A model generated the notes under the pieces. The model ran no database searches. It saw only the letters and a list, made by a program, of their open reading frames with translations, and was not told the DNA's origin. A stretch of DNA of 64,000 bases from Oligella urethralis DSM 7531 (GTDB lineage: Bacteria > Pseudomonadota > Gammaproteobacteria > Burkholderiales > Burkholderiaceae_B). The stretch spans positions 9,375-73,374 of the forward strand of contig NZ_AQVB01000001.1 in NCBI RefSeq assembly GCF_000372065.1, written 5' to 3'. How positions within the stretch are numbered: position 1 is the stretch's first letter; the number at the start of each line of letters is the position of its first letter. Below, in pieces: positions 1 through 64,000 of this stretch. The position numbers and the translations under genes were made by a program.

Positions 1-62
1 CTAAATATAAATTAATTGTAAAGGAAAACTCTACATTTGAGCTGTGTTAATTTAGGGGGTGG

Positions 63-236
63 TTACCGTGCCACCTGACCAAAGCGCTGAATTGCCTTAG
101 TGCGCAAGGTGTCCATCCCCGCTCGTAAATCTGTCGCCTCACTCACCAGGATGATTTTATCTAGTGCCAGTAGGCTAGACGCTTGCTCTTGAATTCCCAC
201 TCGTTGGGCGGTCTCGATACGCATTAAAGACGGCAT
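63..236 (-). pseudogene. Truncated IS66 TnpB (Orf2)-like fragment
   Basis: A 57-residue ORF with a good ribosome site (AGGAG about 6 bases upstream of the ATG at 236). Residues 28-53 contain IILVSEATDLRAG followed by D-T-L, matching the TnpB signature of IS66 elements (aromatic/hydrophobic stretch, then a D-M/L-R-x-G motif near the N-terminus). Intact TnpB is about 115 residues and continues into a conserved basic segment, which is absent here because a stop follows at 63. It is therefore probably a decayed 5' half. The product is unlikely to be functional. The homology call rests on a short motif. Confidence 0.55.
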
Positions 237-315
237 TGATTTCTCCTAACATACACAAAACCTTAGTGTCGCGCAATTTAGGAGGAATGAATGCATGTGT
301 TCACCGGACGCTTAC
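63..315 (-). mobile_element. IS66-family insertion sequence remnant (left end plus tnpB fragment)
   Basis: Read on the minus strand, the element begins at 315 with GTAAGCGTCCGGTGAA, which resembles the GTAA-type terminal repeats of IS66 elements. It continues through an untranslated lead into a short ORF related to TnpB. No matching right-hand terminal repeat is visible in bases 1-62, so the copy is truncated or runs out of the window. Only about 80 bases separate the end from the tnpB-like start, so there is no room for the usual tnpA. The IS66 end is recognised by eye; a target-site duplication cannot be tested here. Confidence 0.6.
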
Positions 316-340
316 GTTATAGGCGCCACGTTGTGAGCCT

Positions 341-378
341 AAAACAAGAGGCCGATATCTTAAGGTATCGGCCTCTTG
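341..378 (-). terminator. Intrinsic terminator of the liu operon
   Basis: A perfect 13-bp stem (345-357 with 366-378, arm CAAGAGGCCGATA) closes an 8-base loop. On the minus strand it is followed by TTTT (344-341). It sits 43 bases after the liuD stop, between the gene and the IS66 remnant. Confidence 0.85.
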
Positions 379-420
379 CTTGATAAAGCCCCTTAAATGG
401 ACTTAATGGACTGAGTGGAC

Positions 421-2457
421 TTAGTCCGCAGTGCTTAGCTTAATCAGCTCGGCGCCTTCGGTGACTTGTTCGCCGACGTCAAAGAACAGCTCTTCAACCA
501 CACCGGCCTCATCTGCAGTAATGGAATGCTCCATTTTCATTGCTTCCATCACGAGCAGTACGTCACCTGCTTTAACCTCATCACCAACCTTAACTAGGAT
601 GTTAATGACTTTACCAGGCATCGGGGCTGTCAGACCGCCACCACCTACTTCTGCGCCATCAGCGGCATGCGCTAAGCTATCCGGTAGTTGTAAACGCAGT
701 TGACCCTCTTGTGCGTAGAGATAGAGATCCTCACCATCAAAGACTGCTTTCGCTTGACTGAGCACACCATCTAAACCTAATTTAATATCAAACTGAGTCG
801 CACTGTCTAAGGTGCTCGCTTCCCATTCTAGGCGCTGCGCAGTGCCGTCAATCATCAGTGTCCACTGATCTTTGGTCGTTTGTTGCAGCTGTAGGACGTA
901 GTCCTGATGGCCGTCATTAATGGTGATGCTGGTGCCGTCACCCTGACGTACACGCCAGTAATCGGCGGCTGCCCATGGATCCACATAGCGAGTGGCGGTA
1001 TTTTTAGCTGCACGGCTATGTTTGAGTCCGTGTTTCGCTAAATACGCCACGGCGGCGGTGGCCAAGGCTTTGCTTGAGGTTGGACGCGCCGGTGGGAAGA
1101 GCGAGGCCTGATTTTTCTCAATCAAGCCGGTATCTAAGTCGGCATTCACAAAGGCATCATTGCACATCAAACGATACAAAAAGTCAACGTTAGTGTGCAG
1201 ACCGATAATATGCGTTGCTAATAAGGCTTGACGCATACGTGCAATGGCTTGCTCGCGATCGTCACCCCACACAATGAGCTTGGCAATCATCGGATCGTAG
1301 AAAGGACTGATGCTATCGCCCTCACGAATACCGCTATCTACTCGTACCGGTGCATTCACAAAGCTTTGATGTGGCGGGAAACTTAAATGGTTTAATTGAC
1401 CGATGGAAGGCAGGAAGTCATTATCCGGATTTTCCGCATAAATACGTACTTCAATGGCATGCCCCTGAATCGCCAGATCCGCTTGCTGCACTGGAATTGC
1501 TTCATTATTGGCGATGCGTAGCTGCCATTCGACTAGGTCGTAGCCAGTAATCATTTCAGTCACCGGATGCTCTACCTGGAGACGGGTATTCATTTCCATA
1601 AAGTAGAAGGTGCCGTCTTGTTCGGCAATGAACTCAACCGTACCCGCACCCACATAGTTAACGGCACGTGCAGCATTAACCGCTGCTTCACCCATGGCGC
1701 GACGACGTTCCTCCGTCATGCCTGGCGCAGGCGCTTCCTCGATCACTTTCTGGTGACGGCGTTGTACCGAGCAATCACGCTCAAATAAATACACGTAATT
1801 ACCATGTTCATCACCAAAGATTTGAATCTCAATATGACGCGGTTTATTGACATAGCGTTCAATCAACACATGGTCATTGCTAAAGCTGCTACGCGCTTCA
1901 CGCTGACATGATTCCAACATGCTGATAAACTCATCGCTACTGTTAACAATGCGCATCCCCTTGCCGCCACCGCCAGCACTGGCTTTAATCAATACGGGGT
2001 AGCTAATGGCATCGGCTTGGGCGTGTAAAAAGGCCGGATCCTGATTGTCACCGTGATAACCGGGCACTAAAGGCACGCCGGCTTTTTCCATTAAGGCCTT
2101 GGCGGCAGACTTGGAGCCCATGGCTTCCATAGCTGCGGCAGAGGGGCCGATAAACTTAATGCCGGCTTGATTACATGCTTCTACAAAGTGACCGTTTTCT
2201 GCTAAGAAGCCATAACCTGGGTGAATGGCTTCAGCGCCTGTTTGTTTGGCGGCCTCAATAATGGCATCAATACGTAAATAGCTGTTAGCAGGCTCTGAAC
2301 CGCCGATATACACAGCCTCATCACACGCTTGTACATGGGCCGCATGACGATCGGCATCTGAATAAACCGCAACCGTAGCAATCCCCATTGCTCGAGCGGT
2401 ACGGGCAACGCGGCAAGCAATTTCACCGCGGTTAGCAATTAAAATCTTTTTAAACAT
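421..2457 (-). CDS. liuD: 3-methylcrotonyl-CoA carboxylase, biotin-carrying alpha subunit
   Basis: A 678-residue protein with the acyl-CoA carboxylase alpha-subunit layout: a biotin carboxylase N-domain starting MFKKILIANRGEIACRV, an ATP-grasp domain with the glycine-rich loop GGGGKGMR, a biotin carboxylase C-domain, a linker, and a C-terminal biotinyl domain whose AMKM motif places the biotinylated lysine at residue 641. It carboxylates 3-methylcrotonyl-CoA to 3-methylglutaconyl-CoA together with the beta subunit encoded just upstream (stop-to-start gap 18 bases). The gene family also includes propionyl- and geranyl-CoA carboxylases; the neighbouring isovaleryl-CoA dehydrogenase and LiuR-type regulator favour the leucine-pathway enzyme. 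It is the last gene of the operon and is followed by a strong terminator. Confidence 0.92.
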   Translation of the reverse strand: MFKKILIANRGEIACRVARTARAMGIATVAVYSDADRHAAHVQACDEAVYIGGSEPANSYLRIDAIIEAAKQTGAEAIHPGYGFLAENGHFVEACNQAGIKFIGPSAAAMEAMGSKSAAKALMEKAGVPLVPGYHGDNQDPAFLHAQADAISYPVLIKASAGGGGKGMRIVNSSDEFISMLESCQREARSSFSNDHVLIERYVNKPRHIEIQIFGDEHGNYVYLFERDCSVQRRHQKVIEEAPAPGMTEERRRAMGEAAVNAARAVNYVGAGTVEFIAEQDGTFYFMEMNTRLQVEHPVTEMITGYDLVEWQLRIANNEAIPVQQADLAIQGHAIEVRIYAENPDNDFLPSIGQLNHLSFPPHQSFVNAPVRVDSGIREGDSISPFYDPMIAKLIVWGDDREQAIARMRQALLATHIIGLHTNVDFLYRLMCNDAFVNADLDTGLIEKNQASLFPPARPTSSKALATAAVAYLAKHGLKHSRAAKNTATRYVDPWAAADYWRVRQGDGTSITINDGHQDYVLQLQQTTKDQWTLMIDGTAQRLEWEASTLDSATQFDIKLGLDGVLSQAKAVFDGEDLYLYAQEGQLRLQLPDSLAHAADGAEVGGGGLTAPMPGKVINILVKVGDEVKAGDVLLVMEAMKMEHSITADEAGVVEELFFDVGEQVTEGAELIKLSTAD

Positions 2458-2475
2458 AAAGCAACTCCGGTGTGA

Positions 2476-4083
2476 TTAGATACGGAAGATACCGAATTTC
2501 GTATCTTCAATAGGGGCATTGAGGGCAGCCGATAAAGCTAGGGCTAATACGCGACGGGTATCCGCCGGCTTAATGATGCCGTCATCCCACATACGCGCTG
2601 TGGCGTAATAAGGGTGACCCTCATGCTCGTATTTATCACGGATCGGTGCTTTAAACGCAGCTTCCTCTTCCGCTGACCAGGTCTCGCCTTTTTGCTCAAT
2701 ACCGTCACGCTTAACCGTGGCTAACACACTGGCAGCCTGCTCGCCACCCATTACGGAAATGCGGGCATTAGGCCACATAAATAAAAAGCGTGGACTAAAG
2801 GCGCGACCACACATACCGTAGTTACCAGCGCCGAATGAACCGCCAATGAGGACGGTAAATTTAGGTACTTTAGCCGTTGAGACGGCAGTTACCATTTTGG
2901 CACCGTGACGGGCGATCCCTTCATTTTCATACTTACGACCGACCATAAAGCCAGTGATGTTTTGTAAGAAGACTAATGGTATGTTGCGCTGGCAGCATAA
3001 CTCGATAAAGTGCGTGCCTTTTTGCGCAGACTCGGAAAATAAAATACCGTTATTAGCAATAATACCGACTGGCATGCCTTCAATATGTGCAAAGCCACAT
3101 ACTAAGGTCGGACCGAAGCGCGCTTTGAATTCATCGAATTCTGAACCGTCCACAATCCGAGCAATCACTTCACGTACATCAAAGGGCTTGCGCGTATCGC
3201 TCGGGATAATACCGTTTAATTCCTCACTATCGTATAAAGGGGCACGCGGTTCCACGGTTAGCAGCGGGTTAGTTTTTTTGCGATTTAAGCGTGATACGGC
3301 TTGACGTACTAATTGCAAGGCATGACTGTCATTTTGAGCTAGATGGTCAGCGACACCCGAAAGACGTGTATGCACATCACCGCCACCTAGGTCCTCAGCG
3401 GTCACCTCTTCACCCGTGGCTGCTTTAACTAAGGGTGGGCCACCAAGGAAGATCGTGCCTTGGTTATTAACAATAATGGATTCGTCTGACATCGCTGGCA
3501 CATAGGCACCACCCGCTGTACAAGAGCCTAGTACGGCGGCAATCTGGGGAATGCCTTTAGAGGACATCACCGCCTGATTATAGAAAATACGACCGAAGTG
3601 ATCGCGATCTGGAAATACCTCATCCTGCTTAGGTAAGAAAGCACCGCCGGAGTCGACTAAATACACACAAGGTAGGTTATTTTGCTCGGCAATTTCCTGC
3701 GCGCGGATATGCTTTTTCACCGTCATCGGGTAGTAAGTACCACCCTTGACCGTTGGGTCATTACAAACAATTAAGCACTCCACACCGCTAATACGACCAA
3801 TACCAGTAATCAGACCAGCCGCTGGTGCGTCATTGTCGTACATATTTAATGCGGCGAGTGGTGAAAGCTCTAAAAAAGGACTGCCCGGATCAAGTAGTTT
3901 TTCAACGCGGTCACGCGGCAGCAATTTACCGCGCGCCAGGTGCTTTTGGCGAGAACTCTCGCTACCGCCTTTATACGCAGTCGCTAGTTTCTCATTCAGA
4001 TCATCGATCTGCGCCTGCATCGCTTGGGCATTTTCCTGAAAGGATTGGCTACGAATATTAATTTGACTCTTGATAATAGGCAT
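2476..4083 (-). CDS. liuB: 3-methylcrotonyl-CoA carboxylase, carboxyltransferase beta subunit
   Basis: A 535-residue carboxyltransferase with two crotonase-like halves. Recognisable blocks include [12 protein letters not shown], the oxyanion-hole glycines of [16 protein letters not shown], and in the C-terminal half [20 protein letters not shown] and [15 protein letters not shown], all typical of MCC beta subunits and of the usual length. It transfers CO2 from biotin to 3-methylcrotonyl-CoA. The start has a strong ribosome site GGAGGAG (4088-4094). An intrinsic terminator hairpin lies only 32 bases upstream, so transcription from the operon promoter must pass it to reach this gene. Confidence 0.93.
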
Positions 4084-4115
4084 GTCGCTCCTCCAAAACT
4101 TAGTTGTGCCTATTT

Positions 4116-4154
4116 AAAAAAGCTTGCTTATAGTGAGTGCGATAAGCAAGCTTT
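4116..4154 (-). terminator. Intra-operon intrinsic terminator before liuB
   Basis: A perfect 13-bp inverted repeat (4119-4131 with 4142-4154, arm AAAGCTTGCTTAT) with a 10-base loop; on the minus strand it runs directly into six U residues (4121-4116). It lies between the thiolase stop and the liuB ribosome site. The 32 bases remaining before liuB leave no room for a full promoter, so this looks like a partial terminator that lowers liuBD expression relative to liuA-thiolase. Read-through is inferred, not seen. Confidence 0.8.
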
Positions 4155-4187
4155 ATGATAGATTGCTGTTGGCCTTTGATTAAGCCA

Positions 4188-5372
4188 TTAGTCGACCATC
4201 TCAACCGCTAGGGCTACGGCCTCACCACCGCCGATACAAAGGCTGGCCATACCCTTTTTACCGCCGGTTTTGCGTAAGGCGGCAATTAGGGTCACCAAGA
4301 TACGAGCGCCGGAGGCACCGATAGGGTGACCTAAGGCCGTCGCACCGCCGTGAATGTTGACTTTGGCGTGGTCTAGCTCTAGATCTTTGATGGCACCCAT
4401 GGTTACGCAAGCAAAGGCTTCATTAATCTCATAGAGATCCACCTCGTCTTTGGTCCAACCCGCTTTATCCAAGCATTTTTGCATGGCGCCAACGGGGGCG
4501 GTTGTAAACCATTCAGGCTCATGGGCATGCTCAGCATGGGCTACCACACGGGCGAGTGGCTTAACACCGAGCTTGTCAGCGGTGGAAGCACGCATCATCA
4601 CGAGTGCAGCAGCACCGTCAGAGATGGATGAGGCATTTGCCGCTGTAACTGTACCGTCCTTTTTGAATGCGGGACGTAAGCTAGGAATACGATCTGGCTT
4701 GGCGTTACCCGGCTGTTCGTCGGTATCAACCACCACATCTCCGCGTCGAGAGCTGATAGTCACGGGGGTGATTTCCCACTCGAAGCTACCGTCTTCAATG
4801 GCTTTGAGGGCGCGGTTAAGGGATTCAATGGCGTAGTTATCCTGATCCTCACGCGTAAATTGGTACTCCTCAACCATTTGCTCGGCAAAAATACCCATGG
4901 CTTGACCACGCTGATAGGCATCCTCAAGGCCGTCTAAGGCCATATGGTCGTACACGGTGGAATGACCATAGCGATAGCCGGAACGGCCTTTTAGTAGCAA
5001 ATAAGGGGCATTAGACATGCTTTCTTGACCGCCAGCAACCACGACCTCAGCGCTTTCCGCCTTGAGCATATCGGTGGCTAACATCACGGTTTTGAGACCG
5101 GAGCCGCAGACCTTATGTACGGTGGTGGCAGCTGCCGATTTAGCTAAACCGGCGCCAAGCGCGGCTTGACGAGCAGGGGCTTGACCCTGACCCGCTTGTA
5201 GGACATTACCCATCAATACTTGATCGACCAAATTAGGATCAATACCAGCGCGCTCGACTGCAGCTTTAATCGCCGTAGCACCTAATTCATAAGCAGCGGC
5301 ACTGGATAAAGCGCCCATCATACCGCCCATGGGTGTACGGGCAACGGAAACAATAACAATAGGATCAGACAT
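4188..5372 (-). CDS. Acetyl-CoA C-acetyltransferase (thiolase II family)
   Basis: A 394-residue thiolase of standard length. The nucleophilic cysteine is C89 in KVCGSG, the NEAFA loop is present, the active-site histidine is H349 in GHPIGASG, and the second cysteine is C379 in CIGGGEA. It interconverts two acetyl-CoA and acetoacetyl-CoA. Its place between liuA and liuB suggests it cleaves the acetoacetyl-CoA made from acetoacetate at the end of leucine/isovalerate breakdown. Specificity for longer 3-ketoacyl-CoA cannot be excluded from sequence. The ATG at 5372 is followed directly by the conserved N-terminus. Confidence 0.92.
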
Positions 5373-5397
5373 AAAAAACTCCTAAAAGCTTTATATA

Positions 5398-6576
5398 TTA
5401 AGCAGTTTCATTAAATAGTTCGCGACCGATGAGCATGCGACGGATTTCGCTGGTGCCGGCACCAATTTCATAAAGCTTGGCATCACGCCATAAACGACCA
5501 GCAGGGTACTCATTGATGTAACCATTACCACCGAGAATCTGAATACCGTCACCGGCCATTTTGGTTGCCATTTCCGCCACATAAAGAATTAAGGCAGCGC
5601 AGTCTTTGCGCACGTGACGAGCATGACCCTCGCCTAAGCTGTCTAACTGCTTACCGACCGCATAGGCATAAGCACGGCTGGCTTGTATACCGGCATACAT
5701 ATCGGCTATCTTGCCTTGGATTAATTGGAACTCACCGATGGACTGACCAAATTGCTTACGATCGTGAATATACGGTACCACCATATCCATCACGCTTTGC
5801 ATAATCCCAAGTGGACCGCCGGATAGCACAGCACGCTCATAGTCTAAGCCGCTCATTAAGACCTTCACACCACCATTTAACTGGCCGAGAATATTTTCTT
5901 CTGGTACTTCACAGTCTTGGAACACTAACTCACCTGTGTGCGAACCGCGCATACCTAATTTATCAAGCTTTTGTGCAATCGAAAAGCCCGGGAAATCCTT
6001 TTCAATGATAAAGGCAGTAATACCTTTAGGGCCGGCATCCGGCTCGGTTTTGGCGTAGACTACAAGGGTATCGGCATCGGGACCGTTAGTGATCCACATC
6101 TTGCTGCCGTTTAATACATAACGATCGCCTTTTTTCTCAGCCCGTAATTTCATGCTGACAACGTCGGAACCGGCACCTGGCTCACTCATTGCCAGGGCAC
6201 CGATATGCTCACCGCTGATTAACTTCGGTAAGTACTTGGCCTTTTGCTCATCATTACCATTGCGGAATAGCTGATTCACGCAGAGGTTGGAGTGGGCGCC
6301 GTAAGAGAGGGCAACTGAAGCGGAAGCGCGCGAGATCTCCTCCATGGCGATCATATGTGCTAAGTAACCCATTGCGGTACCGCCATACTCCTCGCTTACG
6401 GTTAAACCTAATAGACCTAGTTCACCAAACTTTTCCCATAAATCCATCGGGAACTGATCGCTATGGTCAATTTCTTGCGCGCGTGGGGCAATTTCAGTTT
6501 GAGCAAAGTCACGCACTGCATCGCGCAACATGTCTAAGTCTTCACCTAAATTAAAATTAATGCCTGGAATATTCAT
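5398..6576 (-). CDS. liuA: Isovaleryl-CoA dehydrogenase
   Basis: A 392-residue acyl-CoA dehydrogenase. The FAD-contacting blocks [12 protein letters not shown] and [11 protein letters not shown] are intact. The catalytic glutamate is at E247 in [15 protein letters not shown], the loop position used by isovaleryl-CoA dehydrogenases rather than the late position of medium- and short-chain enzymes. The C-terminus keeps the [13 protein letters not shown] and [14 protein letters not shown] signatures. It oxidises isovaleryl-CoA to 3-methylcrotonyl-CoA and passes electrons to electron-transfer flavoprotein. It lies 24 bases after liuR and 25 bases before the thiolase, so it is part of one operon. 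Confidence 0.94.
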
Positions 6577-6600
6577 TTCCTCTCCTTGTGGCTAATAAAG

Positions 6601-6984
6601 TTATTTGCTCTGCTTGGCTAATAAATCAAAGCACATTTGCTCTTGACGATCGATTTCTTCAAGCACTTCCTGAATATCTTTTTGCTGCTGGATTAGCAGT
6701 TCTTTTTGCTTTTTTAAATGGGATAAATACGATTGTAATTGGCCTGGATGACTATTAGGGCCATCGTACATATCGATTAAATTGCGAATTTCCGCCAGTG
6801 AAAAACCCAAGCGCTTGCCGCGTAGGGCCAATTTAAGGCGGGTCCGATCGCGATGATTGTAAATCCGCTTTTGACCATCACGCTGGGGGCTAATAATCCC
6901 TTGGTCCTCGTAGTAACGAAGCGTGCGTGGTGTGACCTGATATATTTCGGCCAATTCGGAAATAGACCAAAGCTCTTGTGTCAT
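6601..6984 (-). CDS. liuR: MerR-family regulator of the liu operon
   Basis: A 127-residue MerR-type regulator: an N-terminal winged helix-turn-helix (SISELAEIYQVTPRTLRYYE, then the R-L-x-L-x-x-R-G wing region), followed by a dimerising coiled coil (about residues 70-120). There are no metal-binding cysteines in the typical MerR arrangement, so it is an organic-ligand branch of the family. I use the ATG at 6984; an in-frame TTG three codons earlier is less likely. As first gene of the operon, with an operator next to its own promoter, it should be autoregulated. LiuR is known as a repressor of branched-chain amino acid catabolism genes; the ligand is not deducible here. Confidence 0.85.
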   Translation of the reverse strand: MTQELWSISELAEIYQVTPRTLRYYEDQGIISPQRDGQKRIYNHRDRTRLKLALRGKRLGFSLAEIRNLIDMYDGPNSHPGQLQSYLSHLKKQKELLIQQQKDIQEVLEEIDRQEQMCFDLLAKQSK

Positions 6985-7010
6985 AGCAATCAAATCTAAA
7001 AATTAAGTTT

Positions 7011-7026
7011 ACGTTTACGTAAACGT
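7011..7026. promoter_or_regulatory. LiuR-type operator
   Basis: A perfect 16-bp palindrome, ACGTTTACGTAAACGT, 27 bases upstream of the liuR ATG. It closely resembles the published LiuR motif built on TTTACGTnnACGTAAA-like half sites. It begins immediately downstream of the -10 box and so should cover the transcription start, fitting repression by LiuR. It also lies in the intergenic region shared with the divergent hydrolase gene. Confidence 0.75.
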
Positions 7027-7027
7027 G

Positions 7028-7056
7028 ATTATGATTTAAGATCTATCGCTTGTCAA
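7028..7056 (-). promoter_or_regulatory. Sigma70 promoter of the liu operon
   Basis: On the minus strand: -35 TTGACA (7056-7051), a 17-base spacer, -10 CATAAT (7033-7028). The -35 is a perfect consensus match and the -10 differs at one base. Spacing is 17, not the 19 seen at MerR-activated promoters, which agrees with simple repression. Confidence 0.7.
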
Positions 7057-7148
7057 TCATTAAGGGTATGATAGTCGAAGTTTTTTACGCCTTGACTACA
7101 AATTATGCGACGCTTTGATGAGTCAAATCGTCGAAGAGGAGACAATGA

Positions 7149-8213
7149 ATGAATGAAAATGAAAAGAAATTAAGCTATCCCTTTGCTGAGGACTTGCCAG
7201 CAGAAGGCTATGCAATCGAAGTGGCCGCGGGGGTGAAGTGGATTCGTTTACCCCTGCCATTTGCGCTTGATCATATTAATTGTTGGTTAATCGCTGACGA
7301 GTATGAGGGTCAAAAGGGCTGGACCATGGTGGATTGCGGGATTAATAAACCCGTTGTGCGTGAGGTGTGGGAACAAATCTTTGCTAATGAGTTGGACGGT
7401 TTGCCCATTGTGCGCGTGATGGTGACTCATATGCATCCGGACCATGTGGGTTTGGCGGGCTGGCACTGTAGTCGCTGGAATGTGTCTTTGTGGATGAGTA
7501 TGACGGATTACTTTGTGGCCCGTTGCTGGACCATGGACACCAAGGGTGCCGGTACCGGTGGGCAGGGTGCAGTGGCGCATTTTGCGCGGCATGGCTTATT
7601 GGATAAGGACTCGCAGCAAAAGATTTTGGAGCGCGCCAATTACTATCCCGGCTTAGTCTATCCGCCCCCAAGCAGCTTTAATCGTTTAATTGATGAACGG
7701 GTGATTGATATCGGTGGGCATGCTTGGACGCTAATTAGCGGCTATGGTCATGCGCCAGAACATATTAGCTTATATTGCCCGGATTTAGCGGTGCTGATTT
7801 CAGGGGATATGTTGCTGCCACGCATTTCAACCAATGTCAGTGTGTTTGATTTTGAGCCAGAGGCCAATCCTTTGCCGTTGTACTTGAATTCCGTGGTGAA
7901 GTTTTTAGACTTACCAGATGATACCTTGGTACTACCTTCGCATGGCAGACCGTTTAAAGGGATTAAGGAGCGTGTCACCCAGCAATTAGCCCACCACGAG
8001 GATCGCTTACGGGAGGTATTGGATCTTTGTGTAGAGCCTACCTGTGCGGCTGAGGTGGTGCCAAAAATGTTCAAGCGCCCATTGGATCTGCATCAATTGA
8101 CCTTTGCGATGGGTGAAGCCTTAGCGCATTTACAAGCCTTGTACTATGAGGGTAAATTAAGTCGTGCCGCCGATGACTTGGGCGTGCTACGTTATCAAAA
8201 GATTGATGAGTAA
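7149..8213 (+). CDS. Metallo-beta-lactamase-fold hydrolase, liu-linked
   Basis: A 354-residue protein with the MBL-fold metal motif HMHPDH at residues 94-99, preceded by the strand MVDCGI and followed by later metal ligands in ISGYGHAPEH, LISGDMLLP and LPSHGRPF. A C-terminal helical extension of about 80 residues resembles the winged-helix end of LACTB2/RNase-Z-like hydrolases. Ribosome site AGGAGA precedes the ATG at 7149. It diverges from liuR and shares its regulatory region, so an acyl-CoA or thioester hydrolase role in the same pathway is plausible, but the substrate is unknown. Its last 27 bases overlap the convergent LysE-family gene. Confidence 0.8.
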   Translation: MNENEKKLSYPFAEDLPAEGYAIEVAAGVKWIRLPLPFALDHINCWLIADEYEGQKGWTMVDCGINKPVVREVWEQIFANELDGLPIVRVMVTHMHPDHVGLAGWHCSRWNVSLWMSMTDYFVARCWTMDTKGAGTGGQGAVAHFARHGLLDKDSQQKILERANYYPGLVYPPPSSFNRLIDERVIDIGGHAWTLISGYGHAPEHISLYCPDLAVLISGDMLLPRISTNVSVFDFEPEANPLPLYLNSVVKFLDLPDDTLVLPSHGRPFKGIKERVTQQLAHHEDRLREVLDLCVEPTCAAEVVPKMFKRPLDLHQLTFAMGEALAHLQALYYEGKLSRAADDLGVLRYQKIDE

Positions 8214-8816
8214 GTAGCCCGCCAGCACAAAGAGGACGCTGGCACTTATGCGATTAAAAATGATTTGAGCACGCGCCGATTGCTTTAACCAGGGGCCTAA
8301 GCGATCGGCAAACACGCTAATTGTCCCAAAGACCAGCAGTGTCGCCAAAATCATTAATATGGCGAGCTGCGCATACTGGCGGCCGAGCTTGCCATTTTCC
8401 ACCTGAATAAAGGGCTGGGTAAAGGATAGAAAAAAGAGAATCACTTTGGGATTGCTGAGGTTCATCAATACGCCACGCCAATAGGCTTGTCGCGGCCTTA
8501 GCATATCGCCACCGGCTGGCGTCTGAGTCACAACACCAGCATTAAAAAGTAAATAGGCCAAATACACTAAATAGCAGGCACCGAAGACATTAATCGCTTG
8601 ATACACCAGGTGATAGCGATAAATCAACTCGCTTGCGCCCACCGCCACAATTCCGGTATGCACGACTAAGCCCGAGCATAAGCCTAGAATCAACATAAAG
8701 CCAATACGCCAACCCTGACGCATGGATTGCGCCATCACATAGAGATTATCCGGTCCAGGCAAAAGTGCTAATAAAGCAGCAGCCATAAAAAACGAAAGGG
8801 CGGAGCTTAGGATCAT
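8187..8816 (-). CDS. LysE/RhtB-family amino acid exporter
   Basis: A 209-residue membrane protein with about six hydrophobic segments and the family hallmark LLPGPDNLYVMAQSMRQG near residues 18-35, plus NLSNPKVILFFLSF in the middle. Members of this family (LysE, RhtB, RhtC, LeuE) export amino acids or homoserine lactones. The ATG at 8816 is chosen over a GTG one codon earlier. It is convergent with the hydrolase gene, overlapping its 3' end by 27 bases. No substrate can be assigned. Confidence 0.85.
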   Translation of the reverse strand: MILSSALSFFMAAALLALLPGPDNLYVMAQSMRQGWRIGFMLILGLCSGLVVHTGIVAVGASELIYRYHLVYQAINVFGACYLVYLAYLLFNAGVVTQTPAGGDMLRPRQAYWRGVLMNLSNPKVILFFLSFTQPFIQVENGKLGRQYAQLAILMILATLLVFGTISVFADRLGPWLKQSARAQIIFNRISASVLFVLAGYLLINLLIT

Positions 8817-8829
8817 CACACAAGGCAGA

Positions 8830-8858
8830 TTGGTTACAAGGTCTCAAAAGTATAGAAT
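8830..8858 (+). promoter_or_regulatory. Putative metC promoter
   Basis: TTGGTT (8830-8835), a 17-base spacer and TAGAAT (8853-8858) lie about 57 bases before the metC ATG. The elements match the sigma70 consensus at 4 and 5 of 6 positions. Inference by eye only. Confidence 0.4.
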
Positions 8859-8914
8859 AAAATCAATGATATCGTTTCTTAAGCCTCAGTTTTTAAATAT
8901 TGGAGTATCTACCC

Positions 8915-10123
8915 ATGAAAAAGTCTCATCATTTAGTCACTCGTTTGCAGCATCTGGGTACCCTGCCTTGTGATGCCGAGCACCCGGTTGCCGCTGTGGC
9001 GACGCCGTCGATACGCACCAGCACGGTGCGCTTCCACAGCTTGGAACAGCTGGAGCGGACGGAGTCTTTAAGAGCGCAAGGTGAGCGAGCGATGAGCTAC
9101 GGTCGCATGGGTTTGCAGACGCATGCCGAATTAGAGCAGATTTTCCTTGCTTTAGAAAATGGCGATCGTTGCTTTTTGGCTTCCTCCGGTGTGGGGGCGA
9201 TTAGCATGACCTTGTTGTCCTTGCTTAGTCAAGGCGATCATATGGTGTGTACGGATAATGTCTATGGTCCAGTGCGTTCGCTAGACGAGACGATTCTGCA
9301 GCGCATGGGTATCCGCAGCACCTATGTAGGCGGTCATGATTATGCGGCTTTAGAAGCGGCCATTACGCCCGATACCAAGGTTTTATACGCCGAATCCCCT
9401 GGCTCATTATTATTGGAAATGTTGGATTTTCGTGCTTTATCTGAGATTGCTAAAAAGCATAAGCTGATCTTTGTGGTAGACAATACTTGGGGTAGCGGCT
9501 TGATTTATACGCCTTTGGAATTGGGCGCAGATATTTCCATTATTGCCGGTACCAAATACATCGGCGGTCATTCAGATTTAATGCTAGGCGCAGTGGTGGT
9601 TAAAGGTGTCGAGCTAGGCGCACGCATTGATCGCAACCAATATGCCTTGGGTTACTCCATTAGTGCCGATGATGCGTGGTTAGCTATTCGTGGCGTGCGT
9701 ACCATGCCTATTCGTATGCAGCAGCATGCCGCCAATGCACTTAAGGTGTGCGAGTTTTTAAGTTCATTGGATGCGACCGTCGCAATTTATCACCCCGCCT
9801 ATCCGGCTGATAAGCATCATGCGCTATGGCAACGCGACTGCAAGGGTTCTAATGGTTTATTGTCAGTGGCGTTTAAAGGGAGTCGTGAGCAGGCGCGAGC
9901 CTTTGTGGATGCATTAGCGATCTTCTATATTGGTTATTCATGGGGCGGCTTTGAGAGCTTGGTGCAATGGGTGCGTCCTCAAGGCATCGCACATCATTCC
10001 TATGCCTCCGAGGCGTTGCGCACAGGGGAGCATCAATTGATTCGATTGCATGTGGGCTTAGAGGCGGTGGAAGATTTGATTGCTGATCTACAGCAGGCTT
10101 ATGACAAGGCCTTTGGCGCTTAG
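8915..10123 (+). CDS. metC: Cystathionine beta-lyase
   Basis: A 402-residue PLP enzyme of the Cys/Met metabolism family. The cofactor lysine is K214 in AGTKYIGGHSD, with the phosphate- and ring-contacting blocks SSGVGAISM and VVDNTWGSG upstream. The YSWGGFESL and HVGLEAVEDL segments near the C-terminus are typical of MetC. It cleaves cystathionine to homocysteine, pyruvate and ammonia in methionine synthesis. The ATG at 8915 has GGAG ten bases upstream; an in-frame TTG at 8900 contains that ribosome site and is rejected. Related PLP lyases (MetB, MetZ) cannot be fully excluded. Confidence 0.9.
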   Translation: MKKSHHLVTRLQHLGTLPCDAEHPVAAVATPSIRTSTVRFHSLEQLERTESLRAQGERAMSYGRMGLQTHAELEQIFLALENGDRCFLASSGVGAISMTLLSLLSQGDHMVCTDNVYGPVRSLDETILQRMGIRSTYVGGHDYAALEAAITPDTKVLYAESPGSLLLEMLDFRALSEIAKKHKLIFVVDNTWGSGLIYTPLELGADISIIAGTKYIGGHSDLMLGAVVVKGVELGARIDRNQYALGYSISADDAWLAIRGVRTMPIRMQQHAANALKVCEFLSSLDATVAIYHPAYPADKHHALWQRDCKGSNGLLSVAFKGSREQARAFVDALAIFYIGYSWGGFESLVQWVRPQGIAHHSYASEALRTGEHQLIRLHVGLEAVEDLIADLQQAYDKAFGA

Positions 10124-10149
10124 TTTTGTTCGGAGCGGAATGTATTGAA

Positions 10150-10191
10150 GCTTAAAGGACTCTTGTCGTCATAGGATGGAGTCCTTTAAGC
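10150..10191. terminator. Inverted repeat between convergent metC and dsbA
   Basis: A 13-bp perfect stem (10150-10162 with 10179-10191, arm GCTTAAAGGACTC) with a 16-base loop. There is no clear U-run on either side, so it may act as a weak bidirectional terminator or an mRNA 3'-end stabiliser. Confidence 0.5.
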
Positions 10192-10220
10192 GTGTGGATT
10201 GAGGAAGAAAGGGATAGTAA

Positions 10221-10847
10221 TTACTTCTCTGCCAGTACCTTAGCAAGTAGTTCTTGCGCTTTTTGGATGCTACTTTCATAGGTGCCGGTCATGGACGGGG
10301 AGGTTAAATAGCGACCATCAATACCAATGGAGGGGGTACCCTGAACACCGTAGCTCTCAGTGAGTTTGCGCGCATTACGTGCTTTATGAGCAACACTGAA
10401 AGAGCTCATGGCTGAGCTAATAGCCTCTTTTTCAATGCCTTGCTTAACCGCCCAATCAATTAAGGCCTCTTCAGTAAAAATACGCTGACGCTCCTTATGA
10501 ATGGCGTCAAAAAGCGGCAAATGTAGATCTAAGCGTCCCAAGGCTTCAATAGCGTAGTAAAACTTCTGCGTGGGCTCCATGGCGGCATTAAACGCCACAG
10601 GTACATGTAGCATCACGGCTTTGTCATCAAGATTTTTTTCCCAATCCTGCATCATCGGTGCAATCGCCGCACAATGGCTGCAGGTATAAGAGAAAAAATC
10701 CAGTACCTCAGCTTGCTCAGCGCTCGTCGTTGCTAAAGGCTTTGAAAAAGTCACGTAGGAGGGATCCTGTTGAGCCAATGCGGCGGGTGCTGCTAAGCTT
10801 GCGCTTAATAAGGCAGAGACTAAAAGGGTATTGGATAATTTGATCAT
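10221..10847 (-). CDS. dsbA: Periplasmic thiol:disulfide interchange protein DsbA
   Basis: A 208-residue secreted thioredoxin-fold protein. Residues 1-25 form a signal peptide ending AALAQQ. The redox motif is CSHC (56-59) in FFSYTCSHCA, and the cis-proline loop is GVQGTPSIGI. The usual DsbA dipeptide is P-H; here it is S-H, which may change the redox potential. It introduces disulfide bonds in exported proteins and is reoxidised by DsbB. It lies downstream of a SPOR-domain gene and argS, in an order common in Burkholderiales. Confidence 0.9.
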   Translation of the reverse strand: MIKLSNTLLVSALLSASLAAPAALAQQDPSYVTFSKPLATTSAEQAEVLDFFSYTCSHCAAIAPMMQDWEKNLDDKAVMLHVPVAFNAAMEPTQKFYYAIEALGRLDLHLPLFDAIHKERQRIFTEEALIDWAVKQGIEKEAISSAMSSFSVAHKARNARKLTESYGVQGTPSIGIDGRYLTSPSMTGTYESSIQKAQELLAKVLAEK

Positions 10848-10929
10848 CGTTAACTAAATCCTCAGGATACGTTAATTCACGGGTTTTATTCAGTAAAGCT
10901 AATGACTCTTAGGGCCGTCAAAAGTTCCT

Positions 10930-11919
10930 TTACTGCACGGGATGAAGTTTTAACTTCGTCGCTTGTAGTGCTTTTTGGCTTTGATTTAAGGCACTACTGG
11001 TGGTGTAGGGGCCAATGCGCACACGATAAACCGTTTTATTATTGACTAAGGCTTTATGCACGGAGGCGCTGCTATGGCCTAATAAGAGCAACTCCGCACG
11101 CACCGCATCGGCCTCATTTTCCGAGGCATAGGCTGCTGTTTGTAGGTAAAAAGGACGCTGCTCTGTGGGCACGGGATTTAAACTAAGTTTGGACTCAGGT
11201 GTGCTCGCTGCGGGCTTAGTGGCTGCGGCGGCAGTGACAGTACGGGCGCTGGTGTTGCTCTCTGCAGGCATGGTTTTAAGTAGCGCACCAAGATGATCCG
11301 CATCTTCTTTGGGCTTGCTAGGAGCGGCTTTGGGCGCACTAGGGGAAGCCGACTTTGAAGGGCGCTCATGTTGTGCAATCAAGTTGCCGATAGGGTCTTC
11401 TGTCAGCCGTGGCTGCGGCGCTTTAGTCTCAGCAGGCGCTTTGCTAGGCGCTTTAGGTGCCGGGGCAGTGGTCACAGCGGGGCGCTCAGGTGCTGGCTTG
11501 CTAGGCGCGATGACCGGTTCAGGTGTGCGCTTAGTAGCGAGTTCTGGTGTCGGCGCTACCTCAGGGCTAGGCGTAGGGCTTGTGGTACTGAGGCGAGGCG
11601 TTGTTGCGCTAGGTTCGCTTACGGGTGCAGGGCTACTCGGCTTGCTGTCGGTGGCTACATTTGCTCCAGTCTCACGCGGTTTAGGCGGTAGCGGATTCAA
11701 TATATGCGGTTGATTCGGTGTATGCGCATAATTGGGCGTGCTACCCTTGGATAAATTCGCATCTTGACGAATAAAAATCGCATAAAACAAGATGGCAACA
11801 GCCAGGCCCGCAATCATGCCCATGGCGATAAAGGAGGTACTGCTACGTCCCGAAGTCGTTGAGGCACGGCTACGTGCAGTCGTGGTTTTTCTTGCGGTGC
11901 GTTTACGAGGTGCTGCCAT
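10930..11919 (-). CDS. SPOR-domain membrane protein
   Basis: A 329-residue bitopic membrane protein. A basic N-terminus (KRTARKTTTARSRA) precedes a transmembrane helix at about 30-50. A long Pro/Ala/Ser/Thr-rich periplasmic linker follows, then a C-terminal SPOR domain (about 253-327: RPFYLQTAAYASENEAD ... VYRVRIGPY). SPOR domains bind denuded peptidoglycan at the division septum, so a FtsN-like or cell-wall-associated role is expected. The stop of argS lies 24 bases upstream of this ATG, so the genes are probably co-transcribed with argS first. Confidence 0.85.
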   Translation of the reverse strand: MAAPRKRTARKTTTARSRASTTSGRSSTSFIAMGMIAGLAVAILFYAIFIRQDANLSKGSTPNYAHTPNQPHILNPLPPKPRETGANVATDSKPSSPAPVSEPSATTPRLSTTSPTPSPEVAPTPELATKRTPEPVIAPSKPAPERPAVTTAPAPKAPSKAPAETKAPQPRLTEDPIGNLIAQHERPSKSASPSAPKAAPSKPKEDADHLGALLKTMPAESNTSARTVTAAAATKPAASTPESKLSLNPVPTEQRPFYLQTAAYASENEADAVRAELLLLGHSSASVHKALVNNKTVYRVRIGPYTTSSALNQSQKALQATKLKLHPVQ

Positions 11920-11943
11920 AATGAATCGTACGATAATCCTAAA

Positions 11944-13629
11944 CTACATTTGCTCGGGGGCGCTGACACCGAGTAAGTCCAAGCCATTAGCAATCACTTG
12001 ACGTGTGGCATCAGCTAAACTTAAACGAGCCAGCTTGAGTGCTTGATCCTCAACCATGATCCGTTCGGCATTATACCAGGCGTGAAAATCAGCGGCACAA
12101 TCAATTAACCAGAAGACGAGATGGTGCGGTGCTAACTCACGAGCGGCCATTTCGACTAGATTAGGTAGTTCAGCCAAGCGCTTTAAAAGCGTTATTTCAC
12201 TGGGGGCGGTCAAGTGACTGAGATCGGCCTCTGCTAAATGAGGTGTCAATTCCGCACTGTCACGCAAGAGCTTACAAATACGAGCATGGGCGTATTGTAC
12301 GTAGAAAACAGGATTTTCCTCATTTTTGGATAGGGCCAGATCAATATCAAAGGTAAACTCCGTATCGGCGCGTCGTTGAATCAAGAAGAAGCGCACCGCA
12401 TCCTGACCCACCCAATCAATCAGATCACGCATGGTCACGTAACTACCAGCACGTTTGGAGATTTTGACCTCTTCGCCGCCACGCATTACGCGCACCATCT
12501 TATGGAGAATATAGGCTGGGTAGTCCTTGGGAATATCCAACTTCAAGCCTTGTAAACCTGCTCGCACGCGGGCAACGGTGCCGTGATGATCGCTACCCTG
12601 AACGTTAATTGCTTGCTTGTAACCACGTTCCCACTTACTGCGGTGATAGGCGACATCCGGTAGGAAGTAGGTGTAAGAGCCATCAGATTTGCGCATGACC
12701 CGATCTTTATCATCACCGGTACCAAGTTCGGTGGTTTTTAACCAAAGGGCGCCGTCTTTTTCATAGACAAAGCCATTTTCCGTGAGGGTTTTGACCGTTT
12801 GCTCTACCTTGCCCTCGGTGTAGAGTGAGCTCTCTAAGTAGTACTCATCAAAAAATAGATTAAAGGCTTGTAGATCAAGATCTTGTTCACGACGCAAATA
12901 GGCCACGGCAAAACGGCGGATATCGTCCAGATCGTCTACATCACCACCCGCTGTCACCTCCTTAGCGTCGGCGCTTACTGTTTTTTTGGCGATAAAATCA
13001 TTGGCAATATCGACAATATAATCACCGCGATAACCGTCCTCAGGATAGCGCTCATCTTCCGGCTCAATCCCACGGGCACGGGCTTGCACGCTAAGGGCAA
13101 GCGCATTAATCTGGTTACCGGCGTCGTTATAGTAGAACTCACGGTGCACCGTGGCACCATTGGCCGTAAATAAGCGACAAATACAATCACCCAAGGCTGC
13201 TTGACGCGCATGGCCAACGTGTAAGGGGCCAGTCGGGTTAGCAGAAACGAACTCAACCATCACCTTTTGCCCGGCTTGGTTTTGAGAATGGCCGTAGTGC
13301 TCCTTTTGTGCTTGGATCGTTGGAATCACCGCCCACAGTGTTTCTGGCTTAAGTCTAAAGTTGATAAAGCCTGGACCAGCAATCTCTGCACTGGCGAGTA
13401 TGGCTTGCGCTTCAGGGTGAGCGATTAAGGCATCACAAATTGCTTGCGCTAATTCGCGCGGGTTACGCTTAGCTGATTTGGCTAATTGCATGGCAATATT
13501 AGTGGCAATATCGCCGTGCTCCGCTTGCTTAGGACGCTCAAGCTTGATTTGCGCTTGATTGTCTGGCACCAGTTGATTAACCGTTTCTCGGATGATATGA
13601 CTTAGTTTGTGTTGAAGCTCTGGGAGCAT
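11944..13629 (-). CDS. argS: Arginyl-tRNA synthetase
   Basis: A 561-residue class I tRNA synthetase. It has the ArgS N-terminal additional domain, the HIGH-type motif HVGH at residues 137-140 ([13 protein letters not shown]), the KMSKS-type loop as KISKRAG, and the all-helical DALR anticodon-binding domain at the C-terminus ([15 protein letters not shown]). It charges tRNA-Arg. I prefer the ATG at 13629, which gives the standard N-terminus MLPELQ; an upstream in-frame extension of 15 codons to 13674 lacks family similarity. Confidence 0.95.
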
Positions 13630-13748
13630 AGAAATCTCTACCTGCAGCGCCGCCAACAATGGGCAGCGCCACAAACAATAAATAAGGGTTAAACAATTAT
13701 CGTATAAAAATCAATGTGTAATGATAGCATGAAGGGCTACCTGAACGC

Positions 13749-16700
13749 TTATGGCTCGATGACTTTGAGTGAAGACTTCCAACCTATGGCGCCCTCTAAA
13801 AAGCTCAGGTATTGGCGCGCTTTGACTTTGGCGATGATACGCGCATTGTCGGGAAAGATCATCGCATACTCATGCAAGGGGTCAAATAAAAACTCAAGTG
13901 CTTGGTTGTGTTCCAATCTCACCCGGCCGCCGATATGTGGTTGACTGCGTTGATGACCTAAAAAGCCGCCAGTATCAGAAATCACTTCTCTATCAACAAT
14001 GCGCCATCTTCTTTGCGATAGCGAATACTCGAAGGTATCGCTCATATGGGTAAGTGGGTTTTGTATCGTATCCAAGCGCCATTGAGTAAGGGCGTCTAAG
14101 TCTTTTAGTTTTACTTTTGCCTTTACTTTTGCCATATCGTAAACCCAGTTTAAAGGGATATTGGATAGGTCACCATAGGTACCCGGTTTGTCATTGCCGA
14201 ATGCAGTGAGATCGCTTTCATAGAGCGCGCCTCCAATGTCCGAGTGCACACCTAAAAAACCCTGCTCCATCACATTGTCAGCGTTGTCATTATGAAATGA
14301 GGTCAGCGGAAATATCATTCTATGCTCATTCATTGCTACTGCATGCGCATAAAGTTGCCAGGCCGGGGACACAGTAAAGTTGTAGTTACTATTGGAAAAG
14401 CCCAAGGCACCAAATTGATGCACTGTATCAAATAAGCCTACAAAGCGTAAATTGAGACATGCTTGTACTTGTTGCCGTCCGCTAGGACGCCATTTGGCCG
14501 TGTAATTAAAGTAACTATCTTTGGTGTATTCGGCAATTTTATTAGCAAAAATACTGGCTAGGGCTGCGCCTCTTGAGAAACCGGATAAATCAATATTAAT
14601 AAAGTTATCGATTAAGGGACCTTTTTGAGCGATTCTGGCGATTGCATCAACTAATCGCATCCATTGCATATTCAGTACATAAGGGGCCATTGAACCTAAG
14701 AGCATATCCTTGGTGGTGCCAGGTATTCGGTGCGGTACTTTCCACTCAAGCAGTTGCCGCGCTTTGAATGATCTCACGCTGGGGTGATAGTTTGCTGTAT
14801 GCGTTTTGGCCATATCATCCAGGAAGGCATGCATAAACTGATACACCTTGAGATTCGCCTCTTCTGTGCCTAGCCCCTCAATGTAGTGTACCGGACCGTC
14901 ATCATAGAGTTGACCAAGTTTATAGGCATTAGTTTGTGAGCTTGGGGTGTTGGTAGTGCCGTCAAACACAAACATCAGTAAGCCCAAGGGGTCAATCCAT
15001 TGACGTGGGTTTTGATTGGCATAACCATAGGCATCGTTGGTAGCAACGGGGCCTAAAGGATCAGGCTCTAGGTAGTGACCGAGCTCAGGATCATAATTTC
15101 TATAGATATTTTGATGTAAGCCAGTTTCTGCATCATAGTATTGACCCGGTAGGCGTAAATTAAATTCAATCTTTTCGATGATGGGCTGACTTTTACCAAA
15201 GGCTTCATTATCCGCAAGCCAAACCGTTTGTTGATGTTCATCCGTGACTAAAAACGGTTGCCCGCTACCATCGCTATGGATATAGTAGATTTGTGTTTTG
15301 TTTGGATCGCTGTAATCAATCAATGCGACTGGCAAGTGTCCGTCATAAATGTAGCGCCGGCTAAGATAGGGTTTATCTCCCCACGAGTTGTAGATTTTTT
15401 TATCGGCCTTGGCCGCGGGTAAAAAAGCTTCAGCGACTAATTGCTGATTTAAATAGTAGTATTGGGTTTCACCTTGTGGGGTTGTTTTGCGGATACGCTG
15501 ATTTAAGCCGTCATACTCATAGCTAGCTAGTATGTCTTGACCCTTGTGTACCTCCTTAAGTAAATTACTCTCATCATAAATGAGCCGTAGCTCATCCATT
15601 TGCTGTATAAAGCCAGCGCGATCTCGTTTAATGTTTTTTATAAATAAGGCCTGCTGTTGGCTTTGTTGCTGCCCCTCCTTGCGCGTGTGTAGTTGTTGAC
15701 GAGCATAGGCCATCCCGCCGGCTTGCCACGCATAAAAATTGGTTTTGCTTTCAAGGCCTTGTGAAGTTTCTTGTTGTGTGTCCGAACGCATTAGTTGGCC
15801 AAGCTGATTAAATTCAAATTGGGTATATTTATTGATCTTTAACGCATCCGATAAATGATGCTCGGCAGCTAGTAAGCCATTATCACGGTAATAGCGAATT
15901 TCTCGCCAATAGGGGCTAGACTCACCCGCTTTAAGTAGCTCTAAGCGCACGCTGTTATTGTTAAAAGAGGGGTTGGGGCGCGCCTGGCTGATCAGTTGAT
16001 TACCGTATTGGCGCTGATGTGTACCTAAGCGTTGATAGAGTAATTTGGGTGCTTGTTGGGGCTCGGCATCCACGGCTTGCCAGTAAATGGCGCTGAGTTC
16101 ATGCGCTTTATCATAGTGGTAATACAATGTGCCTTGTTCTGGTAGGGAATGCTCAACAATTCGGTCTTGCTGATGCACATCAAACAGATCCTCTAGCAGG
16201 CTTTCAGTGCGACTACTCCATTTGCGGATGGTGCTGTGCTGAATCTGTTGTGTGAACTTTTTAATCGAGAGTGATTTATGATCCCCCTCGCCCTCTAATG
16301 AAAAGTTAGAAGCAAGGGGCTTATTGATAAAATTGCGGCGAGTGTCGAAATGTATAGAGCCTAACAAGCGACCGTAGTTAATGGCAATGCCATTGCGTTG
16401 GTAGTGCTGAGTTTTTCTCATCAAAAAATGCGTACCATTCGCATAGTTCTTGTACTTAGGGTACAAGGTGTCGGGATCGATTTCATAAAAGGTCTTACCC
16501 GTATATAAACTGCTCCATGCATAGGGCTTAGCGTCTTTATCGTAGAAAATCTTGAGGCCGGGCCAACCACGATGCGCTACCTCAATGCTTTCGATGTGAT
16601 TATCTGTGGCATGGCGCTTAAGCTTGATATGATTGACGGCGGTGATATAGCCGGCCTCATTATATTGAATAGTCGTACCGGGGGCGGGGCATTTAAAGCA

Positions 16701-17999
16701 TGGTGCACCCTCAGCCTTGGTTAAAAGGTATTGGCTCCCTAACATGGTGCTGTGAAAACGACTCAGCGTGCCAGCCGTGGTGGACTCAGCTGCCGGCTGG
16801 AGAGCACTATCGGCAGAGCGCTGATCGATATCAGGCTGGGGTATAAACTGTCTGACCTCTGTGAGCCCGGTGTCGCCGTTAAACTGAGGGACTTTGATAT
16901 AGTTAAAGCGCATGCTGAGTGGATGACTTAACTCCTCATGCTGATGGAAGTGCACCTCAACGGCTTGATGGTGTGAGTTATAGCGCCATGAGATATCACG
17001 ATAGGGCTTGGATTGATCCTGCTGGAAATGCGTAGCTCGTCTTAATAAATAGGGTGAAAGCTGCTCATCGAAGCCGGTGGCGTTGGCTTGGTATTGATAG
17101 TTGATTCGGGCGCCATCCGGCAGCAGAGCGCTCAGTAGTCGAGGGGACTCTTTATCCACAGGCACATCGTACTCAAACTCAATCCGTCCACTCGGTGTCT
17201 GAATATGGGAAATGCGGGCGTGCTGACCCCATGTTTGATACTCAAAGCTCATGCTTTGGTGGCTACGGTTTTGTACGAAGAGAATTGCGTCTTGCGTAGG
17301 GCCGACCTTGGTCTCACGCTCAATAAACACAGCCTCTGCGGCAGGCATTTGACTGACGATTAAACGACCCTGGCCATTAAAAATATCAATCGCACCGGAG
17401 GGGTACTGCCAAAGCCATAAATCGCCCCGCAGCGAGGCCAGAAATTGATTTGAAAAATACTCACTGAGTGGCTTTTTATCTTCCGTGGGGATGTTGCCCG
17501 CTGCGTTTAGGCGCTCCATAATGGAAGCCGAAGTGATTCTAGTTAGGCTGCCGAACTCATTATTAGGTGATTTGGCGACCTCCCCCTCAAAGGCTTCAAA
17601 GCTAATGCGGGTACTGTCATCTAGCAGGATTTGCGGTCGCTTGCCCTGTAGATATAATTGACGCTCATAGGAGTGACGCCAGCCTTGACCGATAAAAGAG
17701 GGCGTTAATTGGGTGGAATTATAATAACGGAAGAATTCCAAGCCAGAATGGGCGGCAGCGCCGAAATAGTCTCTCTCCTCTTGGAATTTATTGCCATTGC
17801 TTAAATTAACCGGATTAGCGGCGGATTTGTCCAGCGTGACATTGCTACCAGTGCCGTAGCATGGGTTACCAGCGCTTTGAGCCGTGCAGGGTGGGGCGCT
17901 GGAGGTGGCGCTGCTACTCTGTGCTTGGGCTAGCGGTAGCTGGGTGGCAGCACTGCACGCGATTAAAACGGCAACAACAGAAGTAATAAGCGTTTTCAT
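13749..17999 (-). CDS. Secreted Rhs/YD-repeat protein with C-terminal Tle1-type (DUF2235) lipase domain
   Basis: A 1416-residue protein. Residues 1-28 look like a Sec signal peptide. A DUF6531-type segment (NPVNLSNGNKFQEERDY) precedes a long YD-repeat region, then the Rhs core boundary (GQYYDAETGLHQNIYRNYDP and DPLGP through DPLGLL). Directly after it comes a DUF2235 domain starting FDGTTNT with the lipase nucleophile elbow GFSRGA and a HSDIGG block. DUF2235 proteins include the Tle1 phospholipase effectors of T6SS. The ATG at 17999 is chosen because AGAGA sits at a proper distance; the ATG two codons earlier is too close. A Sec signal is unusual for T6SS Rhs effectors. No immunity gene is recognised on either side. 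Confidence 0.85.
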   Translation of the reverse strand: MKTLITSVVAVLIACSAATQLPLAQAQSSSATSSAPPCTAQSAGNPCYGTGSNVTLDKSAANPVNLSNGNKFQEERDYFGAAAHSGLEFFRYYNSTQLTPSFIGQGWRHSYERQLYLQGKRPQILLDDSTRISFEAFEGEVAKSPNNEFGSLTRITSASIMERLNAAGNIPTEDKKPLSEYFSNQFLASLRGDLWLWQYPSGAIDIFNGQGRLIVSQMPAAEAVFIERETKVGPTQDAILFVQNRSHQSMSFEYQTWGQHARISHIQTPSGRIEFEYDVPVDKESPRLLSALLPDGARINYQYQANATGFDEQLSPYLLRRATHFQQDQSKPYRDISWRYNSHHQAVEVHFHQHEELSHPLSMRFNYIKVPQFNGDTGLTEVRQFIPQPDIDQRSADSALQPAAESTTAGTLSRFHSTMLGSQYLLTKAEGAPCFKCPAPGTTIQYNEAGYITAVNHIKLKRHATDNHIESIEVAHRGWPGLKIFYDKDAKPYAWSSLYTGKTFYEIDPDTLYPKYKNYANGTHFLMRKTQHYQRNGIAINYGRLLGSIHFDTRRNFINKPLASNFSLEGEGDHKSLSIKKFTQQIQHSTIRKWSSRTESLLEDLFDVHQQDRIVEHSLPEQGTLYYHYDKAHELSAIYWQAVDAEPQQAPKLLYQRLGTHQRQYGNQLISQARPNPSFNNNSVRLELLKAGESSPYWREIRYYRDNGLLAAEHHLSDALKINKYTQFEFNQLGQLMRSDTQQETSQGLESKTNFYAWQAGGMAYARQQLHTRKEGQQQSQQQALFIKNIKRDRAGFIQQMDELRLIYDESNLLKEVHKGQDILASYEYDGLNQRIRKTTPQGETQYYYLNQQLVAEAFLPAAKADKKIYNSWGDKPYLSRRYIYDGHLPVALIDYSDPNKTQIYYIHSDGSGQPFLVTDEHQQTVWLADNEAFGKSQPIIEKIEFNLRLPGQYYDAETGLHQNIYRNYDPELGHYLEPDPLGPVATNDAYGYANQNPRQWIDPLGLLMFVFDGTTNTPSSQTNAYKLGQLYDDGPVHYIEGLGTEEANLKVYQFMHAFLDDMAKTHTANYHPSVRSFKARQLLEWKVPHRIPGTTKDMLLGSMAPYVLNMQWMRLVDAIARIAQKGPLIDNFINIDLSGFSRGAALASIFANKIAEYTKDSYFNYTAKWRPSGRQQVQACLNLRFVGLFDTVHQFGALGFSNSNYNFTVSPAWQLYAHAVAMNEHRMIFPLTSFHNDNADNVMEQGFLGVHSDIGGALYESDLTAFGNDKPGTYGDLSNIPLNWVYDMAKVKAKVKLKDLDALTQWRLDTIQNPLTHMSDTFEYSLSQRRWRIVDREVISDTGGFLGHQRSQPHIGGRVRLEHNQALEFLFDPLHEYAMIFPDNARIIAKVKARQYLSFLEGAIGWKSSLKVIEP

Positions 18000-18048
18000 A
18001 GCCATTCTCTAATCAATTAAGGAAATAACTAATTGTGATAGAAAGTCA

Positions 18049-18060
18049 CACTTATAAGTG
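18049..18060. promoter_or_regulatory. 12-bp palindrome in the rhs/DUF1840 divergent region
   Basis: CACTTATAAGTG is a perfect palindrome midway between the divergent rhs and DUF1840 starts, next to a looser repeat GTGA-N7-TCAC. It is a candidate operator for an unknown regulator. Not matched to a known motif. Confidence 0.3.
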
Positions 18061-18117
18061 CAGAGTAGGCTAAATTTGTCCTATGGCTTTTTTGATTTTT
18101 TCAACGAGGAGCAGTCT

Positions 18118-18492
18118 ATGTTAATTACTTTTAAATCTAAAAATAGCGGTGAGGTGATGATGTTGGCTAAGCATGCCCTGGCGGTGTTAAAGGCGGCTGG
18201 ACGTGATTATGGCGATACGATGCCGGCGCAGGGTGTGTTTACCGCTGAGCAACTAACAGAGGCAATTGCCAATTTGCGTCAAGCCATTGATGAAGATAGC
18301 CATAAGGATTTGCACAGCTATGCCGTCCACGACCAGGAAGTAGAGCAGCGCGATAAGGAAAATCTTGAGGCCAAGCATCCCTTAATTGAAGGGGTGAATC
18401 TTAGTCAGCGCGCTTATCCGCTCTTGAAGATGTTTGAAAGCGCACAACAGCATGGTGATGATGTGGTGTGGAGCGGTGGTAGCGCGTGGTAA
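18118..18492 (+). CDS. DUF1840 family protein
   Basis: A 124-residue soluble protein beginning MLITFKSKNSGEVMM, the characteristic opening of DUF1840 proteins, and ending VVWSGG. The family is common in beta- and gammaproteobacteria and has no assigned function. The ATG at 18118 has GAGGAG six bases upstream. It diverges from the rhs gene and converges with leuA. It lacks a signal peptide, so it is not an obvious immunity protein for the secreted Rhs lipase. Confidence 0.85.
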   Translation: MLITFKSKNSGEVMMLAKHALAVLKAAGRDYGDTMPAQGVFTAEQLTEAIANLRQAIDEDSHKDLHSYAVHDQEVEQRDKENLEAKHPLIEGVNLSQRAYPLLKMFESAQQHGDDVVWSGGSAW

Positions 18493-18511
18493 TGTTTGAT
18501 GCTGAGTAAGC

Positions 18512-18545
18512 AAAAACCGCCTTGCATCATGCTGCGAAGGCGGTT
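18512..18545 (-). terminator. Intrinsic terminator of leuA
   Basis: Stem arms 18515-18523 and 18537-18545 (AACCGCCTT on the minus strand and its complement) can extend with GC pairs toward the loop. On the minus strand the stem runs into five U residues (18516-18512). It lies between convergent DUF1840 and leuA. Confidence 0.8.
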
Positions 18546-18569
18546 GGTACTATTTAGCGTTTTAGCTGA

Positions 18570-20279
18570 TTAGGCGGTTGCCGTCTCAGCCTCTGCTGCG
18601 GTCTCAGTACTAAGGTTTTGTAAGTGACGGTTAATGGCACTGACAACGGCTAGGAAGGATGAGGTCACAATATCTTTATGTAGGGCAACGCCATAGCCGG
18701 ATTGTGAACCATCTAAACGTAGTTCCACATAACTAGCCGCTTTGGTATTTTCACCGCTACCGATGGCATGCTCCGCGTAGTCCATAAACTCAATTGGCAT
18801 ATTTAAGGCATTGATAAAGGCGGAAATGGCGCCATTGCCTTTGCCCTTAAGGACTTTTTCCTCATCGTGATACTTCATCCGTACTACCACCGAGAAGCGC
18901 TCGTTTTCCTCACCATTAGGATGGCTGGTAATCTGATGTTCAATCAGGGTCCAAGGCGATGTTTGGGTTAAGTATTCCGCCTCAAAAATCTGATAAACCA
19001 TCTGGGCATCCACCTCTTTACCAGTTTCATCCGTGACCCGTTTAATTGCACGGCTGAATTCGATTTGTAAGCGACGCGGCAAGCTTAATCCATGCTCTTC
19101 CTCCAGTAGGTAGGCCACACCGCCTTTGCCGGATTGGCTATTCACACGAATCACGGCATCATAACTACGGCCCAAGTCGGCAGGGTCAATCGGTAAATAA
19201 GGCACCTCCCACGGCTCATCTGCCTTTTGTACGGCAAAGCCTTTTTTAATCGCGTCTTGGTGTGAACCAGAGAAAGCGGTAAACACAAGATCGCCGGCCC
19301 AAGGGTGACGTGGGTGAATTGGTAACTGGTTGCAATATTCGGCGGTGCGACGTACTGCGTCAATATCAGAAAAGTCCAAGCCTGGGTGAATGCCTTGAGT
19401 ATATAGGTTAATGGCTAAGGTCACGAGGCAGACATTACCCGTGCGCTCACCATTACCAAATAAGCAGCCTTCCACTCGATCGGCGCCGGCCATCAAGGCT
19501 AATTCGGCGGCAGCTACGGCAGTGCCACGGTCGTTATGCGGGTGTACGCTGACAATACACGCTTCACGCTGCTTAATATGATTGCAGAAGTATTCGATTT
19601 GATCTGCGTAAAGATTGGGTGTGGTGGCTTCAATGGTGGCAGGTAAGTTAAAGACAATTTTTTTGTCGACGCTGGCGCCGTAGGTCTCGGCCACTGCATT
19701 ACACACCTCAACCGCTAATTCCGGCTCGGTGGTAGAGAAGACTTCCGGTGAGTACTCAAAACGCCAATTAATCTCAGGATATTTGGCTTGCTCAGCCATG
19801 ACCATTTTGGTACCGGCAACCGCAAACTCACGCACTTCCTCTTTGCTCATGTTGAAGACAATCTTACGGAAAGCGGGTGCACATGCGTTATACATGTGGA
19901 TCATGGCGTTTTTAGCGCCGGCACAAGACTCAGCGGTACGGGCGATTAAATCCTGACGTGCTTGTGTTAAGACAATGATCGTCACATCATCGGGGATCAG
20001 ATCGTTTTCAACCAAATGGCGTACAAAATCAAAATCTGTTTGAGAAGCCGATGGGAAACCCACTTCAATTTCTTTAAAACCGATTTGCACTAGGTGCTTA
20101 AAGAAGTGTAATTTACGTTCAATACTCATCGGCTCAATAAGCGCTTGGTTACCATCACGTAAGTCGGTACTCATCCAAATCGGTGGCTTGCTAATTTGTT
20201 TAGAAGGCCACGTGCGCTCGGAGAAGTCACGTGCAAAGGGTTTGAAAGGAATGTATTTAGTCGCTGGATTCGATAACAT
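18570..20279 (-). CDS. leuA: 2-isopropylmalate synthase
   Basis: A 569-residue enzyme of the long LeuA type. The catalytic TIM barrel starts with the metal/substrate motif STDLRDGNQ and keeps the paired histidines in SVHPHNDRG. The FNLPATIE and [12 protein letters not shown] blocks are also present. A C-terminal LeuA allosteric domain follows (about residues 430-560), ending in a poorly conserved Ala/Glu/Thr tail. It condenses 2-oxoisovalerate with acetyl-CoA, the first committed step of leucine synthesis, and is normally inhibited by leucine. The ATG at 20279 is preceded by AGGTG. About 370 bases upstream hold a small leucine-rich ORF and hairpins that may control it. Confidence 0.94.
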
Positions 20280-20353
20280 GGTGACACCTATTTTTTGCTC
20301 AATATGGCTAGTAGCCTTAACTATCAATGGCTGGTCTTAAGAAAAAACGATAT

Positions 20354-20429
20354 AAAAAACTGCTAAAGCGCACTCCACTCGAGGGAGTCATTTGGGTGGC
20401 TCAACGGGTCGGCTGCATAGCACCACCAA
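20354..20429 (-). promoter_or_regulatory. Possible leucine attenuator structures upstream of leuA
   Basis: On the minus strand, after the stop of the leucine-rich ORF, TTGGTGG (20429-20423) can pair with CCACCCAA (20399-20392) with one bulge. Next, ACTCC (20388-20384) pairs with GGAGT (20376-20372), and a run of six U residues follows at 20359-20354. Mutually competing pairings were not demonstrated, and the U-run is 12 bases from the short stem, so this is a weak attenuator candidate rather than a canonical one. Confidence 0.3.
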
Positions 20430-20433
20430 GGCT

Positions 20434-20619
20434 CTAGGCTAGGCAACCGATCAATAAGAGGAGTAAAGCGAGGAGTGCAGCGCTTTGCAATGTAGAGATA
20501 GAAGTAGAGTCTTGAAATGCGTGGCTAGACGCAGCAGGAAACACCGACTGAGCTGAGGCCTGTGGGCCATCAACTGAGCTCGCAAAATTTACAGCGAAGG
20601 GTTCCTTTAGAGTATCCAT
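20434..20619 (-). CDS. Small leucine-rich ORF upstream of leuA (leader peptide or small membrane protein)
   Basis: A 61-codon ORF from the ATG at 20619. The first 43 residues are polar and low in complexity. The last 18 contain a leucine-dense block ALLALLLLLIGC with seven Leu among ten residues, ending in CLA and a stop 155 bases before leuA. Two readings fit: a leuL-like attenuation leader (possibly from a shorter internal start) or a tail-anchored small membrane protein. It lacks similarity to a family I know. An AGAAG about ten bases upstream could serve as a weak ribosome site. Confidence 0.4.
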   Translation of the reverse strand: MDTLKEPFAVNFASSVDGPQASAQSVFPAASSHAFQDSTSISTLQSAALLALLLLLIGCLA

Positions 20620-20652
20620 AAGTATTACTTCTATCATGCCTAAACTAATTAA

Positions 20653-21375
20653 TCAAGCTTTAGGCGCATCATTCACAATAATGATGTCTTTTTCAGCAGG
20701 ATGTGTGGCGTTTTCGCTAAGCTTACTGCTATCGTTTTGAGGTGCTGGCGCTACCGGTGCTGTGGGGACGGTCGCATCAGTCGTCACCGGCGCTACTCGC
20801 ACTGTCGGCTCCTCTATCAGCGGCTCGTTCGTGGCTGCAGTGCCATAGAGATGCTGATTGAGCAGCTGCTCTTGGGCACGGGCATCTTCGATATACTTAA
20901 AGCGACCCTGTCTAAGCTCGCGACTTAATTGCTTAATTTGCTCGATTTTAAGTGGTTCACGTCGATCCGCCCAGACCCAAGCCAGTACCTCTAGGCTCAT
21001 GGGGGATAAGTGGCTGAGTAGGTTTCTTGCCGCAGGCATCGGCACATGGCTTTGAGCGTGATGATTGAGCTGTTGCTGGATTAGGTTGTTGAGAAAAGAC
21101 AACACCAGTAGGGCTAAGATAATAACAAGTGCCCACCCAAAATACATATCGTACTTTTCGACGTATTCCACCACCATCTCGATGGCCGAGCCATTTAAAA
21201 AGTCATAGTTTAGGCCGCGACCGAAGCTTAATATCTTTTGTGCGACCCAATACACTAGGGCTAAGACCAGTACTGTCACGGCGATTAGGGCAAATAAGCG
21301 GCCTTTGATTAAGTTAAAAAGGGTGCTGTCAATAAGCTTGATATCGCGTTTGTAGTCGGCTCGTTTCGGCATCAT
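20653..21375 (-). CDS. Inner-membrane protein of unknown function
   Basis: A 240-residue protein that I do not recognise. There are two transmembrane helices (about 27-47 and 79-98) separated by a roughly 30-residue periplasmic loop. A cytoplasmic segment of about 85 residues follows (LSHLSPMSLEVLAWVWADRREPL, then a basic helix rich in Arg/Glu), and then a Pro/Ala/Thr/Val-rich tail of about 55 residues. The coding frame is open over its length and has a weak GAGAA ribosome site. It lies between prfC-linked genes and leuA on the same strand, with a 277-base gap to the next minus-strand gene start region shared by the leucine-rich small ORF. Confidence 0.65.
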   Translation of the reverse strand: MMPKRADYKRDIKLIDSTLFNLIKGRLFALIAVTVLVLALVYWVAQKILSFGRGLNYDFLNGSAIEMVVEYVEKYDMYFGWALVIILALLVLSFLNNLIQQQLNHHAQSHVPMPAARNLLSHLSPMSLEVLAWVWADRREPLKIEQIKQLSRELRQGRFKYIEDARAQEQLLNQHLYGTAATNEPLIEEPTVRVAPVTTDATVPTAPVAPAPQNDSSKLSENATHPAEKDIIIVNDAPKA

Positions 21376-21454
21376 GGTAGGTTCTCAATTGCTCGTTTAA
21401 TTCAATGGAAAGCTTATTTTAACGATTTTTGGCCTACCTCACCAGCGTATGGAT

Positions 21455-22021
21455 TTAGCGCGCTGGGCAATCCGCAACCTTGCCCCAGGCCCTATTGGGG
21501 CCACAGTATTGATTACGAATACGGCTGATACATGCAGGACGCTCGTCAAAACCCAGGGTGCGGCAGTGCGCCATGGCACGATTAAAGGAGGCGACCCATG
21601 CCTGATCGCCGCCGCTATTAACCGGTGCGGTGTCCTGTCGACGGATAGGTTGGAAGCTTTGGCTGCCGCCAGTGGTGCCTTGTGTGACGACACCGCTTAA
21701 GCGCTGATTCTCTTCAGCGTACATGGCACTTTTTTCCTCATTTTTGAGGGTGGTTGCTAAGCTGTCTTGCTTCACTTGCCAATCAACCTCTGGCTTGGCG
21801 GCCGCTAAGCCCTGGGTGCCGTCTAATAAGGGCTGCATAGGCTGCGGTATCAATAAATTACCCTGAGCATCGTATTCGGCCGGCGGGTCAAGCTCGGTGA
21901 CATTAGGAATATTGGCCTGTACAGGCACTCGATCGGTTAAATAGTCACCTGCTTGCAAACCTAAGGCGGTTGCAATACCGGCTAACACAATCACTGTAAA
22001 AATTAATAAACGCCAAGACAT
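21455..22021 (-). CDS. Single-pass exported protein of unknown function
   Basis: A 188-residue protein. One N-terminal hydrophobic helix (about residues 4-24) acts as signal or anchor. A Pro-rich middle follows (NIPNVTELDPPAEYDAQGN), and then a compact C-terminal part with four cysteines in the last 40 residues (HCRTLGF, ACISRI, YCGPN, DCPAR). This suggests two periplasmic disulfides, which DsbA could form. No known family is recognised. Its ATG at 22021 lies 28 bases after the prfC stop, so it is likely co-transcribed with prfC. Confidence 0.65.
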   Translation of the reverse strand: MSWRLLIFTVIVLAGIATALGLQAGDYLTDRVPVQANIPNVTELDPPAEYDAQGNLLIPQPMQPLLDGTQGLAAAKPEVDWQVKQDSLATTLKNEEKSAMYAEENQRLSGVVTQGTTGGSQSFQPIRRQDTAPVNSGGDQAWVASFNRAMAHCRTLGFDERPACISRIRNQYCGPNRAWGKVADCPAR

Positions 22022-22049
22022 AATAAATAGGGTGCTCCCCTAAGGTTAA

Positions 22050-23675
22050 TTAGTGACTTTCAGCAAAAATCTGACCGCCTTGCTCACGCATTACATGGAA
22101 TTGTATATCGGGATGGAGCTCCTGCGCTACCCTAAGCTGAGCCTGTGAACTGACCAAAAAGGCTGGCGCATCCACTACATCGTAGGCGATATTGGAAATA
22201 TTCGCATCTAAAAATTTACGTAAGGCCTGTGGATTGGAACTCGTCACCCAGCGGGCCAAATTGTAGCGCGAAGGGCCTAAAATCGCATCTACCCCGTATT
22301 CAGTCTTAAGTCGATGGGCGACTACTTCAAACTGTAATTGACCCACTGCACCCAGTAATAAAGTACCGCCCGCAATTTGTGGTTTAAATACCTGAATGGC
22401 GCCCTCCTCACCTAATTGCGTCAGGCCGGTATGCAGCTGCTTGCTACGGAGTGGATCTTTGACCTCAACCGTCTGAAAAAGTTCAGGTGCAAAAAAAGGT
22501 AATCCGGTAAAGTGTAGTTTTTCACCCTCGGTTAACACATCACCAAGGTGTAATACGCCGTGGTTTGGTATGCCAATCACATCGCCGGCATAGGCCTCAT
22601 CCACTAAGTCACGCCGTTGTGATAAAAATGAGACGGGGTTGTTTGGACGAATGTCTTTGCCCGTACGTGCAACGCGTAAACGCATACCACGTTCAAATTT
22701 GCCAGAACTGACACGCACAAAGGCTACGCGGTCACGGTGCGCTGGGTCCATATTGGCCTGCACCTTAAAGACCACACCAGTAAACTTAGGCTCGGAAGGC
22801 TCAATCGTACGCTCAATGGCCTCACGGGCACCCGGCGGCGGTGCGTATTCTACTAAGGCATCGAGTAATTCTTGGACACCAAAGTTATACACTGCAGAGC
22901 CGAATAAAACGGGTGTTTGCTTTGCGTCTAAGAAGGCGGCATGATCAAAATCTGGCGTCGCGAGTTGAATTAACTCAATTTCTTCGCGTGCTTTGCCAAT
23001 GGTATCTGGGCAACGCTCAGTCAATAGCGGATTGCTTAAGTCGGGAATAAATTCATCCTCTGCACTGCCGCTTTTGGACGGATTGGTACGGTTAAACATG
23101 CGCATCTGATCTTTGGTCAAATCATAAATGCCGCTGAATTGACGCCCCATGCCCACAGGCCAAGTAAAGGGAATACAATCCATTTCCAAATGGGATTCAA
23201 TCTCACCGATCAGCTCAAGTGGCTCTCGTACCTCACGGTCGAGCTTATTAATAAAGGTCAAAATGGGTGTATTACGGGCGCGACAGACTTTTAATAAGCG
23301 CTCCGTTTGCGGCTCAATACCATTAGCCGCATCCACCACCATGACTGCTGCATCAACTGCGGTTAAGACGCGGTAGGTATCCTCGGAGAAGTCTTGGTGT
23401 CCCGGTGTGTCCAAAAGATTAATCACACAATCCCTGTACTCCATTTGCATCACGGAGGAGGCGACGGAAATACCGCGTTGCTTTTCAATCTCCATCCAGT
23501 CGGAGGAGGCGTGACGCTCTGCTTTGCGCGCTTTTACGCTACCGGCGATTTGAATTGCACCGGCAAAGAGTAAGAGCTTTTCGGTGAGCGTGGTTTTACC
23601 CGCATCGGGGTGAGAAATAATAGCAAAAGTGCGCCGTCTGGCGACCTCTTGGGAAATTTTACTGTTGCTTGACAT
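22050..23675 (-). CDS. prfC: Peptide chain release factor 3
   Basis: A 541-residue translational GTPase of standard RF3 length. The G1 motif is SHPDAGKTT, switch II is DTPGHQDFSEDTYR, and G4 is INKLDR. The RF3-specific sequence around KARKAERHASSDWMEIEKQRGISV is intact. It recycles release factors RF1 and RF2 from the ribosome after termination, using GTP. It starts an apparent minus-strand unit with the exported protein gene downstream. Confidence 0.96.
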   Translation of the reverse strand: MSSNSKISQEVARRRTFAIISHPDAGKTTLTEKLLLFAGAIQIAGSVKARKAERHASSDWMEIEKQRGISVASSVMQMEYRDCVINLLDTPGHQDFSEDTYRVLTAVDAAVMVVDAANGIEPQTERLLKVCRARNTPILTFINKLDREVREPLELIGEIESHLEMDCIPFTWPVGMGRQFSGIYDLTKDQMRMFNRTNPSKSGSAEDEFIPDLSNPLLTERCPDTIGKAREEIELIQLATPDFDHAAFLDAKQTPVLFGSAVYNFGVQELLDALVEYAPPPGAREAIERTIEPSEPKFTGVVFKVQANMDPAHRDRVAFVRVSSGKFERGMRLRVARTGKDIRPNNPVSFLSQRRDLVDEAYAGDVIGIPNHGVLHLGDVLTEGEKLHFTGLPFFAPELFQTVEVKDPLRSKQLHTGLTQLGEEGAIQVFKPQIAGGTLLLGAVGQLQFEVVAHRLKTEYGVDAILGPSRYNLARWVTSSNPQALRKFLDANISNIAYDVVDAPAFLVSSQAQLRVAQELHPDIQFHVMREQGGQIFAESH

Positions 23676-23738
23676 GCTTTGTGTTAACTTTTCAGCCTTA
23701 AATAAATTGAATGAATTGTAGCATGAGCTAAATGATGA

Positions 23739-24362
23739 TTATACGCTCATAAAGGCCATGGTTAATGCCGCTAGAATAAAGCATAGGCCGAAGATTTTAT
23801 TAATTTTAGCGGTGGTGTGTGGGTTTTTTAAGAATTTGACTAGATTGGCCGCAAGTGCTGCATAGCCCAGCATAATCACTAAGTCCACAGCGCAGAGCGT
23901 AAACCAGATAATCACATATTGGATGAGTAAGGGCTTGCTTGTATCCACAAATTGCGGAATCACGGCCAGTAAAAAAATCGCTGCTTTGGGGTTAGTAATA
24001 TCGACTAAAAAACCTTGTAAAAAGAGCTTGCCTGCGGTTGATGCAGGCATCTTGCTGACATCGACTCGCACCATACTGACGGGCGAGCGATATTGCTTGA
24101 CCCCAAGGTAAACTAAATAGGTGACACCAACCCACTTAATCACGGTAAAGAGCAGCATGGAGGTTTTAATCATGGCCGCCACGCCGATAATACTGATAAT
24201 AAATTGTACGCTGTACCCGCCGATCAAGCCAATCACCAAGGCGGAGCCTGGCCACATGCCATAGCGTAAGCCAGCCGCCATGGAGGCAACAGCACCGGGT
24301 CCCGGAGAAAGTGAAATAGCCCAAGCGGCAAAAAATAACGTCAACCAGACAGAAAGTAACAT
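23739..24362 (-). CDS. LysE/RhtB-family amino acid exporter
   Basis: A 207-residue membrane protein with about six hydrophobic segments, the family motif SLSPGPGAVASMAAGLRYG near residues 17-36 and the loop DITNPKAAIFLLAVIPQF in the middle. It belongs to the same family as the gene at 8187-8816 but differs in sequence, so the two are not recent duplicates. The ATG at 24362 is chosen over non-ATG starts upstream. Substrate unknown. Confidence 0.85.
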   Translation of the reverse strand: MLLSVWLTLFFAAWAISLSPGPGAVASMAAGLRYGMWPGSALVIGLIGGYSVQFIISIIGVAAMIKTSMLLFTVIKWVGVTYLVYLGVKQYRSPVSMVRVDVSKMPASTAGKLFLQGFLVDITNPKAAIFLLAVIPQFVDTSKPLLIQYVIIWFTLCAVDLVIMLGYAALAANLVKFLKNPHTTAKINKIFGLCFILAALTMAFMSV

Positions 24363-24518
24363 AACAATAGCGCAGACCAAGAAAGGGCACGGTTGATCCG
24401 TGCTAGTAGGGGATTATATGCTGTTGCTGCGGTTACAATCAGTTATCTTTAAGAGTGGTGTAATTTTTCTACGCCCGATAAAATAGCTTAAGTTTTAATT
24501 AATTAGAGTGAGTCTATT

Positions 24519-25133
24519 ATGCGTCAATTTTTTCGAGTCTTTGTTGTCGCCTTGGTTGCGAGTTTCTTAGCCGGTTGCGGTTATAACGAGATTCAGCGTC
24601 TGGATGAGGGTGTTAAGGCGGCTTGGTCAGAGACGCTAAACCAGTATCAACGTCGTGCCGATTTAGTGCCGCAGTTGGTTGAAAGTGTTAATGCCTATAT
24701 GGTGCATGAGCGTGATCTGTTAAAAGAAGTAACTGAGGCCAGAAGTCGTGTGGGTTCGATTAATGTCTCGCCCGATCGTTTACCGACCGAAGAGGAAATG
24801 GCTCAGTTCCAAGCCGCGCAGGCGCAGTTAGGCTCTGCCTTATCCCGTTTAATTGCAGTGTCAGAAAACTATCCGGAGCTGAAGTCGGATGGTTTATTTA
24901 GAGATTTAAATATTCAGTTAGAGGGTACTGAAAACCGAATTGCGACCGCCCGTGGTCGTTATATTCGTGAGGTTCAAGGCTTTAATACCTATATCCGCCA
25001 GTTCCCAACCTTAATTACAGCAAAAATTTTCGGCTACAAGGTGTTGCCTAATTTTGGTGTAGATAATCAAGACAGCATTATGCAACGACCGACTATCCGT
25101 TTTGATAGACCTCAAACTGCGCCTGCAAACTAG
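24519..25133 (+). CDS. LemA family lipoprotein
   Basis: A 204-residue protein. The N-terminus ends in the lipobox LAGC, with Cys20 as the lipidated residue. The body is the long antiparallel helical LemA fold, with the landmarks NQYQRRADLVPQLVE and ENYPELKSD and the C-terminal ARGRYIREVQGFN segment. LemA proteins are membrane-associated helical proteins, often encoded with TPM-domain proteins as here (17 bases to the next gene). The cellular role is unresolved. Confidence 0.9.
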   Translation: MRQFFRVFVVALVASFLAGCGYNEIQRLDEGVKAAWSETLNQYQRRADLVPQLVESVNAYMVHERDLLKEVTEARSRVGSINVSPDRLPTEEEMAQFQAAQAQLGSALSRLIAVSENYPELKSDGLFRDLNIQLEGTENRIATARGRYIREVQGFNTYIRQFPTLITAKIFGYKVLPNFGVDNQDSIMQRPTIRFDRPQTAPAN

Positions 25134-25150
25134 GGTAGTAGGGGTGGCGT

Positions 25151-26095
25151 ATGAGGCTGCTTAACTTGTTTTTAAGTCGTTCGGCGTTGGGCTTGCTGTG
25201 GCTTTGCACAAGCTGCTTAGCGCTAGTGCTATGGTTGTCGCCGGTGCGAGCTGAGGTGCCGGTGCCGCCGTTGACGAACTACGTGGTGGATGTGAGCGGC
25301 ACCTTAACAGCAGCGCAACAAAGCGAGTTGAATCAGCGTCTTGCGCAATTGGAGCGTGATAAGGGGTCGCAAATCATGGTCTTGCTAGTACCGACAGTGG
25401 CCCCAGACGACACAGTTGAGAGCTACGCCCGACGTGTGTTTGATGAGTGGCGTATTGGTCGCGCCAAAATCGATGACGGTGTATTGGTGCTGATTGCTAA
25501 AGACGATCGCCGTATGCGTATTGAGACGGGCTATGGCTTAGAAGGTGCGATTACGGATGTACAGGCCTCTTATATAATTAATCGAGATATGGCGCCCGCC
25601 TTTCGGGAGGGCGATTATTATGGCGGGATCACAAAAGCCGTGGATCAATTGAGCTTATTAATTGAGGGAGAGGAATTGCCTGAGGTTAAGCAAGCAGAGG
25701 ATTCACCCTTTTTAGGTTTAGATGGTATCCCCATTGAGTTCCTACTGTTCTTTGCGATTTTTATTTTATTCTGGCCGATTTGGTTAGCGCCTATTGTCGG
25801 CGGTGTGTTTATGCTGTCGGTCACCGGCTCTATTGTGGCAGCGATTGTTGCAGCAATTTTTGCCGTCGTGTGGAATTTGATTGCCAAGTCTTTTTTCCGT
25901 TCGGGTTTGATTGAGGAAGCGAGTCGTCAAGCGGCCAAGGGTGGCGCACGAGGACGACGCAGCCGCGGTCGGGATAATTGGCCCGGCGGTTTCGGCGGCT
26001 TCGGTGGCGGTGGCTTTGGAGGCGGCTTCGGCGGAGGTTTTGGTGGCGGGGGCGGTGGCTCTAGCGGTGGTGGAGGTGCTTCAGGTGGCTGGTAA
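25151..26095 (+). CDS. TPM-domain membrane protein with Gly-rich tail (YgcG family)
   Basis: A 314-residue protein. An N-terminal signal segment (about 1-34) precedes an extracytoplasmic TPM domain (about 42-175: VDVSGTLTAAQQSELNQRL ... RRMRIETGYGLEGA). After this come two or three hydrophobic helices (about 195-250), a basic patch, and a tail of almost pure glycine with serine and phenylalanine, ending in GW. This layout is typical of YgcG-type proteins paired with LemA. TPM domains are linked to membrane protein quality control in other organisms; the bacterial function is not established. Confidence 0.9.
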   Translation: MRLLNLFLSRSALGLLWLCTSCLALVLWLSPVRAEVPVPPLTNYVVDVSGTLTAAQQSELNQRLAQLERDKGSQIMVLLVPTVAPDDTVESYARRVFDEWRIGRAKIDDGVLVLIAKDDRRMRIETGYGLEGAITDVQASYIINRDMAPAFREGDYYGGITKAVDQLSLLIEGEELPEVKQAEDSPFLGLDGIPIEFLLFFAIFILFWPIWLAPIVGGVFMLSVTGSIVAAIVAAIFAVVWNLIAKSFFRSGLIEEASRQAAKGGARGRRSRGRDNWPGGFGGFGGGGFGGGFGGGFGGGGGGSSGGGGASGGW

Positions 26096-26585
26096 TAAAT
26101 TCACAAAATTAATTGGCATTGACACGCTTAAGGGGCAATATCTTGGGCGACGCTATTTTACCAAGGCCTTTTTAAGCGATTTATCTGAGCGCATTGCCGC
26201 CAGTGAAGCGCAGCATCAGGCAGAGTTGGTGGTGGCAATTGAGCGTAATTTTCCTAGTCATGTGGATTCAAGCCGCGATCGAGCGTTAGAGGTGTATGGT
26301 CGTTTGCGTGTTTGGGATACGCCTCTAAATACAGGTGTGCTCTTGTATTTATCCTTGGACCGACAGGCGATTGAAATTATTGCTGATCGGGGGATAGCGG
26401 TGGCCCATGAACGCTGGGTTGAGGTCAGCGCAGCTTTGGCGGCGTCATTCAAAGAGAAGCGATTCTGCGAGGGTTTACAGGCTGCTGTGCAGCAAATTGG
26501 CGATATTCTCAATCTTGCTTGCCCTGATACAGAGCCTAAGCCTGAGGGCAATGATGTGTTAGCTAATGAGCCGGTGATTTTATAG
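26085..26585 (+). CDS. Second TPM-domain protein, overlapping start
   Basis: A 166-residue TPM-domain protein without signal peptide. Typical blocks are LSERIAASEAQHQAELVVAIE, ALEVYGRLRVWDT and a central NTGVLLYLSLDRQAIEIIADRG, then SFKEKRFCEGLQAAVQQIG. I place the start at a GTG (26085) that overlaps the last 11 bases of the previous gene. GGAGG at 26072-26076 stands 8 bases before it, inside the glycine-coding repeat, so the gene is probably translationally coupled. The frame stays open further 5' only because of the Gly-rich repeat. Confidence 0.85.
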   Translation: MAGNKFTKLIGIDTLKGQYLGRRYFTKAFLSDLSERIAASEAQHQAELVVAIERNFPSHVDSSRDRALEVYGRLRVWDTPLNTGVLLYLSLDRQAIEIIADRGIAVAHERWVEVSAALAASFKEKRFCEGLQAAVQQIGDILNLACPDTEPKPEGNDVLANEPVIL

Positions 26586-26589
26586 GGCT

Positions 26590-27987
26590 TTAGCCCTTAA
26601 GTTCCTCGCTTAAGCGCCGCAGCTCTTCATCTCGAGCGCGACTACCTTTAAACTCCTTATTAAGCGCCGACCACTCTGGATGTGAGCGAGCATTTTTAAG
26701 GGGTGCTGGTAGCGCCTCCTCTTGCCAAGACTTATAGCTATTGGCACTGCGTTGTATGCGATCTTGTGCGGCATGACCGCGGCGATCTAGGGCGTCGAGT
26801 AAGCTCAGTCCGCGTATTGCTAAAAGCCGCAGCACCGGATCGTCAACGGTCAGCTCACGATAGCCTTGCAGCATGCCTAAGAGGCGATTACCAACTTTTT
26901 CAGCACCTTGCCAGAGTCCGCCGACAATACCACCAACCAGGGTGCCAGCGCCTAAACTCAAACCACCAGTGATGATATCGACGGTAGCGCCCGCCATGGC
27001 ACCTGCAGCAAAGCCTTTGCCTACTCGAATGCCCATATCCATCAGGGCTTCGCTGCTGAATAAGTCACTTTCCCAACGCTCACCACTAATGGGTAAACGA
27101 TCCTCTTCATAATCGCTCTCATGAAAGCGATAAAGATTGAGTAAGTCACGTATAAATTGATGTTCACGCCGGCGTACCTCGTCTTGCATGGTTTCCCACA
27201 CACGTAGGCTTTCATCTTCATCTGTGCTGCTTTGGCGTCTAAAGGCGCTGATATCGATGAGCATCTCCGCCAATAGCTCCTGACCTTGCTGGCGTCGTTG
27301 TTGGCGACGCTGCTGGGCTCCCTTGGCTAAGTCGTTTAAGATTTGCTGATAATCATCCAGCACCAATGCTAGCTTTTGATAAAGCTGCTGTTCACCGTCA
27401 ATGGCCGGTGCCACGGTGTCAAAGTCAATCAGTAAATGCAGCCCCAGACGTGAGAGGACGGATTTCCAATCCTCGCTGTAATTGTCCGTGCTATGCAGAA
27501 AATTCAGGACTGGGATAAGGGGGCGACCGCAGCGGGCTAATACGGCTAATTCATCACGGTGCTTTGAGCGCACGGGTTCGCGTACATCGACCACATAGAG
27601 GCCAGCGTCACAGTGCAGTAATTGGCGTAATACACGGGCCTCTTGTTCAAAGCGAGCACTGCTTTCAGGGCTGTCTAAAAAGCGTTCAATACTGGCTGGT
27701 CCGTCTAAGCGGCTGCCGCTTTGCTGTTGTAGCTGATCTAAATAATCCAGTAAGGCAATGCTGTCCTCCATGCCGGGGGTGTCATACCATTGGAGCTTTA
27801 AATCGCCTAAGCGTAACAAGGCTCCCTCAACATGACGTGTGGTGGCAGGGGCGTTAGCCACCTCGCCGAAATCAGCATCGTGTAGCAAAGTGCGTAAGAG
27901 CGAAGTCTTACCCGTGTTGGTGTGACCGACCACGGCGAGTTTTAGGTAGTCCGCTTTGGACTTAAGGCCTGGTTTAAGCTTATCCAT
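26590..27987 (-). CDS. GTPase with DUF3482 domain
   Basis: A 465-residue P-loop GTPase. The G1 motif is GHTNTGKTS near residue 25, switch II is WYDTPGMED, and the G4 region is LNFLHSTDN rather than a classical NKxD, so nucleotide specificity is unclear. The C-terminal DUF3482 part contains a Gly/Ala-rich amphipathic stretch (GKGFAAGAMAGATVDIITGG), suggesting membrane contact. It starts 2 bases after the DUF2868 stop. These two families are known to occur together; their function is not known. Confidence 0.88.
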   Translation of the reverse strand: MDKLKPGLKSKADYLKLAVVGHTNTGKTSLLRTLLHDADFGEVANAPATTRHVEGALLRLGDLKLQWYDTPGMEDSIALLDYLDQLQQQSGSRLDGPASIERFLDSPESSARFEQEARVLRQLLHCDAGLYVVDVREPVRSKHRDELAVLARCGRPLIPVLNFLHSTDNYSEDWKSVLSRLGLHLLIDFDTVAPAIDGEQQLYQKLALVLDDYQQILNDLAKGAQQRRQQRRQQGQELLAEMLIDISAFRRQSSTDEDESLRVWETMQDEVRRREHQFIRDLLNLYRFHESDYEEDRLPISGERWESDLFSSEALMDMGIRVGKGFAAGAMAGATVDIITGGLSLGAGTLVGGIVGGLWQGAEKVGNRLLGMLQGYRELTVDDPVLRLLAIRGLSLLDALDRRGHAAQDRIQRSANSYKSWQEEALPAPLKNARSHPEWSALNKEFKGSRARDEELRRLSEELKG

Positions 27988-27989
27988 TG

Positions 27990-29384
27990 CTAGTGTTTAT
28001 TAGTCAGTAGTTTAAGAGCCGCCTCGCTGTCAGGCAGTATGGCGTCGGCTGCCATGCCCGCATCCAGCAGTGCTTTACGCCAGAGCGCGCTTTGATCGCG
28101 TGATGGCTGATGACGATTAATTAACAGTACCCAATGCCTTTGAGCAAACTGGGCAATGGTCTGAATCAGGTTTAAATGACTCCGATCGGGGGTTTGTGCG
28201 GCGTCACAAATAAAAAGAATTTGCGCTAAGGGACTTGTTCTTTGTCCTAGCTCCGCTAACAGTGCATGGCGTTGTTCACGGCTTTCAATATTGCCCCCAT
28301 CAATCACCTGCTCAGCATCACTGAGCTCAAGTAACGGCCATGGTTGGTGGGGGTCTAATTCAATCCCCACCAGTAGGGTGCCATTGCCTGACAGATCACG
28401 TGGTGCCTTAACGAAGGTCGCAGTAGGCGCCGCCGGTGCCGGTGCATCCACTCCTAGCGTGACTGCTGCGGGCTCTAAACGTGCCAATAATGGCGCATAG
28501 GCGGAGGCCTTAAGATCGATATTGGTGCGAGCAAGCCGATAGCGCGCGATAAAAAAGCTCGTGGCAAAAGCGATGAGGCGTAAAAATAGACCATAAATCA
28601 AGACTTGATTTATTAGCCAGTGCGACCAAGCTGCCTGCAAGCCGGAATCGCCTGCCGCTCCTGGCGAGATGAGTTGAGCCACATCCGGTAAACTAAAGCC
28701 CAAGCGTGAAGGGAGCCAATTTAAGGCATGAGCGATTTGCTCTAAGGTCGCTAGCGAGAGGATAGTCGTTTCCCACACAAAGCTATAACGACGGGTCGAT
28801 AGTAGAAAAAATAGGCTAACTAAGGCCGTTGTCAATATCAGTAGCCAAATTAAGTGGCTAGCCGCTGCTAGCAGCCAAGTCGTCGTTCGTTGTTGGCGAG
28901 TTAAGCTGAGGAGGGCATTGGCGATGAGGCCGGTATGAGGTCCCCGTGCGAGTTTTTGGGTGAGCCAGAGCCAAGCCTGACCGAGCAGAGGATAGTCTTT
29001 GTCACTGCGTTTAGGAAGTACTAAAAAGATGAGCCAGATAATTAGGCTTAGCATATGGATCCCTAAGATAGCAATCCAAGCGCTAAGTAGATTCACCTCG
29101 CTACTGCGACTGCCAAGCGCGGCATAAGCTAAGCCGATACCGCTCATCACCGCCAATAGTAGTAGCAGCAAAAAGGCATACTTGGCATAACGCTTAAAAT
29201 TGCTAATGGCTTGACTGAGACCGGAGGCATGGGCGAGCTTGTCGGCACGACGAAAGACTTTTTGCTCAGGACTGAGCGTTTGAGCACGCAGGGCATGAAT
29301 ATAGGCCGAATCATCCATCGGCCCGTGGTGTTGCTCCTTGAGGCGAACTGTCTCGGTTTGCCAAAGCTCGTTAAATCTCGTCAT
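27990..29384 (-). CDS. DUF2868 membrane protein
   Basis: A 464-residue protein with a soluble N-terminus, about five to six hydrophobic helices (starting AFLLLLLLAVMSGIGLAYA near residue 70) and a soluble C-terminal domain of about 170 residues. It is the usual upstream partner of the DUF3482 GTPase, and the 2-base gap implies tight coupling. A GTPase-controlled membrane device is a reasonable inference, without evidence for its job. Confidence 0.85.
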   Translation of the reverse strand: MTRFNELWQTETVRLKEQHHGPMDDSAYIHALRAQTLSPEQKVFRRADKLAHASGLSQAISNFKRYAKYAFLLLLLLAVMSGIGLAYAALGSRSSEVNLLSAWIAILGIHMLSLIIWLIFLVLPKRSDKDYPLLGQAWLWLTQKLARGPHTGLIANALLSLTRQQRTTTWLLAAASHLIWLLILTTALVSLFFLLSTRRYSFVWETTILSLATLEQIAHALNWLPSRLGFSLPDVAQLISPGAAGDSGLQAAWSHWLINQVLIYGLFLRLIAFATSFFIARYRLARTNIDLKASAYAPLLARLEPAAVTLGVDAPAPAAPTATFVKAPRDLSGNGTLLVGIELDPHQPWPLLELSDAEQVIDGGNIESREQRHALLAELGQRTSPLAQILFICDAAQTPDRSHLNLIQTIAQFAQRHWVLLINRHQPSRDQSALWRKALLDAGMAADAILPDSEAALKLLTNKH

Positions 29385-29448
29385 AGGCTATTGCTTGATG
29401 TGCTCTCAGGTACTGAATTTTTTGTTTGGACTTGATATTATTTCACAC

Positions 29449-29475
29449 TTTGGCTAGCAATCGCCCCTAGCCAAA
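29449..29475. repeat. Hairpin over the DUF1232 stop codon
   Basis: TTTGGCTAG (29449-29457) pairs perfectly with CTAGCCAAA (29467-29475) around a 9-base loop. The second arm includes the stop codon of the minus-strand DUF1232 gene. There is no U-run, so an mRNA-stabilising or weak terminator role is possible. Confidence 0.4.
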
Positions 29476-29793
29476 CCACTGCGCCATCTTCGCTTTGGAT
29501 TTAGCCTTAATTTCTGGCGAAATATAGCTAGCCACGGTGGTGAGGGCTGCGGTAATCACGCCTAAATCATCTGTAAAGCCGACCACCGGCAGATAGTCCG
29601 GAATGGTATCAATTGGCAGAATTAAATAAGCCAAGGCACCATAAATTACGCGTTTAGCCCAAGCCGGCGTGTCGGGGCTCTGGGTGGCATAAAAGAGTTG
29701 TAGGGCTTTTTCAATCACGGGCTTACCAGCAGAGAGTGCAAGCTTGCCGATCTTATTAAGTAAATTTTGACGATTGGGGTCGGTATTTTTCAT
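29467..29793 (-). CDS. YkvA family (DUF1232) protein
   Basis: A 108-residue protein with the DUF1232 core YGALAYLILPIDTIPDYLPVVGF..DDLGV at about residues 50-80, including the P-x-D-x-I-P-D signature. The family consists of small membrane-associated proteins of unknown function. It is transcribed on the minus strand, with no close operon partner. Confidence 0.88.
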   Translation of the reverse strand: MKNTDPNRQNLLNKIGKLALSAGKPVIEKALQLFYATQSPDTPAWAKRVIYGALAYLILPIDTIPDYLPVVGFTDDLGVITAALTTVASYISPEIKAKSKAKMAQWFG

Positions 29794-29995
29794 GCTAGGC
29801 TCCGGGAACGTTTAAACTTAGCCCTGTTGATTAAATTGCATCATTAAAAATTGTCTGACAATGAGCTGAGTTGAGCAATTTTTTAAACAGAGAGAGTCAA
29901 TTAATGTAATATCAAAGGTTTAGGTTATGGTTTCTATTTTGTGGTCGTAACACTAAAATCAAGCCTGTAATTAATTTAGTCCGAAAGGAGGAATT

Positions 29996-30787
29996 ATGAA
30001 AAAAATAACATCACTCGTAGCCGCATCACTTGTTGCTTTAGCCTCATTTTCTGCGGCGGCACAGGATAAGGCTGAGTTACGTATCGGTGCCGAAGCAGCG
30101 TACGCACCCTTTGAGTATAAATTACCTAGTGGTGAGTTAGCGGGCTATGATATTGATATTGGTAATGCCATTTGTGAAAAATTGGCAATGCAGTGCGTGT
30201 GGATTGAGCAGCCCTTTGATAGCTTGATTCCTGGTCTATTAGCACGTAAATTTGATTTAGTGCATTCAGCCATTACAGTCACCGAAGAGCGTAAAAAGGT
30301 GATTTCTTTTACTGATCCTTTATATGAAGTTACTAGCCAATTAGTGGCCGCTAAAGACAGTGGTATTGATGGTAGCGACGAGTCACTTAAGGGTAAGACC
30401 GTCGGTGTATTACAGGGTTCGGTGCAGGAAACCTATGCGCGTAAGCGTTGGGATAGACGTTCGGGTGTGCGTGTGACCTCCTATGTTGAACAGTCACAGA
30501 CCATTGCTGACCTAAAGGTTGGTCGCGTGGATGCGATTTTATTTGAATCACCTAATGCCGTTGAGGGTTTATTAAATACAGCTGAGGGTGCTGGCTTTAC
30601 CTTTGTGGGTGAGCCGATTGTTAACGATCCGATCATGAATAATGAAATTGCTATCGGTATACGTAAGGAAGATACGGAGCTTAAGAGCAAAATCGACGGT
30701 GCCCTAAAAGCGCTTAAGGACGAGGGCGTATTGGACGAGCTTGCTAAGAAGTACTTCCAAGATGGTGAGATTTCAGTGATTAAGTAA
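29996..30787 (+). CDS. Basic amino acid ABC transporter, periplasmic binding protein
   Basis: A 263-residue solute-binding protein of the HisJ/ArgT/LAO family. A signal peptide (about 1-22, ending SAAAQD) precedes RIGAEAAYAPFEYKLPSGELAGYDIDIGNAIC, the start of the type II binding fold. The ligand-site segments ITVTEERKKVISFTDP and VGVLQGSVQE contain the conserved Arg and Asp that bind amino-acid carboxyl and amino groups. A strong ribosome site AAGGAGG precedes the ATG. It is the first gene of a four-gene operon. Likely substrates are Arg, Lys, ornithine or His. Confidence 0.9.
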   Translation: MKKITSLVAASLVALASFSAAAQDKAELRIGAEAAYAPFEYKLPSGELAGYDIDIGNAICEKLAMQCVWIEQPFDSLIPGLLARKFDLVHSAITVTEERKKVISFTDPLYEVTSQLVAAKDSGIDGSDESLKGKTVGVLQGSVQETYARKRWDRRSGVRVTSYVEQSQTIADLKVGRVDAILFESPNAVEGLLNTAEGAGFTFVGEPIVNDPIMNNEIAIGIRKEDTELKSKIDGALKALKDEGVLDELAKKYFQDGEISVIK

Positions 30788-30807
30788 TCAGGGATATTGA
30801 GCTAATT

Positions 30808-31500
30808 GTGTTCTTAGACGGTTATTGGGAACTCATTAAAAGCGGCACTTGGGCTACGATTAAGTTAGCCCTTTTGTCCGTTTTATTGTCCTTTGTATTG
30901 GGCTTGCTTGGCGCCAGTGCCAAGCTATTTGGCGGTGCCTTGTTGCGTGGCATTGCAACGATTTATACCACGATTATCCGTGCCGTACCTGATTTGGTGC
31001 TGATGCTATTGCTGTTTTTCAGTATTCAGATGGGCCTAAATCAAATCACGGATGCCTTGGGATGGAAGGTGATTCAGATTGATCCCTTTTGGGCCGGTGT
31101 GATCGTGATTGGGATGATTTACGGCGCTTATTTTACCGAAACCTTCCGTGGTGCGTTTTTATCTGTGCCCAAGGGGCAAATTGAAGCGGGCATGGCCTAT
31201 GGTATGAGTCCGCGACAGGTTTTTAGTCGGATTTTATTTCCACAAATGATGCGTTATGCCATTCCCGGCATAGGTAATAACTGGTTAGTGGTGTTAAAGG
31301 CTACCGCCTTAGTCTCTATTATTGGTCTGAGTGATTTGGTTAAGGCCAGTCAGGATGCGGGGCGCGCTACCGGCAATATGTTTAAATACATTCTGATTGC
31401 TGGTCTGATTTATTTGGTTTTAACCTCCTTATCAAATATTGTTCTATGGTATTTAGAGCGACGCTACTCAGCCGGTGCTGCTAAATTTGAAGTGGATTAA
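30808..31500 (+). CDS. Basic amino acid ABC transporter permease (HisQ-like)
   Basis: A 230-residue permease with about five transmembrane helices and the cytoplasmic EAA loop (PKGQIEAGMAYGMSPRQVFSRI). The start is a GTG at 30808, 20 bases after the binding-protein stop, because no ATG fits. HisQ-type permeases form a heterodimer with the product of the next gene. Confidence 0.88.
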   Translation: MFLDGYWELIKSGTWATIKLALLSVLLSFVLGLLGASAKLFGGALLRGIATIYTTIIRAVPDLVLMLLLFFSIQMGLNQITDALGWKVIQIDPFWAGVIVIGMIYGAYFTETFRGAFLSVPKGQIEAGMAYGMSPRQVFSRILFPQMMRYAIPGIGNNWLVVLKATALVSIIGLSDLVKASQDAGRATGNMFKYILIAGLIYLVLTSLSNIVLWYLERRYSAGAAKFEVD

Positions 31501-31505
31501 GCAGC

Positions 31506-32255
31506 ATGGAAAGATTTTTTGAAATTTGGCAGGATTATTGGCAAGCATTCTTAATCTGGGACGGTTTCGAGTTCTCTGGACTGGCTGTTACTTTGTGGAT
31601 TTTGGTGCTGTCTCTGCTATTTGGTTTTGTGCTATCAGTGCTGTTAGCGGTGGGGCGAGTTTCCAAAAACCTCTTGATTAAGGGGCCGATTTGGTTATTT
31701 ACCTATGTGTTTAGAGGCACGCCCTTTTATGTGCAGTTATTGCTGATTTATAGCGGCTTAATTAGTTTGGATGTGGTGCGTGGTACACCCTTATTACGTG
31801 ATTTTTTTATTAATGGTTATTACTGTGCTATTTTGGCCCTAACCTTCAATACCACCGCCTACACCACGGAAATGTTTGCCGGCTTTATCCGTACCACCGC
31901 CAAGGGGGAAATTGAGGCCGCTAGAGCCTTTGGTATGAGTAAATGGCAGCTGTATCGGCGTATTATTATTCCTTCAATGCTGCGACGGGCGATGCCCGCC
32001 TATAGCAATGAGGTGATTTTGATGCTGCATACCACCTCTTTAGCCTTTGCCGCCACGGTACCGGATATTTTAAAGGTGGCACGCGATGCCTATGCAGCGA
32101 CCTATCAAGCGTTTATCGCTTATGGTATCGCCGCATTACTGTATATGGTGGTCGCCTTTGTGATTGTGGCTTTATTTAGAAAGATTGAAAAACGGGCCTT
32201 AGCGTATCTTGTGGTTAGCCCAAAAAGTGATAAACAGGTAGTTAACAATGTATAA
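31506..32255 (+). CDS. Basic amino acid ABC transporter permease (HisM-like)
   Basis: A 249-residue permease with about five transmembrane helices, the motif TYVFRGTPFYVQLLLIYSG typical of HisM/OccM, and the EAA loop GEIEAARAFGMSKWQLYRRI. It follows the other permease gene by 5 bases and overlaps the ATPase gene by 8 bases, which indicates coupled translation. Confidence 0.88.
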   Translation: MERFFEIWQDYWQAFLIWDGFEFSGLAVTLWILVLSLLFGFVLSVLLAVGRVSKNLLIKGPIWLFTYVFRGTPFYVQLLLIYSGLISLDVVRGTPLLRDFFINGYYCAILALTFNTTAYTTEMFAGFIRTTAKGEIEAARAFGMSKWQLYRRIIIPSMLRRAMPAYSNEVILMLHTTSLAFAATVPDILKVARDAYAATYQAFIAYGIAALLYMVVAFVIVALFRKIEKRALAYLVVSPKSDKQVVNNV

Positions 32256-33015
32256 ATTAGAAGTTCTGGATATTCATAAGTCTTATGGTGACCACGAGGT
32301 ATTAAAGGGCGTTACCTTACAGGCAAAAGCCGGTGATGTGGTGGCGATTATCGGTTCCAGTGGTTCCGGTAAAAGTACTTTTTTGCGCTGTATTAATTTT
32401 CTTGAACAGGCCAATGAGGGGAAAATCATCCTGAACGGTCAGGCCTTGCCTTTGGAAAAAGATACTAAGGGCTATCTTAAAGTCAGTGATAAAAAGGCGT
32501 TGCAGCAGTTTCGTACCAAATTGGCGATGGTGTTTCAGCACTTTAACTTATGGGCGCATATGACGGTGTTGGATAATATTATTCAAGCCCCGGTGCATGT
32601 GTTGGGGGTTAAAAAGGAGGATGCCATTGCCCGTGCACGCGCCTATTTGAAAAAAGTGGGTTTACCAGCTGATGCGGAGTCAAAGTATCCGTCACAGCTT
32701 TCTGGCGGTCAGCAGCAACGCGTTGCCATTGCTAGAGCGCTGGCAATGGAGCCTGAGGTGATGCTGTTTGATGAACCGACCTCGGCTTTGGACCCGGAGC
32801 TAGTGGGTGAGGTGTTGAAAGTGATGCAGGAACTGGCCGAAGAGGGTCGTACCATGATTGTGGTGACCCACGAGATGGGTTTTGCGCGTCATATTGCCAC
32901 TCAAGTGATGTTTTTACATGAGGGTGTGGTGGAGGAGCAAGGACCACCTGCCGAGGTCTTAAATAATCCAAAGAGTTTACGCTTACAGCAGTTTTTGTCC
33001 GGTAATTTAAAATAG
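32248..33015 (+). CDS. Basic amino acid ABC transporter ATPase (HisP-like)
   Basis: A 255-residue nucleotide-binding subunit. Walker A is GSSGSGKST, the signature is LSGGQQQRVA, Walker B is VMLFDEPTSALD, and the switch histidine lies in VVTHEMGFA. The insertion between Walker A and the Q-loop (KDTKGYLKVSDKKAL) is typical of the HisP/OccP subgroup. It powers import of the amino acid delivered by the binding protein. Confidence 0.92.
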   Translation: MYKLEVLDIHKSYGDHEVLKGVTLQAKAGDVVAIIGSSGSGKSTFLRCINFLEQANEGKIILNGQALPLEKDTKGYLKVSDKKALQQFRTKLAMVFQHFNLWAHMTVLDNIIQAPVHVLGVKKEDAIARARAYLKKVGLPADAESKYPSQLSGGQQQRVAIARALAMEPEVMLFDEPTSALDPELVGEVLKVMQELAEEGRTMIVVTHEMGFARHIATQVMFLHEGVVEEQGPPAEVLNNPKSLRLQQFLSGNLK

Positions 33016-33023
33016 TAAGGGCC

Positions 33024-33046
33024 TGAGCTTGTGATGCTCAAGCTCA
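33024..33046 (+). repeat. Hairpin between ATPase and TauE genes
   Basis: TGAGCTTG (33024-33031) pairs with CAAGCTCA (33039-33046) around a 7-base loop, without a U-run. It lies 10 bases before the next ATG and may affect translation start of the following gene or mark an mRNA processing site. Confidence 0.4.
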
Positions 33047-33055
33047 ACAATCATT

Positions 33056-33886
33056 ATGATGACTTTCGGTTGGGACATTGCACTGTGTTTATTAGTGCTG
33101 GGTAGTGTCGGTGGCTTTATGGCCGGTCTGCTAGGCGTGGGCGGTGGCATGATATTGGTGCCGTTTTTAACCATGCTATTTAGCTGGAAGGGGATGCCCT
33201 TGGAGTTAGTGGTGCATGCCTGTATTGCGACTTCCATGGCGATGATTTGCTTTACCTCTTTATCCAGTATGCGTGCCCACCATAAGCGTGGCGGTGTATT
33301 GTGGCCGGTGGTGGCGGCCTTGGTGCCGGGGGTGTTTTTAGGCGGTTTTTTGTCGGGAGGGGTGGTCTTTTCCTTTATTAGTACCGCTTGGCTAGCCCTG
33401 GTGTTTTCGCTTTTTATGGCTTATTCAGCCTTTAATATGGCGATCGATAAAAAGCCTAAGCCTTCGCGTCAGTTGCCCGGCTTTTTAGGCACTACTTTCG
33501 TGGGTACGATCATTGGTTTTGTCTCTGGTTTGGTTGGCGCCGGGGGCGGTTTTTTAACCGTGCCGTTTCTTGTTTGGTGTAATGTGAATATCCGCAATGC
33601 GGTTAGTACCTCTGCTGCACTTGGTTTTCCTATTGCGCTAGCAAATACCATGGGCTTTATTTATTCAGGTCTTAAGGACATTGGCTGGCAGCCGGGTATG
33701 GTGGGCTATATTTATTGGCCGGCATGGTTAACCTTAATTTCTACCAGCGTGTTAATGGCACCGGTGGGTGCGCATTTTGCCCATACTTGGCCGGTTAAAC
33801 GTATTAAGAAAATCTTTGCCTTTGTACTGTCCTTTATTTGTCTTTATATGTTGAGAACATCGCTGATCGCCTTTGAGCTTATCTAG
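33056..33886 (+). CDS. TauE/SafE family anion exporter
   Basis: A 276-residue membrane protein with about eight hydrophobic helices in two repeats, each beginning with the family motif: GLLGVGGGMILVPFL (about residues 24-38) and GLVGAGGGFLTVPFL (about 160-174). The family exports or imports sulfite, sulfoacetate and related organosulfur anions. It is probably transcribed with the ABC transporter upstream (40 bases), though the hairpin between them could separate the two. Confidence 0.88.
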   Translation: MMTFGWDIALCLLVLGSVGGFMAGLLGVGGGMILVPFLTMLFSWKGMPLELVVHACIATSMAMICFTSLSSMRAHHKRGGVLWPVVAALVPGVFLGGFLSGGVVFSFISTAWLALVFSLFMAYSAFNMAIDKKPKPSRQLPGFLGTTFVGTIIGFVSGLVGAGGGFLTVPFLVWCNVNIRNAVSTSAALGFPIALANTMGFIYSGLKDIGWQPGMVGYIYWPAWLTLISTSVLMAPVGAHFAHTWPVKRIKKIFAFVLSFICLYMLRTSLIAFELI

Positions 33887-33891
33887 GCAAA

Positions 33892-33921
33892 AAAAATAGC
33901 ACTGCTGGCAGTGCTATTTTT
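33892..33921. terminator. Bidirectional intrinsic terminator
   Basis: The stem AAAAATAGCACTG (33892-33904) pairs with CAGTGCTATTTTT (33909-33921) around a 4-base loop, giving a U-run in both directions. It ends the TauE gene (plus) and the convergent GntP permease gene (minus), whose stop is only 8 bases away. Confidence 0.88.
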
Positions 33922-33928
33922 CGTTTAG

Positions 33929-35317
33929 TTAAAACGAACCAAACATCGTTCCCAAGGCAATCACGCTACTTAAGGCCAGGAGCGGACCGAAAATGGTGAC
34001 AGCGGCAATATCCATGTAGGACTGACGGTGATTCAAGCTGCAAATGGAGAGTAAGGTGATAATCGCTCCACAATGCGGCAAGGTGTCAAAGCCACCAGCA
34101 GCAATCACCGCGACTCGGTGCAAGAGCTCGGGGCTAATATTATTTTCAAGGGCAATTTGTAGGTAATCTGCACCTAAGGTCTGCAAGGCAATACTTAAGC
34201 CACCAGAAGAAGAACCCGTGATCCCTGCCAAGGTCATCATTGCTACCGCCTCAGAAATCAGTGGATTATTTGGTGATACGTTTAAGACCAATTCTTTTAA
34301 AATGGCAAAGCCTGCAAGACCGGCAATCACTGCGCCATAGCCCACTTCCGAAGCGGTATTAAAGGCGGGTAGCATGGAGCCGAGGGTGCCCTTATTGATG
34401 GTGTCGCGCAAGTGATGAAAACGCGCAAAGGCAATGATAATCAGCCACAGTGAGGCCAGCACCAATGAAATAATAATGGCCCAAATGCCTAGTTTCTTCG
34501 TCGGATCAATGGCCTCAAAGGCTTGATTGATGGCAGAGAAGTCCATCGCCGGGAAAATCACATAGGTAAATAAAGCGTTGAGCGCAATCACCAAGAGTAG
34601 CGGTGAAAAGGCCAACAGCACCGGCATCTGTGCTTGCGTGTTGAGATGCTCATCGGCTACGCCGTCATTATGTTCACCATAGCCTTCGCCCGCTGCTTGG
34701 GCGGCCTGGGCGCGTCGATTAAGCCAGAGCCAACCCACAAAAAACATGATTGCTGCAGCGATAATCCCTAAACCCGGTGCGGCAAAGACATTGGTACCGT
34801 AGTAAGGGATAGGAATGGCGTTTTGAATGGCTGGCGTGCCGGGTAAGGCCGTCATGGTAAAGGTAAAAGCACCCAGGGCAATCGCCCCGGGAATCAGGCG
34901 TTTAGGAATATTGGCCTGATAGAACATCACCTTAGCAATAGGGAAAATCGCAAATGCCACCACAAATAAAGAAACGCCACCATAGGTTAAGGCGCCGCAC
35001 GCAAGCACCACGGTAAGAATGGCATGCTTAGGTCCCAAGACTTTGGTAAACCACGTGGCAATACTAGAAGCCGCACCGGAATCGGCAATAAGCTGCCCAA
35101 AAATGGCGCCTAAGAGGAAAATGGGAAAGAAATTCAGTAAATAATTACCCAAGGCACCCATAAAGGTTTCAGTGTAGATGGGTAGCATTAAGCTGATATC
35201 ACCCGATAATAAAACGGCTAAGGCTGCCAAGACGGGCGCTAGTATAAGCACTGAAATACCTCGATAAGCAAGGTACATCAGTAGAAAGAGGGAGATTAAA
35301 ATGGCTAGAGTACTCAC
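33929..35317 (-). CDS. GntP-family permease
   Basis: A 462-residue membrane protein with about twelve hydrophobic helices, including FFPIFLLGAIFGQLIADSGAA, ALTYGGVSLFVVAFA and GASG-like turns in the C-terminal half (ITGSSSGGLSIAL, FDTLPHCGAIITL). These are typical of GntP proteins that import gluconate, D-hydroxybutyrate or other hydroxy acids. I place the start at a GTG (35317) with GGAG seven bases upstream; a TTG 13 codons earlier has no ribosome site. It stands next to lldD, so a hydroxy-acid substrate is likely. Confidence 0.85.
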   Translation of the reverse strand: MSTLAILISLFLLMYLAYRGISVLILAPVLAALAVLLSGDISLMLPIYTETFMGALGNYLLNFFPIFLLGAIFGQLIADSGAASSIATWFTKVLGPKHAILTVVLACGALTYGGVSLFVVAFAIFPIAKVMFYQANIPKRLIPGAIALGAFTFTMTALPGTPAIQNAIPIPYYGTNVFAAPGLGIIAAAIMFFVGWLWLNRRAQAAQAAGEGYGEHNDGVADEHLNTQAQMPVLLAFSPLLLVIALNALFTYVIFPAMDFSAINQAFEAIDPTKKLGIWAIIISLVLASLWLIIIAFARFHHLRDTINKGTLGSMLPAFNTASEVGYGAVIAGLAGFAILKELVLNVSPNNPLISEAVAMMTLAGITGSSSGGLSIALQTLGADYLQIALENNISPELLHRVAVIAAGGFDTLPHCGAIITLLSICSLNHRQSYMDIAAVTIFGPLLALSSVIALGTMFGSF

Positions 35318-35405
35318 ACAAGGGCTCCAATGTTGAGATGGTTTCTTAGGTGTCAAAAGCTTAACATCTTAGTGATGAAGGGCTGATGGCATTTGGCGTG
35401 CCATG

Positions 35406-35435
35406 AAAAAAATGAGCACCAACGAGGTGGTGCTC
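35406..35435 (-). terminator. Intrinsic terminator of lldD
   Basis: GAGCACCA (35414-35421) pairs with TGGTGCTC (35428-35435), with a 6-base loop. On the minus strand it runs into a near-continuous U tract (35412-35406). Confidence 0.85.
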
Positions 35436-35453
35436 CTGATGAAGTGAGTGAGT

Positions 35454-36590
35454 CTAGGACTGTACTAAGCAGTCGCGATTGATTTCTGATATCTGACAAT
35501 TAGAGGTTAGGGTCATGGCGACACGCATTTCTTTTTCTAAGAGATTCAGTAAATTACTGACGCCTTGTCCACCGGCAGCGGCTAAGGCATAAATATAGGC
35601 ACGCCCGATCATGGTTGCATCGGCCCCTAAGGCGAGCATGCGTACGATATCTAAACCGTTACGAATGCCTGAGTCGACGAGGATTTTTAATTCGCCTTTG
35701 ACAGCATCGGCAATGCTCGGTAGGGCTTTGGTGGTGGACAGCACACCGTCTAATTGGCGACCGCCGTGGTTAGACACGACGATACCATCGGCCCCAAAGC
35801 GCACCGCATCCTTGGCATCATCAGCATCAAGAATGCCTTTAATCACCATGGGACCGTCCCAGAATTCATGAATCCATTCGAGGTCTTGCCATGAGATCGA
35901 AGGGTCGAAGTTTGCTCCCAACCAACCCATATAGTCTTCTAGGGCCACGGGCTGACCACGATAACGGGAGATATTACCCAAGTCATGAGGGCGACCGTGT
36001 AAGCCGACATCCCACGACCAGAGAGGATGTAATGCGGCTTGTAAATAGCGACGCCATTCGGCATAGGGGCCACTCATACCCGAATGGGCATCACGATAAC
36101 GGGCACCGGGCACGGGCATATCCACCGTAAACACGAGGGTGGAGCAGCCAGCTGCTTTGGCGCGCTCAAGCACATTTTTCATAAAACCGCGGTCTTTTAG
36201 CACATACAGCTGGAACCACATCGGTCGTGAGAGCGCCGGCGCCACTTCTTCAATGGGGCACACGGACACGGTTGACATGGTAAAGGGGATGCCATAGTCG
36301 GCTGCGGCTTTGGCTGCTTGTAGCTCACCGCGGCGAGCATACATACCCGTCAGGCCCACTGGCGACAGAATTAAGGGGATACGGAGCTTTTCTCCGAAGA
36401 GCTCCATGCTTGTGTCCAGGGCTGACATATCGCGGAGCACACGCTGTTTTAATGCGACCTTCGCCAGATCGTTGACATTATCGTCAAGGGTGCGCTCGGC
36501 ATAAGCGCCGCCATCAATGTAATGAAATAAAAAGGGCGGTAAGCGTCGCTTAGCTGCCTTACGGTAATCGGTAGATGAAGCAATAATCAT
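35454..36590 (-). CDS. lldD: FMN-dependent L-lactate dehydrogenase
   Basis: A 378-residue alpha-hydroxy-acid oxidase-fold enzyme of LldD length. It has the N-terminal [22 protein letters not shown], the FMN-contacting LSPVGLTGM and QLYVLKDRG, and the catalytic histidine H275 in [10 protein letters not shown], with the substrate arginines in [14 protein letters not shown] and GGRQLD. It oxidises L-lactate to pyruvate and passes electrons to the respiratory chain at the membrane. It diverges from the lactate permease gene across a region with two likely LldR operators. Confidence 0.93.
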
Positions 36591-36625
36591 GGCTCTGATA
36601 GTAAGGAATGTTGAGGGATTGTTTT

Positions 36626-36654
36626 ATTATAAACTAATAAGTGGTAGGACCACT
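36626..36654 (-). promoter_or_regulatory. Putative lldD promoter
   Basis: On the minus strand, TATAAT (36631-36626) is a perfect -10 box; 17 bases upstream is AGTGGT (36654-36649), a poor -35. The spacer and -35 are covered by the operator at 36639-36655, so bound regulator would block RNA polymerase. Confidence 0.5.
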
Positions 36655-36655
36655 T
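36639..36655. promoter_or_regulatory. Putative LldR operator O1
   Basis: AAGTGGTAGGACCACTT is an inverted repeat of 7 bases around 3, with the core TGGT-N3-ACCA expected for the FadR/LldR branch of GntR regulators. It lies over the lldD promoter. Confidence 0.65.
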
Positions 36656-36696
36656 TATATAAAACATAAGAATACATGAGATTTTAAGTAAAATAA

Positions 36697-36725
36697 TTCA
36701 GGGTTTCTCCTTATATACGGATATT
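36697..36725 (+). promoter_or_regulatory. Putative lctP promoter
   Basis: TTCAGG (36697-36702), 17-base spacer and GATATT (36720-36725), immediately upstream of operator O2. A modest match to the sigma70 consensus, made plausible by its position. Confidence 0.35.
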
Positions 36726-36736
36726 TGGTACTACCA
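36726..36736. promoter_or_regulatory. Putative LldR operator O2
   Basis: TGGTACTACCA shares the TGGT-N3-ACCA core with O1. The centres are 84 bp apart, about eight helical turns, so two dimers would face the same side of the DNA and could loop it. E. coli lldPRD also has two LldR sites. Confidence 0.6.
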
Positions 36737-36792
36737 GTATGATCGAACACATTCAAAAATAGTCAAATTGTATTCCCTAGAGGAGTGTGGAG

Positions 36793-38556
36793 ATGCTTTA
36801 TACCTTATTAGCCTTAGCGCCCATTGCTGTCGTTTTTTTACTGATGGTGGTGTTAAGGTATCCTGCCAAATTGTCAATGGGCGTGGCCTATGTGGTCACC
36901 GCTGCATTGGCCTTCTTTGTTTGGCACACGGAGGCGGCGGTGATTGCTGCGGCCACGGTGAACGGTGTGGTTACGGCGTTGACCGTGTTGTTTATTGTGT
37001 TCGGCGCCATTTTATTGTTGAATACCTTAAAAGTCAGTGGTGCCTTAGTGGCCATTCGCCAAGGTTTTATGGGGATTTCTCCAGACCGCCGGGTGCAAGT
37101 GATTATCGTGGCTTGGTTATTTGGCTCGTTGATTGAGGGTTCTTCCGGTTGGGGGACGCCGTCAGCGGTGGTTGCGCCCTTGCTGTTGGCGCTAGGTTTT
37201 CCAGCGATGGCCGCTGTGATGTCAGTCTTAGTGATTCAATCCACACCGGTGTCGTATGGTGCGGTTGGTACGCCCATGTTGGTTGGTGTGCTGTCAGGGA
37301 TTGATAATAAGGCGGATGTGGCTGCCATCATTGCACCGATGCAGCCACTGGAGTATTTGCAGCATATTGTGCAAAATGTGGCCTTAATCCATGGTTTGAT
37401 TGGGGTGGCTATTCCGCTGATTTTATGTGGTTTATTAACGCGTTTCTTTGGCGCTAAGCGCTCCTTTGTGGAAGGGCTGAAGGCGTGGAAGTTTGCGCTC
37501 TTTGCAGGGGTGGTCTTTACGGTGCCGTATTATTTTATTGCGGCGTTGTTTGGGCCGGAGTTTCCCTCTTTGCTAGCTGCGCTTATTGGTTTGATGATTG
37601 CCGTGCCAGTCGCTAAAAAGGGTTGGTTGCTCCCTAAAGAGAATTTTGATTTTCCACCACGTGAGCAATGGGAAAGTGCATGGTTAGGTAGTTTATCTTT
37701 GGATCAACAGCAAAGTGGCAGTAGTTTCTCTGTTTGGCGTGCGTTTTCACCCTATGTGATTGTGGTTGGCTTGCTCGTGTTGACGCGTACCGTGCCGAGT
37801 ATTAAAGCTTTCTTGGTATCGCCAGAGTTAACGATCAGATTCAGTAATCTGTTTGGTACCTCTATCAGCACTTCAGCGCAGTTCTTATATTCACCAGGTT
37901 CGGTGTTACTGCTCGCCTCCTTAGCGTGTATTGTGATTTTCGGTGTGAGTGTGCGTCAGTATGCGCATGGTGTCAAAGAGTCAATGATGACCATGGTTAG
38001 TGCAGCACCCGCCTTATTATTAGCGGTGCCAATGGTGCAGGTATTTATTAATTCGGTTTCAGCCGATGGCTCAATTAGCAGCATGCCTTTGATTTTGGCG
38101 CACAGTGCCGCCGCCATCGCAGGTGATGCATGGCCGTATTTTTCACCGTGGATCGGTGCCTTGGGTGCCTTTGCAGCGGGCTCAAATACCATTAGTAATA
38201 TGATGTTTGCTTACTTCCAGTTTTCTACTGCACAAGAGATTGGTTTAACGCTTGATCAGTCGGCGATTGTGGTGGCTCAACAGGCAGTGGGTGGTGCCGC
38301 CGGTAATATGGTGTGTGTGCATAATGTCGTGGCGGCGAGTGCCGTGGTCGGTATGCTTAACCGTGAGGGTGAGATTATCCGTAAAACCCTGGTGCCTTTA
38401 TTCTATTATGTGGTTCAGGCCGGTCTAATCGGACAATGGTTGATTAGTGCCAATTGGGTTTGGGGCGTAGTCGCACTGTTGTGGTTGGGCGCATTTTTAC
38501 TCAGTCTGTCACTGCATCAAGGCAAAGCGGTGGTGGCGCTGCCAGCTAAGGCGTAG
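36793..38556 (+). CDS. lctP: L-lactate permease
   Basis: A 587-residue LctP-family permease with about 13 hydrophobic helices. The signature block [24 protein letters not shown] lies near residues 114-137, and [15 protein letters not shown] and [16 protein letters not shown] are also typical. It imports lactate or glycolate with protons. The ATG at 36793 has AGGAG seven bases upstream; an in-frame GTG two codons earlier is less suitable. Divergent from lldD; a terminator follows. Confidence 0.93.
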
Positions 38557-38579
38557 CCTAATTAGGCAGTGTGGTACTC

Positions 38580-38602
38580 AAAGGGGCGTTAGCCCCTTTT
38601 TT
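38580..38602 (+). terminator. Intrinsic terminator of lctP
   Basis: AAAGGGGC (38580-38587), loop GTTA, GCCCCTTT (38592-38599), followed by a T run to 38602. Confidence 0.9.
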
Positions 38603-38679
38603 GTGTCCGTTATTTTTATTCTTGCTTGCTGATTGGTTAAAGATTAGGGTTTACCCTCTAATAAAAGATATAAACATAT

Positions 38680-38700
38680 AGATGATTAGATGATAAGATG
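38680..38700. repeat. Tandem 8-bp repeats upstream of the MatC-like gene
   Basis: AGATGATT, AGATGATA and AGATG follow one another at 8-base spacing (38680, 38688, 38696), about 25-45 bases before the carrier gene. They could bind the GntR/UTRA regulator of the same cassette, though GntR sites are usually palindromic. Confidence 0.35.
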
Positions 38701-38723
38701 TTCATGTTCTTAGAGGAGTCATC

Positions 38724-40013
38724 ATGACCTTAATTATTATTCTTGCCATTATCCTTGCGATAGCAATTGGTTATATCACCAAAATTAATATTGGTTTATT
38801 TGCTATTGTTTTTGCCTATTTAATTGGTTGCTACGGTTTGGATTTAACTGCCTCACAAGTAGTCAGTTTTTGGCCGATCAAAATCTTTTTTATTATTTTT
38901 GCTGTAACTCTGTTCTACAACGTCGCGATGGTTAACGGTACGTTGGAAAAATTAGCGAATCATTTACTTTATGCTTGCAGGAATTTTCCACTGTTATTGC
39001 CACTGGCTATTTTCGCCTCAGCCACGATTATCGCTGCATTGGGTGCTGGTTTTTATACGGTATTGGCATTTATGGCGCCTATGACTTTATTGCTTTGCCA
39101 GAAAACCGGGATGAGTAAAATCATTGGTGGTATGGCGGTTAATTACGGAGCATTGGCTGGTGCTAACTTTATGACATCGCAAAGTGGGGTGATTTTCCGT
39201 GGGATCATGGAAGGTGTAGGGATCAGTCCTGCACAAGCCTTTAGCAATTCTACGGCTATTTTTATTGCTACTTTAATTATTCCTATTGTTGTTATCACTA
39301 GTTATTTGATTTTTAATCATAAAAAATTAAGTATTAATATTGCAGTGGAAAGGCCTGCGCCTTTTGAAACCAAACAAAAACAGTCATTAATGCTAGTGAT
39401 TACTTTGATGGCATTGGTGCTAGTAATTCCGATTTTGAATCTTATTTTTCCGCAAAATCACAGTATCAGTTTTTTAAATTCCAAGGTGGATATCGGTTTT
39501 ATGGCCATAATTTTTGCTGTGATTAGCTTATTAATGAAATTAGCTGATGAGAAGAAGGTCATTGCGATGGTACCGTGGGGCACGCTTATCATGATTTGTG
39601 GTGTAGGGATGTTGATTGAGGTGGCCATAAAGGCTGGTGTTATTAACATTCTTTCTGATTGGGTTTCAACCACGATCCCTTATTGGATTATTCCTTTGAC
39701 TATGTGCCTCATTGGTGCTGTGATGTCTTTATTTGCCAGTACCTTAGGTGTTGTAACACCGGCTTTATTCCCTATAGTGCCGGCTATCGCAGCAGCTACT
39801 GGTCATAATCCTATCGTGTTATTTGTTTGTATCGTGGTAGGAGCACAAGCCTCGGCGATTTCTCCTTTTTCTTCAGGAGGTAGTTTGATTTTAGGCTCGA
39901 CTCCACAGGGGGTAAATCAGTCCGAATTATTTAATGATTTACTGTTCCGTGCCGTGCCAATCGGTCTTATTGCAGCTTTAATGGCAGCTTTGATTGCTCA
40001 GGGAGTACTCTAA
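38724..40013 (+). CDS. MatC-like dicarboxylate carrier
   Basis: A 429-residue membrane protein with about 11-12 hydrophobic helices. Its N-terminal third (LTASQVVSFWPIKIFFIIFAVTLFYNVAMVNGTLEKLA) matches the MatC N-terminal domain of malonate/dicarboxylate carriers in the ion-transporter superfamily. AGANFMTSQSGVIFRG and SAISPFSSGGSLILG are likely substrate loops. The gene and its two followers are clearly more AT-rich than their surroundings, with heavy use of TTA, ATT and AAA codons. It is the first gene of a cassette with an amidohydrolase, so it probably imports that enzyme's substrate or a related carboxylate. AGAGGAG precedes the ATG. Confidence 0.75.
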   Translation: MTLIIILAIILAIAIGYITKINIGLFAIVFAYLIGCYGLDLTASQVVSFWPIKIFFIIFAVTLFYNVAMVNGTLEKLANHLLYACRNFPLLLPLAIFASATIIAALGAGFYTVLAFMAPMTLLLCQKTGMSKIIGGMAVNYGALAGANFMTSQSGVIFRGIMEGVGISPAQAFSNSTAIFIATLIIPIVVITSYLIFNHKKLSINIAVERPAPFETKQKQSLMLVITLMALVLVIPILNLIFPQNHSISFLNSKVDIGFMAIIFAVISLLMKLADEKKVIAMVPWGTLIMICGVGMLIEVAIKAGVINILSDWVSTTIPYWIIPLTMCLIGAVMSLFASTLGVVTPALFPIVPAIAAATGHNPIVLFVCIVVGAQASAISPFSSGGSLILGSTPQGVNQSELFNDLLFRAVPIGLIAALMAALIAQGVL

Positions 40014-40820
40014 ATGAAACAAGTTGATACGCATGCGCATATATTTGATGCTAATGTCCCGGTAGTTGAAGGGGCGCGTTATAGTCCCGCTAAAAGTGCT
40101 TCGGTAGAAAGCTATATAGATAATTTAGATCAATATGGTTTTGACTATGGTGTTTTAATTCAGCCGAGTTTTTTAGGTTACGATAACAGCCAAATGTTGG
40201 CGGCGATTGCTGCCTATCCTGATCGTCTCAAGGGCATTGCTGTGGTGCCAGTAGATAGTGAGTTGGCTTATTTGCAGTCTCTTAAGGAGCAAGGTATTGA
40301 AGGGGTACGGTTGAATTTATTTGCTAAAGAAATTCCTGACCTAACAGAGCCACAATGGCAAGTGTTTTTAGAGCATTTAAACTCGCTTAACTGGCAATTG
40401 GAATTGCATTGTCCGCCTTCTTATTTATCGACTATGATGCCGGTCTTAAAGAATTTTTCAGGGCCTATTGTATTGGATCATTTTGCTCGTGTAGATCCGG
40501 ATAAAGGGGTAGAGGACCCGCATTATCAGACGATGTTAGATCACTTAGATCCGCAGCGTTATTGGGTAAAAGTATCTGCATTTTATCGCTTAGGAGTGGG
40601 TGAGCGGGGTGCGGAAAATGCAAATAAAGCCTTGCACTTACTACTGGATTGCGGCATGGAGGATCGATTGGTTTGGGGTAGTGATTGGCCTCACACACAG
40701 CATGAAGAGCTAAGCTATAATTTAAACTATGAGTTTTTGCATGCATTACTTAAAAATCCTATTTTAAGACAAAAGGTTTTGAGTCAAAATGCGCTTTCCC
40801 TGTTTAAACTAGACGCTTAA
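40014..40820 (+). CDS. Amidohydrolase-2 family lactonase/hydrolase
   Basis: A 268-residue TIM-barrel hydrolase beginning with the metal motif DTHAHIF (residues 4-10). Typical later positions are LQLELHCPP-like strand 4, VLDHFARVD and the terminal-barrel aspartate in VWGSDWPHT. It belongs with LigI-like 2-pyrone-4,6-dicarboxylate lactonases and sulfomuconolactonases; the exact substrate is not deducible. The ATG follows the carrier stop codon directly (TAAATG), which means tight coupling. Confidence 0.82.
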   Translation: MKQVDTHAHIFDANVPVVEGARYSPAKSASVESYIDNLDQYGFDYGVLIQPSFLGYDNSQMLAAIAAYPDRLKGIAVVPVDSELAYLQSLKEQGIEGVRLNLFAKEIPDLTEPQWQVFLEHLNSLNWQLELHCPPSYLSTMMPVLKNFSGPIVLDHFARVDPDKGVEDPHYQTMLDHLDPQRYWVKVSAFYRLGVGERGAENANKALHLLLDCGMEDRLVWGSDWPHTQHEELSYNLNYEFLHALLKNPILRQKVLSQNALSLFKLDA

Positions 40821-40832
40821 TTTATTTACCGC

Positions 40833-41579
40833 ATGGCGCTTCATTTACCCATCTCAACAGCTACATTGCCGCAACTAAATTTGCCGCTCTACGAACGTAT
40901 TCGTATCGATATACAAGCTCGTTTAGTAGAGCAGGGGTGGGATCCTGACCTACCCATCCCAACTGAACAGATGTTAGCTCAAGAGTATCAAGTGTCTATA
41001 GGTACGATTCGAAAAGCAATCGATCGATTAGTTCAAGAGGGTATGCTATACAAGGCGCAAGGGCGAGGCACATTTATTAAGCAGCCAGATTTCAAGAATT
41101 CTTTATTACGTTTTTTTCGATTTCGTAATCATGAGGGTAAACAAGCTGTGCCAACTGGCATGGTGAAATCTATACGTAAAGTGCCTCCTACACCTGCAAT
41201 CAATAAGCACTTGCTGATTGACGAGGGAATGGCGTTAATTGAGTTGCAACGTTTGCGTATCGTAGAAAATAAAGTGGTTTTAAGCGAGCAAATTTGGTTG
41301 CCAGAGCATCTGTTTAGCGATTTGTTGCACTTTGAACCATTAGAATTCGGGAATTTACTTTACCCTTTTTATTACCAGCATTGTGGGCAGTTTATCTCAA
41401 CAGCTAAAGAAACCTTATCTTTTACTTCCGAGGTAGAAGATACTGACTTAAATGCCCGTAAAGGTGACATGCTGATTCAAATTGAGCGCTTGGCATATAA
41501 CCTTGAAAATCGTCCAGTAGAATATCGTATTTCATTAGGTCGACCAGAAAATTTTAAGTATGAAGTAAAAATATCCTAG
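40833..41579 (+). CDS. GntR-family regulator with UTRA ligand domain
   Basis: A 248-residue regulator. The N-terminal winged helix (PLYERIRIDIQARL ... PTEQMLAQEYQVSIGTIRKAID) is that of GntR proteins. The C-terminal half (about 95-245: IELQRLRIVENKVVLSEQIWLP) is a UTRA/HutC ligand domain. It is encoded 12 bases after the amidohydrolase on the same strand, so it most likely regulates its own cassette in response to the transported acid. It shares the AT-rich composition of the cassette. Confidence 0.85.
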   Translation: MALHLPISTATLPQLNLPLYERIRIDIQARLVEQGWDPDLPIPTEQMLAQEYQVSIGTIRKAIDRLVQEGMLYKAQGRGTFIKQPDFKNSLLRFFRFRNHEGKQAVPTGMVKSIRKVPPTPAINKHLLIDEGMALIELQRLRIVENKVVLSEQIWLPEHLFSDLLHFEPLEFGNLLYPFYYQHCGQFISTAKETLSFTSEVEDTDLNARKGDMLIQIERLAYNLENRPVEYRISLGRPENFKYEVKIS

Positions 41580-41693
41580 TCTTTACTTGGTGCAAAGATA
41601 GGGCTTTGGATGTGCCAGCTCACTAGACTTAGCCTATAATATGCCCCTACCTTTGCCGCTTTATTATCACTACGCCCTGCGATGGGAGCGCTC

Positions 41694-42467
41694 ATGACAA
41701 ATAATTTTACTCGTGTTGCTGACAAAATAAAGGATCAAATTAAGCAGTTGATCCAAGCACGCCAATTGGCGGTTGGTGACCGCTTGCCATCAGAGCGCGA
41801 TCTGGCTGAGTTGTTTGAGGTTTCACGTTCGGCTGTGCGCGAGGCGATTCGGGCCTTAAATAGTCAGGGCTTAGTGGTGACTAGACCCGGGGGTGGTACC
41901 TTTGTGCAGACCGATATTATGACCTGGCCCTCACAGAGTTTTGCTACGCTCACCACACTCTTAAGCGATGATCCGCATTATCGTTATGATGTACTTGAGG
42001 CGAGGCATGCCTTGGAAATCAGTACGGCTTGGTATGCGGCGCAACGCGCAACCCCTGAGGATAAGCGCAAAATTCAAACATGCCTTGATATTATGTTAAA
42101 GCACCAGCAACGCGGTGAAATGGAGGAGGCGGCGCAGGCGGATGCGCGCTTTCATTTAGCGATTGCTGAGGCATCGCATAATTTGGTGCTGCTACAGATT
42201 ATGCGCGGTCTATTTGATTTAGTCTTTTCAACCGTTAAAGAAAATCGTCGTTTAATGTTCACCATGGATGATGTTAAAAATCATCGCCATTTAACTGAAC
42301 AGCATGAGGCCGTGATGCAAGCCATTGTTAACCATGATCCTGAGCGCGCTAAAACGGTGATGGGTGAGCATCTAGACTTTGTGAGTCACTCCATTCGTAG
42401 TGGTGAGGAAGATGCGGCACGGATTCAGCGGATGCATCGCCTATCCGAGGTGGACAGTCTTTTTTAG
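41694..42467 (+). CDS. lldR: FCD-domain GntR regulator, probable lactate repressor LldR
   Basis: A 257-residue FadR-type GntR regulator. The winged helix (LPSERDLAELFEVSRSAVREAIRAL) is followed by a DNA-wing RPGGGTFV and an FCD domain containing DPHYRYDVLEARHALE, ADARFHLAIAEASHNLVLLQIMRG and LTEQHEAVMQAI. These match E. coli LldR closely from memory, including the metal-ligand histidines. ATG 41694 has GGGAG just upstream; ATG 41682 is possible. It lies beyond a three-gene AT-rich cassette from lctP, and its binding sites are likely the TGGT-N3-ACCA pair before lldD and lctP. Its stop overlaps that of the convergent DUF3025 gene. Confidence 0.82.
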   Translation: MTNNFTRVADKIKDQIKQLIQARQLAVGDRLPSERDLAELFEVSRSAVREAIRALNSQGLVVTRPGGGTFVQTDIMTWPSQSFATLTTLLSDDPHYRYDVLEARHALEISTAWYAAQRATPEDKRKIQTCLDIMLKHQQRGEMEEAAQADARFHLAIAEASHNLVLLQIMRGLFDLVFSTVKENRRLMFTMDDVKNHRHLTEQHEAVMQAIVNHDPERAKTVMGEHLDFVSHSIRSGEEDAARIQRMHRLSEVDSLF

Positions 42468-43222
42468 CGAATACGCGGTGGTCTGAAGACCGTCTTATCT
42501 TCATAAAAACCTGCTGCTTGCTGCAGCGGGTGCCAACCCGGGATGCCGAAAATTGGTACCGGGATATAGGGTTTGGTGGCTAGCTTGTCAGCACTCAGAA
42601 AAGCGCTAAGCCAGCGATCGACGACATTTAAATCTAATGTCCCCATTGGTTGTGGGATGCGAATGACATGGGCGCAAATGCCTTTGTAGGGCTTGAGTAG
42701 CTTTTCCATCAAGGCATGCCCGAAAATCACCGCCTGACTGTACTGCCACTCCTCTCTCAGCTCTACAAAAGCGCGTTGCCATTGCTTTTGCGCTAAGGCC
42801 TCCCATAAGCTATCAGAACAGGCTAATAACAGACCGTTTTCATCAATAATGGTAATCGCATCACGTACGGCACCGCGTTGTTGATAGACCCCATCCTGGC
42901 GTATTTGTGCGGCTTGCGCACGATTAAGCTGGCTTTTTGACTGAGTAAATAAAAACCAACATAAGGCATTAAAGTAGTCGTGTGGTCCGTCCCGTGTGGG
43001 TATGCCATCGGTGTCATAAATAAAGCTTTCATAGGCAACGCCCACTGGTAAGGCAGCTTGAGGCACAAAGTGTTTAGTAAAGTCGCTGGCCTTAAGATGG
43101 TTGAGCAGCTCACTTACTGAGTCGAACTTAGCCATTTCGAGTAAAGTGGTCTCAATGAATGCACGCCAATGATCATAATAAGGGGGCGATAAATCTAAGT
43201 CACGAAGTTCGGGCAACAGCAT
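42464..43222 (-). CDS. DUF3025 family protein
   Basis: A 252-residue soluble protein with the DUF3025 hallmarks: YESFIYDTDGIPTRDGPHDYFNALCW in the middle and FGIPGWHPLQ.. FYEDKTVFRP at the C-terminus. Function is unknown; the family is common in betaproteobacteria. The ATG at 43222 (MLLPELRDL) is preferred over a 26-codon extension. It is divergent from hslR. Confidence 0.85.
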   Translation of the reverse strand: MLLPELRDLDLSPPYYDHWRAFIETTLLEMAKFDSVSELLNHLKASDFTKHFVPQAALPVGVAYESFIYDTDGIPTRDGPHDYFNALCWFLFTQSKSQLNRAQAAQIRQDGVYQQRGAVRDAITIIDENGLLLACSDSLWEALAQKQWQRAFVELREEWQYSQAVIFGHALMEKLLKPYKGICAHVIRIPQPMGTLDLNVVDRWLSAFLSADKLATKPYIPVPIFGIPGWHPLQQAAGFYEDKTVFRPPRIR

Positions 43223-43305
43223 GGCAGTAACATGAGATGAAATGATGCGCCTTGCTATTGTAATATAGACTAAGAAGCAATGCTTTTTTGGAGAGTTCAA
43301 AGGGT

Positions 43306-43704
43306 ATGGAAGCTGAGAAAGTGCGTATTGATAAGTGGCTATGGGCGGCCCGTTTTTTTAAGACCCGTTCCATCGCGGTGGATAATATTAATAAGGATCG
43401 CGTCCAAATTAATGGGCAAAATATTAAACCAGCGCGTGAAGTTAAAATCGGCGATACGGTGTTGATTAAAATGCCACGCGAGTATAAAACAGTGGTCGTT
43501 AAGGGCTTAAGTCAGGTACGTGGTCCGGCACCTGTCGCACAGCAATTGTATGAAGAAACAGCAGCGAGTATTGCCGAGCGTGAACGTCGCGCCGAGCAAC
43601 GCCGCTTTGCACCCGAACCGGCGCAACAGTTGCGTGGTGGCCGACCGACTAAGCGCCAACGGCGAGATATAGAGCGCTTTACCAAGATGGGTGGTGATTG
43701 GTAA
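43306..43704 (+). CDS. hslR: S4-domain RNA-binding protein, Hsp15 (HslR)
   Basis: A 132-residue protein with an N-terminal S4 RNA-binding domain (about 5-65: VRIDKWLWAARFFKTRS.. AVDNINKDRVQINGQ) and a basic, Arg/Gln-rich C-terminal helix (ERERRAEQRRFAP, KRQRRDIERF). Hsp15 rescues 50S subunits that carry nascent chains after heat shock. The ATG at 43306 follows AAAGGG; an in-frame TTG six codons earlier is rejected. Confidence 0.88.
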   Translation: MEAEKVRIDKWLWAARFFKTRSIAVDNINKDRVQINGQNIKPAREVKIGDTVLIKMPREYKTVVVKGLSQVRGPAPVAQQLYEETAASIAERERRAEQRRFAPEPAQQLRGGRPTKRQRRDIERFTKMGGDW

Positions 43705-43724
43705 GTTTTTGTAATATCACAAGC

Positions 43725-43750
43725 TTAGTCTTTTATATGACTAAATTTTT
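43725..43750 (+). terminator. Weak hairpin after hslR
   Basis: TTAGTC (43725-43730) pairs with GACTAA (43739-43744) and is followed by ATTTTT. The stem is only 6 bp and AT-rich, so at most a weak terminator. Confidence 0.35.
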
Positions 43751-43841
43751 ATTCATTATTTATTATGATATGCCCGTATTATCATCATGCACATGATGAG
43801 ATAACTCGTTAAAACGGACAGAATTTATTTAGGGGAGATAG

Positions 43842-45533
43842 ATGACTTTACTAAGCTATGTACATGGTGCAGTCGAGACGCCTTTATTGGGTCAGACCAT
43901 TGGTCAAAACTTCGATGAGGCAAGCACGAAGTATGCTGATCAGTTGGCAATGGTATCGCGCCATCAAGGCATTCGTTACACCTACCAGGAGTTACGCGAT
44001 CAGGTGGACCGTGTGGCCTGCAGCTTACGTCGTTTGGGTTTTCGTCGAGGTGACCGCTTAGCTTTGTGGGCGACTAACTCAGCCGAGTGGACTGTGATTC
44101 AATACGCTACGGCAAAGGCAGGAATTATTCTGGTTACCTTGAACCCTTCTTATCGTCGTAAGGAGTTGGAGTACTCGCTTAATAAGGTCTCATGTGCTGG
44201 TCTAGTGTTGATTTCCTCGTTTAAAGACAGTGATTATGAGTCCATGGTCTACGATGTGGTACCTGAGCTTAAGGACTCTCCACTGGGCGAATTGCGCTCG
44301 GCTAATGTGCCTAGCTTGCGTTATGTGATTAAGCTGGAGGATGATCCGAGTACTGGTATCCTCAACTATAAGGATCTGTTGGTGGAGCCGACTGCGGCCG
44401 AGTTAGAGGCCTTGCAGGAGGTTGGTAAAGAGCTGCAGTTTGATGATCCGATTAATATTCAATTTACCTCTGGTACGACTGGCTCACCAAAGGGTACGAC
44501 CTTAACGCACCATAATATTTTAAATAACGGTTATTTTATTGGTGAAAAAATCAAATTAAGTCCAGCAGATAGAGTTTCTATTGCGGTGCCGTTATTTCAT
44601 TGCTTTGGTATGGTGATTGGTAATCTAGCGTGTGTCACCCATGGTGCGGCGATGATTTATCATGGTCCCGTGTTTAATCCTACGGATAACCTAAAGGTTA
44701 TTGAAGAGGAAAAATGTACCGCCGCCTATGGTGTGCCGACCATGTTTATTGCCATGTTGGAGCATCCAGAGTTTAAGTCCTTTGATCTCAGCTCCTTACG
44801 TACGGGGGTGATGGCAGGTTCGGTATGCCCGATGGAGGTGATGCGTCGTGTGGTCGACGAGATGAATATGCGTGAAGTGACCATTTGTTATGGCATGACT
44901 GAGACTTCACCCGTGAGTATGCAGTCGGATGTGGATGATCCATTAGATAAGCGCGTCAGTACTGTGGGTCGCATTCACCCGCATGTGGAAGTTAAAATTA
45001 TTGATGAATTAGGTCGGATTGTGCCGCGTGGTGTCTCGGGTGAGCTGTGTACACGTGGTTATTCTGTGATGCAGGGTTATTGGGGTGAGCCTGAGCTAAC
45101 GGCTGAAGTGATTGATAAGGCACGTTGGATGCACACGGGTGACTTAGCCGTGATGGACGAAGACGGTTATTGCAATATCGTGGGTCGAATTAAGGACCTC
45201 GTGATTCGCGGTGGTGAAAACTTATTCCCACGTGAAATTGAGGAGTTTTTATACACCCATCCGGCGATTCAAGATGTGCAGGTGGTAGGTGTGCCTGATG
45301 AGGTCTATGGTGAGGAGCTATGTGCTTGGATTATGCTCAAAGAAAACGCCAGCCTGACCGAGGAAGAGGTGAAGGAGTTTTGTGCCGGACAAATTTCTCG
45401 TCAGAAAATCCCACGCTACATTCGCTTTGCCGAAGAGTTTCCGATGACGGCCAGCGGTAAGATTCAGAAATTCAAAATTCGTGAAATCATGATCGAGGAA
45501 CTGGAAGCGGCAAAGGCGCAAGCCGACGCTTAG
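43842..45533 (+). CDS. AMP-binding acyl-CoA synthetase
   Basis: A 563-residue ANL-superfamily ligase. The P-loop [18 protein letters not shown] (about 205-222), the aromatic motif YGMTETSP, the hinge [12 protein letters not shown] and the C-terminal [21 protein letters not shown] with the catalytic lysine in SGKIQKFKI are all intact. It activates fatty or branched carboxylic acids to acyl-CoA; its sequence fits the medium/long-chain FadD-like or branched-chain group. GGGGAG ribosome site. It could supply acyl-CoA to the liu pathway, but there is no direct link. Confidence 0.88.
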
Positions 45534-45552
45534 CTTTGCCTAGTGCATTAAG

Positions 45553-45606
45553 CTCTGGCTATAGGGGCCAGAGTCCGAGGGAGCGCTGCTGAGGCGCTCC
45601 TTTTTT
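45553..45606 (+). terminator. Tandem hairpins and terminator after the acyl-CoA synthetase
   Basis: First hairpin CTCTGGC (45553-45559) with GCCAGAG (45567-45573). The second, GGAGCGC (45580-45586) with GCGCTCC (45594-45600), is followed directly by six T residues (45601-45606). The T tract overlaps the stop codon of the convergent tssG. Confidence 0.85.
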
Positions 45607-46648
45607 AGGCCTTGCCTTGACGAGCCTCATAATCAATAATTAATTCCTCAAAGTGCCCGCGCTCTGGGTTACGCTGACCTAAAAAGCTCTCTAAGCCCAA
45701 ACGACCACCTTGACCTAGGCGTAGCCCTTGAATCTCATCTTTATCCAATAATAAACGTGCATCCCACGCTAGCTCAATGCCAATGTATTGACGTACCCAA
45801 CTGACTAGCTCCTTGGATTGTTGTGCTTGAGGAAAAAAACGACGGTATTGCGCCAAGGACAAGGGACCCAGTTCTAAACGAAATTTATGCTGTGCATCTT
45901 TGACTTTACTGCCTAAAATCGTATCCTTACCAAGGGCGACCGGGTTTTGACCTAGTTGAATTTGGTGTTCGGGATGAAGTTCAATCCATTGTGGAATAAA
46001 CTCTTTAAGCGCTACCTCTATGCCAAAAAAGCGCTTAAGTATGGAGACTAGGCCCTCGGGATTGCGGCTTTGGCGCGCTAAATGACCAGCAAAATAAAAT
46101 TTCACATGATCATAAATGGCATCGCGCTCCAACAGGGAGTCCATGCCCATGCTGATTAAACTAGCAACATGGCGACTAAAGGCGGAGTTTTTGCGGTCCA
46201 AGCTAACAGTGGTTTGTGAGTCGGCCCAGGCCCGGTAAAACAAGGTGATTAAGCGATGATGAAAAATATCCGCAAAGGCTGACAGCGTATGATCTTTATG
46301 ATGATGGATACGCTCATGTACATATTCAGTAATATGTAAAGGCAGCGGACCGTTGGGACCGAAGAGACCAAAGCCTAAAATCGAGATGGTGCTAGGACGA
46401 CCGGGTTTGCGCTCCACCTTGGTGAGGTTAGAGGGCGCAAACGACATGGACGGCTCTTGGCGCAGCCTAACCGGTTCATGCTTAGGCAGGCTGTTGCGGC
46501 CGATAGGTTTTAATAAATCACTACGTGCGTCAATAAAACGCAGTACTTGATAAAAACTATGGGCGTAGGGATCGGCTTCGAGTGTGTGCCAATAGTCATT
46601 TAGCGCAACGAGATCCTTGGGGGTGGTGACAGTACGATTTTTGCTCAT
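45605..46648 (-). CDS. tssG: T6SS baseplate subunit TssG
   Basis: A 347-residue TssG. Landmarks are HSFYQVLRFIDARSD near the N-terminus, FGPNGPLPLHITEYVHER, and a central FFHHRLITLFYRAWADSQ-like block, with the C-terminal LGRRNPERGHF-like end. TssG joins TssF, TssE and TssK in the baseplate wedge. It is alone on the minus strand, whereas tssF normally precedes it in the same operon; here tssF is not in view. The ATG at 46648 is chosen over TTG codons upstream. Divergent from tssH with a 144-base shared upstream region. Confidence 0.9.
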   Translation of the reverse strand: MSKNRTVTTPKDLVALNDYWHTLEADPYAHSFYQVLRFIDARSDLLKPIGRNSLPKHEPVRLRQEPSMSFAPSNLTKVERKPGRPSTISILGFGLFGPNGPLPLHITEYVHERIHHHKDHTLSAFADIFHHRLITLFYRAWADSQTTVSLDRKNSAFSRHVASLISMGMDSLLERDAIYDHVKFYFAGHLARQSRNPEGLVSILKRFFGIEVALKEFIPQWIELHPEHQIQLGQNPVALGKDTILGSKVKDAQHKFRLELGPLSLAQYRRFFPQAQQSKELVSWVRQYIGIELAWDARLLLDKDEIQGLRLGQGGRLGLESFLGQRNPERGHFEELIIDYEARQGKA

Positions 46649-46792
46649 ATGCAACAACACAGTGAAGCGTGCAGTTTAGCGAATAATTATTGCAATTTGA
46701 TGAATCTAAGAACTGTCATCAAAGTGCAAGATTGGGGCTTTAAAATCAGCTTCATTATTGTGCTTTTGTATCAAGTTTGTTAAGAGTTTAAG

Positions 46793-49432
46793 ATGTCAGA
46801 AATTAATCGTGCTGATCTGTTTGCCAAATTAAATCCTACCCTCTATCGAGCGCTTGAGGGGGCAACTGCTTTTTGTAAATTACGTGGCAATCCCTATGTG
46901 GAATTAGTGCATTGGTTGCACCAATTAATGCATGAGCATGATACTGATATACAAAAAATCTTACGCTATTTTGAAATCCGCCCTGAGGATGTAGAGCAGG
47001 GGATTATCGTTGCGCTTGAGGAGCTGCCACAGGGTGCTAGCTCAATATCCGATTTGTCCGAACATATTGATAACGCCACTGAGCGGGCATGGGTCTACGG
47101 CTCCTTAAAATATGGCGATGCACGGATTCGCAGTGCTTATTTAATGCTCGGTATTTTAAAAAGTAATTCCTCACGCAATGTACTGTATGGGATTAGTCCC
47201 GCCTTTAAAAAAATTATCCCCGATGTGTTGGCGGATAAGTTAAATCAAATTGTTAAAGGCTCTGCCGAGGATCATCAAACGGCGGCTTTGCGAACAGACG
47301 AAATCGGTACTGCTGCAGCCAGTACGGGCGGGGGCGGGCAGCCATCAGCGTTGGCGCAATATGCGGTCGATATGACCGAGCGTGCACGCAACAATGAAAT
47401 TGACCCCGTTTCTGGACGTGATGAAGAAATCCGTCAAATGGTGGATATTCTGATGCGCCGTCGTCAAAATAACCCCTTATTAACGGGTGAAGCGGGGGTG
47501 GGTAAAACGGCTGTGGTCGAGGGCTTTGCCTTACGTTTGGCCAAGGGCGATGTGCCTGAATCATTACGTGATATGTCGCTGTATCTCTTAGATATTGGTT
47601 TACTGCAAGCAGGCGCCAGCATGAAAGGTGAGTTTGAGTCCCGTTTGCGTGCCGTGATTGATGAGGTGCAAGCCAGTGAAAAGCCCATTGTCTTATTTAT
47701 TGATGAGATTCATACCTTGATCGGTGCGGGTGGTGCTGCCGGTACTGGTGATGCCGCCAATCTACTGAAGCCTGCCTTGGCGCGGGGTGAGTTGCGCACC
47801 ATTGGTGCCACCACCTGGGCGGAGTACAAAAAATACATTGAAAAGGATCCTGCCTTAACGCGCCGTTTCCAAACCATCCAAGTGCATGAGCCAGATGAGA
47901 AAAAAGCACTGATTATGTTGCGTGGCTTAGTCGATAAATTAGAAGCACATCACCAAGTGCTGCTGTTGGATGAAGCGGTAGAAGCAGCGGTTAAGCTATC
48001 GCATCGTTATATTCCAGCACGTCAGCTACCGGATAAAGCCGTTGCTTTACTAGATACGGCATGTGCGCGGGTTGCGGTGAGCCAATATGCACAGCCTGCT
48101 GCTTTGGAGGATTTGAATCGCAAGATTGAGCATTTGACGGTAGAAAAAGGCATTGCTGAACGAGAATTAGCCTTGGGCCTGGGTGAGGCAGCACGCATTG
48201 AAGCAATTGAGCAGGAGCTTAAGGAGGCCGAGACCCAACAGCTTGCTTTACAGGCGGCATGGGAGGCTGAGCAGCGCTTGGCATCGGAGCTGTTTGAGCT
48301 ACGTCGTAGCCTACGAGAGGCCTCGGAGTTAAGTGAGGAAGCGCGTGCGGAGATGTTGCAGCGGGTGCAGCAATTGCAAGAGGAGTTATTAAGTCAGCAG
48401 GGTGAGCAGCCATTGATTTTCCCGGCAGTCGATGGTGCTGCCGTAGCCGCAGTGGTGGCTGATTGGACAGGCATCCCGGTCGGTCGCATGGTCAAAGATC
48501 AAGCGAACTCGATTTTGCATTTAGCCACGACCTTGGAGCAACGTGTGATTGGCCAATCACATGCCCTAACAGCGATTGCCGAACGTATTCAAACCTCGCG
48601 TGCTAAATTAACTGATCCGAACAAGCCGGTCGCTGTCTTTATGCTTTGTGGCCCTAGCGGTGTAGGTAAAACGGAAACCGCCTTAGCGCTGGCAGAAACG
48701 CTGTATGGTGGTGAGCAGAATTTAATCACGATTAATATGAGCGAGTTTCAAGAAGCGCACACTGTTTCTACCTTAAAAGGCGCCCCTCCGGGCTATGTGG
48801 GTTACGGTGAGGGTGGTGTTCTAACGGAGGCGGTACGTCGTCGTCCGTATAGTGTGGTGCTCTTAGATGAAGTGGAAAAAGCGCATGCAGATGTGCATGA
48901 AATGTTCTTCCAAGTCTTTGATAAAGGCTGGATGGAAGATGGCGAGGGGCGCTACATCGACTTTAAAAACACGGTGATTATCTTAACCTCCAATGTGGGC
49001 ACAGAGCGCATTATGGAGGTGTGTAAAGACCCTGAATTGATGCCGGATGCCGAAGGACTGGCAGCCGTCTTGCGTGAGCCCTTACTGAACGTCTTTCCGG
49101 CCGCCTTGTTGGGGCGTTTGGCAGTGGTGCCCTACTTCCCACTATCTGATGATATGCTGGCTAAAATTGTGGACTTGCAGTTGGCGCGTGTTCAGAAGCG
49201 CCTGACTGAGCACCATGGGATTGAGTTAGTGGTGGCGCCGGAAGCAGTGCAGTTAATTGTGGATCGGTGTACCGAAGTGGAGTCAGGCGGTCGTATGGTT
49301 GATGCGATTTTAAATAGCTCTGTCTTGCCTAAAGTCAGTCGTCGTATCTTAGAAGCGGCGATGGCGGGTGATGCAATTCAGCGTTTAAGCTTAAGTGCTG
49401 AAGATAGTGAGTTTGTCTTTCATTACAGTTGA
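46793..49432 (+). CDS. tssH: T6SS sheath-disassembly ATPase TssH (ClpV)
   Basis: An 879-residue AAA+ unfoldase. It has the Clp N-domain (1-155), the first AAA domain with Walker A GEAGVGKT at 232-239, a middle coiled-coil region, and the second AAA domain with Walker A GPSGVGKT. The arginine-finger and sensor segments are preserved. ClpV dismantles contracted TssB/TssC sheaths for recycling. It is transcribed alone before an unrelated FAH gene. Confidence 0.94.
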
Positions 49433-49527
49433 ACTTAAAACAAAAGGCTGTGGTGAGTGGCGTCGAGGCGCAGCTCGGTATACACTGATGGGATACTAAT
49501 CTTTCAAATTTTTTGTGGAGCAGAATC

Positions 49528-50232
49528 ATGTCCTATGTTGTTGAAGTGGCTGAGCGTGTAGCCGTACCAGTGGTTGGTGAGGAGGCTAAGTACCCCGTAC
49601 GTCGGGTCTATTGCGTTGGTCGTAATTACGCCAGTCATGCCCGTGAGATGGGTGCCGATCCGGATAAGGAACCACCTTTTTTCTTTAGCAAAGCAAATGA
49701 TCAGGAGTCCTTTGTGATTGCTAAAGAGGGTATTATCGCCACGATTCAGTATCCGAGCAAAACCTCAAATTTGCATTATGAATTTGAGTTGGTGGTGGCG
49801 ATTGGCAAGCAAGGCAAACATATCCCCGTGGCGCAGGCAGAAGACTATATTTACGGTTTTGCTGCCGGTTTGGATATGACGCGGCGTGATTTACAAAATG
49901 ACTTCAAAAAGGGTGGTAAGCCGTGGGAGATGGCCAAAGCCTTTGACCAGGCTGCGGTTATCGGGGAGATTAGTCCTAAAGCCCTTGCTGGCAGTAAAAA
50001 CGCAGGCAAAATCGAGCTCCAACTTAATGGCGATACCGTACAAGAGGCTGATTTAAATGAGCTTATTTGGAGCCTGTCTGAGGTGATTTCACGCCTCTCC
50101 GAGTACGTCGAGTTACACCCAGGTGATTTGATTTATACCGGTACCCCAGAGGGTGTGGGTGCGGTCAAGCCGGGTGATGTGATGGTCGGCAGCATAGAGG
50201 GCTTAAAAGGTATTCAGGTTAAGGTGCTGTAA
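49528..50232 (+). CDS. Fumarylacetoacetate hydrolase (FAH) family protein
   Basis: A 234-residue FAH-superfamily enzyme. The RRVYCVGRNYASHAREMG start, metal-binding HYEFELVVAIGKQGKHI and the substrate loop TGTPEGVGAVKPGD are typical of the small fumarylpyruvate/acylpyruvate hydrolase group. It hydrolyses a C-C bond in an aromatic-degradation intermediate. It is a metabolic gene inside the T6SS locus, with its own ribosome site (GTGGAG) and terminator. No link to secretion is evident. Confidence 0.87.
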   Translation: MSYVVEVAERVAVPVVGEEAKYPVRRVYCVGRNYASHAREMGADPDKEPPFFFSKANDQESFVIAKEGIIATIQYPSKTSNLHYEFELVVAIGKQGKHIPVAQAEDYIYGFAAGLDMTRRDLQNDFKKGGKPWEMAKAFDQAAVIGEISPKALAGSKNAGKIELQLNGDTVQEADLNELIWSLSEVISRLSEYVELHPGDLIYTGTPEGVGAVKPGDVMVGSIEGLKGIQVKVL

Positions 50233-50262
50233 ACTAGCTGTACACCATTTCTTCTATGATGT

Positions 50263-50296
50263 GACTCGGGAAATAGCTATTTCCCGAGTCGTTTTT
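50263..50296 (+). terminator. Terminator of the FAH gene overlapping the fha stop
   Basis: A perfect 28-base palindrome (50263-50290; arm GACTCGGGAAAT, loop about 4 bases) followed by TTTTT (50292-50296). Its right half includes the last codons and stop of the convergent FHA gene. Confidence 0.85.
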
Positions 50297-51254
50297 GTTG
50301 AGCTAGCTCAAGTAGAATCGTGTCCAAATGATCGAGCGTGGCATGATTGCTTTTTAGCTCTTGCTCATTCGCATGTAGTAGGGTGCTGGGGCGCTGGTCT
50401 TGCAAAATATCTTTTTTCTGATGCTCAATGCCGTCGCGGCTGAGGCGCTCTAGCGGGTCCTTACTAAGATTATCGTCTAAGGCAATGCCCTGTAATTCAG
50501 CCAGGGGATCATGGCTATTACGGACAGTACCTGAAGTCATATCAAAGGGGTGGATATCATAATTGATGTCGCTTGCTCCTACGGGTACAACACCAGCGCC
50601 ATCAAATAAGCTATCAAAAATGGAGGCGCTGTTGTCGGCAGCGGATTCAGATGCTAGCTGAGTCGCCGTGCCGAGTTCGGTGAACGGCGGGGGTGATGGC
50701 TCGATATCACTCCTTAGTTCAGTAGTTGCCTCAACTAAGGGCTCAAACACGGTATTTTGTTCAGGCGCTGGCTGCTGGGGGCTCAGATTAATGATTTCCG
50801 CAAGCGGCGCCACTGCGACGGGATTTGGAGCAAGGTGGTGCGTCGCCGTCGGCATCTCGACAGTACCCGGCATCGGCATCACCGTCGGTGCTTTGAGCGG
50901 GCGTTGAGTGGCTTGCTGTGCAGGGGGCACTTGTGGCGCCAAGCTATTGCTTTCAGTTACGCTAATATTAAAATAAAAATCACCGCAACTAAACTCACTG
51001 TCGCTTTTTAAGACCATAGTCTCACCTACTTTGAGGCTGTGGTTGCCAACTAGAATTGGTGTCAGCGCCAAATTACGAATGCTAATCTGAGCCGCATCAT
51101 CTATTGTGATCGCCGCTTGAAACAGGCTGATAGAGAGGGAGGGATCCGCTAGGGCAATATGATTTTCCGGGCTTCTGCCGATGGTTAAGCCCGGGCTGAC
51201 TAGGTCAAAACTTCGCTCAAATGACTTAGATTGATTGTGAACCGTAATTTTCAT
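50277..51254 (-). CDS. tagH: T6SS FHA-domain protein (Fha/TagH) with degenerate phosphopeptide site
   Basis: A 325-residue protein with an N-terminal FHA domain (about 3-98) and a Pro/Ala-rich and acidic C-terminal region. The fold start TIGRSPENHI is present (Arg27). The canonical S-G-R-H-A stretch is S43-L-F-Q46-A, so the Arg and His that build the phosphothreonine pocket are Phe and Gln. In other T6SSs Fha is phosphorylated by PpkA and drives assembly. Here phosphothreonine binding is doubtful. It is on the minus strand next to a TssQ-like lipoprotein gene. Confidence 0.8.
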   Translation of the reverse strand: MKITVHNQSKSFERSFDLVSPGLTIGRSPENHIALADPSLSISLFQAAITIDDAAQISIRNLALTPILVGNHSLKVGETMVLKSDSEFSCGDFYFNISVTESNSLAPQVPPAQQATQRPLKAPTVMPMPGTVEMPTATHHLAPNPVAVAPLAEIINLSPQQPAPEQNTVFEPLVEATTELRSDIEPSPPPFTELGTATQLASESAADNSASIFDSLFDGAGVVPVGASDINYDIHPFDMTSGTVRNSHDPLAELQGIALDDNLSKDPLERLSRDGIEHQKKDILQDQRPSTLLHANEQELKSNHATLDHLDTILLELAQQKRLGK

Positions 51255-51296
51255 GGTACCAGTAAATGAGTAGCGTCTGCGTTGCTGCGTCCTGCA

Positions 51297-51818
51297 TTAA
51301 TTGCTTTTGGCATTGGTGTTAGGACGCTGGCGTGGACCGACCCGAATTTCTGAGCGCGGCATCGTGGTCGCTTTTTCTAAAGCGCCGTTCTTTTGTGCTT
51401 TAGCCATCGCGGCATCAGCGCGTTTCTTTTCAGCGGTATAGACTTTACCCCATTGCGGATGATTGACCTCAGCTGGACTTAGCTCAAAGCTAGGATCCAA
51501 TTCTAATAGCTGTCTAAAGCTGTTGCGGCAGTTGCGTGGCTGACGACTGACGCATTCACTAAAGGCTTTGTATTTTAAAGCCTCCGTACGAAAAGCCTGA
51601 CCGCCTAGGCTAGTTTCAGGCGCTTGCTTGATGGTTGCAATGACTTTTTTGTAATCGCCCTCGTGGAATTGCGTTTCAATTTGTTCTAACAAAATGGTTT
51701 CCGCTGGCGTCATTTTAGGGGCTTCAGGTGCCTTTGAAGTGCCTGCACAAGCGCTTAATAAGACGCTGAGGGCAGCGCCGCTAATCATCAGTGTAAGTCT
51801 TTTTTGCATAAACATCAT
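51297..51818 (-). CDS. TssQ-like T6SS-associated lipoprotein
   Basis: A 173-residue lipoprotein with lipobox LSAC (Cys24 from the first ATG), then a helical repeat-like region (LEQIETQFHEGDYKKVIATIKQ, AFSECVSRQPRNCRNSFRQLLELDPSFEL) with tetratricopeptide character. Two cysteines (C-V-S-R and N-C-R) may form a disulfide. The tail is basic. Its position, divergent from tssJ and upstream of fha, and its size fit the TssQ family of betaproteobacterial T6SS loci. Several ATGs (51818, 51815, 51809) could be the start. Confidence 0.7.
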   Translation of the reverse strand: MMFMQKRLTLMISGAALSVLLSACAGTSKAPEAPKMTPAETILLEQIETQFHEGDYKKVIATIKQAPETSLGGQAFRTEALKYKAFSECVSRQPRNCRNSFRQLLELDPSFELSPAEVNHPQWGKVYTAEKKRADAAMAKAQKNGALEKATTMPRSEIRVGPRQRPNTNAKSN

Positions 51819-51820
51819 GA

Positions 51821-51954
51821 TCTTGTACTAGAAATGTTCTTGTAATAATTCTTGTTGATAATAGAAAACCAACAAGTGGGATAGCTTAATCGCTTAACCA
51901 TTCTAAAGTCCGATTGTTACGGTTTTATTTAATAGTCATGAATGTTTTACAAGA
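51821..51954. promoter_or_regulatory. Repeated TCTTGT motifs in the tssQ/tssJ divergent region
   Basis: Exact TCTTGT occurs at 51821, 51838 and 51850, with the reverse complement ACAAGA at 51949. CTTGTTG (51851-51857) also forms an inverted repeat with CAACAAG (51870-51876). Four copies in 134 bases suggest a regulator binding region; no known motif is matched. Confidence 0.3.
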
Positions 51955-51978
51955 CAGAGTGCTTGTGAAGAAGGTGCA

Positions 51979-52503
51979 ATGATGCAGATGATGTGTAGAA
52001 AAAGTTTGGCTGTGGCGGCCTTGACCAGTACGGTGTTGTTGGCGGGTTGTGCAGCCACAGAGTCTAAGTTGGCGGTGCCGTATGTGGTTGAGTTAAGCGC
52101 AGCAAAGAATGTGAATTCCGGTGGTCGTCATCAGCCTTCACCCATTAAAGTCACGGTGTATGAGCTAAAAACAACAAATGCCTTTGAGTTAAGTGACTTT
52201 TTTTCCTTACAGAAAGATGCGCGTGCCGCCCTCGGTGATCAGCTGCTCAATGTGAATTCCGTGATTTTGACCCCGGGTAAAACGGAGCGCATTACGGCTC
52301 ATGGCAATGTCGACGCTAAGGTGTTGGGCATTGTGGCGGCCTATCGTGATCTGGACAACAGTCAATGGCGTATGACGGTTGAACTGCCTGCTGCTAAAAG
52401 CACCAATATCTATAAGTTTTGGCAGTTTTCACCAAGTGCCGCTGTGATTAAAGTCGATGTCGAGCGTAATGCCTTGCAAATCAGACCAGCAGAACAAAAA
52501 TAA
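51979..52503 (+). CDS. tssJ: T6SS outer-membrane lipoprotein TssJ
   Basis: A 174-residue lipoprotein: signal segment with lipobox LAGC (Cys24), then a transthyretin-like beta-sandwich with VTVYELKTTNAFELSDFFSL, PGKTERI and a loop before IVAAYRDLDNSQWR, all typical of TssJ. It anchors the TssLM membrane complex to the outer membrane. It opens the long T6SS operon. Confidence 0.9.
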   Translation: MMQMMCRKSLAVAALTSTVLLAGCAATESKLAVPYVVELSAAKNVNSGGRHQPSPIKVTVYELKTTNAFELSDFFSLQKDARAALGDQLLNVNSVILTPGKTERITAHGNVDAKVLGIVAAYRDLDNSQWRMTVELPAAKSTNIYKFWQFSPSAAVIKVDVERNALQIRPAEQK

Positions 52504-52536
52504 AGACAAAGATAGTAGTTTAAATTTAAATTAAAT

Positions 52537-53883
52537 ATGAATAGTTTTGATAAAGTGATTTGGTCTGAAGGCATGTTTTTGCGGCCTCAGCATTTCCAAC
52601 AACAAGAGCGATATTTAGAGCGTCAATTGGTGGCTCGCTCACAGCAGGCAGATCATTATTTTTGGGGCTTTAGTGAGTTGCAGTTAGATACGGAGGGTTT
52701 TGCTCAAGGTCGTGTGGGGCTGACACGGGCTAAAGGCTTTTTTAAAGATGGCACTAGCTTTGTGGTCGATGAGTCCACACCGTCCGTGTCCTTAGCTGTG
52801 CCACAGGCGGTTAGTAATGAATTGGTCGGTGTGGCCATTCCTACACGTCAAGCCTCTAGACAGCAGGTTGCCTTTGAAGAAGGTGAGGATTTGCTGGCAC
52901 GATATGCAGTGACGGAGCAGGAGATTGTGGATACGACCGATACTACCTTGGGTGCGGTTAATTTGCAGTTGGGGCGTTTACAAATTCGTTTGCTATTAGC
53001 CAGTCAAGTGGACGCCAATTATGAGTTTTTGCCGATTGCGCGAATCAAAGGGCGCGATAGTAAAAATGCCTTAGTCATTGATACAGCTTATATTCCACCG
53101 ACTTTAAATTTTATTGAAGTTAAAAATAATCTGTTGAGTTTTCTGGTCACGGCGGTGGATTTATTAAACGAGCAGGTTAAGCGTTTATCCCGTCGCTTAT
53201 CCGCTTCAGCCATACAAAATGGCAGTAGTTCATTGACCCAAATGATGATGTTAAGTGTGATTAATCGTTATCACGCCTATTTTCATCATTTACTTAGCTC
53301 GAATTATCATCACCCCGAAGGCTTTTTTTGCAACTTACAAATGCTATTAAATGAAATGGCGGTGTTTTTAAGTGAGCAGCGCGCCATGGAGCAGTTCGCA
53401 CACTATGACCATGATGATTTGCAGGCCTCTTTTGCGCCGTTGATGGGACAGTTAAATGCGGCCTTGAATATTGTCTTGGATGATCCTTATGAGGTCATTG
53501 AGTTTGTGGATAAAGGGCATGGTTTACGGGTGGCTCAATTAACGGATCTGAACTTAATTAAGCAAGCGGAATTTATTCTCGGGGTCAAAGCGGATATGCC
53601 CATGGATAGTTTACGTAAGCACTTCCCAGCACAAGCAAAATTCGGTCCGGTTGAGCGGATTCGTGATCTGGTGCATTTGCAATTGCCGGGTGTGAATGTA
53701 CAAAGTGTGGAGCAAATTCCACCGCAATTACCGTATCACTCCGGTTATGTTTATTTTACATTCCAACAAAGCGGTGATTTATGGCAGCAGTTTGCCAGAT
53801 CAGGTGTGTTAGCTTTGCATTTGGCGGGCGAGTTTCCAGGGTTAGAAATGGAGTTCTGGGCCGTACGTAATAAAAATAGGTAG
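52537..53883 (+). CDS. tssK: T6SS baseplate protein TssK
   Basis: A 448-residue TssK. The N-terminal WSEGMFLRPQHFQQQERYLE signature is exact, as are the central coiled shaft and the C-terminal EFWAVRN. It links the baseplate to the membrane complex. Downstream of tssJ by 33 bases and upstream of tssL by 5. Confidence 0.95.
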   Translation: MNSFDKVIWSEGMFLRPQHFQQQERYLERQLVARSQQADHYFWGFSELQLDTEGFAQGRVGLTRAKGFFKDGTSFVVDESTPSVSLAVPQAVSNELVGVAIPTRQASRQQVAFEEGEDLLARYAVTEQEIVDTTDTTLGAVNLQLGRLQIRLLLASQVDANYEFLPIARIKGRDSKNALVIDTAYIPPTLNFIEVKNNLLSFLVTAVDLLNEQVKRLSRRLSASAIQNGSSSLTQMMMLSVINRYHAYFHHLLSSNYHHPEGFFCNLQMLLNEMAVFLSEQRAMEQFAHYDHDDLQASFAPLMGQLNAALNIVLDDPYEVIEFVDKGHGLRVAQLTDLNLIKQAEFILGVKADMPMDSLRKHFPAQAKFGPVERIRDLVHLQLPGVNVQSVEQIPPQLPYHSGYVYFTFQQSGDLWQQFARSGVLALHLAGEFPGLEMEFWAVRNKNR

Positions 53884-53888
53884 GCAAA

Positions 53889-55184
53889 ATGTCTTCTTCA
53901 GACTATAGCGATTCTAAAATGGGGCCGTGGGGAGCGGCCGGTGTTTTTCAGTCCGCACAGGCGAATGAGCTACGCCCGGACGATTATGTTATCAGTGGTT
54001 CTAACCCTTTAGTGGCTGCCGCCAATCCCTTATTGGTGTTGATTCCTCAGCTTAGAAACTCCAAATCGCATGAGAATTTGGACTTGTTACGTGAGCGACT
54101 GGTCGATGAGATTCGACAGTTTGAGCTAAGAGCGCAGCATGCCGGGGTGCCAAATGAAACCATTCTGGGGGCGCGTTATTGTCTTTGTACCGCGCTGGAT
54201 GAGGCATGTGCCTTGACCCCATGGGGTGGTCACGGGCAATGGTCAGGCAAGAGCTTATTGGTCACCTTTCATAATGAGACCTGGGGCGGAGAGAAGTTTT
54301 TCCAGTTATTGGCTAAGCTGTCACAAAATCCTAGTACCCACATTGATTTATTAGAGTTACTGTATTTCTGCTTAATGCTGGGTTTTGAAGGGCGTTATCG
54401 GGTGATGGATAACGGCCGCACGCAGCTAGAAACCTTAAAGCAACGCCTGCTCTTAACCCTCAAAAATGTACGCGGGCAGTATCCACATGCCTTATCACCC
54501 CATTGGCAAGCTGAGGCTATCTTAAATCAGGTCAAACGCTTACCCATCCCGCTTTGGGTGGTGGCCCTGGCGGTGGTGTTTTTTGGCATCTTGGCGTATC
54601 TCGGCTTTTCTTGGTTATTGGGTAGCTCATCCGATAAGTTATTTTCTCAGATTGTCCGTGTGCAGCCACCACGTATGCAAATACAGGCGCCAGTAGAGCG
54701 ACGTACGGTACCGGTGCCCGATCGTTTGGCCACTTTTTTAGCTCCTGAAATTCGTGAGAATTTATTGACCGTGCGTGATGAAGCGGATCGAAGTGTGGTG
54801 GTGCTCCGAGGTGATGGCTTGTTTGAGTCCGGCTCAGTGCAGGTAAGACAACAGTTCTTACCGGTGTTAAGCCGCGTGGCGGATGCCTTAAATGGCACGG
54901 TCGGTGCGATTTTGGTCACGGGTTATAGCGATAATGTGCCGATTAGAACGCTGCAGTTTCCATCGAACTGGGAGCTATCGCAAGCGCGTGCGGATTCGGT
55001 CAAGGCCTTATTAGAATCCCGTTTGCGTGAGCCGAATCGAGTGCGCGCCGAGGGTCGGGGTGAGGCAGAGCCGGTGGCGCCGAATGACTCGCCTGAAAAC
55101 CGTGCTAAAAATCGTCGAGTTGAAATTACCTTATTAGTCTCACCCGTGAGTGAACAAAGTCAGTTAAGAGAGCCGCAGCGATGA
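53889..55184 (+). CDS. tssL: T6SS inner-membrane protein TssL with C-terminal OmpA domain
   Basis: A 431-residue fusion. A cytoplasmic DotU/IcmH domain (about 35-215; ARYCLCTALDEAC, LLYFCLMLGFEGRYRV) precedes a transmembrane helix (about 219-245) and a periplasmic OmpA-type peptidoglycan-binding domain (about 300-425; GYSDNVPI, NWELSQARADSVKALL, NRRVEI). The short form of TssL ends after the helix, so this is the extended class that carries its own cell-wall anchor. The stop overlaps the tssM start by 4 bases (ATGA). Confidence 0.93.
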   Translation: MSSSDYSDSKMGPWGAAGVFQSAQANELRPDDYVISGSNPLVAAANPLLVLIPQLRNSKSHENLDLLRERLVDEIRQFELRAQHAGVPNETILGARYCLCTALDEACALTPWGGHGQWSGKSLLVTFHNETWGGEKFFQLLAKLSQNPSTHIDLLELLYFCLMLGFEGRYRVMDNGRTQLETLKQRLLLTLKNVRGQYPHALSPHWQAEAILNQVKRLPIPLWVVALAVVFFGILAYLGFSWLLGSSSDKLFSQIVRVQPPRMQIQAPVERRTVPVPDRLATFLAPEIRENLLTVRDEADRSVVVLRGDGLFESGSVQVRQQFLPVLSRVADALNGTVGAILVTGYSDNVPIRTLQFPSNWELSQARADSVKALLESRLREPNRVRAEGRGEAEPVAPNDSPENRAKNRRVEITLLVSPVSEQSQLREPQR

Positions 55185-58100
55185 GTTGGTTACTTGATTT
55201 ACCCAGTCGAATATTAAGTTTTATTTTTAGCCGCGGCTTATGGACTTTTGTGGGTTTATTTATCTTGGCGTGGCTGATCTGGTATATTGGCCCATCGATT
55301 GCGGTGGGGCAATGGTATCCCTTAGAGGATAGGCAAGTACGCATTTATTTGATCGGGGCAATTTTCGGGATTTGGCTACTTAGACTGATCTGGCGTAAAT
55401 GGCGTGAAGGACGCTTAAATGCACAGCTGTTAGGCAAAATTCGTCAACCTAAAAATGACGCTGCGATTAAAGACTTACCGGCAGAAGAGCAGGAAGAGAT
55501 TAAGATTCTTGCCGAGCGGTTTAATGAGGCCGTCACCTTATTAAAGCATGCACGCTTTGAACAGGGTGCTGAGCGCTCGCCGTTGGCGCGTTTTTCTAAG
55601 CAATATCTGTATCAATTGCCTTGGTATGTGTTTATCGGTGCACCTGGTTCGGGTAAAACCACGGCCTTAATTAATTCAGGCTTAAACTTTCCCTTGGCCG
55701 AAAAGTTCGGTAAGGTGGCGCTCAAAGGGGTTGGCGGTACGCGTAACTGTGACTGGTGGTTTACCGATGAAGCGGTGTTATTGGATACGGCAGGACGGTA
55801 TACCACGCATGAAAGTGATCCGACAGGCGATGAAAAAGAGTGGAAGGGCTTTCTTAATCTACTGACCAAGTACCGTGGCCGTCAACCGATTAACGGCGTG
55901 ATGTTAACCGTGAGTGTTGCCGATCTGCTCAGTGCTAATGCGACGGATAGAGCACAGCATGCCTTAGTGTTAAAGCAGCGCTTACAAGAATTACGGAATG
56001 AATTAGGGATTGAGTTTCCAGTCTATGTGCTGGTCACCAAAGTGGACTTGCTCAACGGCTTCGAGTCTTATTTCAATGACTTGAGTATGGAGGAAATGCA
56101 GCAGGTATGGGGCTTTACCATTCCCTATGAGCAGTCGCAAGCTAAAGGCTTTGAGCTGCTACCCGCCTTTGATAAAGAGTATTTGCTGCTGCAGGAGCGC
56201 CTGTTTGACTCATTGCCCGATGTGATGATGCGTACGGGCGATGAAAAGCATAGAGCGCTAGCGTATGCCCTACCACAACAGTTTGCTAATTTGCGAATGA
56301 TCTTAGGCAGCTTTTTAAATGATGTCTTTTCAAATTCCAAATTCGAGCAACGAGTCATTCCGCGCGGGGTGTATTTCACCAGTGGTACCCAAGGTGGCTT
56401 AGGTTTTGATAAGGTCACGGCGCAGTTAAAACGCTATATGCGGCTTGACGGTATGCAGCAACAGCAGGGCCTGTCAACGACTGAGGGCGGTAAAAGTTTC
56501 TTCCTAAGAAAGCTGCTACAAGAGGTGGTGTTCCAAGAGGCTGGTTTAGCTGGCTTGAATCTTAAGTGGGAGCGCCGTAAGCGCAAGATTCAATGGACAG
56601 CCTACGCTGTGATGGCCTCTGTCTTTGCGGTAGCGCTATTGGTGTGGGGTAATAGTTATTTTAAAAATAAAAGCTATCTGGCACAGGTTGAAGACAAACT
56701 ACCACCACTACAAAAGCTGTCGGAGGATATTAAGATCACTCAAACTGGGGATGTGCTGACGGTTTTACCTTTTTTAAATAGTACCTTGTTATTGCCGGAT
56801 GGCGCTGATTTTAAAGTCGATGACAGTCCCTGGGGCTACCATTTTGGCCTTTATCAAGGTAATAAAATCCAGGCGGCTGCCAATAGTGTTTATCAGGATG
56901 CGTTGAAAAATGTCTTATTGCCGCAAGTGGCAAAACGGGTTGAGGCTTCTTTGCGTCAAGCCAGTCCTGCGGATTTGGAATTATCGTATGAGGCATTGCG
57001 GGCGTATTTGATGATGTATGAGCCTGAGCACTACGATGCCTCGTATATGAAGACCTGGATTTTGGCGGATTTGAATGCGGTATTACCCAGCAATTTCACG
57101 ACCGAGCAGTATCGTTTGCTAGAACAGCATATTGATAATCTGGTGGGTGGCGGTGTTTTGGTTTCGCCCTTTCCTAAGGATGAGGCGTTGATTGCGGAGG
57201 TGCGCGATAACTTAAACCGGGTGTCGATGGCACGCCGTGCCTATAGTCGGATTGAGCGTATTCTCACCGCCGAAGCCGGTACGCCGATGAGTGTGATTAG
57301 TTTGGGCGGTTCGCAGGCGGCCTCTGTCTTTAAAAGAGAAAGTGGTAAACCCTTAAATCAAGGGGTGCCGGCTTTTTTCTCTTTTAATGGTTACTGGAAT
57401 GTCTTTGATAAGCGGGTTGAGCGTGAAACCATTCGTTTGCGAGAAGATGATGTATGGGTCTTAGATGCTGAAGCTAAGCAGCTCGCTGACGGTAGTGATA
57501 AGAAATTAGTCGACGATGTGCGCGTCATCTACTTTAATGAGTACGTTAAGCATTGGGATGCTTTTTTAGCCGATGTGGCCGTGGTAGTACCTGATAGCTT
57601 GGTCGGCGCGATTGAATTGGCACGTACCTTATCTTCTTCCAATTCGCCCTTAACCCGTTTTGTGCAGTCCGTGGCAAATGAAACTACCTTATTACGAAGC
57701 GATGATAAGAATGAGCGCTCCATCGTCGATCGTGCCCGTGAACGAGCTACGAGCACCACCTCCTCATTGACCAGTATTATTGGTCCGGTCGGTGCCGGTA
57801 ATTTAGTGCGCACTGATGCGGGACCAGAGCGTTTAGAAGAATTGGTGGATCGTCACTTTGTACAATACCGCGAATTGGCGACCAGCGTGGGTCAAAATAG
57901 CGCCCCGCCAATTGATTCAACCGTGAGCTTATTAAGTGAGCTATATACCTACTTAACGGCAGCGGATACGGCGCTCAGAACGAAAACACCTTTACCCACA
58001 GCCGACGTAATTTCTAAATTACAGGCCGAGTCAGGTCGTTTGCCACCTGCGGTTGGTTCGATGCTCAATGATTTATCCGTGCAGGCGGCAGCCTCAGTGA

Positions 58101-58810
58101 ATTCGGTGCAGCAAAAAAATGTAGGCGAAGATGTGGATGCGATTTTGGGCAATTTTTGTCGGCAGGCGATTGCGGGACGCTATCCCTTTAGTCAGTCGAC
58201 ACGTGATATTGCACCTAATGACTTTGCCCGTTTCTTTGGCCATGGGCAGATGATGGATGAGTTTTTTCAGAAAAATATCAGTCATTTAGTCGATATGAGT
58301 ACACGTCCATGGCGCTTTAAACCGGGCGTTGATGGTAGCAAAGGTGATATTGCCCGTTTCTTGTCCTCCTTTGAAAAAGCCAGTGTGATTCGGGATGTGT
58401 ATTTTTCAGCAGGTAATCCTGCGCCCTCCTACAAGGTGTCCATTCGTCCGCTAGATATGGACCCCGGCATTATGCAATTTATTTTGGATGTGGACGGTCA
58501 GGTGTTGACTTATGAGCATGGTCCACAAGTTGGGGTGACCATGGATTGGCCAGGGCAACGTGGTAGTAATCAGGTGTCGATGAGTGCCAGTACGCAGCAG
58601 GGTAGCTCCGGTTTATCAACCTCTGGCCCGTGGGCCTTAAATCGTCTACTCGATCGTGCGTCTCTACGTCAAGGGCGCTCTTCCGAGGTAACCATTGCTA
58701 CTTTTTCCTTAGGGGGTAGAAGTGTCACCTTGGAATTTACGGCCTATTCGGCTAAAAGTCCTTTCCGTTTAAATGAAATGCGTAGCTTTGTCTGTCCGGG
58801 GAGAAACTAG
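55181..58810 (+). CDS. tssM: T6SS inner-membrane protein TssM (IcmF)
   Basis: A 1209-residue IcmF protein of normal size. Two N-terminal transmembrane helices (about 18-40 and 54-72) precede a cytoplasmic NTPase-like domain with Walker A GAPGSGKT at 153-160 and Walker B-like LLDTAGRY. A third helix near 470-490 leads to a large periplasmic part ending in the TssJ-binding C-terminal beta domain (LNEMRSFVCPG). The intact Walker A suggests nucleotide binding is retained. ATG overlaps the tssL stop. Confidence 0.94.
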   Translation: MSWLLDLPSRILSFIFSRGLWTFVGLFILAWLIWYIGPSIAVGQWYPLEDRQVRIYLIGAIFGIWLLRLIWRKWREGRLNAQLLGKIRQPKNDAAIKDLPAEEQEEIKILAERFNEAVTLLKHARFEQGAERSPLARFSKQYLYQLPWYVFIGAPGSGKTTALINSGLNFPLAEKFGKVALKGVGGTRNCDWWFTDEAVLLDTAGRYTTHESDPTGDEKEWKGFLNLLTKYRGRQPINGVMLTVSVADLLSANATDRAQHALVLKQRLQELRNELGIEFPVYVLVTKVDLLNGFESYFNDLSMEEMQQVWGFTIPYEQSQAKGFELLPAFDKEYLLLQERLFDSLPDVMMRTGDEKHRALAYALPQQFANLRMILGSFLNDVFSNSKFEQRVIPRGVYFTSGTQGGLGFDKVTAQLKRYMRLDGMQQQQGLSTTEGGKSFFLRKLLQEVVFQEAGLAGLNLKWERRKRKIQWTAYAVMASVFAVALLVWGNSYFKNKSYLAQVEDKLPPLQKLSEDIKITQTGDVLTVLPFLNSTLLLPDGADFKVDDSPWGYHFGLYQGNKIQAAANSVYQDALKNVLLPQVAKRVEASLRQASPADLELSYEALRAYLMMYEPEHYDASYMKTWILADLNAVLPSNFTTEQYRLLEQHIDNLVGGGVLVSPFPKDEALIAEVRDNLNRVSMARRAYSRIERILTAEAGTPMSVISLGGSQAASVFKRESGKPLNQGVPAFFSFNGYWNVFDKRVERETIRLREDDVWVLDAEAKQLADGSDKKLVDDVRVIYFNEYVKHWDAFLADVAVVVPDSLVGAIELARTLSSSNSPLTRFVQSVANETTLLRSDDKNERSIVDRARERATSTTSSLTSIIGPVGAGNLVRTDAGPERLEELVDRHFVQYRELATSVGQNSAPPIDSTVSLLSELYTYLTAADTALRTKTPLPTADVISKLQAESGRLPPAVGSMLNDLSVQAAASVNSVQQKNVGEDVDAILGNFCRQAIAGRYPFSQSTRDIAPNDFARFFGHGQMMDEFFQKNISHLVDMSTRPWRFKPGVDGSKGDIARFLSSFEKASVIRDVYFSAGNPAPSYKVSIRPLDMDPGIMQFILDVDGQVLTYEHGPQVGVTMDWPGQRGSNQVSMSASTQQGSSGLSTSGPWALNRLLDRASLRQGRSSEVTIATFSLGGRSVTLEFTAYSAKSPFRLNEMRSFVCPGRN

Positions 58811-58812
58811 GG

Positions 58813-59541
58813 ATGTCATCTTCAGCTTATACGCCGAGTATTGATGATCTGAGTCGTGCCTTAGGCTGGTACGGCAAACTGCCTGCTGCCGGTGATTTTG
58901 TGCGGCGACGTCTTAGTTCAGAATTAGTGAATTGGTGGCATCGCTGGTTGGAGTTGGGTTTGCCTAGTGTTAAAGAGAGTGCTGCTAAGCAAAGCCTGTT
59001 TTTTCATGCACCGATTTGGAATTTTGCGCTGCCTGCCAGTCATGGTTGTGATGTGGTGCAGCTTGGTTGTGTTGCGCCTAGTCGCGATCGGGTCGGCAGA
59101 CTCTATCCTTTATTAGTTAGCTTATATGTGCCACCGAGCTATTTTGAGCCACAGCTTATTGCAGGTTCTGCACGATTTTATCAGCAAATTGGTAAGTCCT
59201 TATTACAAGCTGTGTCCTTGGGCTGTTCGGTGGAGCAATTTGATCGTAGTCTGGCGGATATCAGTTTAACCATGACGGCCATGCTGAAGCGTCATAGCGC
59301 AATAGCTACCCCATCCTGTGGTGATGATATTTTGTCCATTTTAAATGAGGGGCATAGCACAGCGCCGACTGAGCAGCTAGAGGAAGAGGGTTCTTCCTGG
59401 CCCAATTTAGCGAACTTTTTCGAGCCCCAAGGTAGCAACAGTTATTGGTGGACCAATCAGGCAACGGGTGCGGCTTTGCGTGCACAAGTGCATGGTGGTG
59501 CACCGAATGCCGCCTTATTTAAAACGCTTTTTCTTGCTTAA
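58813..59541 (+). CDS. tagF: T6SS post-translational regulator TagF
   Basis: A 242-residue protein starting with the TagF/DUF2094 core GWYGKLPAAGDFVRRRL and WW(x)RWLELGL, with CVAPSRDRVGRLYPLLV and SYWWTN later. TagF represses T6SS assembly in other bacteria by binding Fha, independently of the kinase pathway. That independence matters here, since kinase and FHA look degenerate. Two bases separate it from tssM. Confidence 0.92.
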   Translation: MSSSAYTPSIDDLSRALGWYGKLPAAGDFVRRRLSSELVNWWHRWLELGLPSVKESAAKQSLFFHAPIWNFALPASHGCDVVQLGCVAPSRDRVGRLYPLLVSLYVPPSYFEPQLIAGSARFYQQIGKSLLQAVSLGCSVEQFDRSLADISLTMTAMLKRHSAIATPSCGDDILSILNEGHSTAPTEQLEEEGSSWPNLANFFEPQGSNSYWWTNQATGAALRAQVHGGAPNAALFKTLFLA

Positions 59542-59568
59542 CTAGTTTAATTTTAAAAGATTGAAATT

Positions 59569-61812
59569 ATGTTGATTAATGTACAAGTGTCCCAAGCCCT
59601 TAGTCAGGTGCCTGCGACTTGGAAACCCTTACGGCAAACCGCATTGTGGACTGATAAGGTCAGTCTTGGAGACTTGCAAGACTTACTGGCAGATTTACGC
59701 TTAGGGCTGAGTCAACTGCATCAGCAAAATCGCTATTATGGGCTATGGTCTTTAGATACGATCTTTCAAGATGGAAGTGGGCGCTTTCATCTATTGCCGG
59801 GGGTTAGTCAGCAGCTAAGCAAAGAGCTTGATCAGCAACCCTTATTACCCGTGTGTGCAGCGTTTGAGCAATTTACCGAGGATGCGGCTTGGCCTTTAGG
59901 TGAACATACGGATGTGTATGGCTTGGCGACCTTAATGCGTTTTTTAATTTTAAAAACGCAACCGCTAAGTGCGATTAATCGCTTAGTTAATGAGCAAGAA
60001 CGTTTGACCAACTTGGGCTTGGAAGATCGCTTTAATCGACAATATTTACGTGCCATTGATATGGCGACGGCGATTGAAATTAAGGATCGTATCAGCACCA
60101 TTGATGAGTTTAGTGAGTTACTTGGTTTGCCACCGCTGCAACATGCCCCGGGATTACGCACACAAGTAATCACAGAAGCGCCGCTGTCCGCTACTACTGC
60201 CTCAGTGGTGGCGAGGCCAACGCCAGTGCAGGAGGTTGCAGTTGCCCCGCTGGGTGATCTAAGGTCAGATGAGACCGTAAGCGATGTGCCGGCGGCAGCG
60301 CTAACACAAGACAGCGCATCAGAGCAAGCAACCGTGCTTGAGCCAAGCGCTCGACAGGAAGCGGACACTGCTCAGGCGCAGCCGCTTGAGGAGGCGCCGC
60401 TGATGGAGCAGACTCAGTCTGCCGATCTAGTCACAAGCGCAGCAGAGGCAGAGGATGCCTCCATCGGTCTAGAGGAATTAGGTATGGGAGGGGCTCCGCT
60501 AACTGCTGTGCCACCCGCTGAAGTAGCAACGCATCAGCCCACGACAGATGAGGAGCCTAGCTCAGCAGAGCCAAGAGAAAGCAGTGCGATGGCGAGTGAG
60601 GCAGCCACAGTCACCACGGCGACGGCGAGCAGTGTGCCACCGTCAAAGGCAACATCAGCCACGACCCCAGCAGAGGAAGTGGGCACCAGTGCGGATGCTG
60701 AGGGATCAACAACAGCACCGGATGAGCCATTTGACTCCTTAAAAGCGCAGAAGCAATCATTGCAAAAACGCCCTCAAAAATCCTCAAAACTATTGATCTA
60801 TCCGGCGGCGGCGATTGCCTTAGTTGTGATTCTAAGTACGCTCTTTTACTTATTGTTTAGTAAAGATAGTGAGCAACAACAAGAGGCGATAGAGGCGCAA
60901 ATTGCACAAATGCAAGAAGCAGCTGAAGCTCAGGCAGAGCAAGCAAGACAAGCGGCATTAGCCCAAGCTGAAGCAGTTAGCGGCGCTGTAAACATCCAAG
61001 TAGCACAAACCGAACAGAGCATGCAAGGCACCATGGAGTCGCTATCGACGGCAGCCCCTACGCCGCAGGTGGGGCAAGCAAATCAAGCGCCGGCTCATAA
61101 CGTAGAAACCGCAGCACAGGAGGAAGCGCTTAGTGATAGCGAGGAGCCGTCGCCAGCGTCTTCGGATGCCACCTTGTTAAGCAGTTTGGTGACAGCGCCC
61201 GCGGAGGAAAAGGAGACGACAGAAGCTACAGCGAGCGAATCAGAATCGACAGTGGCAGGTGTAGAGCAGACGCCATCTGAAGCTGTCTCCGAGGATGCGC
61301 TTGTGCGGGACGAAGCCGCCGCAAGCGCCACCACCGCCACATCAAGCTTGACAGAAGCACAAAATCAGCCAACGGAGTCACCTGCAACAAGCACGCTGGG
61401 CAACGATAATGCAATGACCGCACAGGATGCTGAGCGTCAGCAGCAGCAAGCCTTGGAACGTGAGGCTGAGGAGCGTCGTCTGGCGGCTGAAAAAGAACGT
61501 GAAGAACGACAAGAGCGGCTGCGTTTAGAACAAGAGGAAAAAGAACGTCAGCGCCTACAGGCACAAGTGCAGGCGGATAAGGAAAGACGTGAGCGTCAAC
61601 AGGCTATGGGCACCTTAAACTTAGATATTCGCCCTTGGGGTAATGTCAGTATTAATGGTCGCGGCTATGGTGCTAGTCCACCGCGTAATAGCATACGCCT
61701 AGCGCCAGGTACTTATAGCGTGGTCGTGACCAATGGTGATTTACCGGCATATCGTACCAGCGTCACGATTCAAACGGGTGGCCGTACTACCATCAGCCAT
61801 CATTTTGAATAG
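59569..61812 (+). CDS. T6SS pseudokinase with transmembrane helix and PEGA domain
   Basis: A 747-residue protein. Residues 35-190 resemble only the C-lobe of a Ser/Thr kinase: [17 protein letters not shown] stands where HRD and its Asn should be, HLLPGV replaces DFG, and the helix-F motif [13 protein letters not shown] and a final [11 protein letters not shown] arginine remain. No N-lobe, P-loop or catalytic Lys exists, and only 27 bases separate the gene from tagF. Next are a roughly 215-residue Ala/Glu/Thr-rich linker, one transmembrane helix (about 407-430), an acidic linker, an Arg/Glu coiled coil (about 620-680) and a C-terminal PEGA domain (about 680-747). It sits where ppkA is expected. 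A scaffolding role is inferred. Confidence 0.8.
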
Positions 61813-61880
61813 CGGACTGTCATGTCAATGTCATATGGTCGTCATATTAAGTTAATAATCAAAAGTTAAGATCGTCGATT

Positions 61881-62936
61881 ATGGTAACGTTTGAAGAAAT
61901 TGCCGGTTCTTTTAGTAATGAAAATTGCGGTGAGAACTTAGAGTATAGCCAAGAGTTTTTGGCATTGACGCGCTCCTTGGAGTATAAGCCTGAGCAGCAG
62001 TTCGGTGACACCATTATTGAAGCGGAGTCACCCGAGTGGAATCAAGCAGAGCGCCAAGCCTTAGCACTATGCGCCAAAACATGTGATGTACGGGTATTGG
62101 AGATGCTGGTACGCACATGGGCGGCACAACATGGTTTGCCCGGCTATGCCAATGGCTTGGAAATCGTGTTTAAGGCCATTCGTGCGTTTTGGGATGGCAT
62201 CCACCCGCCCTTGGTTGAGGATGACGGTTATGAGGATCCATTGCCCAGAATTAATGCGCTTAATGCCTTGGTGACCGTTGATGGTGTGTTAGGTATTTTA
62301 CGCTCTGCACCGATTTTAAGTGGCACCTATGGTCAGCTCAGCTTGCGCGAGGCGGAGCAGGTTATTGATGGCTCAAAAACGGATTTTCCGGGTGGTCGCG
62401 GTCGTTTAGCAGAGATGCTGAGCCAAGCCAAAATTACTGATGAGGCTGAGATCAATGCCCTTTATCAGGCGCACAGCTGGTTGCGGCAGATTGAGGAGCT
62501 GGTGCTTGAAAAGCTAGGCCATGAATGGCGTCCCGAATTTAATCAAGCCCTTCAGTTGTTCGACGTCATTATGAACGTCGTCGGCAATCCACAGCCCGCC
62601 GGCACTGAAGCTAGCTCAGCGCCTGAGGAATCGAGCAGTGCGCAACATGCGGGCGAGTCGAGCCATCAAGCTAGCCAACTTAGCAAAGTAGAAGCAATTA
62701 AGGAGGTGTCTTGGAAAGAGCTCAGTATCAGTACGCGAGCCGATGCCATCTTAGCTTTGGAAAAGGTCTGTAGCTACTTTGAAGTGCATGAGCCCAGTCA
62801 TCCAGCGCCTTTTTTAATCCGTCGAGTCCAACAAACCATACCGTTGAACTTTTACGACATGATTAAAAACTTGGTGCCAGGCAGTCATGAGCAGTTCGAT
62901 ATTTGGTTAGCAAAAACAGAGGATAACGACGAATAA
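61881..62936 (+). CDS. tssA: T6SS sheath-priming protein TssA
   Basis: A 351-residue protein with the ImpA N-terminal domain (CGENLEYSQEFLALTRSLE ... W..A.RQALALCAKTCDVRVLEMLVRTW ... GLEIVFKAIRAFWDGIHPPL). A Ser/Ala-rich hinge (about 240-270) precedes the C-terminal helical part. The length suits the short TssA class. TssA caps the growing sheath end and recruits TssB/TssC. It lies between the pseudokinase and tssB. Confidence 0.9.
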   Translation: MVTFEEIAGSFSNENCGENLEYSQEFLALTRSLEYKPEQQFGDTIIEAESPEWNQAERQALALCAKTCDVRVLEMLVRTWAAQHGLPGYANGLEIVFKAIRAFWDGIHPPLVEDDGYEDPLPRINALNALVTVDGVLGILRSAPILSGTYGQLSLREAEQVIDGSKTDFPGGRGRLAEMLSQAKITDEAEINALYQAHSWLRQIEELVLEKLGHEWRPEFNQALQLFDVIMNVVGNPQPAGTEASSAPEESSSAQHAGESSHQASQLSKVEAIKEVSWKELSISTRADAILALEKVCSYFEVHEPSHPAPFLIRRVQQTIPLNFYDMIKNLVPGSHEQFDIWLAKTEDNDE

Positions 62937-62994
62937 CTATCGTCATCATAGCAACATCGTTTAGGTTTAAAGATTAGTTTTTTGGAGGATTTAC

Positions 62995-63531
62995 ATGCAA
63001 CGTAAAAAAACCGCAAGCGGTCAGAAGTTTATCTCACGTAACCGCGCCCCACGAGTACAAATTGAGTATGACGTTGAAATTTACGGGGCTGAACGTACTA
63101 TCCAATTGCCTTTTGTTATGGCGGTAATGGCTGACTTGGCAGGTAAATCAGAAGTACCTAAGACCGATGTGAGTGAGCGTCAATTTATGGAGATTAGCAT
63201 CGATAACTTTGACGATCGCATGAAATCCATTAAACCACGTGTTGCGATGCAGGTTGAAAACACCTTAACTGGTGATGGTATTTTAAATGTGGATATGACC
63301 TTTGAAAGCATGGAGGACTTTAATCCAGCCAATGTGGCGCGTAAGATTGAGCCCCTAGCAGAGCTACTCGAAGCGCGTACGGAATTAGCTAATTTACTGA
63401 CCTATATGGACGGTAAAATCGGTGCTGAAGAGCTGATTAATCAGGTTTTACAAAATCCGGCCTTATTAAAATCATTAGCCGCTGCACCAAATACAACAGC
63501 AGAAAAAACCACCACGGATGATGAGAACTAG
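62995..63531 (+). CDS. tssB: T6SS contractile sheath small subunit TssB
   Basis: A 178-residue TssB (VipA). It has VQIEYDVEIYGAERTIQLPFVMAVMADLAG, then FDDRMKSIKPRVAMQVENTL and the C-terminal helix AELLEARTELANLLTYMDGK. It pairs with TssC to form the contractile sheath. A GGAGGA ribosome site precedes the ATG. Confidence 0.95.
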   Translation: MQRKKTASGQKFISRNRAPRVQIEYDVEIYGAERTIQLPFVMAVMADLAGKSEVPKTDVSERQFMEISIDNFDDRMKSIKPRVAMQVENTLTGDGILNVDMTFESMEDFNPANVARKIEPLAELLEARTELANLLTYMDGKIGAEELINQVLQNPALLKSLAAAPNTTAEKTTTDDEN

Positions 63532-63542
63532 GAGATAGTGGG

Positions 63543-64000
63543 ATGAGTACAAGTTCTTTAAAAGATGTTGAAATGCAACAACAGCTTGGTGCAGAGGATG
63601 GTCTGGCATCGCTGTTACAAAAAGAGTTTAAACCTAAAACCGATGAGGCGCGTGACGCTGTACAAAATGCGGTTAAAACCCTAGCTCAGCAGGCCTTGGA
63701 AAATACGGTCACGCTAACATCTGACGCCTATTCGACCATTCAAGAAATTATTGCTGAAATTGATAGAAAGCTTAGCGAGCAGATTAATAAAATCCTGCAT
63801 CATCAAGAGTTTCAGGCGCTCGAAGGTGCTTGGCGTGGTTTACATTATTTGGTCAATAATACAGAGACCGATGAGCTCTTGAAAATCCGCTTTATGGATA
63901 TTTCTAAAAAGGAGTTAGGCCGTACCTTAAAGCGTTATAAGGGTGCTGCTTGGGACCAAAGCCCAATCTTCAAGCGTATTTATGAGGAGGAGTACGGTCA
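63543..64000 (+). CDS. tssC: T6SS contractile sheath large subunit TssC (5' part)
   Basis: The first 152 codons of TssC (VipB), cut by the window edge. The reading frame is open to the last base. The block HHQEFQALEGAWRGLHYLV followed by LKIRFMDISKKELGRTLKR is the family signature. The ATG at 63543 has AGGAG nearby and lies 11 bases after the tssB stop, as in other sheath operons. Confidence 0.94.
   Translation, partial: MSTSSLKDVEMQQQLGAEDGLASLLQKEFKPKTDEARDAVQNAVKTLAQQALENTVTLTSDAYSTIQEIIAEIDRKLSEQINKILHHQEFQALEGAWRGLHYLVNNTETDELLKIRFMDISKKELGRTLKRYKGAAWDQSPIFKRIYEEEYG

Follow-up and report, generated by a model that had tools for sequence, protein, structure and literature searches.

A predicted PpkA-derived pseudokinase without an N-lobe, carrying a PEGA-like end, in the type VI secretion cluster of Oligella urethralis and its family

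The gene that follows tagF in the type VI secretion system (T6SS) cluster of Oligella urethralis DSM 7531 is, judging from its sequence, a homologue of ppkA over the kinase C-lobe only, to which it has been reduced. Its product is predicted not to be an active kinase, although it is a homologue of PpkA nonetheless. We think it quite likely that this catalytically dead protein is kept by selection as a scaffold, and the best explanation overall, which we also consider likely, is a membrane scaffold or sensor that works free of phosphorylation and corresponds to ppkA minus its ATP-binding half.

Results

Organization of the gene and the cluster

The stretch of DNA analyzed here, hereafter the window, comprises 64,000 nucleotides. 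The pseudokinase ORF starts with an ATG 27 bases downstream of the tagF stop codon and lies upstream of tssA (Table 1). Around it, a tssQ-fha pair on the minus strand (51818-50277) is divergent from tssJ-K-L-M-tagF-[pseudokinase]-tssA-B-C, and an ImpE gene is located 3' of tssC, as seen at locus L136. The hcp gene of the same genome is on a different contig from the T6SS cluster. An in-frame stop is present 4 codons 5' of the pseudokinase ATG (751 aa for the stop-to-stop frame, 747 for the ORF); because the frame is only 4 codons longer, no alternative start of the gene could supply an N-lobe.

Table 1 Features of the pseudokinase gene and its T6SS cluster in the window
Feature	Residues	Nucleotides	Strand	Basis or remark
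Predicted pseudokinase gene (PpkA-derived, no N-lobe; TM helix; PEGA-like domain at the C-terminus)		59569..61812	+	747 aa
Kinase C-lobe domain	about 20-190	59626..60138	+	hhalign against full kinases; PDB profile match to PpkA 5hnv residues 121-297
Degenerate catalytic loop	57-64	59737..59760	+	alignment
E100, APE glutamate	100	59866..59868	+	invariant, 39/39
D115, alpha-F aspartate	115	59911..59913	+	invariant, 39/39
R174, alpha-I arginine	174	60088..60090	+	invariant, 39/39
Cytoplasmic linker, fast-evolving	195-395	60151..60753	+	dN 0.682 against 0.131 for the C-lobe, window versus L033
TM helix, N-in by the positive-inside rule	about 408-431	60790..60861	+	charge count
Conserved charged stretch, coiled-coil-like composition	about 610-675	61396..61593	+	coil by eye; dN 0.138
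PEGA domain	692-746	61642..61806	+	19.7 bits against a Pfam cut-off of 20.8; also our own profile
tagF (TagF_N)		58813..59541	+	family scan
TssQ-family lipoprotein, companion of PEGA genes		51297..51818	-	NF038027, 106.7 bits, cut-off 65
Fha (FHA domain retaining the pThr-contact R and S; no T6SS_FHA_C found)		50277..51254	-	family scans
tssL with OmpA domain		53889..55184	+	family scan
tssA		61881..62936	+	family scan
tssG		45605..46660	-	
ClpB/ClpV-type ATPase gene		46793-49432		
Presumed tssJ		51979..52503	+	named from sequence and gene order
Presumed tssK		52537..53883	+	named from sequence and gene order
Presumed tssM		55181..58810	+	named from sequence and gene order; relatives seen in other loci
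Presumed tssB		62995..63531	+	named from sequence and gene order; relatives seen in other loci

Homology of the C-lobe and loss of catalytic residues

A Pfam scan of the single pseudokinase sequence gave no kinase match at E<=1, and just 2 of 34 C-lobe domains, each scanned as a single sequence, matched Pkinase at E<=0.01. Because single-sequence Pfam searches are nearly blind to these C-lobes, profiles were built for the comparison from 34 of the 39 C-lobe-only domains and from 18 of the 24 full kinases that we collected. The two profiles were aligned by hhalign with a probability of 99.9% and an E value of 5.4e-38, and the C-lobe profile covered positions 99-273 of the 274 in the full-kinase template, that is, the C-lobe only. 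In the PDB, the top match of the 34-row profile was PpkA (5hnv; E 2.9e-41, 144 bits), spanning residues 121-297 of the 302 in the chain, and the second was the eukaryotic kinase GCN2 (41 bits).

In protein kinases, the HRD and DFG motifs and the catalytic Asn serve catalysis, and the APE glutamate, the alpha-F aspartate and the alpha-I arginine are part of the scaffold of the C-lobe. The window protein has Y57, G58 and L59 in place of HRD, T64 in place of the catalytic Asn, and P77, G78 and V79 in place of DFG, and it keeps the three scaffold residues (E100, D115 and R174). When 39 C-lobe-only domains were aligned with 24 full kinase domains, all three scaffold residues proved to be retained in every C-lobe-only domain (39/39), whereas of the same 39 only 4 retain the HRD-Asp, 2 the DFG-Asp and 1 the catalytic Asn; the full domains retain all six positions in 24 of 24 cases. 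Four residues are invariant in the 34-row C-lobe alignment, and the P-loop Gly and the catalytic Lys are invariant in the 18 full kinases. A C-lobe core that is held while the catalytic residues are lost is the pattern expected if the fold was kept and catalysis abandoned. Since it lacks both the N-lobe and the catalytic residues of an active PpkA, we do not class the protein as a PpkA kinase.

A split kinase, in which an N-lobe encoded elsewhere would complete the fold in trans, is extremely improbable. Nothing was found in its favour, and we rejected it because an N-lobe profile, which matched three of three full-kinase genomes, had no match in the eight C-lobe-only genomes searched (of 35); moreover, the catalytic Asp, the Asn and DFG are mostly missing from the C-lobe anyway.

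Distribution and single origin of N-lobe loss

The TagF_N search covered 151 genomes from the family of the window and 150 from its order, some of them in both sets (301 look-ups). We examined 87 distinct TagF_N places, of which our own TagF query recognised 80; no kinase-like ORF was found at the remaining seven (L107, L119, L120, L126, L133, L134 and L135). With a limit of 90 bits for kinase matches, which excluded an 18-bit match at L097 and a second weak match at L052, a C-lobe-only gene follows tagF at 35 of the 87 places, a full kinase occurs at 14, and the stretch holds neither at 38; among the 80 recognised loci, 31 are without a kinase gene, including L062, which is cut off by a contig end. 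A further gene end on a 5-kb contig that lacks tagF (L059, genome G003) was left out of the counts of this slot and of TssQ. All 35 C-lobe-only T6SS loci belong to the window's family and represent 13 genera. The PEGA-like end is visible in 33 of them, the other two being cut by contig ends, and in 1 of the 14 full-kinase TagF loci. The tagF stop and the catalytic loop are 46-98 codons apart in the 35 C-lobe-only loci, compared with 157-236 codons where a full kinase directly follows tagF (10 loci); two further full kinases lie 590 and 1162 codons past tagF, and two are elsewhere in the stretch.

In a domain tree, which was midpoint-rooted only, one branch splits the 39 C-lobe-only domains (the 35 from T6SS loci plus L036, L041, L043 and L046) from the 24 full ones with a support of 99/99, and it was recovered in 100% of 200 bootstrap trees. 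A TssM tree built with FastTree, which carries local support only and long-branch warnings, places the cluster of genome G248, which has a full kinase with a PEGA-like end, beside the C-lobe-only clusters (support 100). On this tree, the C-lobe-only label takes two changes, with the cut-off locus L062 sitting inside the group; there are 36 TagF loci with a window-like TssM (>1200 bits), and the C-lobe is found in 35 of them, the 36th being the one cut off. At the G248 locus (L171), the order is tagF-[full kinase+PEGA-like]-tssA-tssB, with a divergent tssQ-fha-pppA, and this arrangement is likely to be the older state of the locus. One N-lobe loss would be the simplest account of the C-lobe-only group, and we infer that the window gene descends through that loss from a kinase-TM-PEGA gene like that of G248. 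Because one ancestral loss explains them, counts across these loci are not independent.

Membrane topology, PEGA-like end and TssQ

Lysine and arginine number 6 per 25 residues on the N side of the single TM helix and 1 on the C side. This positive-inside bias would place the C-lobe in the cytoplasm and the PEGA-like end in the periplasm, so that we infer a single-pass inner-membrane scaffold. The original prediction had described an N-lobe-less pseudokinase in the ppkA slot after tagF, with no hidden N-lobe upstream, one TM helix and a C-terminal PEGA domain. The profile homology confined to the PpkA C-lobe, the lost catalytic residues, the in-frame stop and the helix at residues about 408-431 all agree with it. 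The slot stands as a position after tagF, but the gene there is a reduced ppkA homologue and not a foreign filler. PEGA was detected at residues 692-746 with an E value of 7.8e-4, but its 19.7 bits fall below the Pfam PF08308 gathering score of 20.8. A profile of our own, built from 25 such C-terminal ends, unites them as a group; the Pfam PEGA model gave 18.7, 20.8 and 12.1 bits for the relatives L033, L049 and L037, nothing for L041 at E<=0.5 and nothing for L171 at E<=0.01. Given these weak scores in relatives, PEGA-like is the careful name.

A candidate periplasmic partner, which goes beyond the original prediction, is encoded beside fha by the lipoprotein gene that matches the NCBIfam TssQ family. 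NF038027 also matched 24 of 24 relatives at E<=0.01, and the 24 rows share a lipobox-type Cys, two further invariant cysteines and an E..HP.WG motif; the TssQ profile had no match in the PDB below E 0.005. In the stretches fetched, TssQ was found at 41 of 49 PEGA loci versus 0 of 43 TagF loci without PEGA (L062 excluded). The former comprise 29 of the 35 C-lobe-only T6SS loci (two with the PEGA end cut off; the six misses are all in genus g16) and 12 of 14 other PEGA loci (L118/L171 counted once; the misses are L054 and L058). Bacteroidota TssQ is TM-anchored and part of TssNQOPR, according to passages of one report (PMC10781749), and the window TssQ is set apart from that description by a lipobox-type Cys in place of an N-terminal TM helix; because of the TM anchor, the two probably share the name alone.

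TssQ is also present at loci in which TagF was not found. Its neighbours there are full kinase-PEGA genes (L044, L049 and L055), genes for PEGA proteins whose head looks cyclase-like by eye (L045, L051, L053 and L057), or C-lobe-only genes close to rpoC-like genes, again by eye (L036 and L041). Since PEGA-TssQ is found with full-kinase, C-lobe or cyclase-like heads, it resembles a module whose cytoplasmic head can be exchanged, and since the pair extends beyond T6SS stretches, the NCBIfam label "T6SS-associated" may be too narrow.

The C-lobe, TM and PEGA-like architecture outside T6SS loci, likewise new relative to the original prediction, is represented by L036:8961-10214, L041:9007-10278 and L046:8463-9827, which have rpoC or ribosomal neighbours by eye; TagF was not found in the stretches around these three. 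At L041, a CHASE2 sensor histidine kinase (Pfam) lies next to the C-lobe-only gene. At L045, L051, L053 and L057, a full kinase gene also adjoins the PEGA and TssQ pair. Tandem charged repeats were seen in the pseudokinase linker of L034:8892-11642 (G029), and none by eye in the window copy.

Changes in Fha and loss of the phosphatase gene

The T6SS_FHA_C domain (PF20232) was not found in any of the 10 C-lobe-only Fha proteins scanned (of 33 available), that of the window among them, whereas it was present in all 4 Fha scanned from full-kinase loci. Passages of a study of Agrobacterium describe R30 and S46 of Fha as mattering for phosphothreonine binding and secretion (PMC3953482). This pThr-contact pair of Arg and Ser is complete in 6 of 6 full-kinase Fha versus 8 of 33 C-lobe-only Fha, and in the other 25 one or both are missing; G012 and G077, whose Fha lie outside the stretches fetched, are not among the 33. 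The window Fha is one of the 8 that keep R and S, so the phosphate reader may not be dead here, although its SRxH motif is without the R and the H. The SRxH His is already Gln in 2 of the 6 full-kinase Fha, both from PEGA loci (L049 and L171), so that part of the Fha change preceded the N-lobe loss. A reader that changed partly earlier and is not dead everywhere argues against phospho-signalling having been lost cleanly and completely. The 33 C-lobe-only loci encode Fha proteins of 189 to 885 aa. Another FHA gene of the window's genome (C4:98161) might have been the true Fha of the T6SS but was rejected, because it lies in a 578-aa ORF that by eye resembles a CpaF/TadA-type ATPase and has pilus-type neighbours.

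No pppA follows the tssQ-fha pair in the window, and no PP2C_2 (PF13672) was found in the whole genome. We extended this search to 47 genomes, 35 C-lobe-only and 12 full-kinase (G173/L062 dropped). Of the 12 full-kinase genomes, 11 have PP2C_2 no more than 14 kb from the kinase, and the twelfth (G064) has it on another contig. By contrast, none of the 35 C-lobe-only genomes has it on the contig of the kinase gene within 100 kb, and 27 of them lack it altogether; contigs are short in a few genomes (G162, G174 and G079, the T6SS contig of G079 ending about 6 kb from tagF). The nearest among the C-lobe-only genomes is about 165 kb away (G161), and in four it is on another contig (G016, G106, G095 and G079). 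Fisher p values of 7e-10 for PP2C and 9e-4 for the FHA pair ignore the kinship of the genomes and, because the genomes share ancestry, are not counted as evidence. At the sequence level, then, the N-lobe and catalytic residues are gone group-wide, and the same genomes have an altered Fha and no PP2C at the locus. The original prediction is supported in part. Its differently wired T6SS control gains from the absence of PppA and the changed Fha, and its N-lobe loss proves to be conserved among orthologues at the 35 T6SS loci in 13 genera of the family; the membrane link that it proposed between Fha/TagF and the envelope is a conjecture.

If a different kinase carried out the phosphorylation, the pseudokinase might merely position the substrate as an adaptor. 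The 8 Fha proteins with both pThr-contact residues, including that of the window, and two matches to the Pkinase model in the window's own genome are consistent with this reading. However, the first match, P0001, has HYR for HRD and no DFG by eye; the second, P0002, is presumably a Kdo-type kinase, again by eye; the same genome has no PP2C_2; and 25 of the 33 Fha are damaged at the contact pair. We regard the adaptor reading as very unlikely, and the genome may be without an active Hanks-type kinase. P0001 (L001:1354-2217, contig C6, 287 aa) is the best Pkinase match of the genome and looks like a pseudokinase by eye.

Selection and covariation

Between the window and its closest relative, L033, dN was 0.131 for the C-lobe, 0.129 for PEGA and 0.138 for the stretch before PEGA, and 0.682 and 0.674 for two linkers; the corresponding values for tagF, tssQ and the FHA domain were 0.185, 0.291 and 0.223. 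Because dS is near saturation in several parts, only the dN contrast is relied on. The C-lobe is constrained as tightly as the PEGA end.

These values bear on two further explanations. If the C-lobe were a passive remnant, the working portion would be TM-coil-PEGA alone, acting with TssQ as a component of the envelope. PEGA-TssQ does occur with different heads (full kinase, C-lobe or, by eye, cyclase-like), and the cytoplasmic linker varies freely, as such a remnant would allow. Against it, the C-lobe has a dN about equal to that of PEGA and five times below the linkers, retains four invariant residues in 34 rows, and accompanies the window-like TssM at 35 of 36 loci, the last being cut off. 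We therefore consider a passive remnant unlikely. A decaying pseudogene or an assembly artefact, to which domain loss and fast linkers might point, is scarcely credible in view of open frames with the same architecture in 13 genera, the low dN in the domains, and a T6SS cluster that has tssG, with hcp elsewhere in the genome.

Distance covariation with the C-lobe gave partial r values of 0.23 for TagF, 0.20 for FHA, 0.24 for PEGA and 0.39 for TssJ, and 0.60 for TssM (controlled for TssK only); the PEGA-TssQ value was 0.21. TagF and FHA thus covary with the C-lobe no more strongly than PEGA, TssJ and TssM do, and no partner is singled out.

Discussion

The pseudokinase is most readily understood as a catalytically dead scaffold. 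We propose that, after loss of the ATP-binding half of ppkA, the C-lobe would have stayed as a cytoplasmic protein-docking platform, most likely for Fha and/or TagF, while the periplasmic part would pair with the TssQ lipoprotein at the envelope. The state of the envelope would then be relayed by conformation or clustering instead of phosphate, and the pseudokinase would bias a TagF-Fha-membrane complex towards or away from assembly. The C-lobe would be the docking face and PEGA-TssQ the sensing face of such a protein, with contacts that are presumptive. For a periplasmic PEGA and TssQ pair, the chances seem to us even, and TagF/Fha are tentative candidates for the partner of the C-lobe.

Several known systems can be compared with this arrangement. 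According to the cited passages of earlier reports, PpkA is activated by envelope proteins (TagQRST or RtkS) and phosphorylates Fha or TssL, which PppA reverses (PMC10482370, PMC5995506); TagF restrains Fha by direct binding independently of phosphorylation (PMC5995506); and an FHA protein is required in some T6SS without PpkA and PppA (PMC10482370, PMC5995506). T6SS lacking PpkA/PppA are thus already known. The Vibrio cholerae T6SS, as described in passages of one of these reports, has an FHA protein and no PpkA-PppA pair, as in the window, but both kinase and phosphatase are absent there, whereas the window keeps the C-lobe (PMC10482370).

The window gene has a C-lobe homologous to that of the T6SS PpkA of Pseudomonas, Serratia and Agrobacterium (kinase domain 5hnv) and adjoins tagF, as full kinases do at 10 of the loci surveyed. 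Unlike PpkA, it has no N-lobe or catalytic residues, carries a PEGA-like end and lacks PppA at its locus. The full kinase-TM-PEGA-like genes of G248 (L171) and G042 (L049) share the PEGA-like end, TssQ and a nearby Fha, and L171 also shares the T6SS gene order of the window; they differ in their intact HRD-Asp, Asn and DFG (as among the 24 full domains) and P-loop Gly and Lys (as among the 18), in a nearby pppA and in an Fha with T6SS_FHA_C. The mycobacterial pseudokinase MviN reportedly pairs with the FHA protein FhaA at the membrane, which resembles the window gene, but it is said to have both lobes and to be phosphorylated itself. To our knowledge, a lasting C-lobe-only kinase fold is rare. 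A literature search on type VI secretion and the PEGA domain, with subscription papers and preprints outside its scope, found none; papers matched by PEGA together with T6SS do not touch on this gene type, as far as their titles and the openings of their abstracts go. For type VI secretion and pseudokinases, no title among the matches listed was on a T6SS pseudokinase, and for a kept C-lobe with phosphatase loss, the titles, abstract starts and passages of the matches listed held nothing.

A broader account is conceivable, although we hold it short of probable: a phosphorylation switch may have become phosphate-free once, at the base of the T6SS lineage of this family, as the ATP half of the kinase and the phosphatase were lost and the FHA reader was shortened and started to erode, with the C-lobe coupling a PEGA and TssQ sensor to TagF/Fha by conformation alone.

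Control of the T6SS by PpkA, PppA and Fha is usually treated as a phosphorylation relay. In the examined genomes of the window's family, the usual protein phosphorylation probably plays no part in controlling the T6SS. The 35 loci in 13 genera amount to a natural experiment: the kinase has lost catalysis yet survives in part, so any role that it has beyond phosphotransfer can be tested directly.
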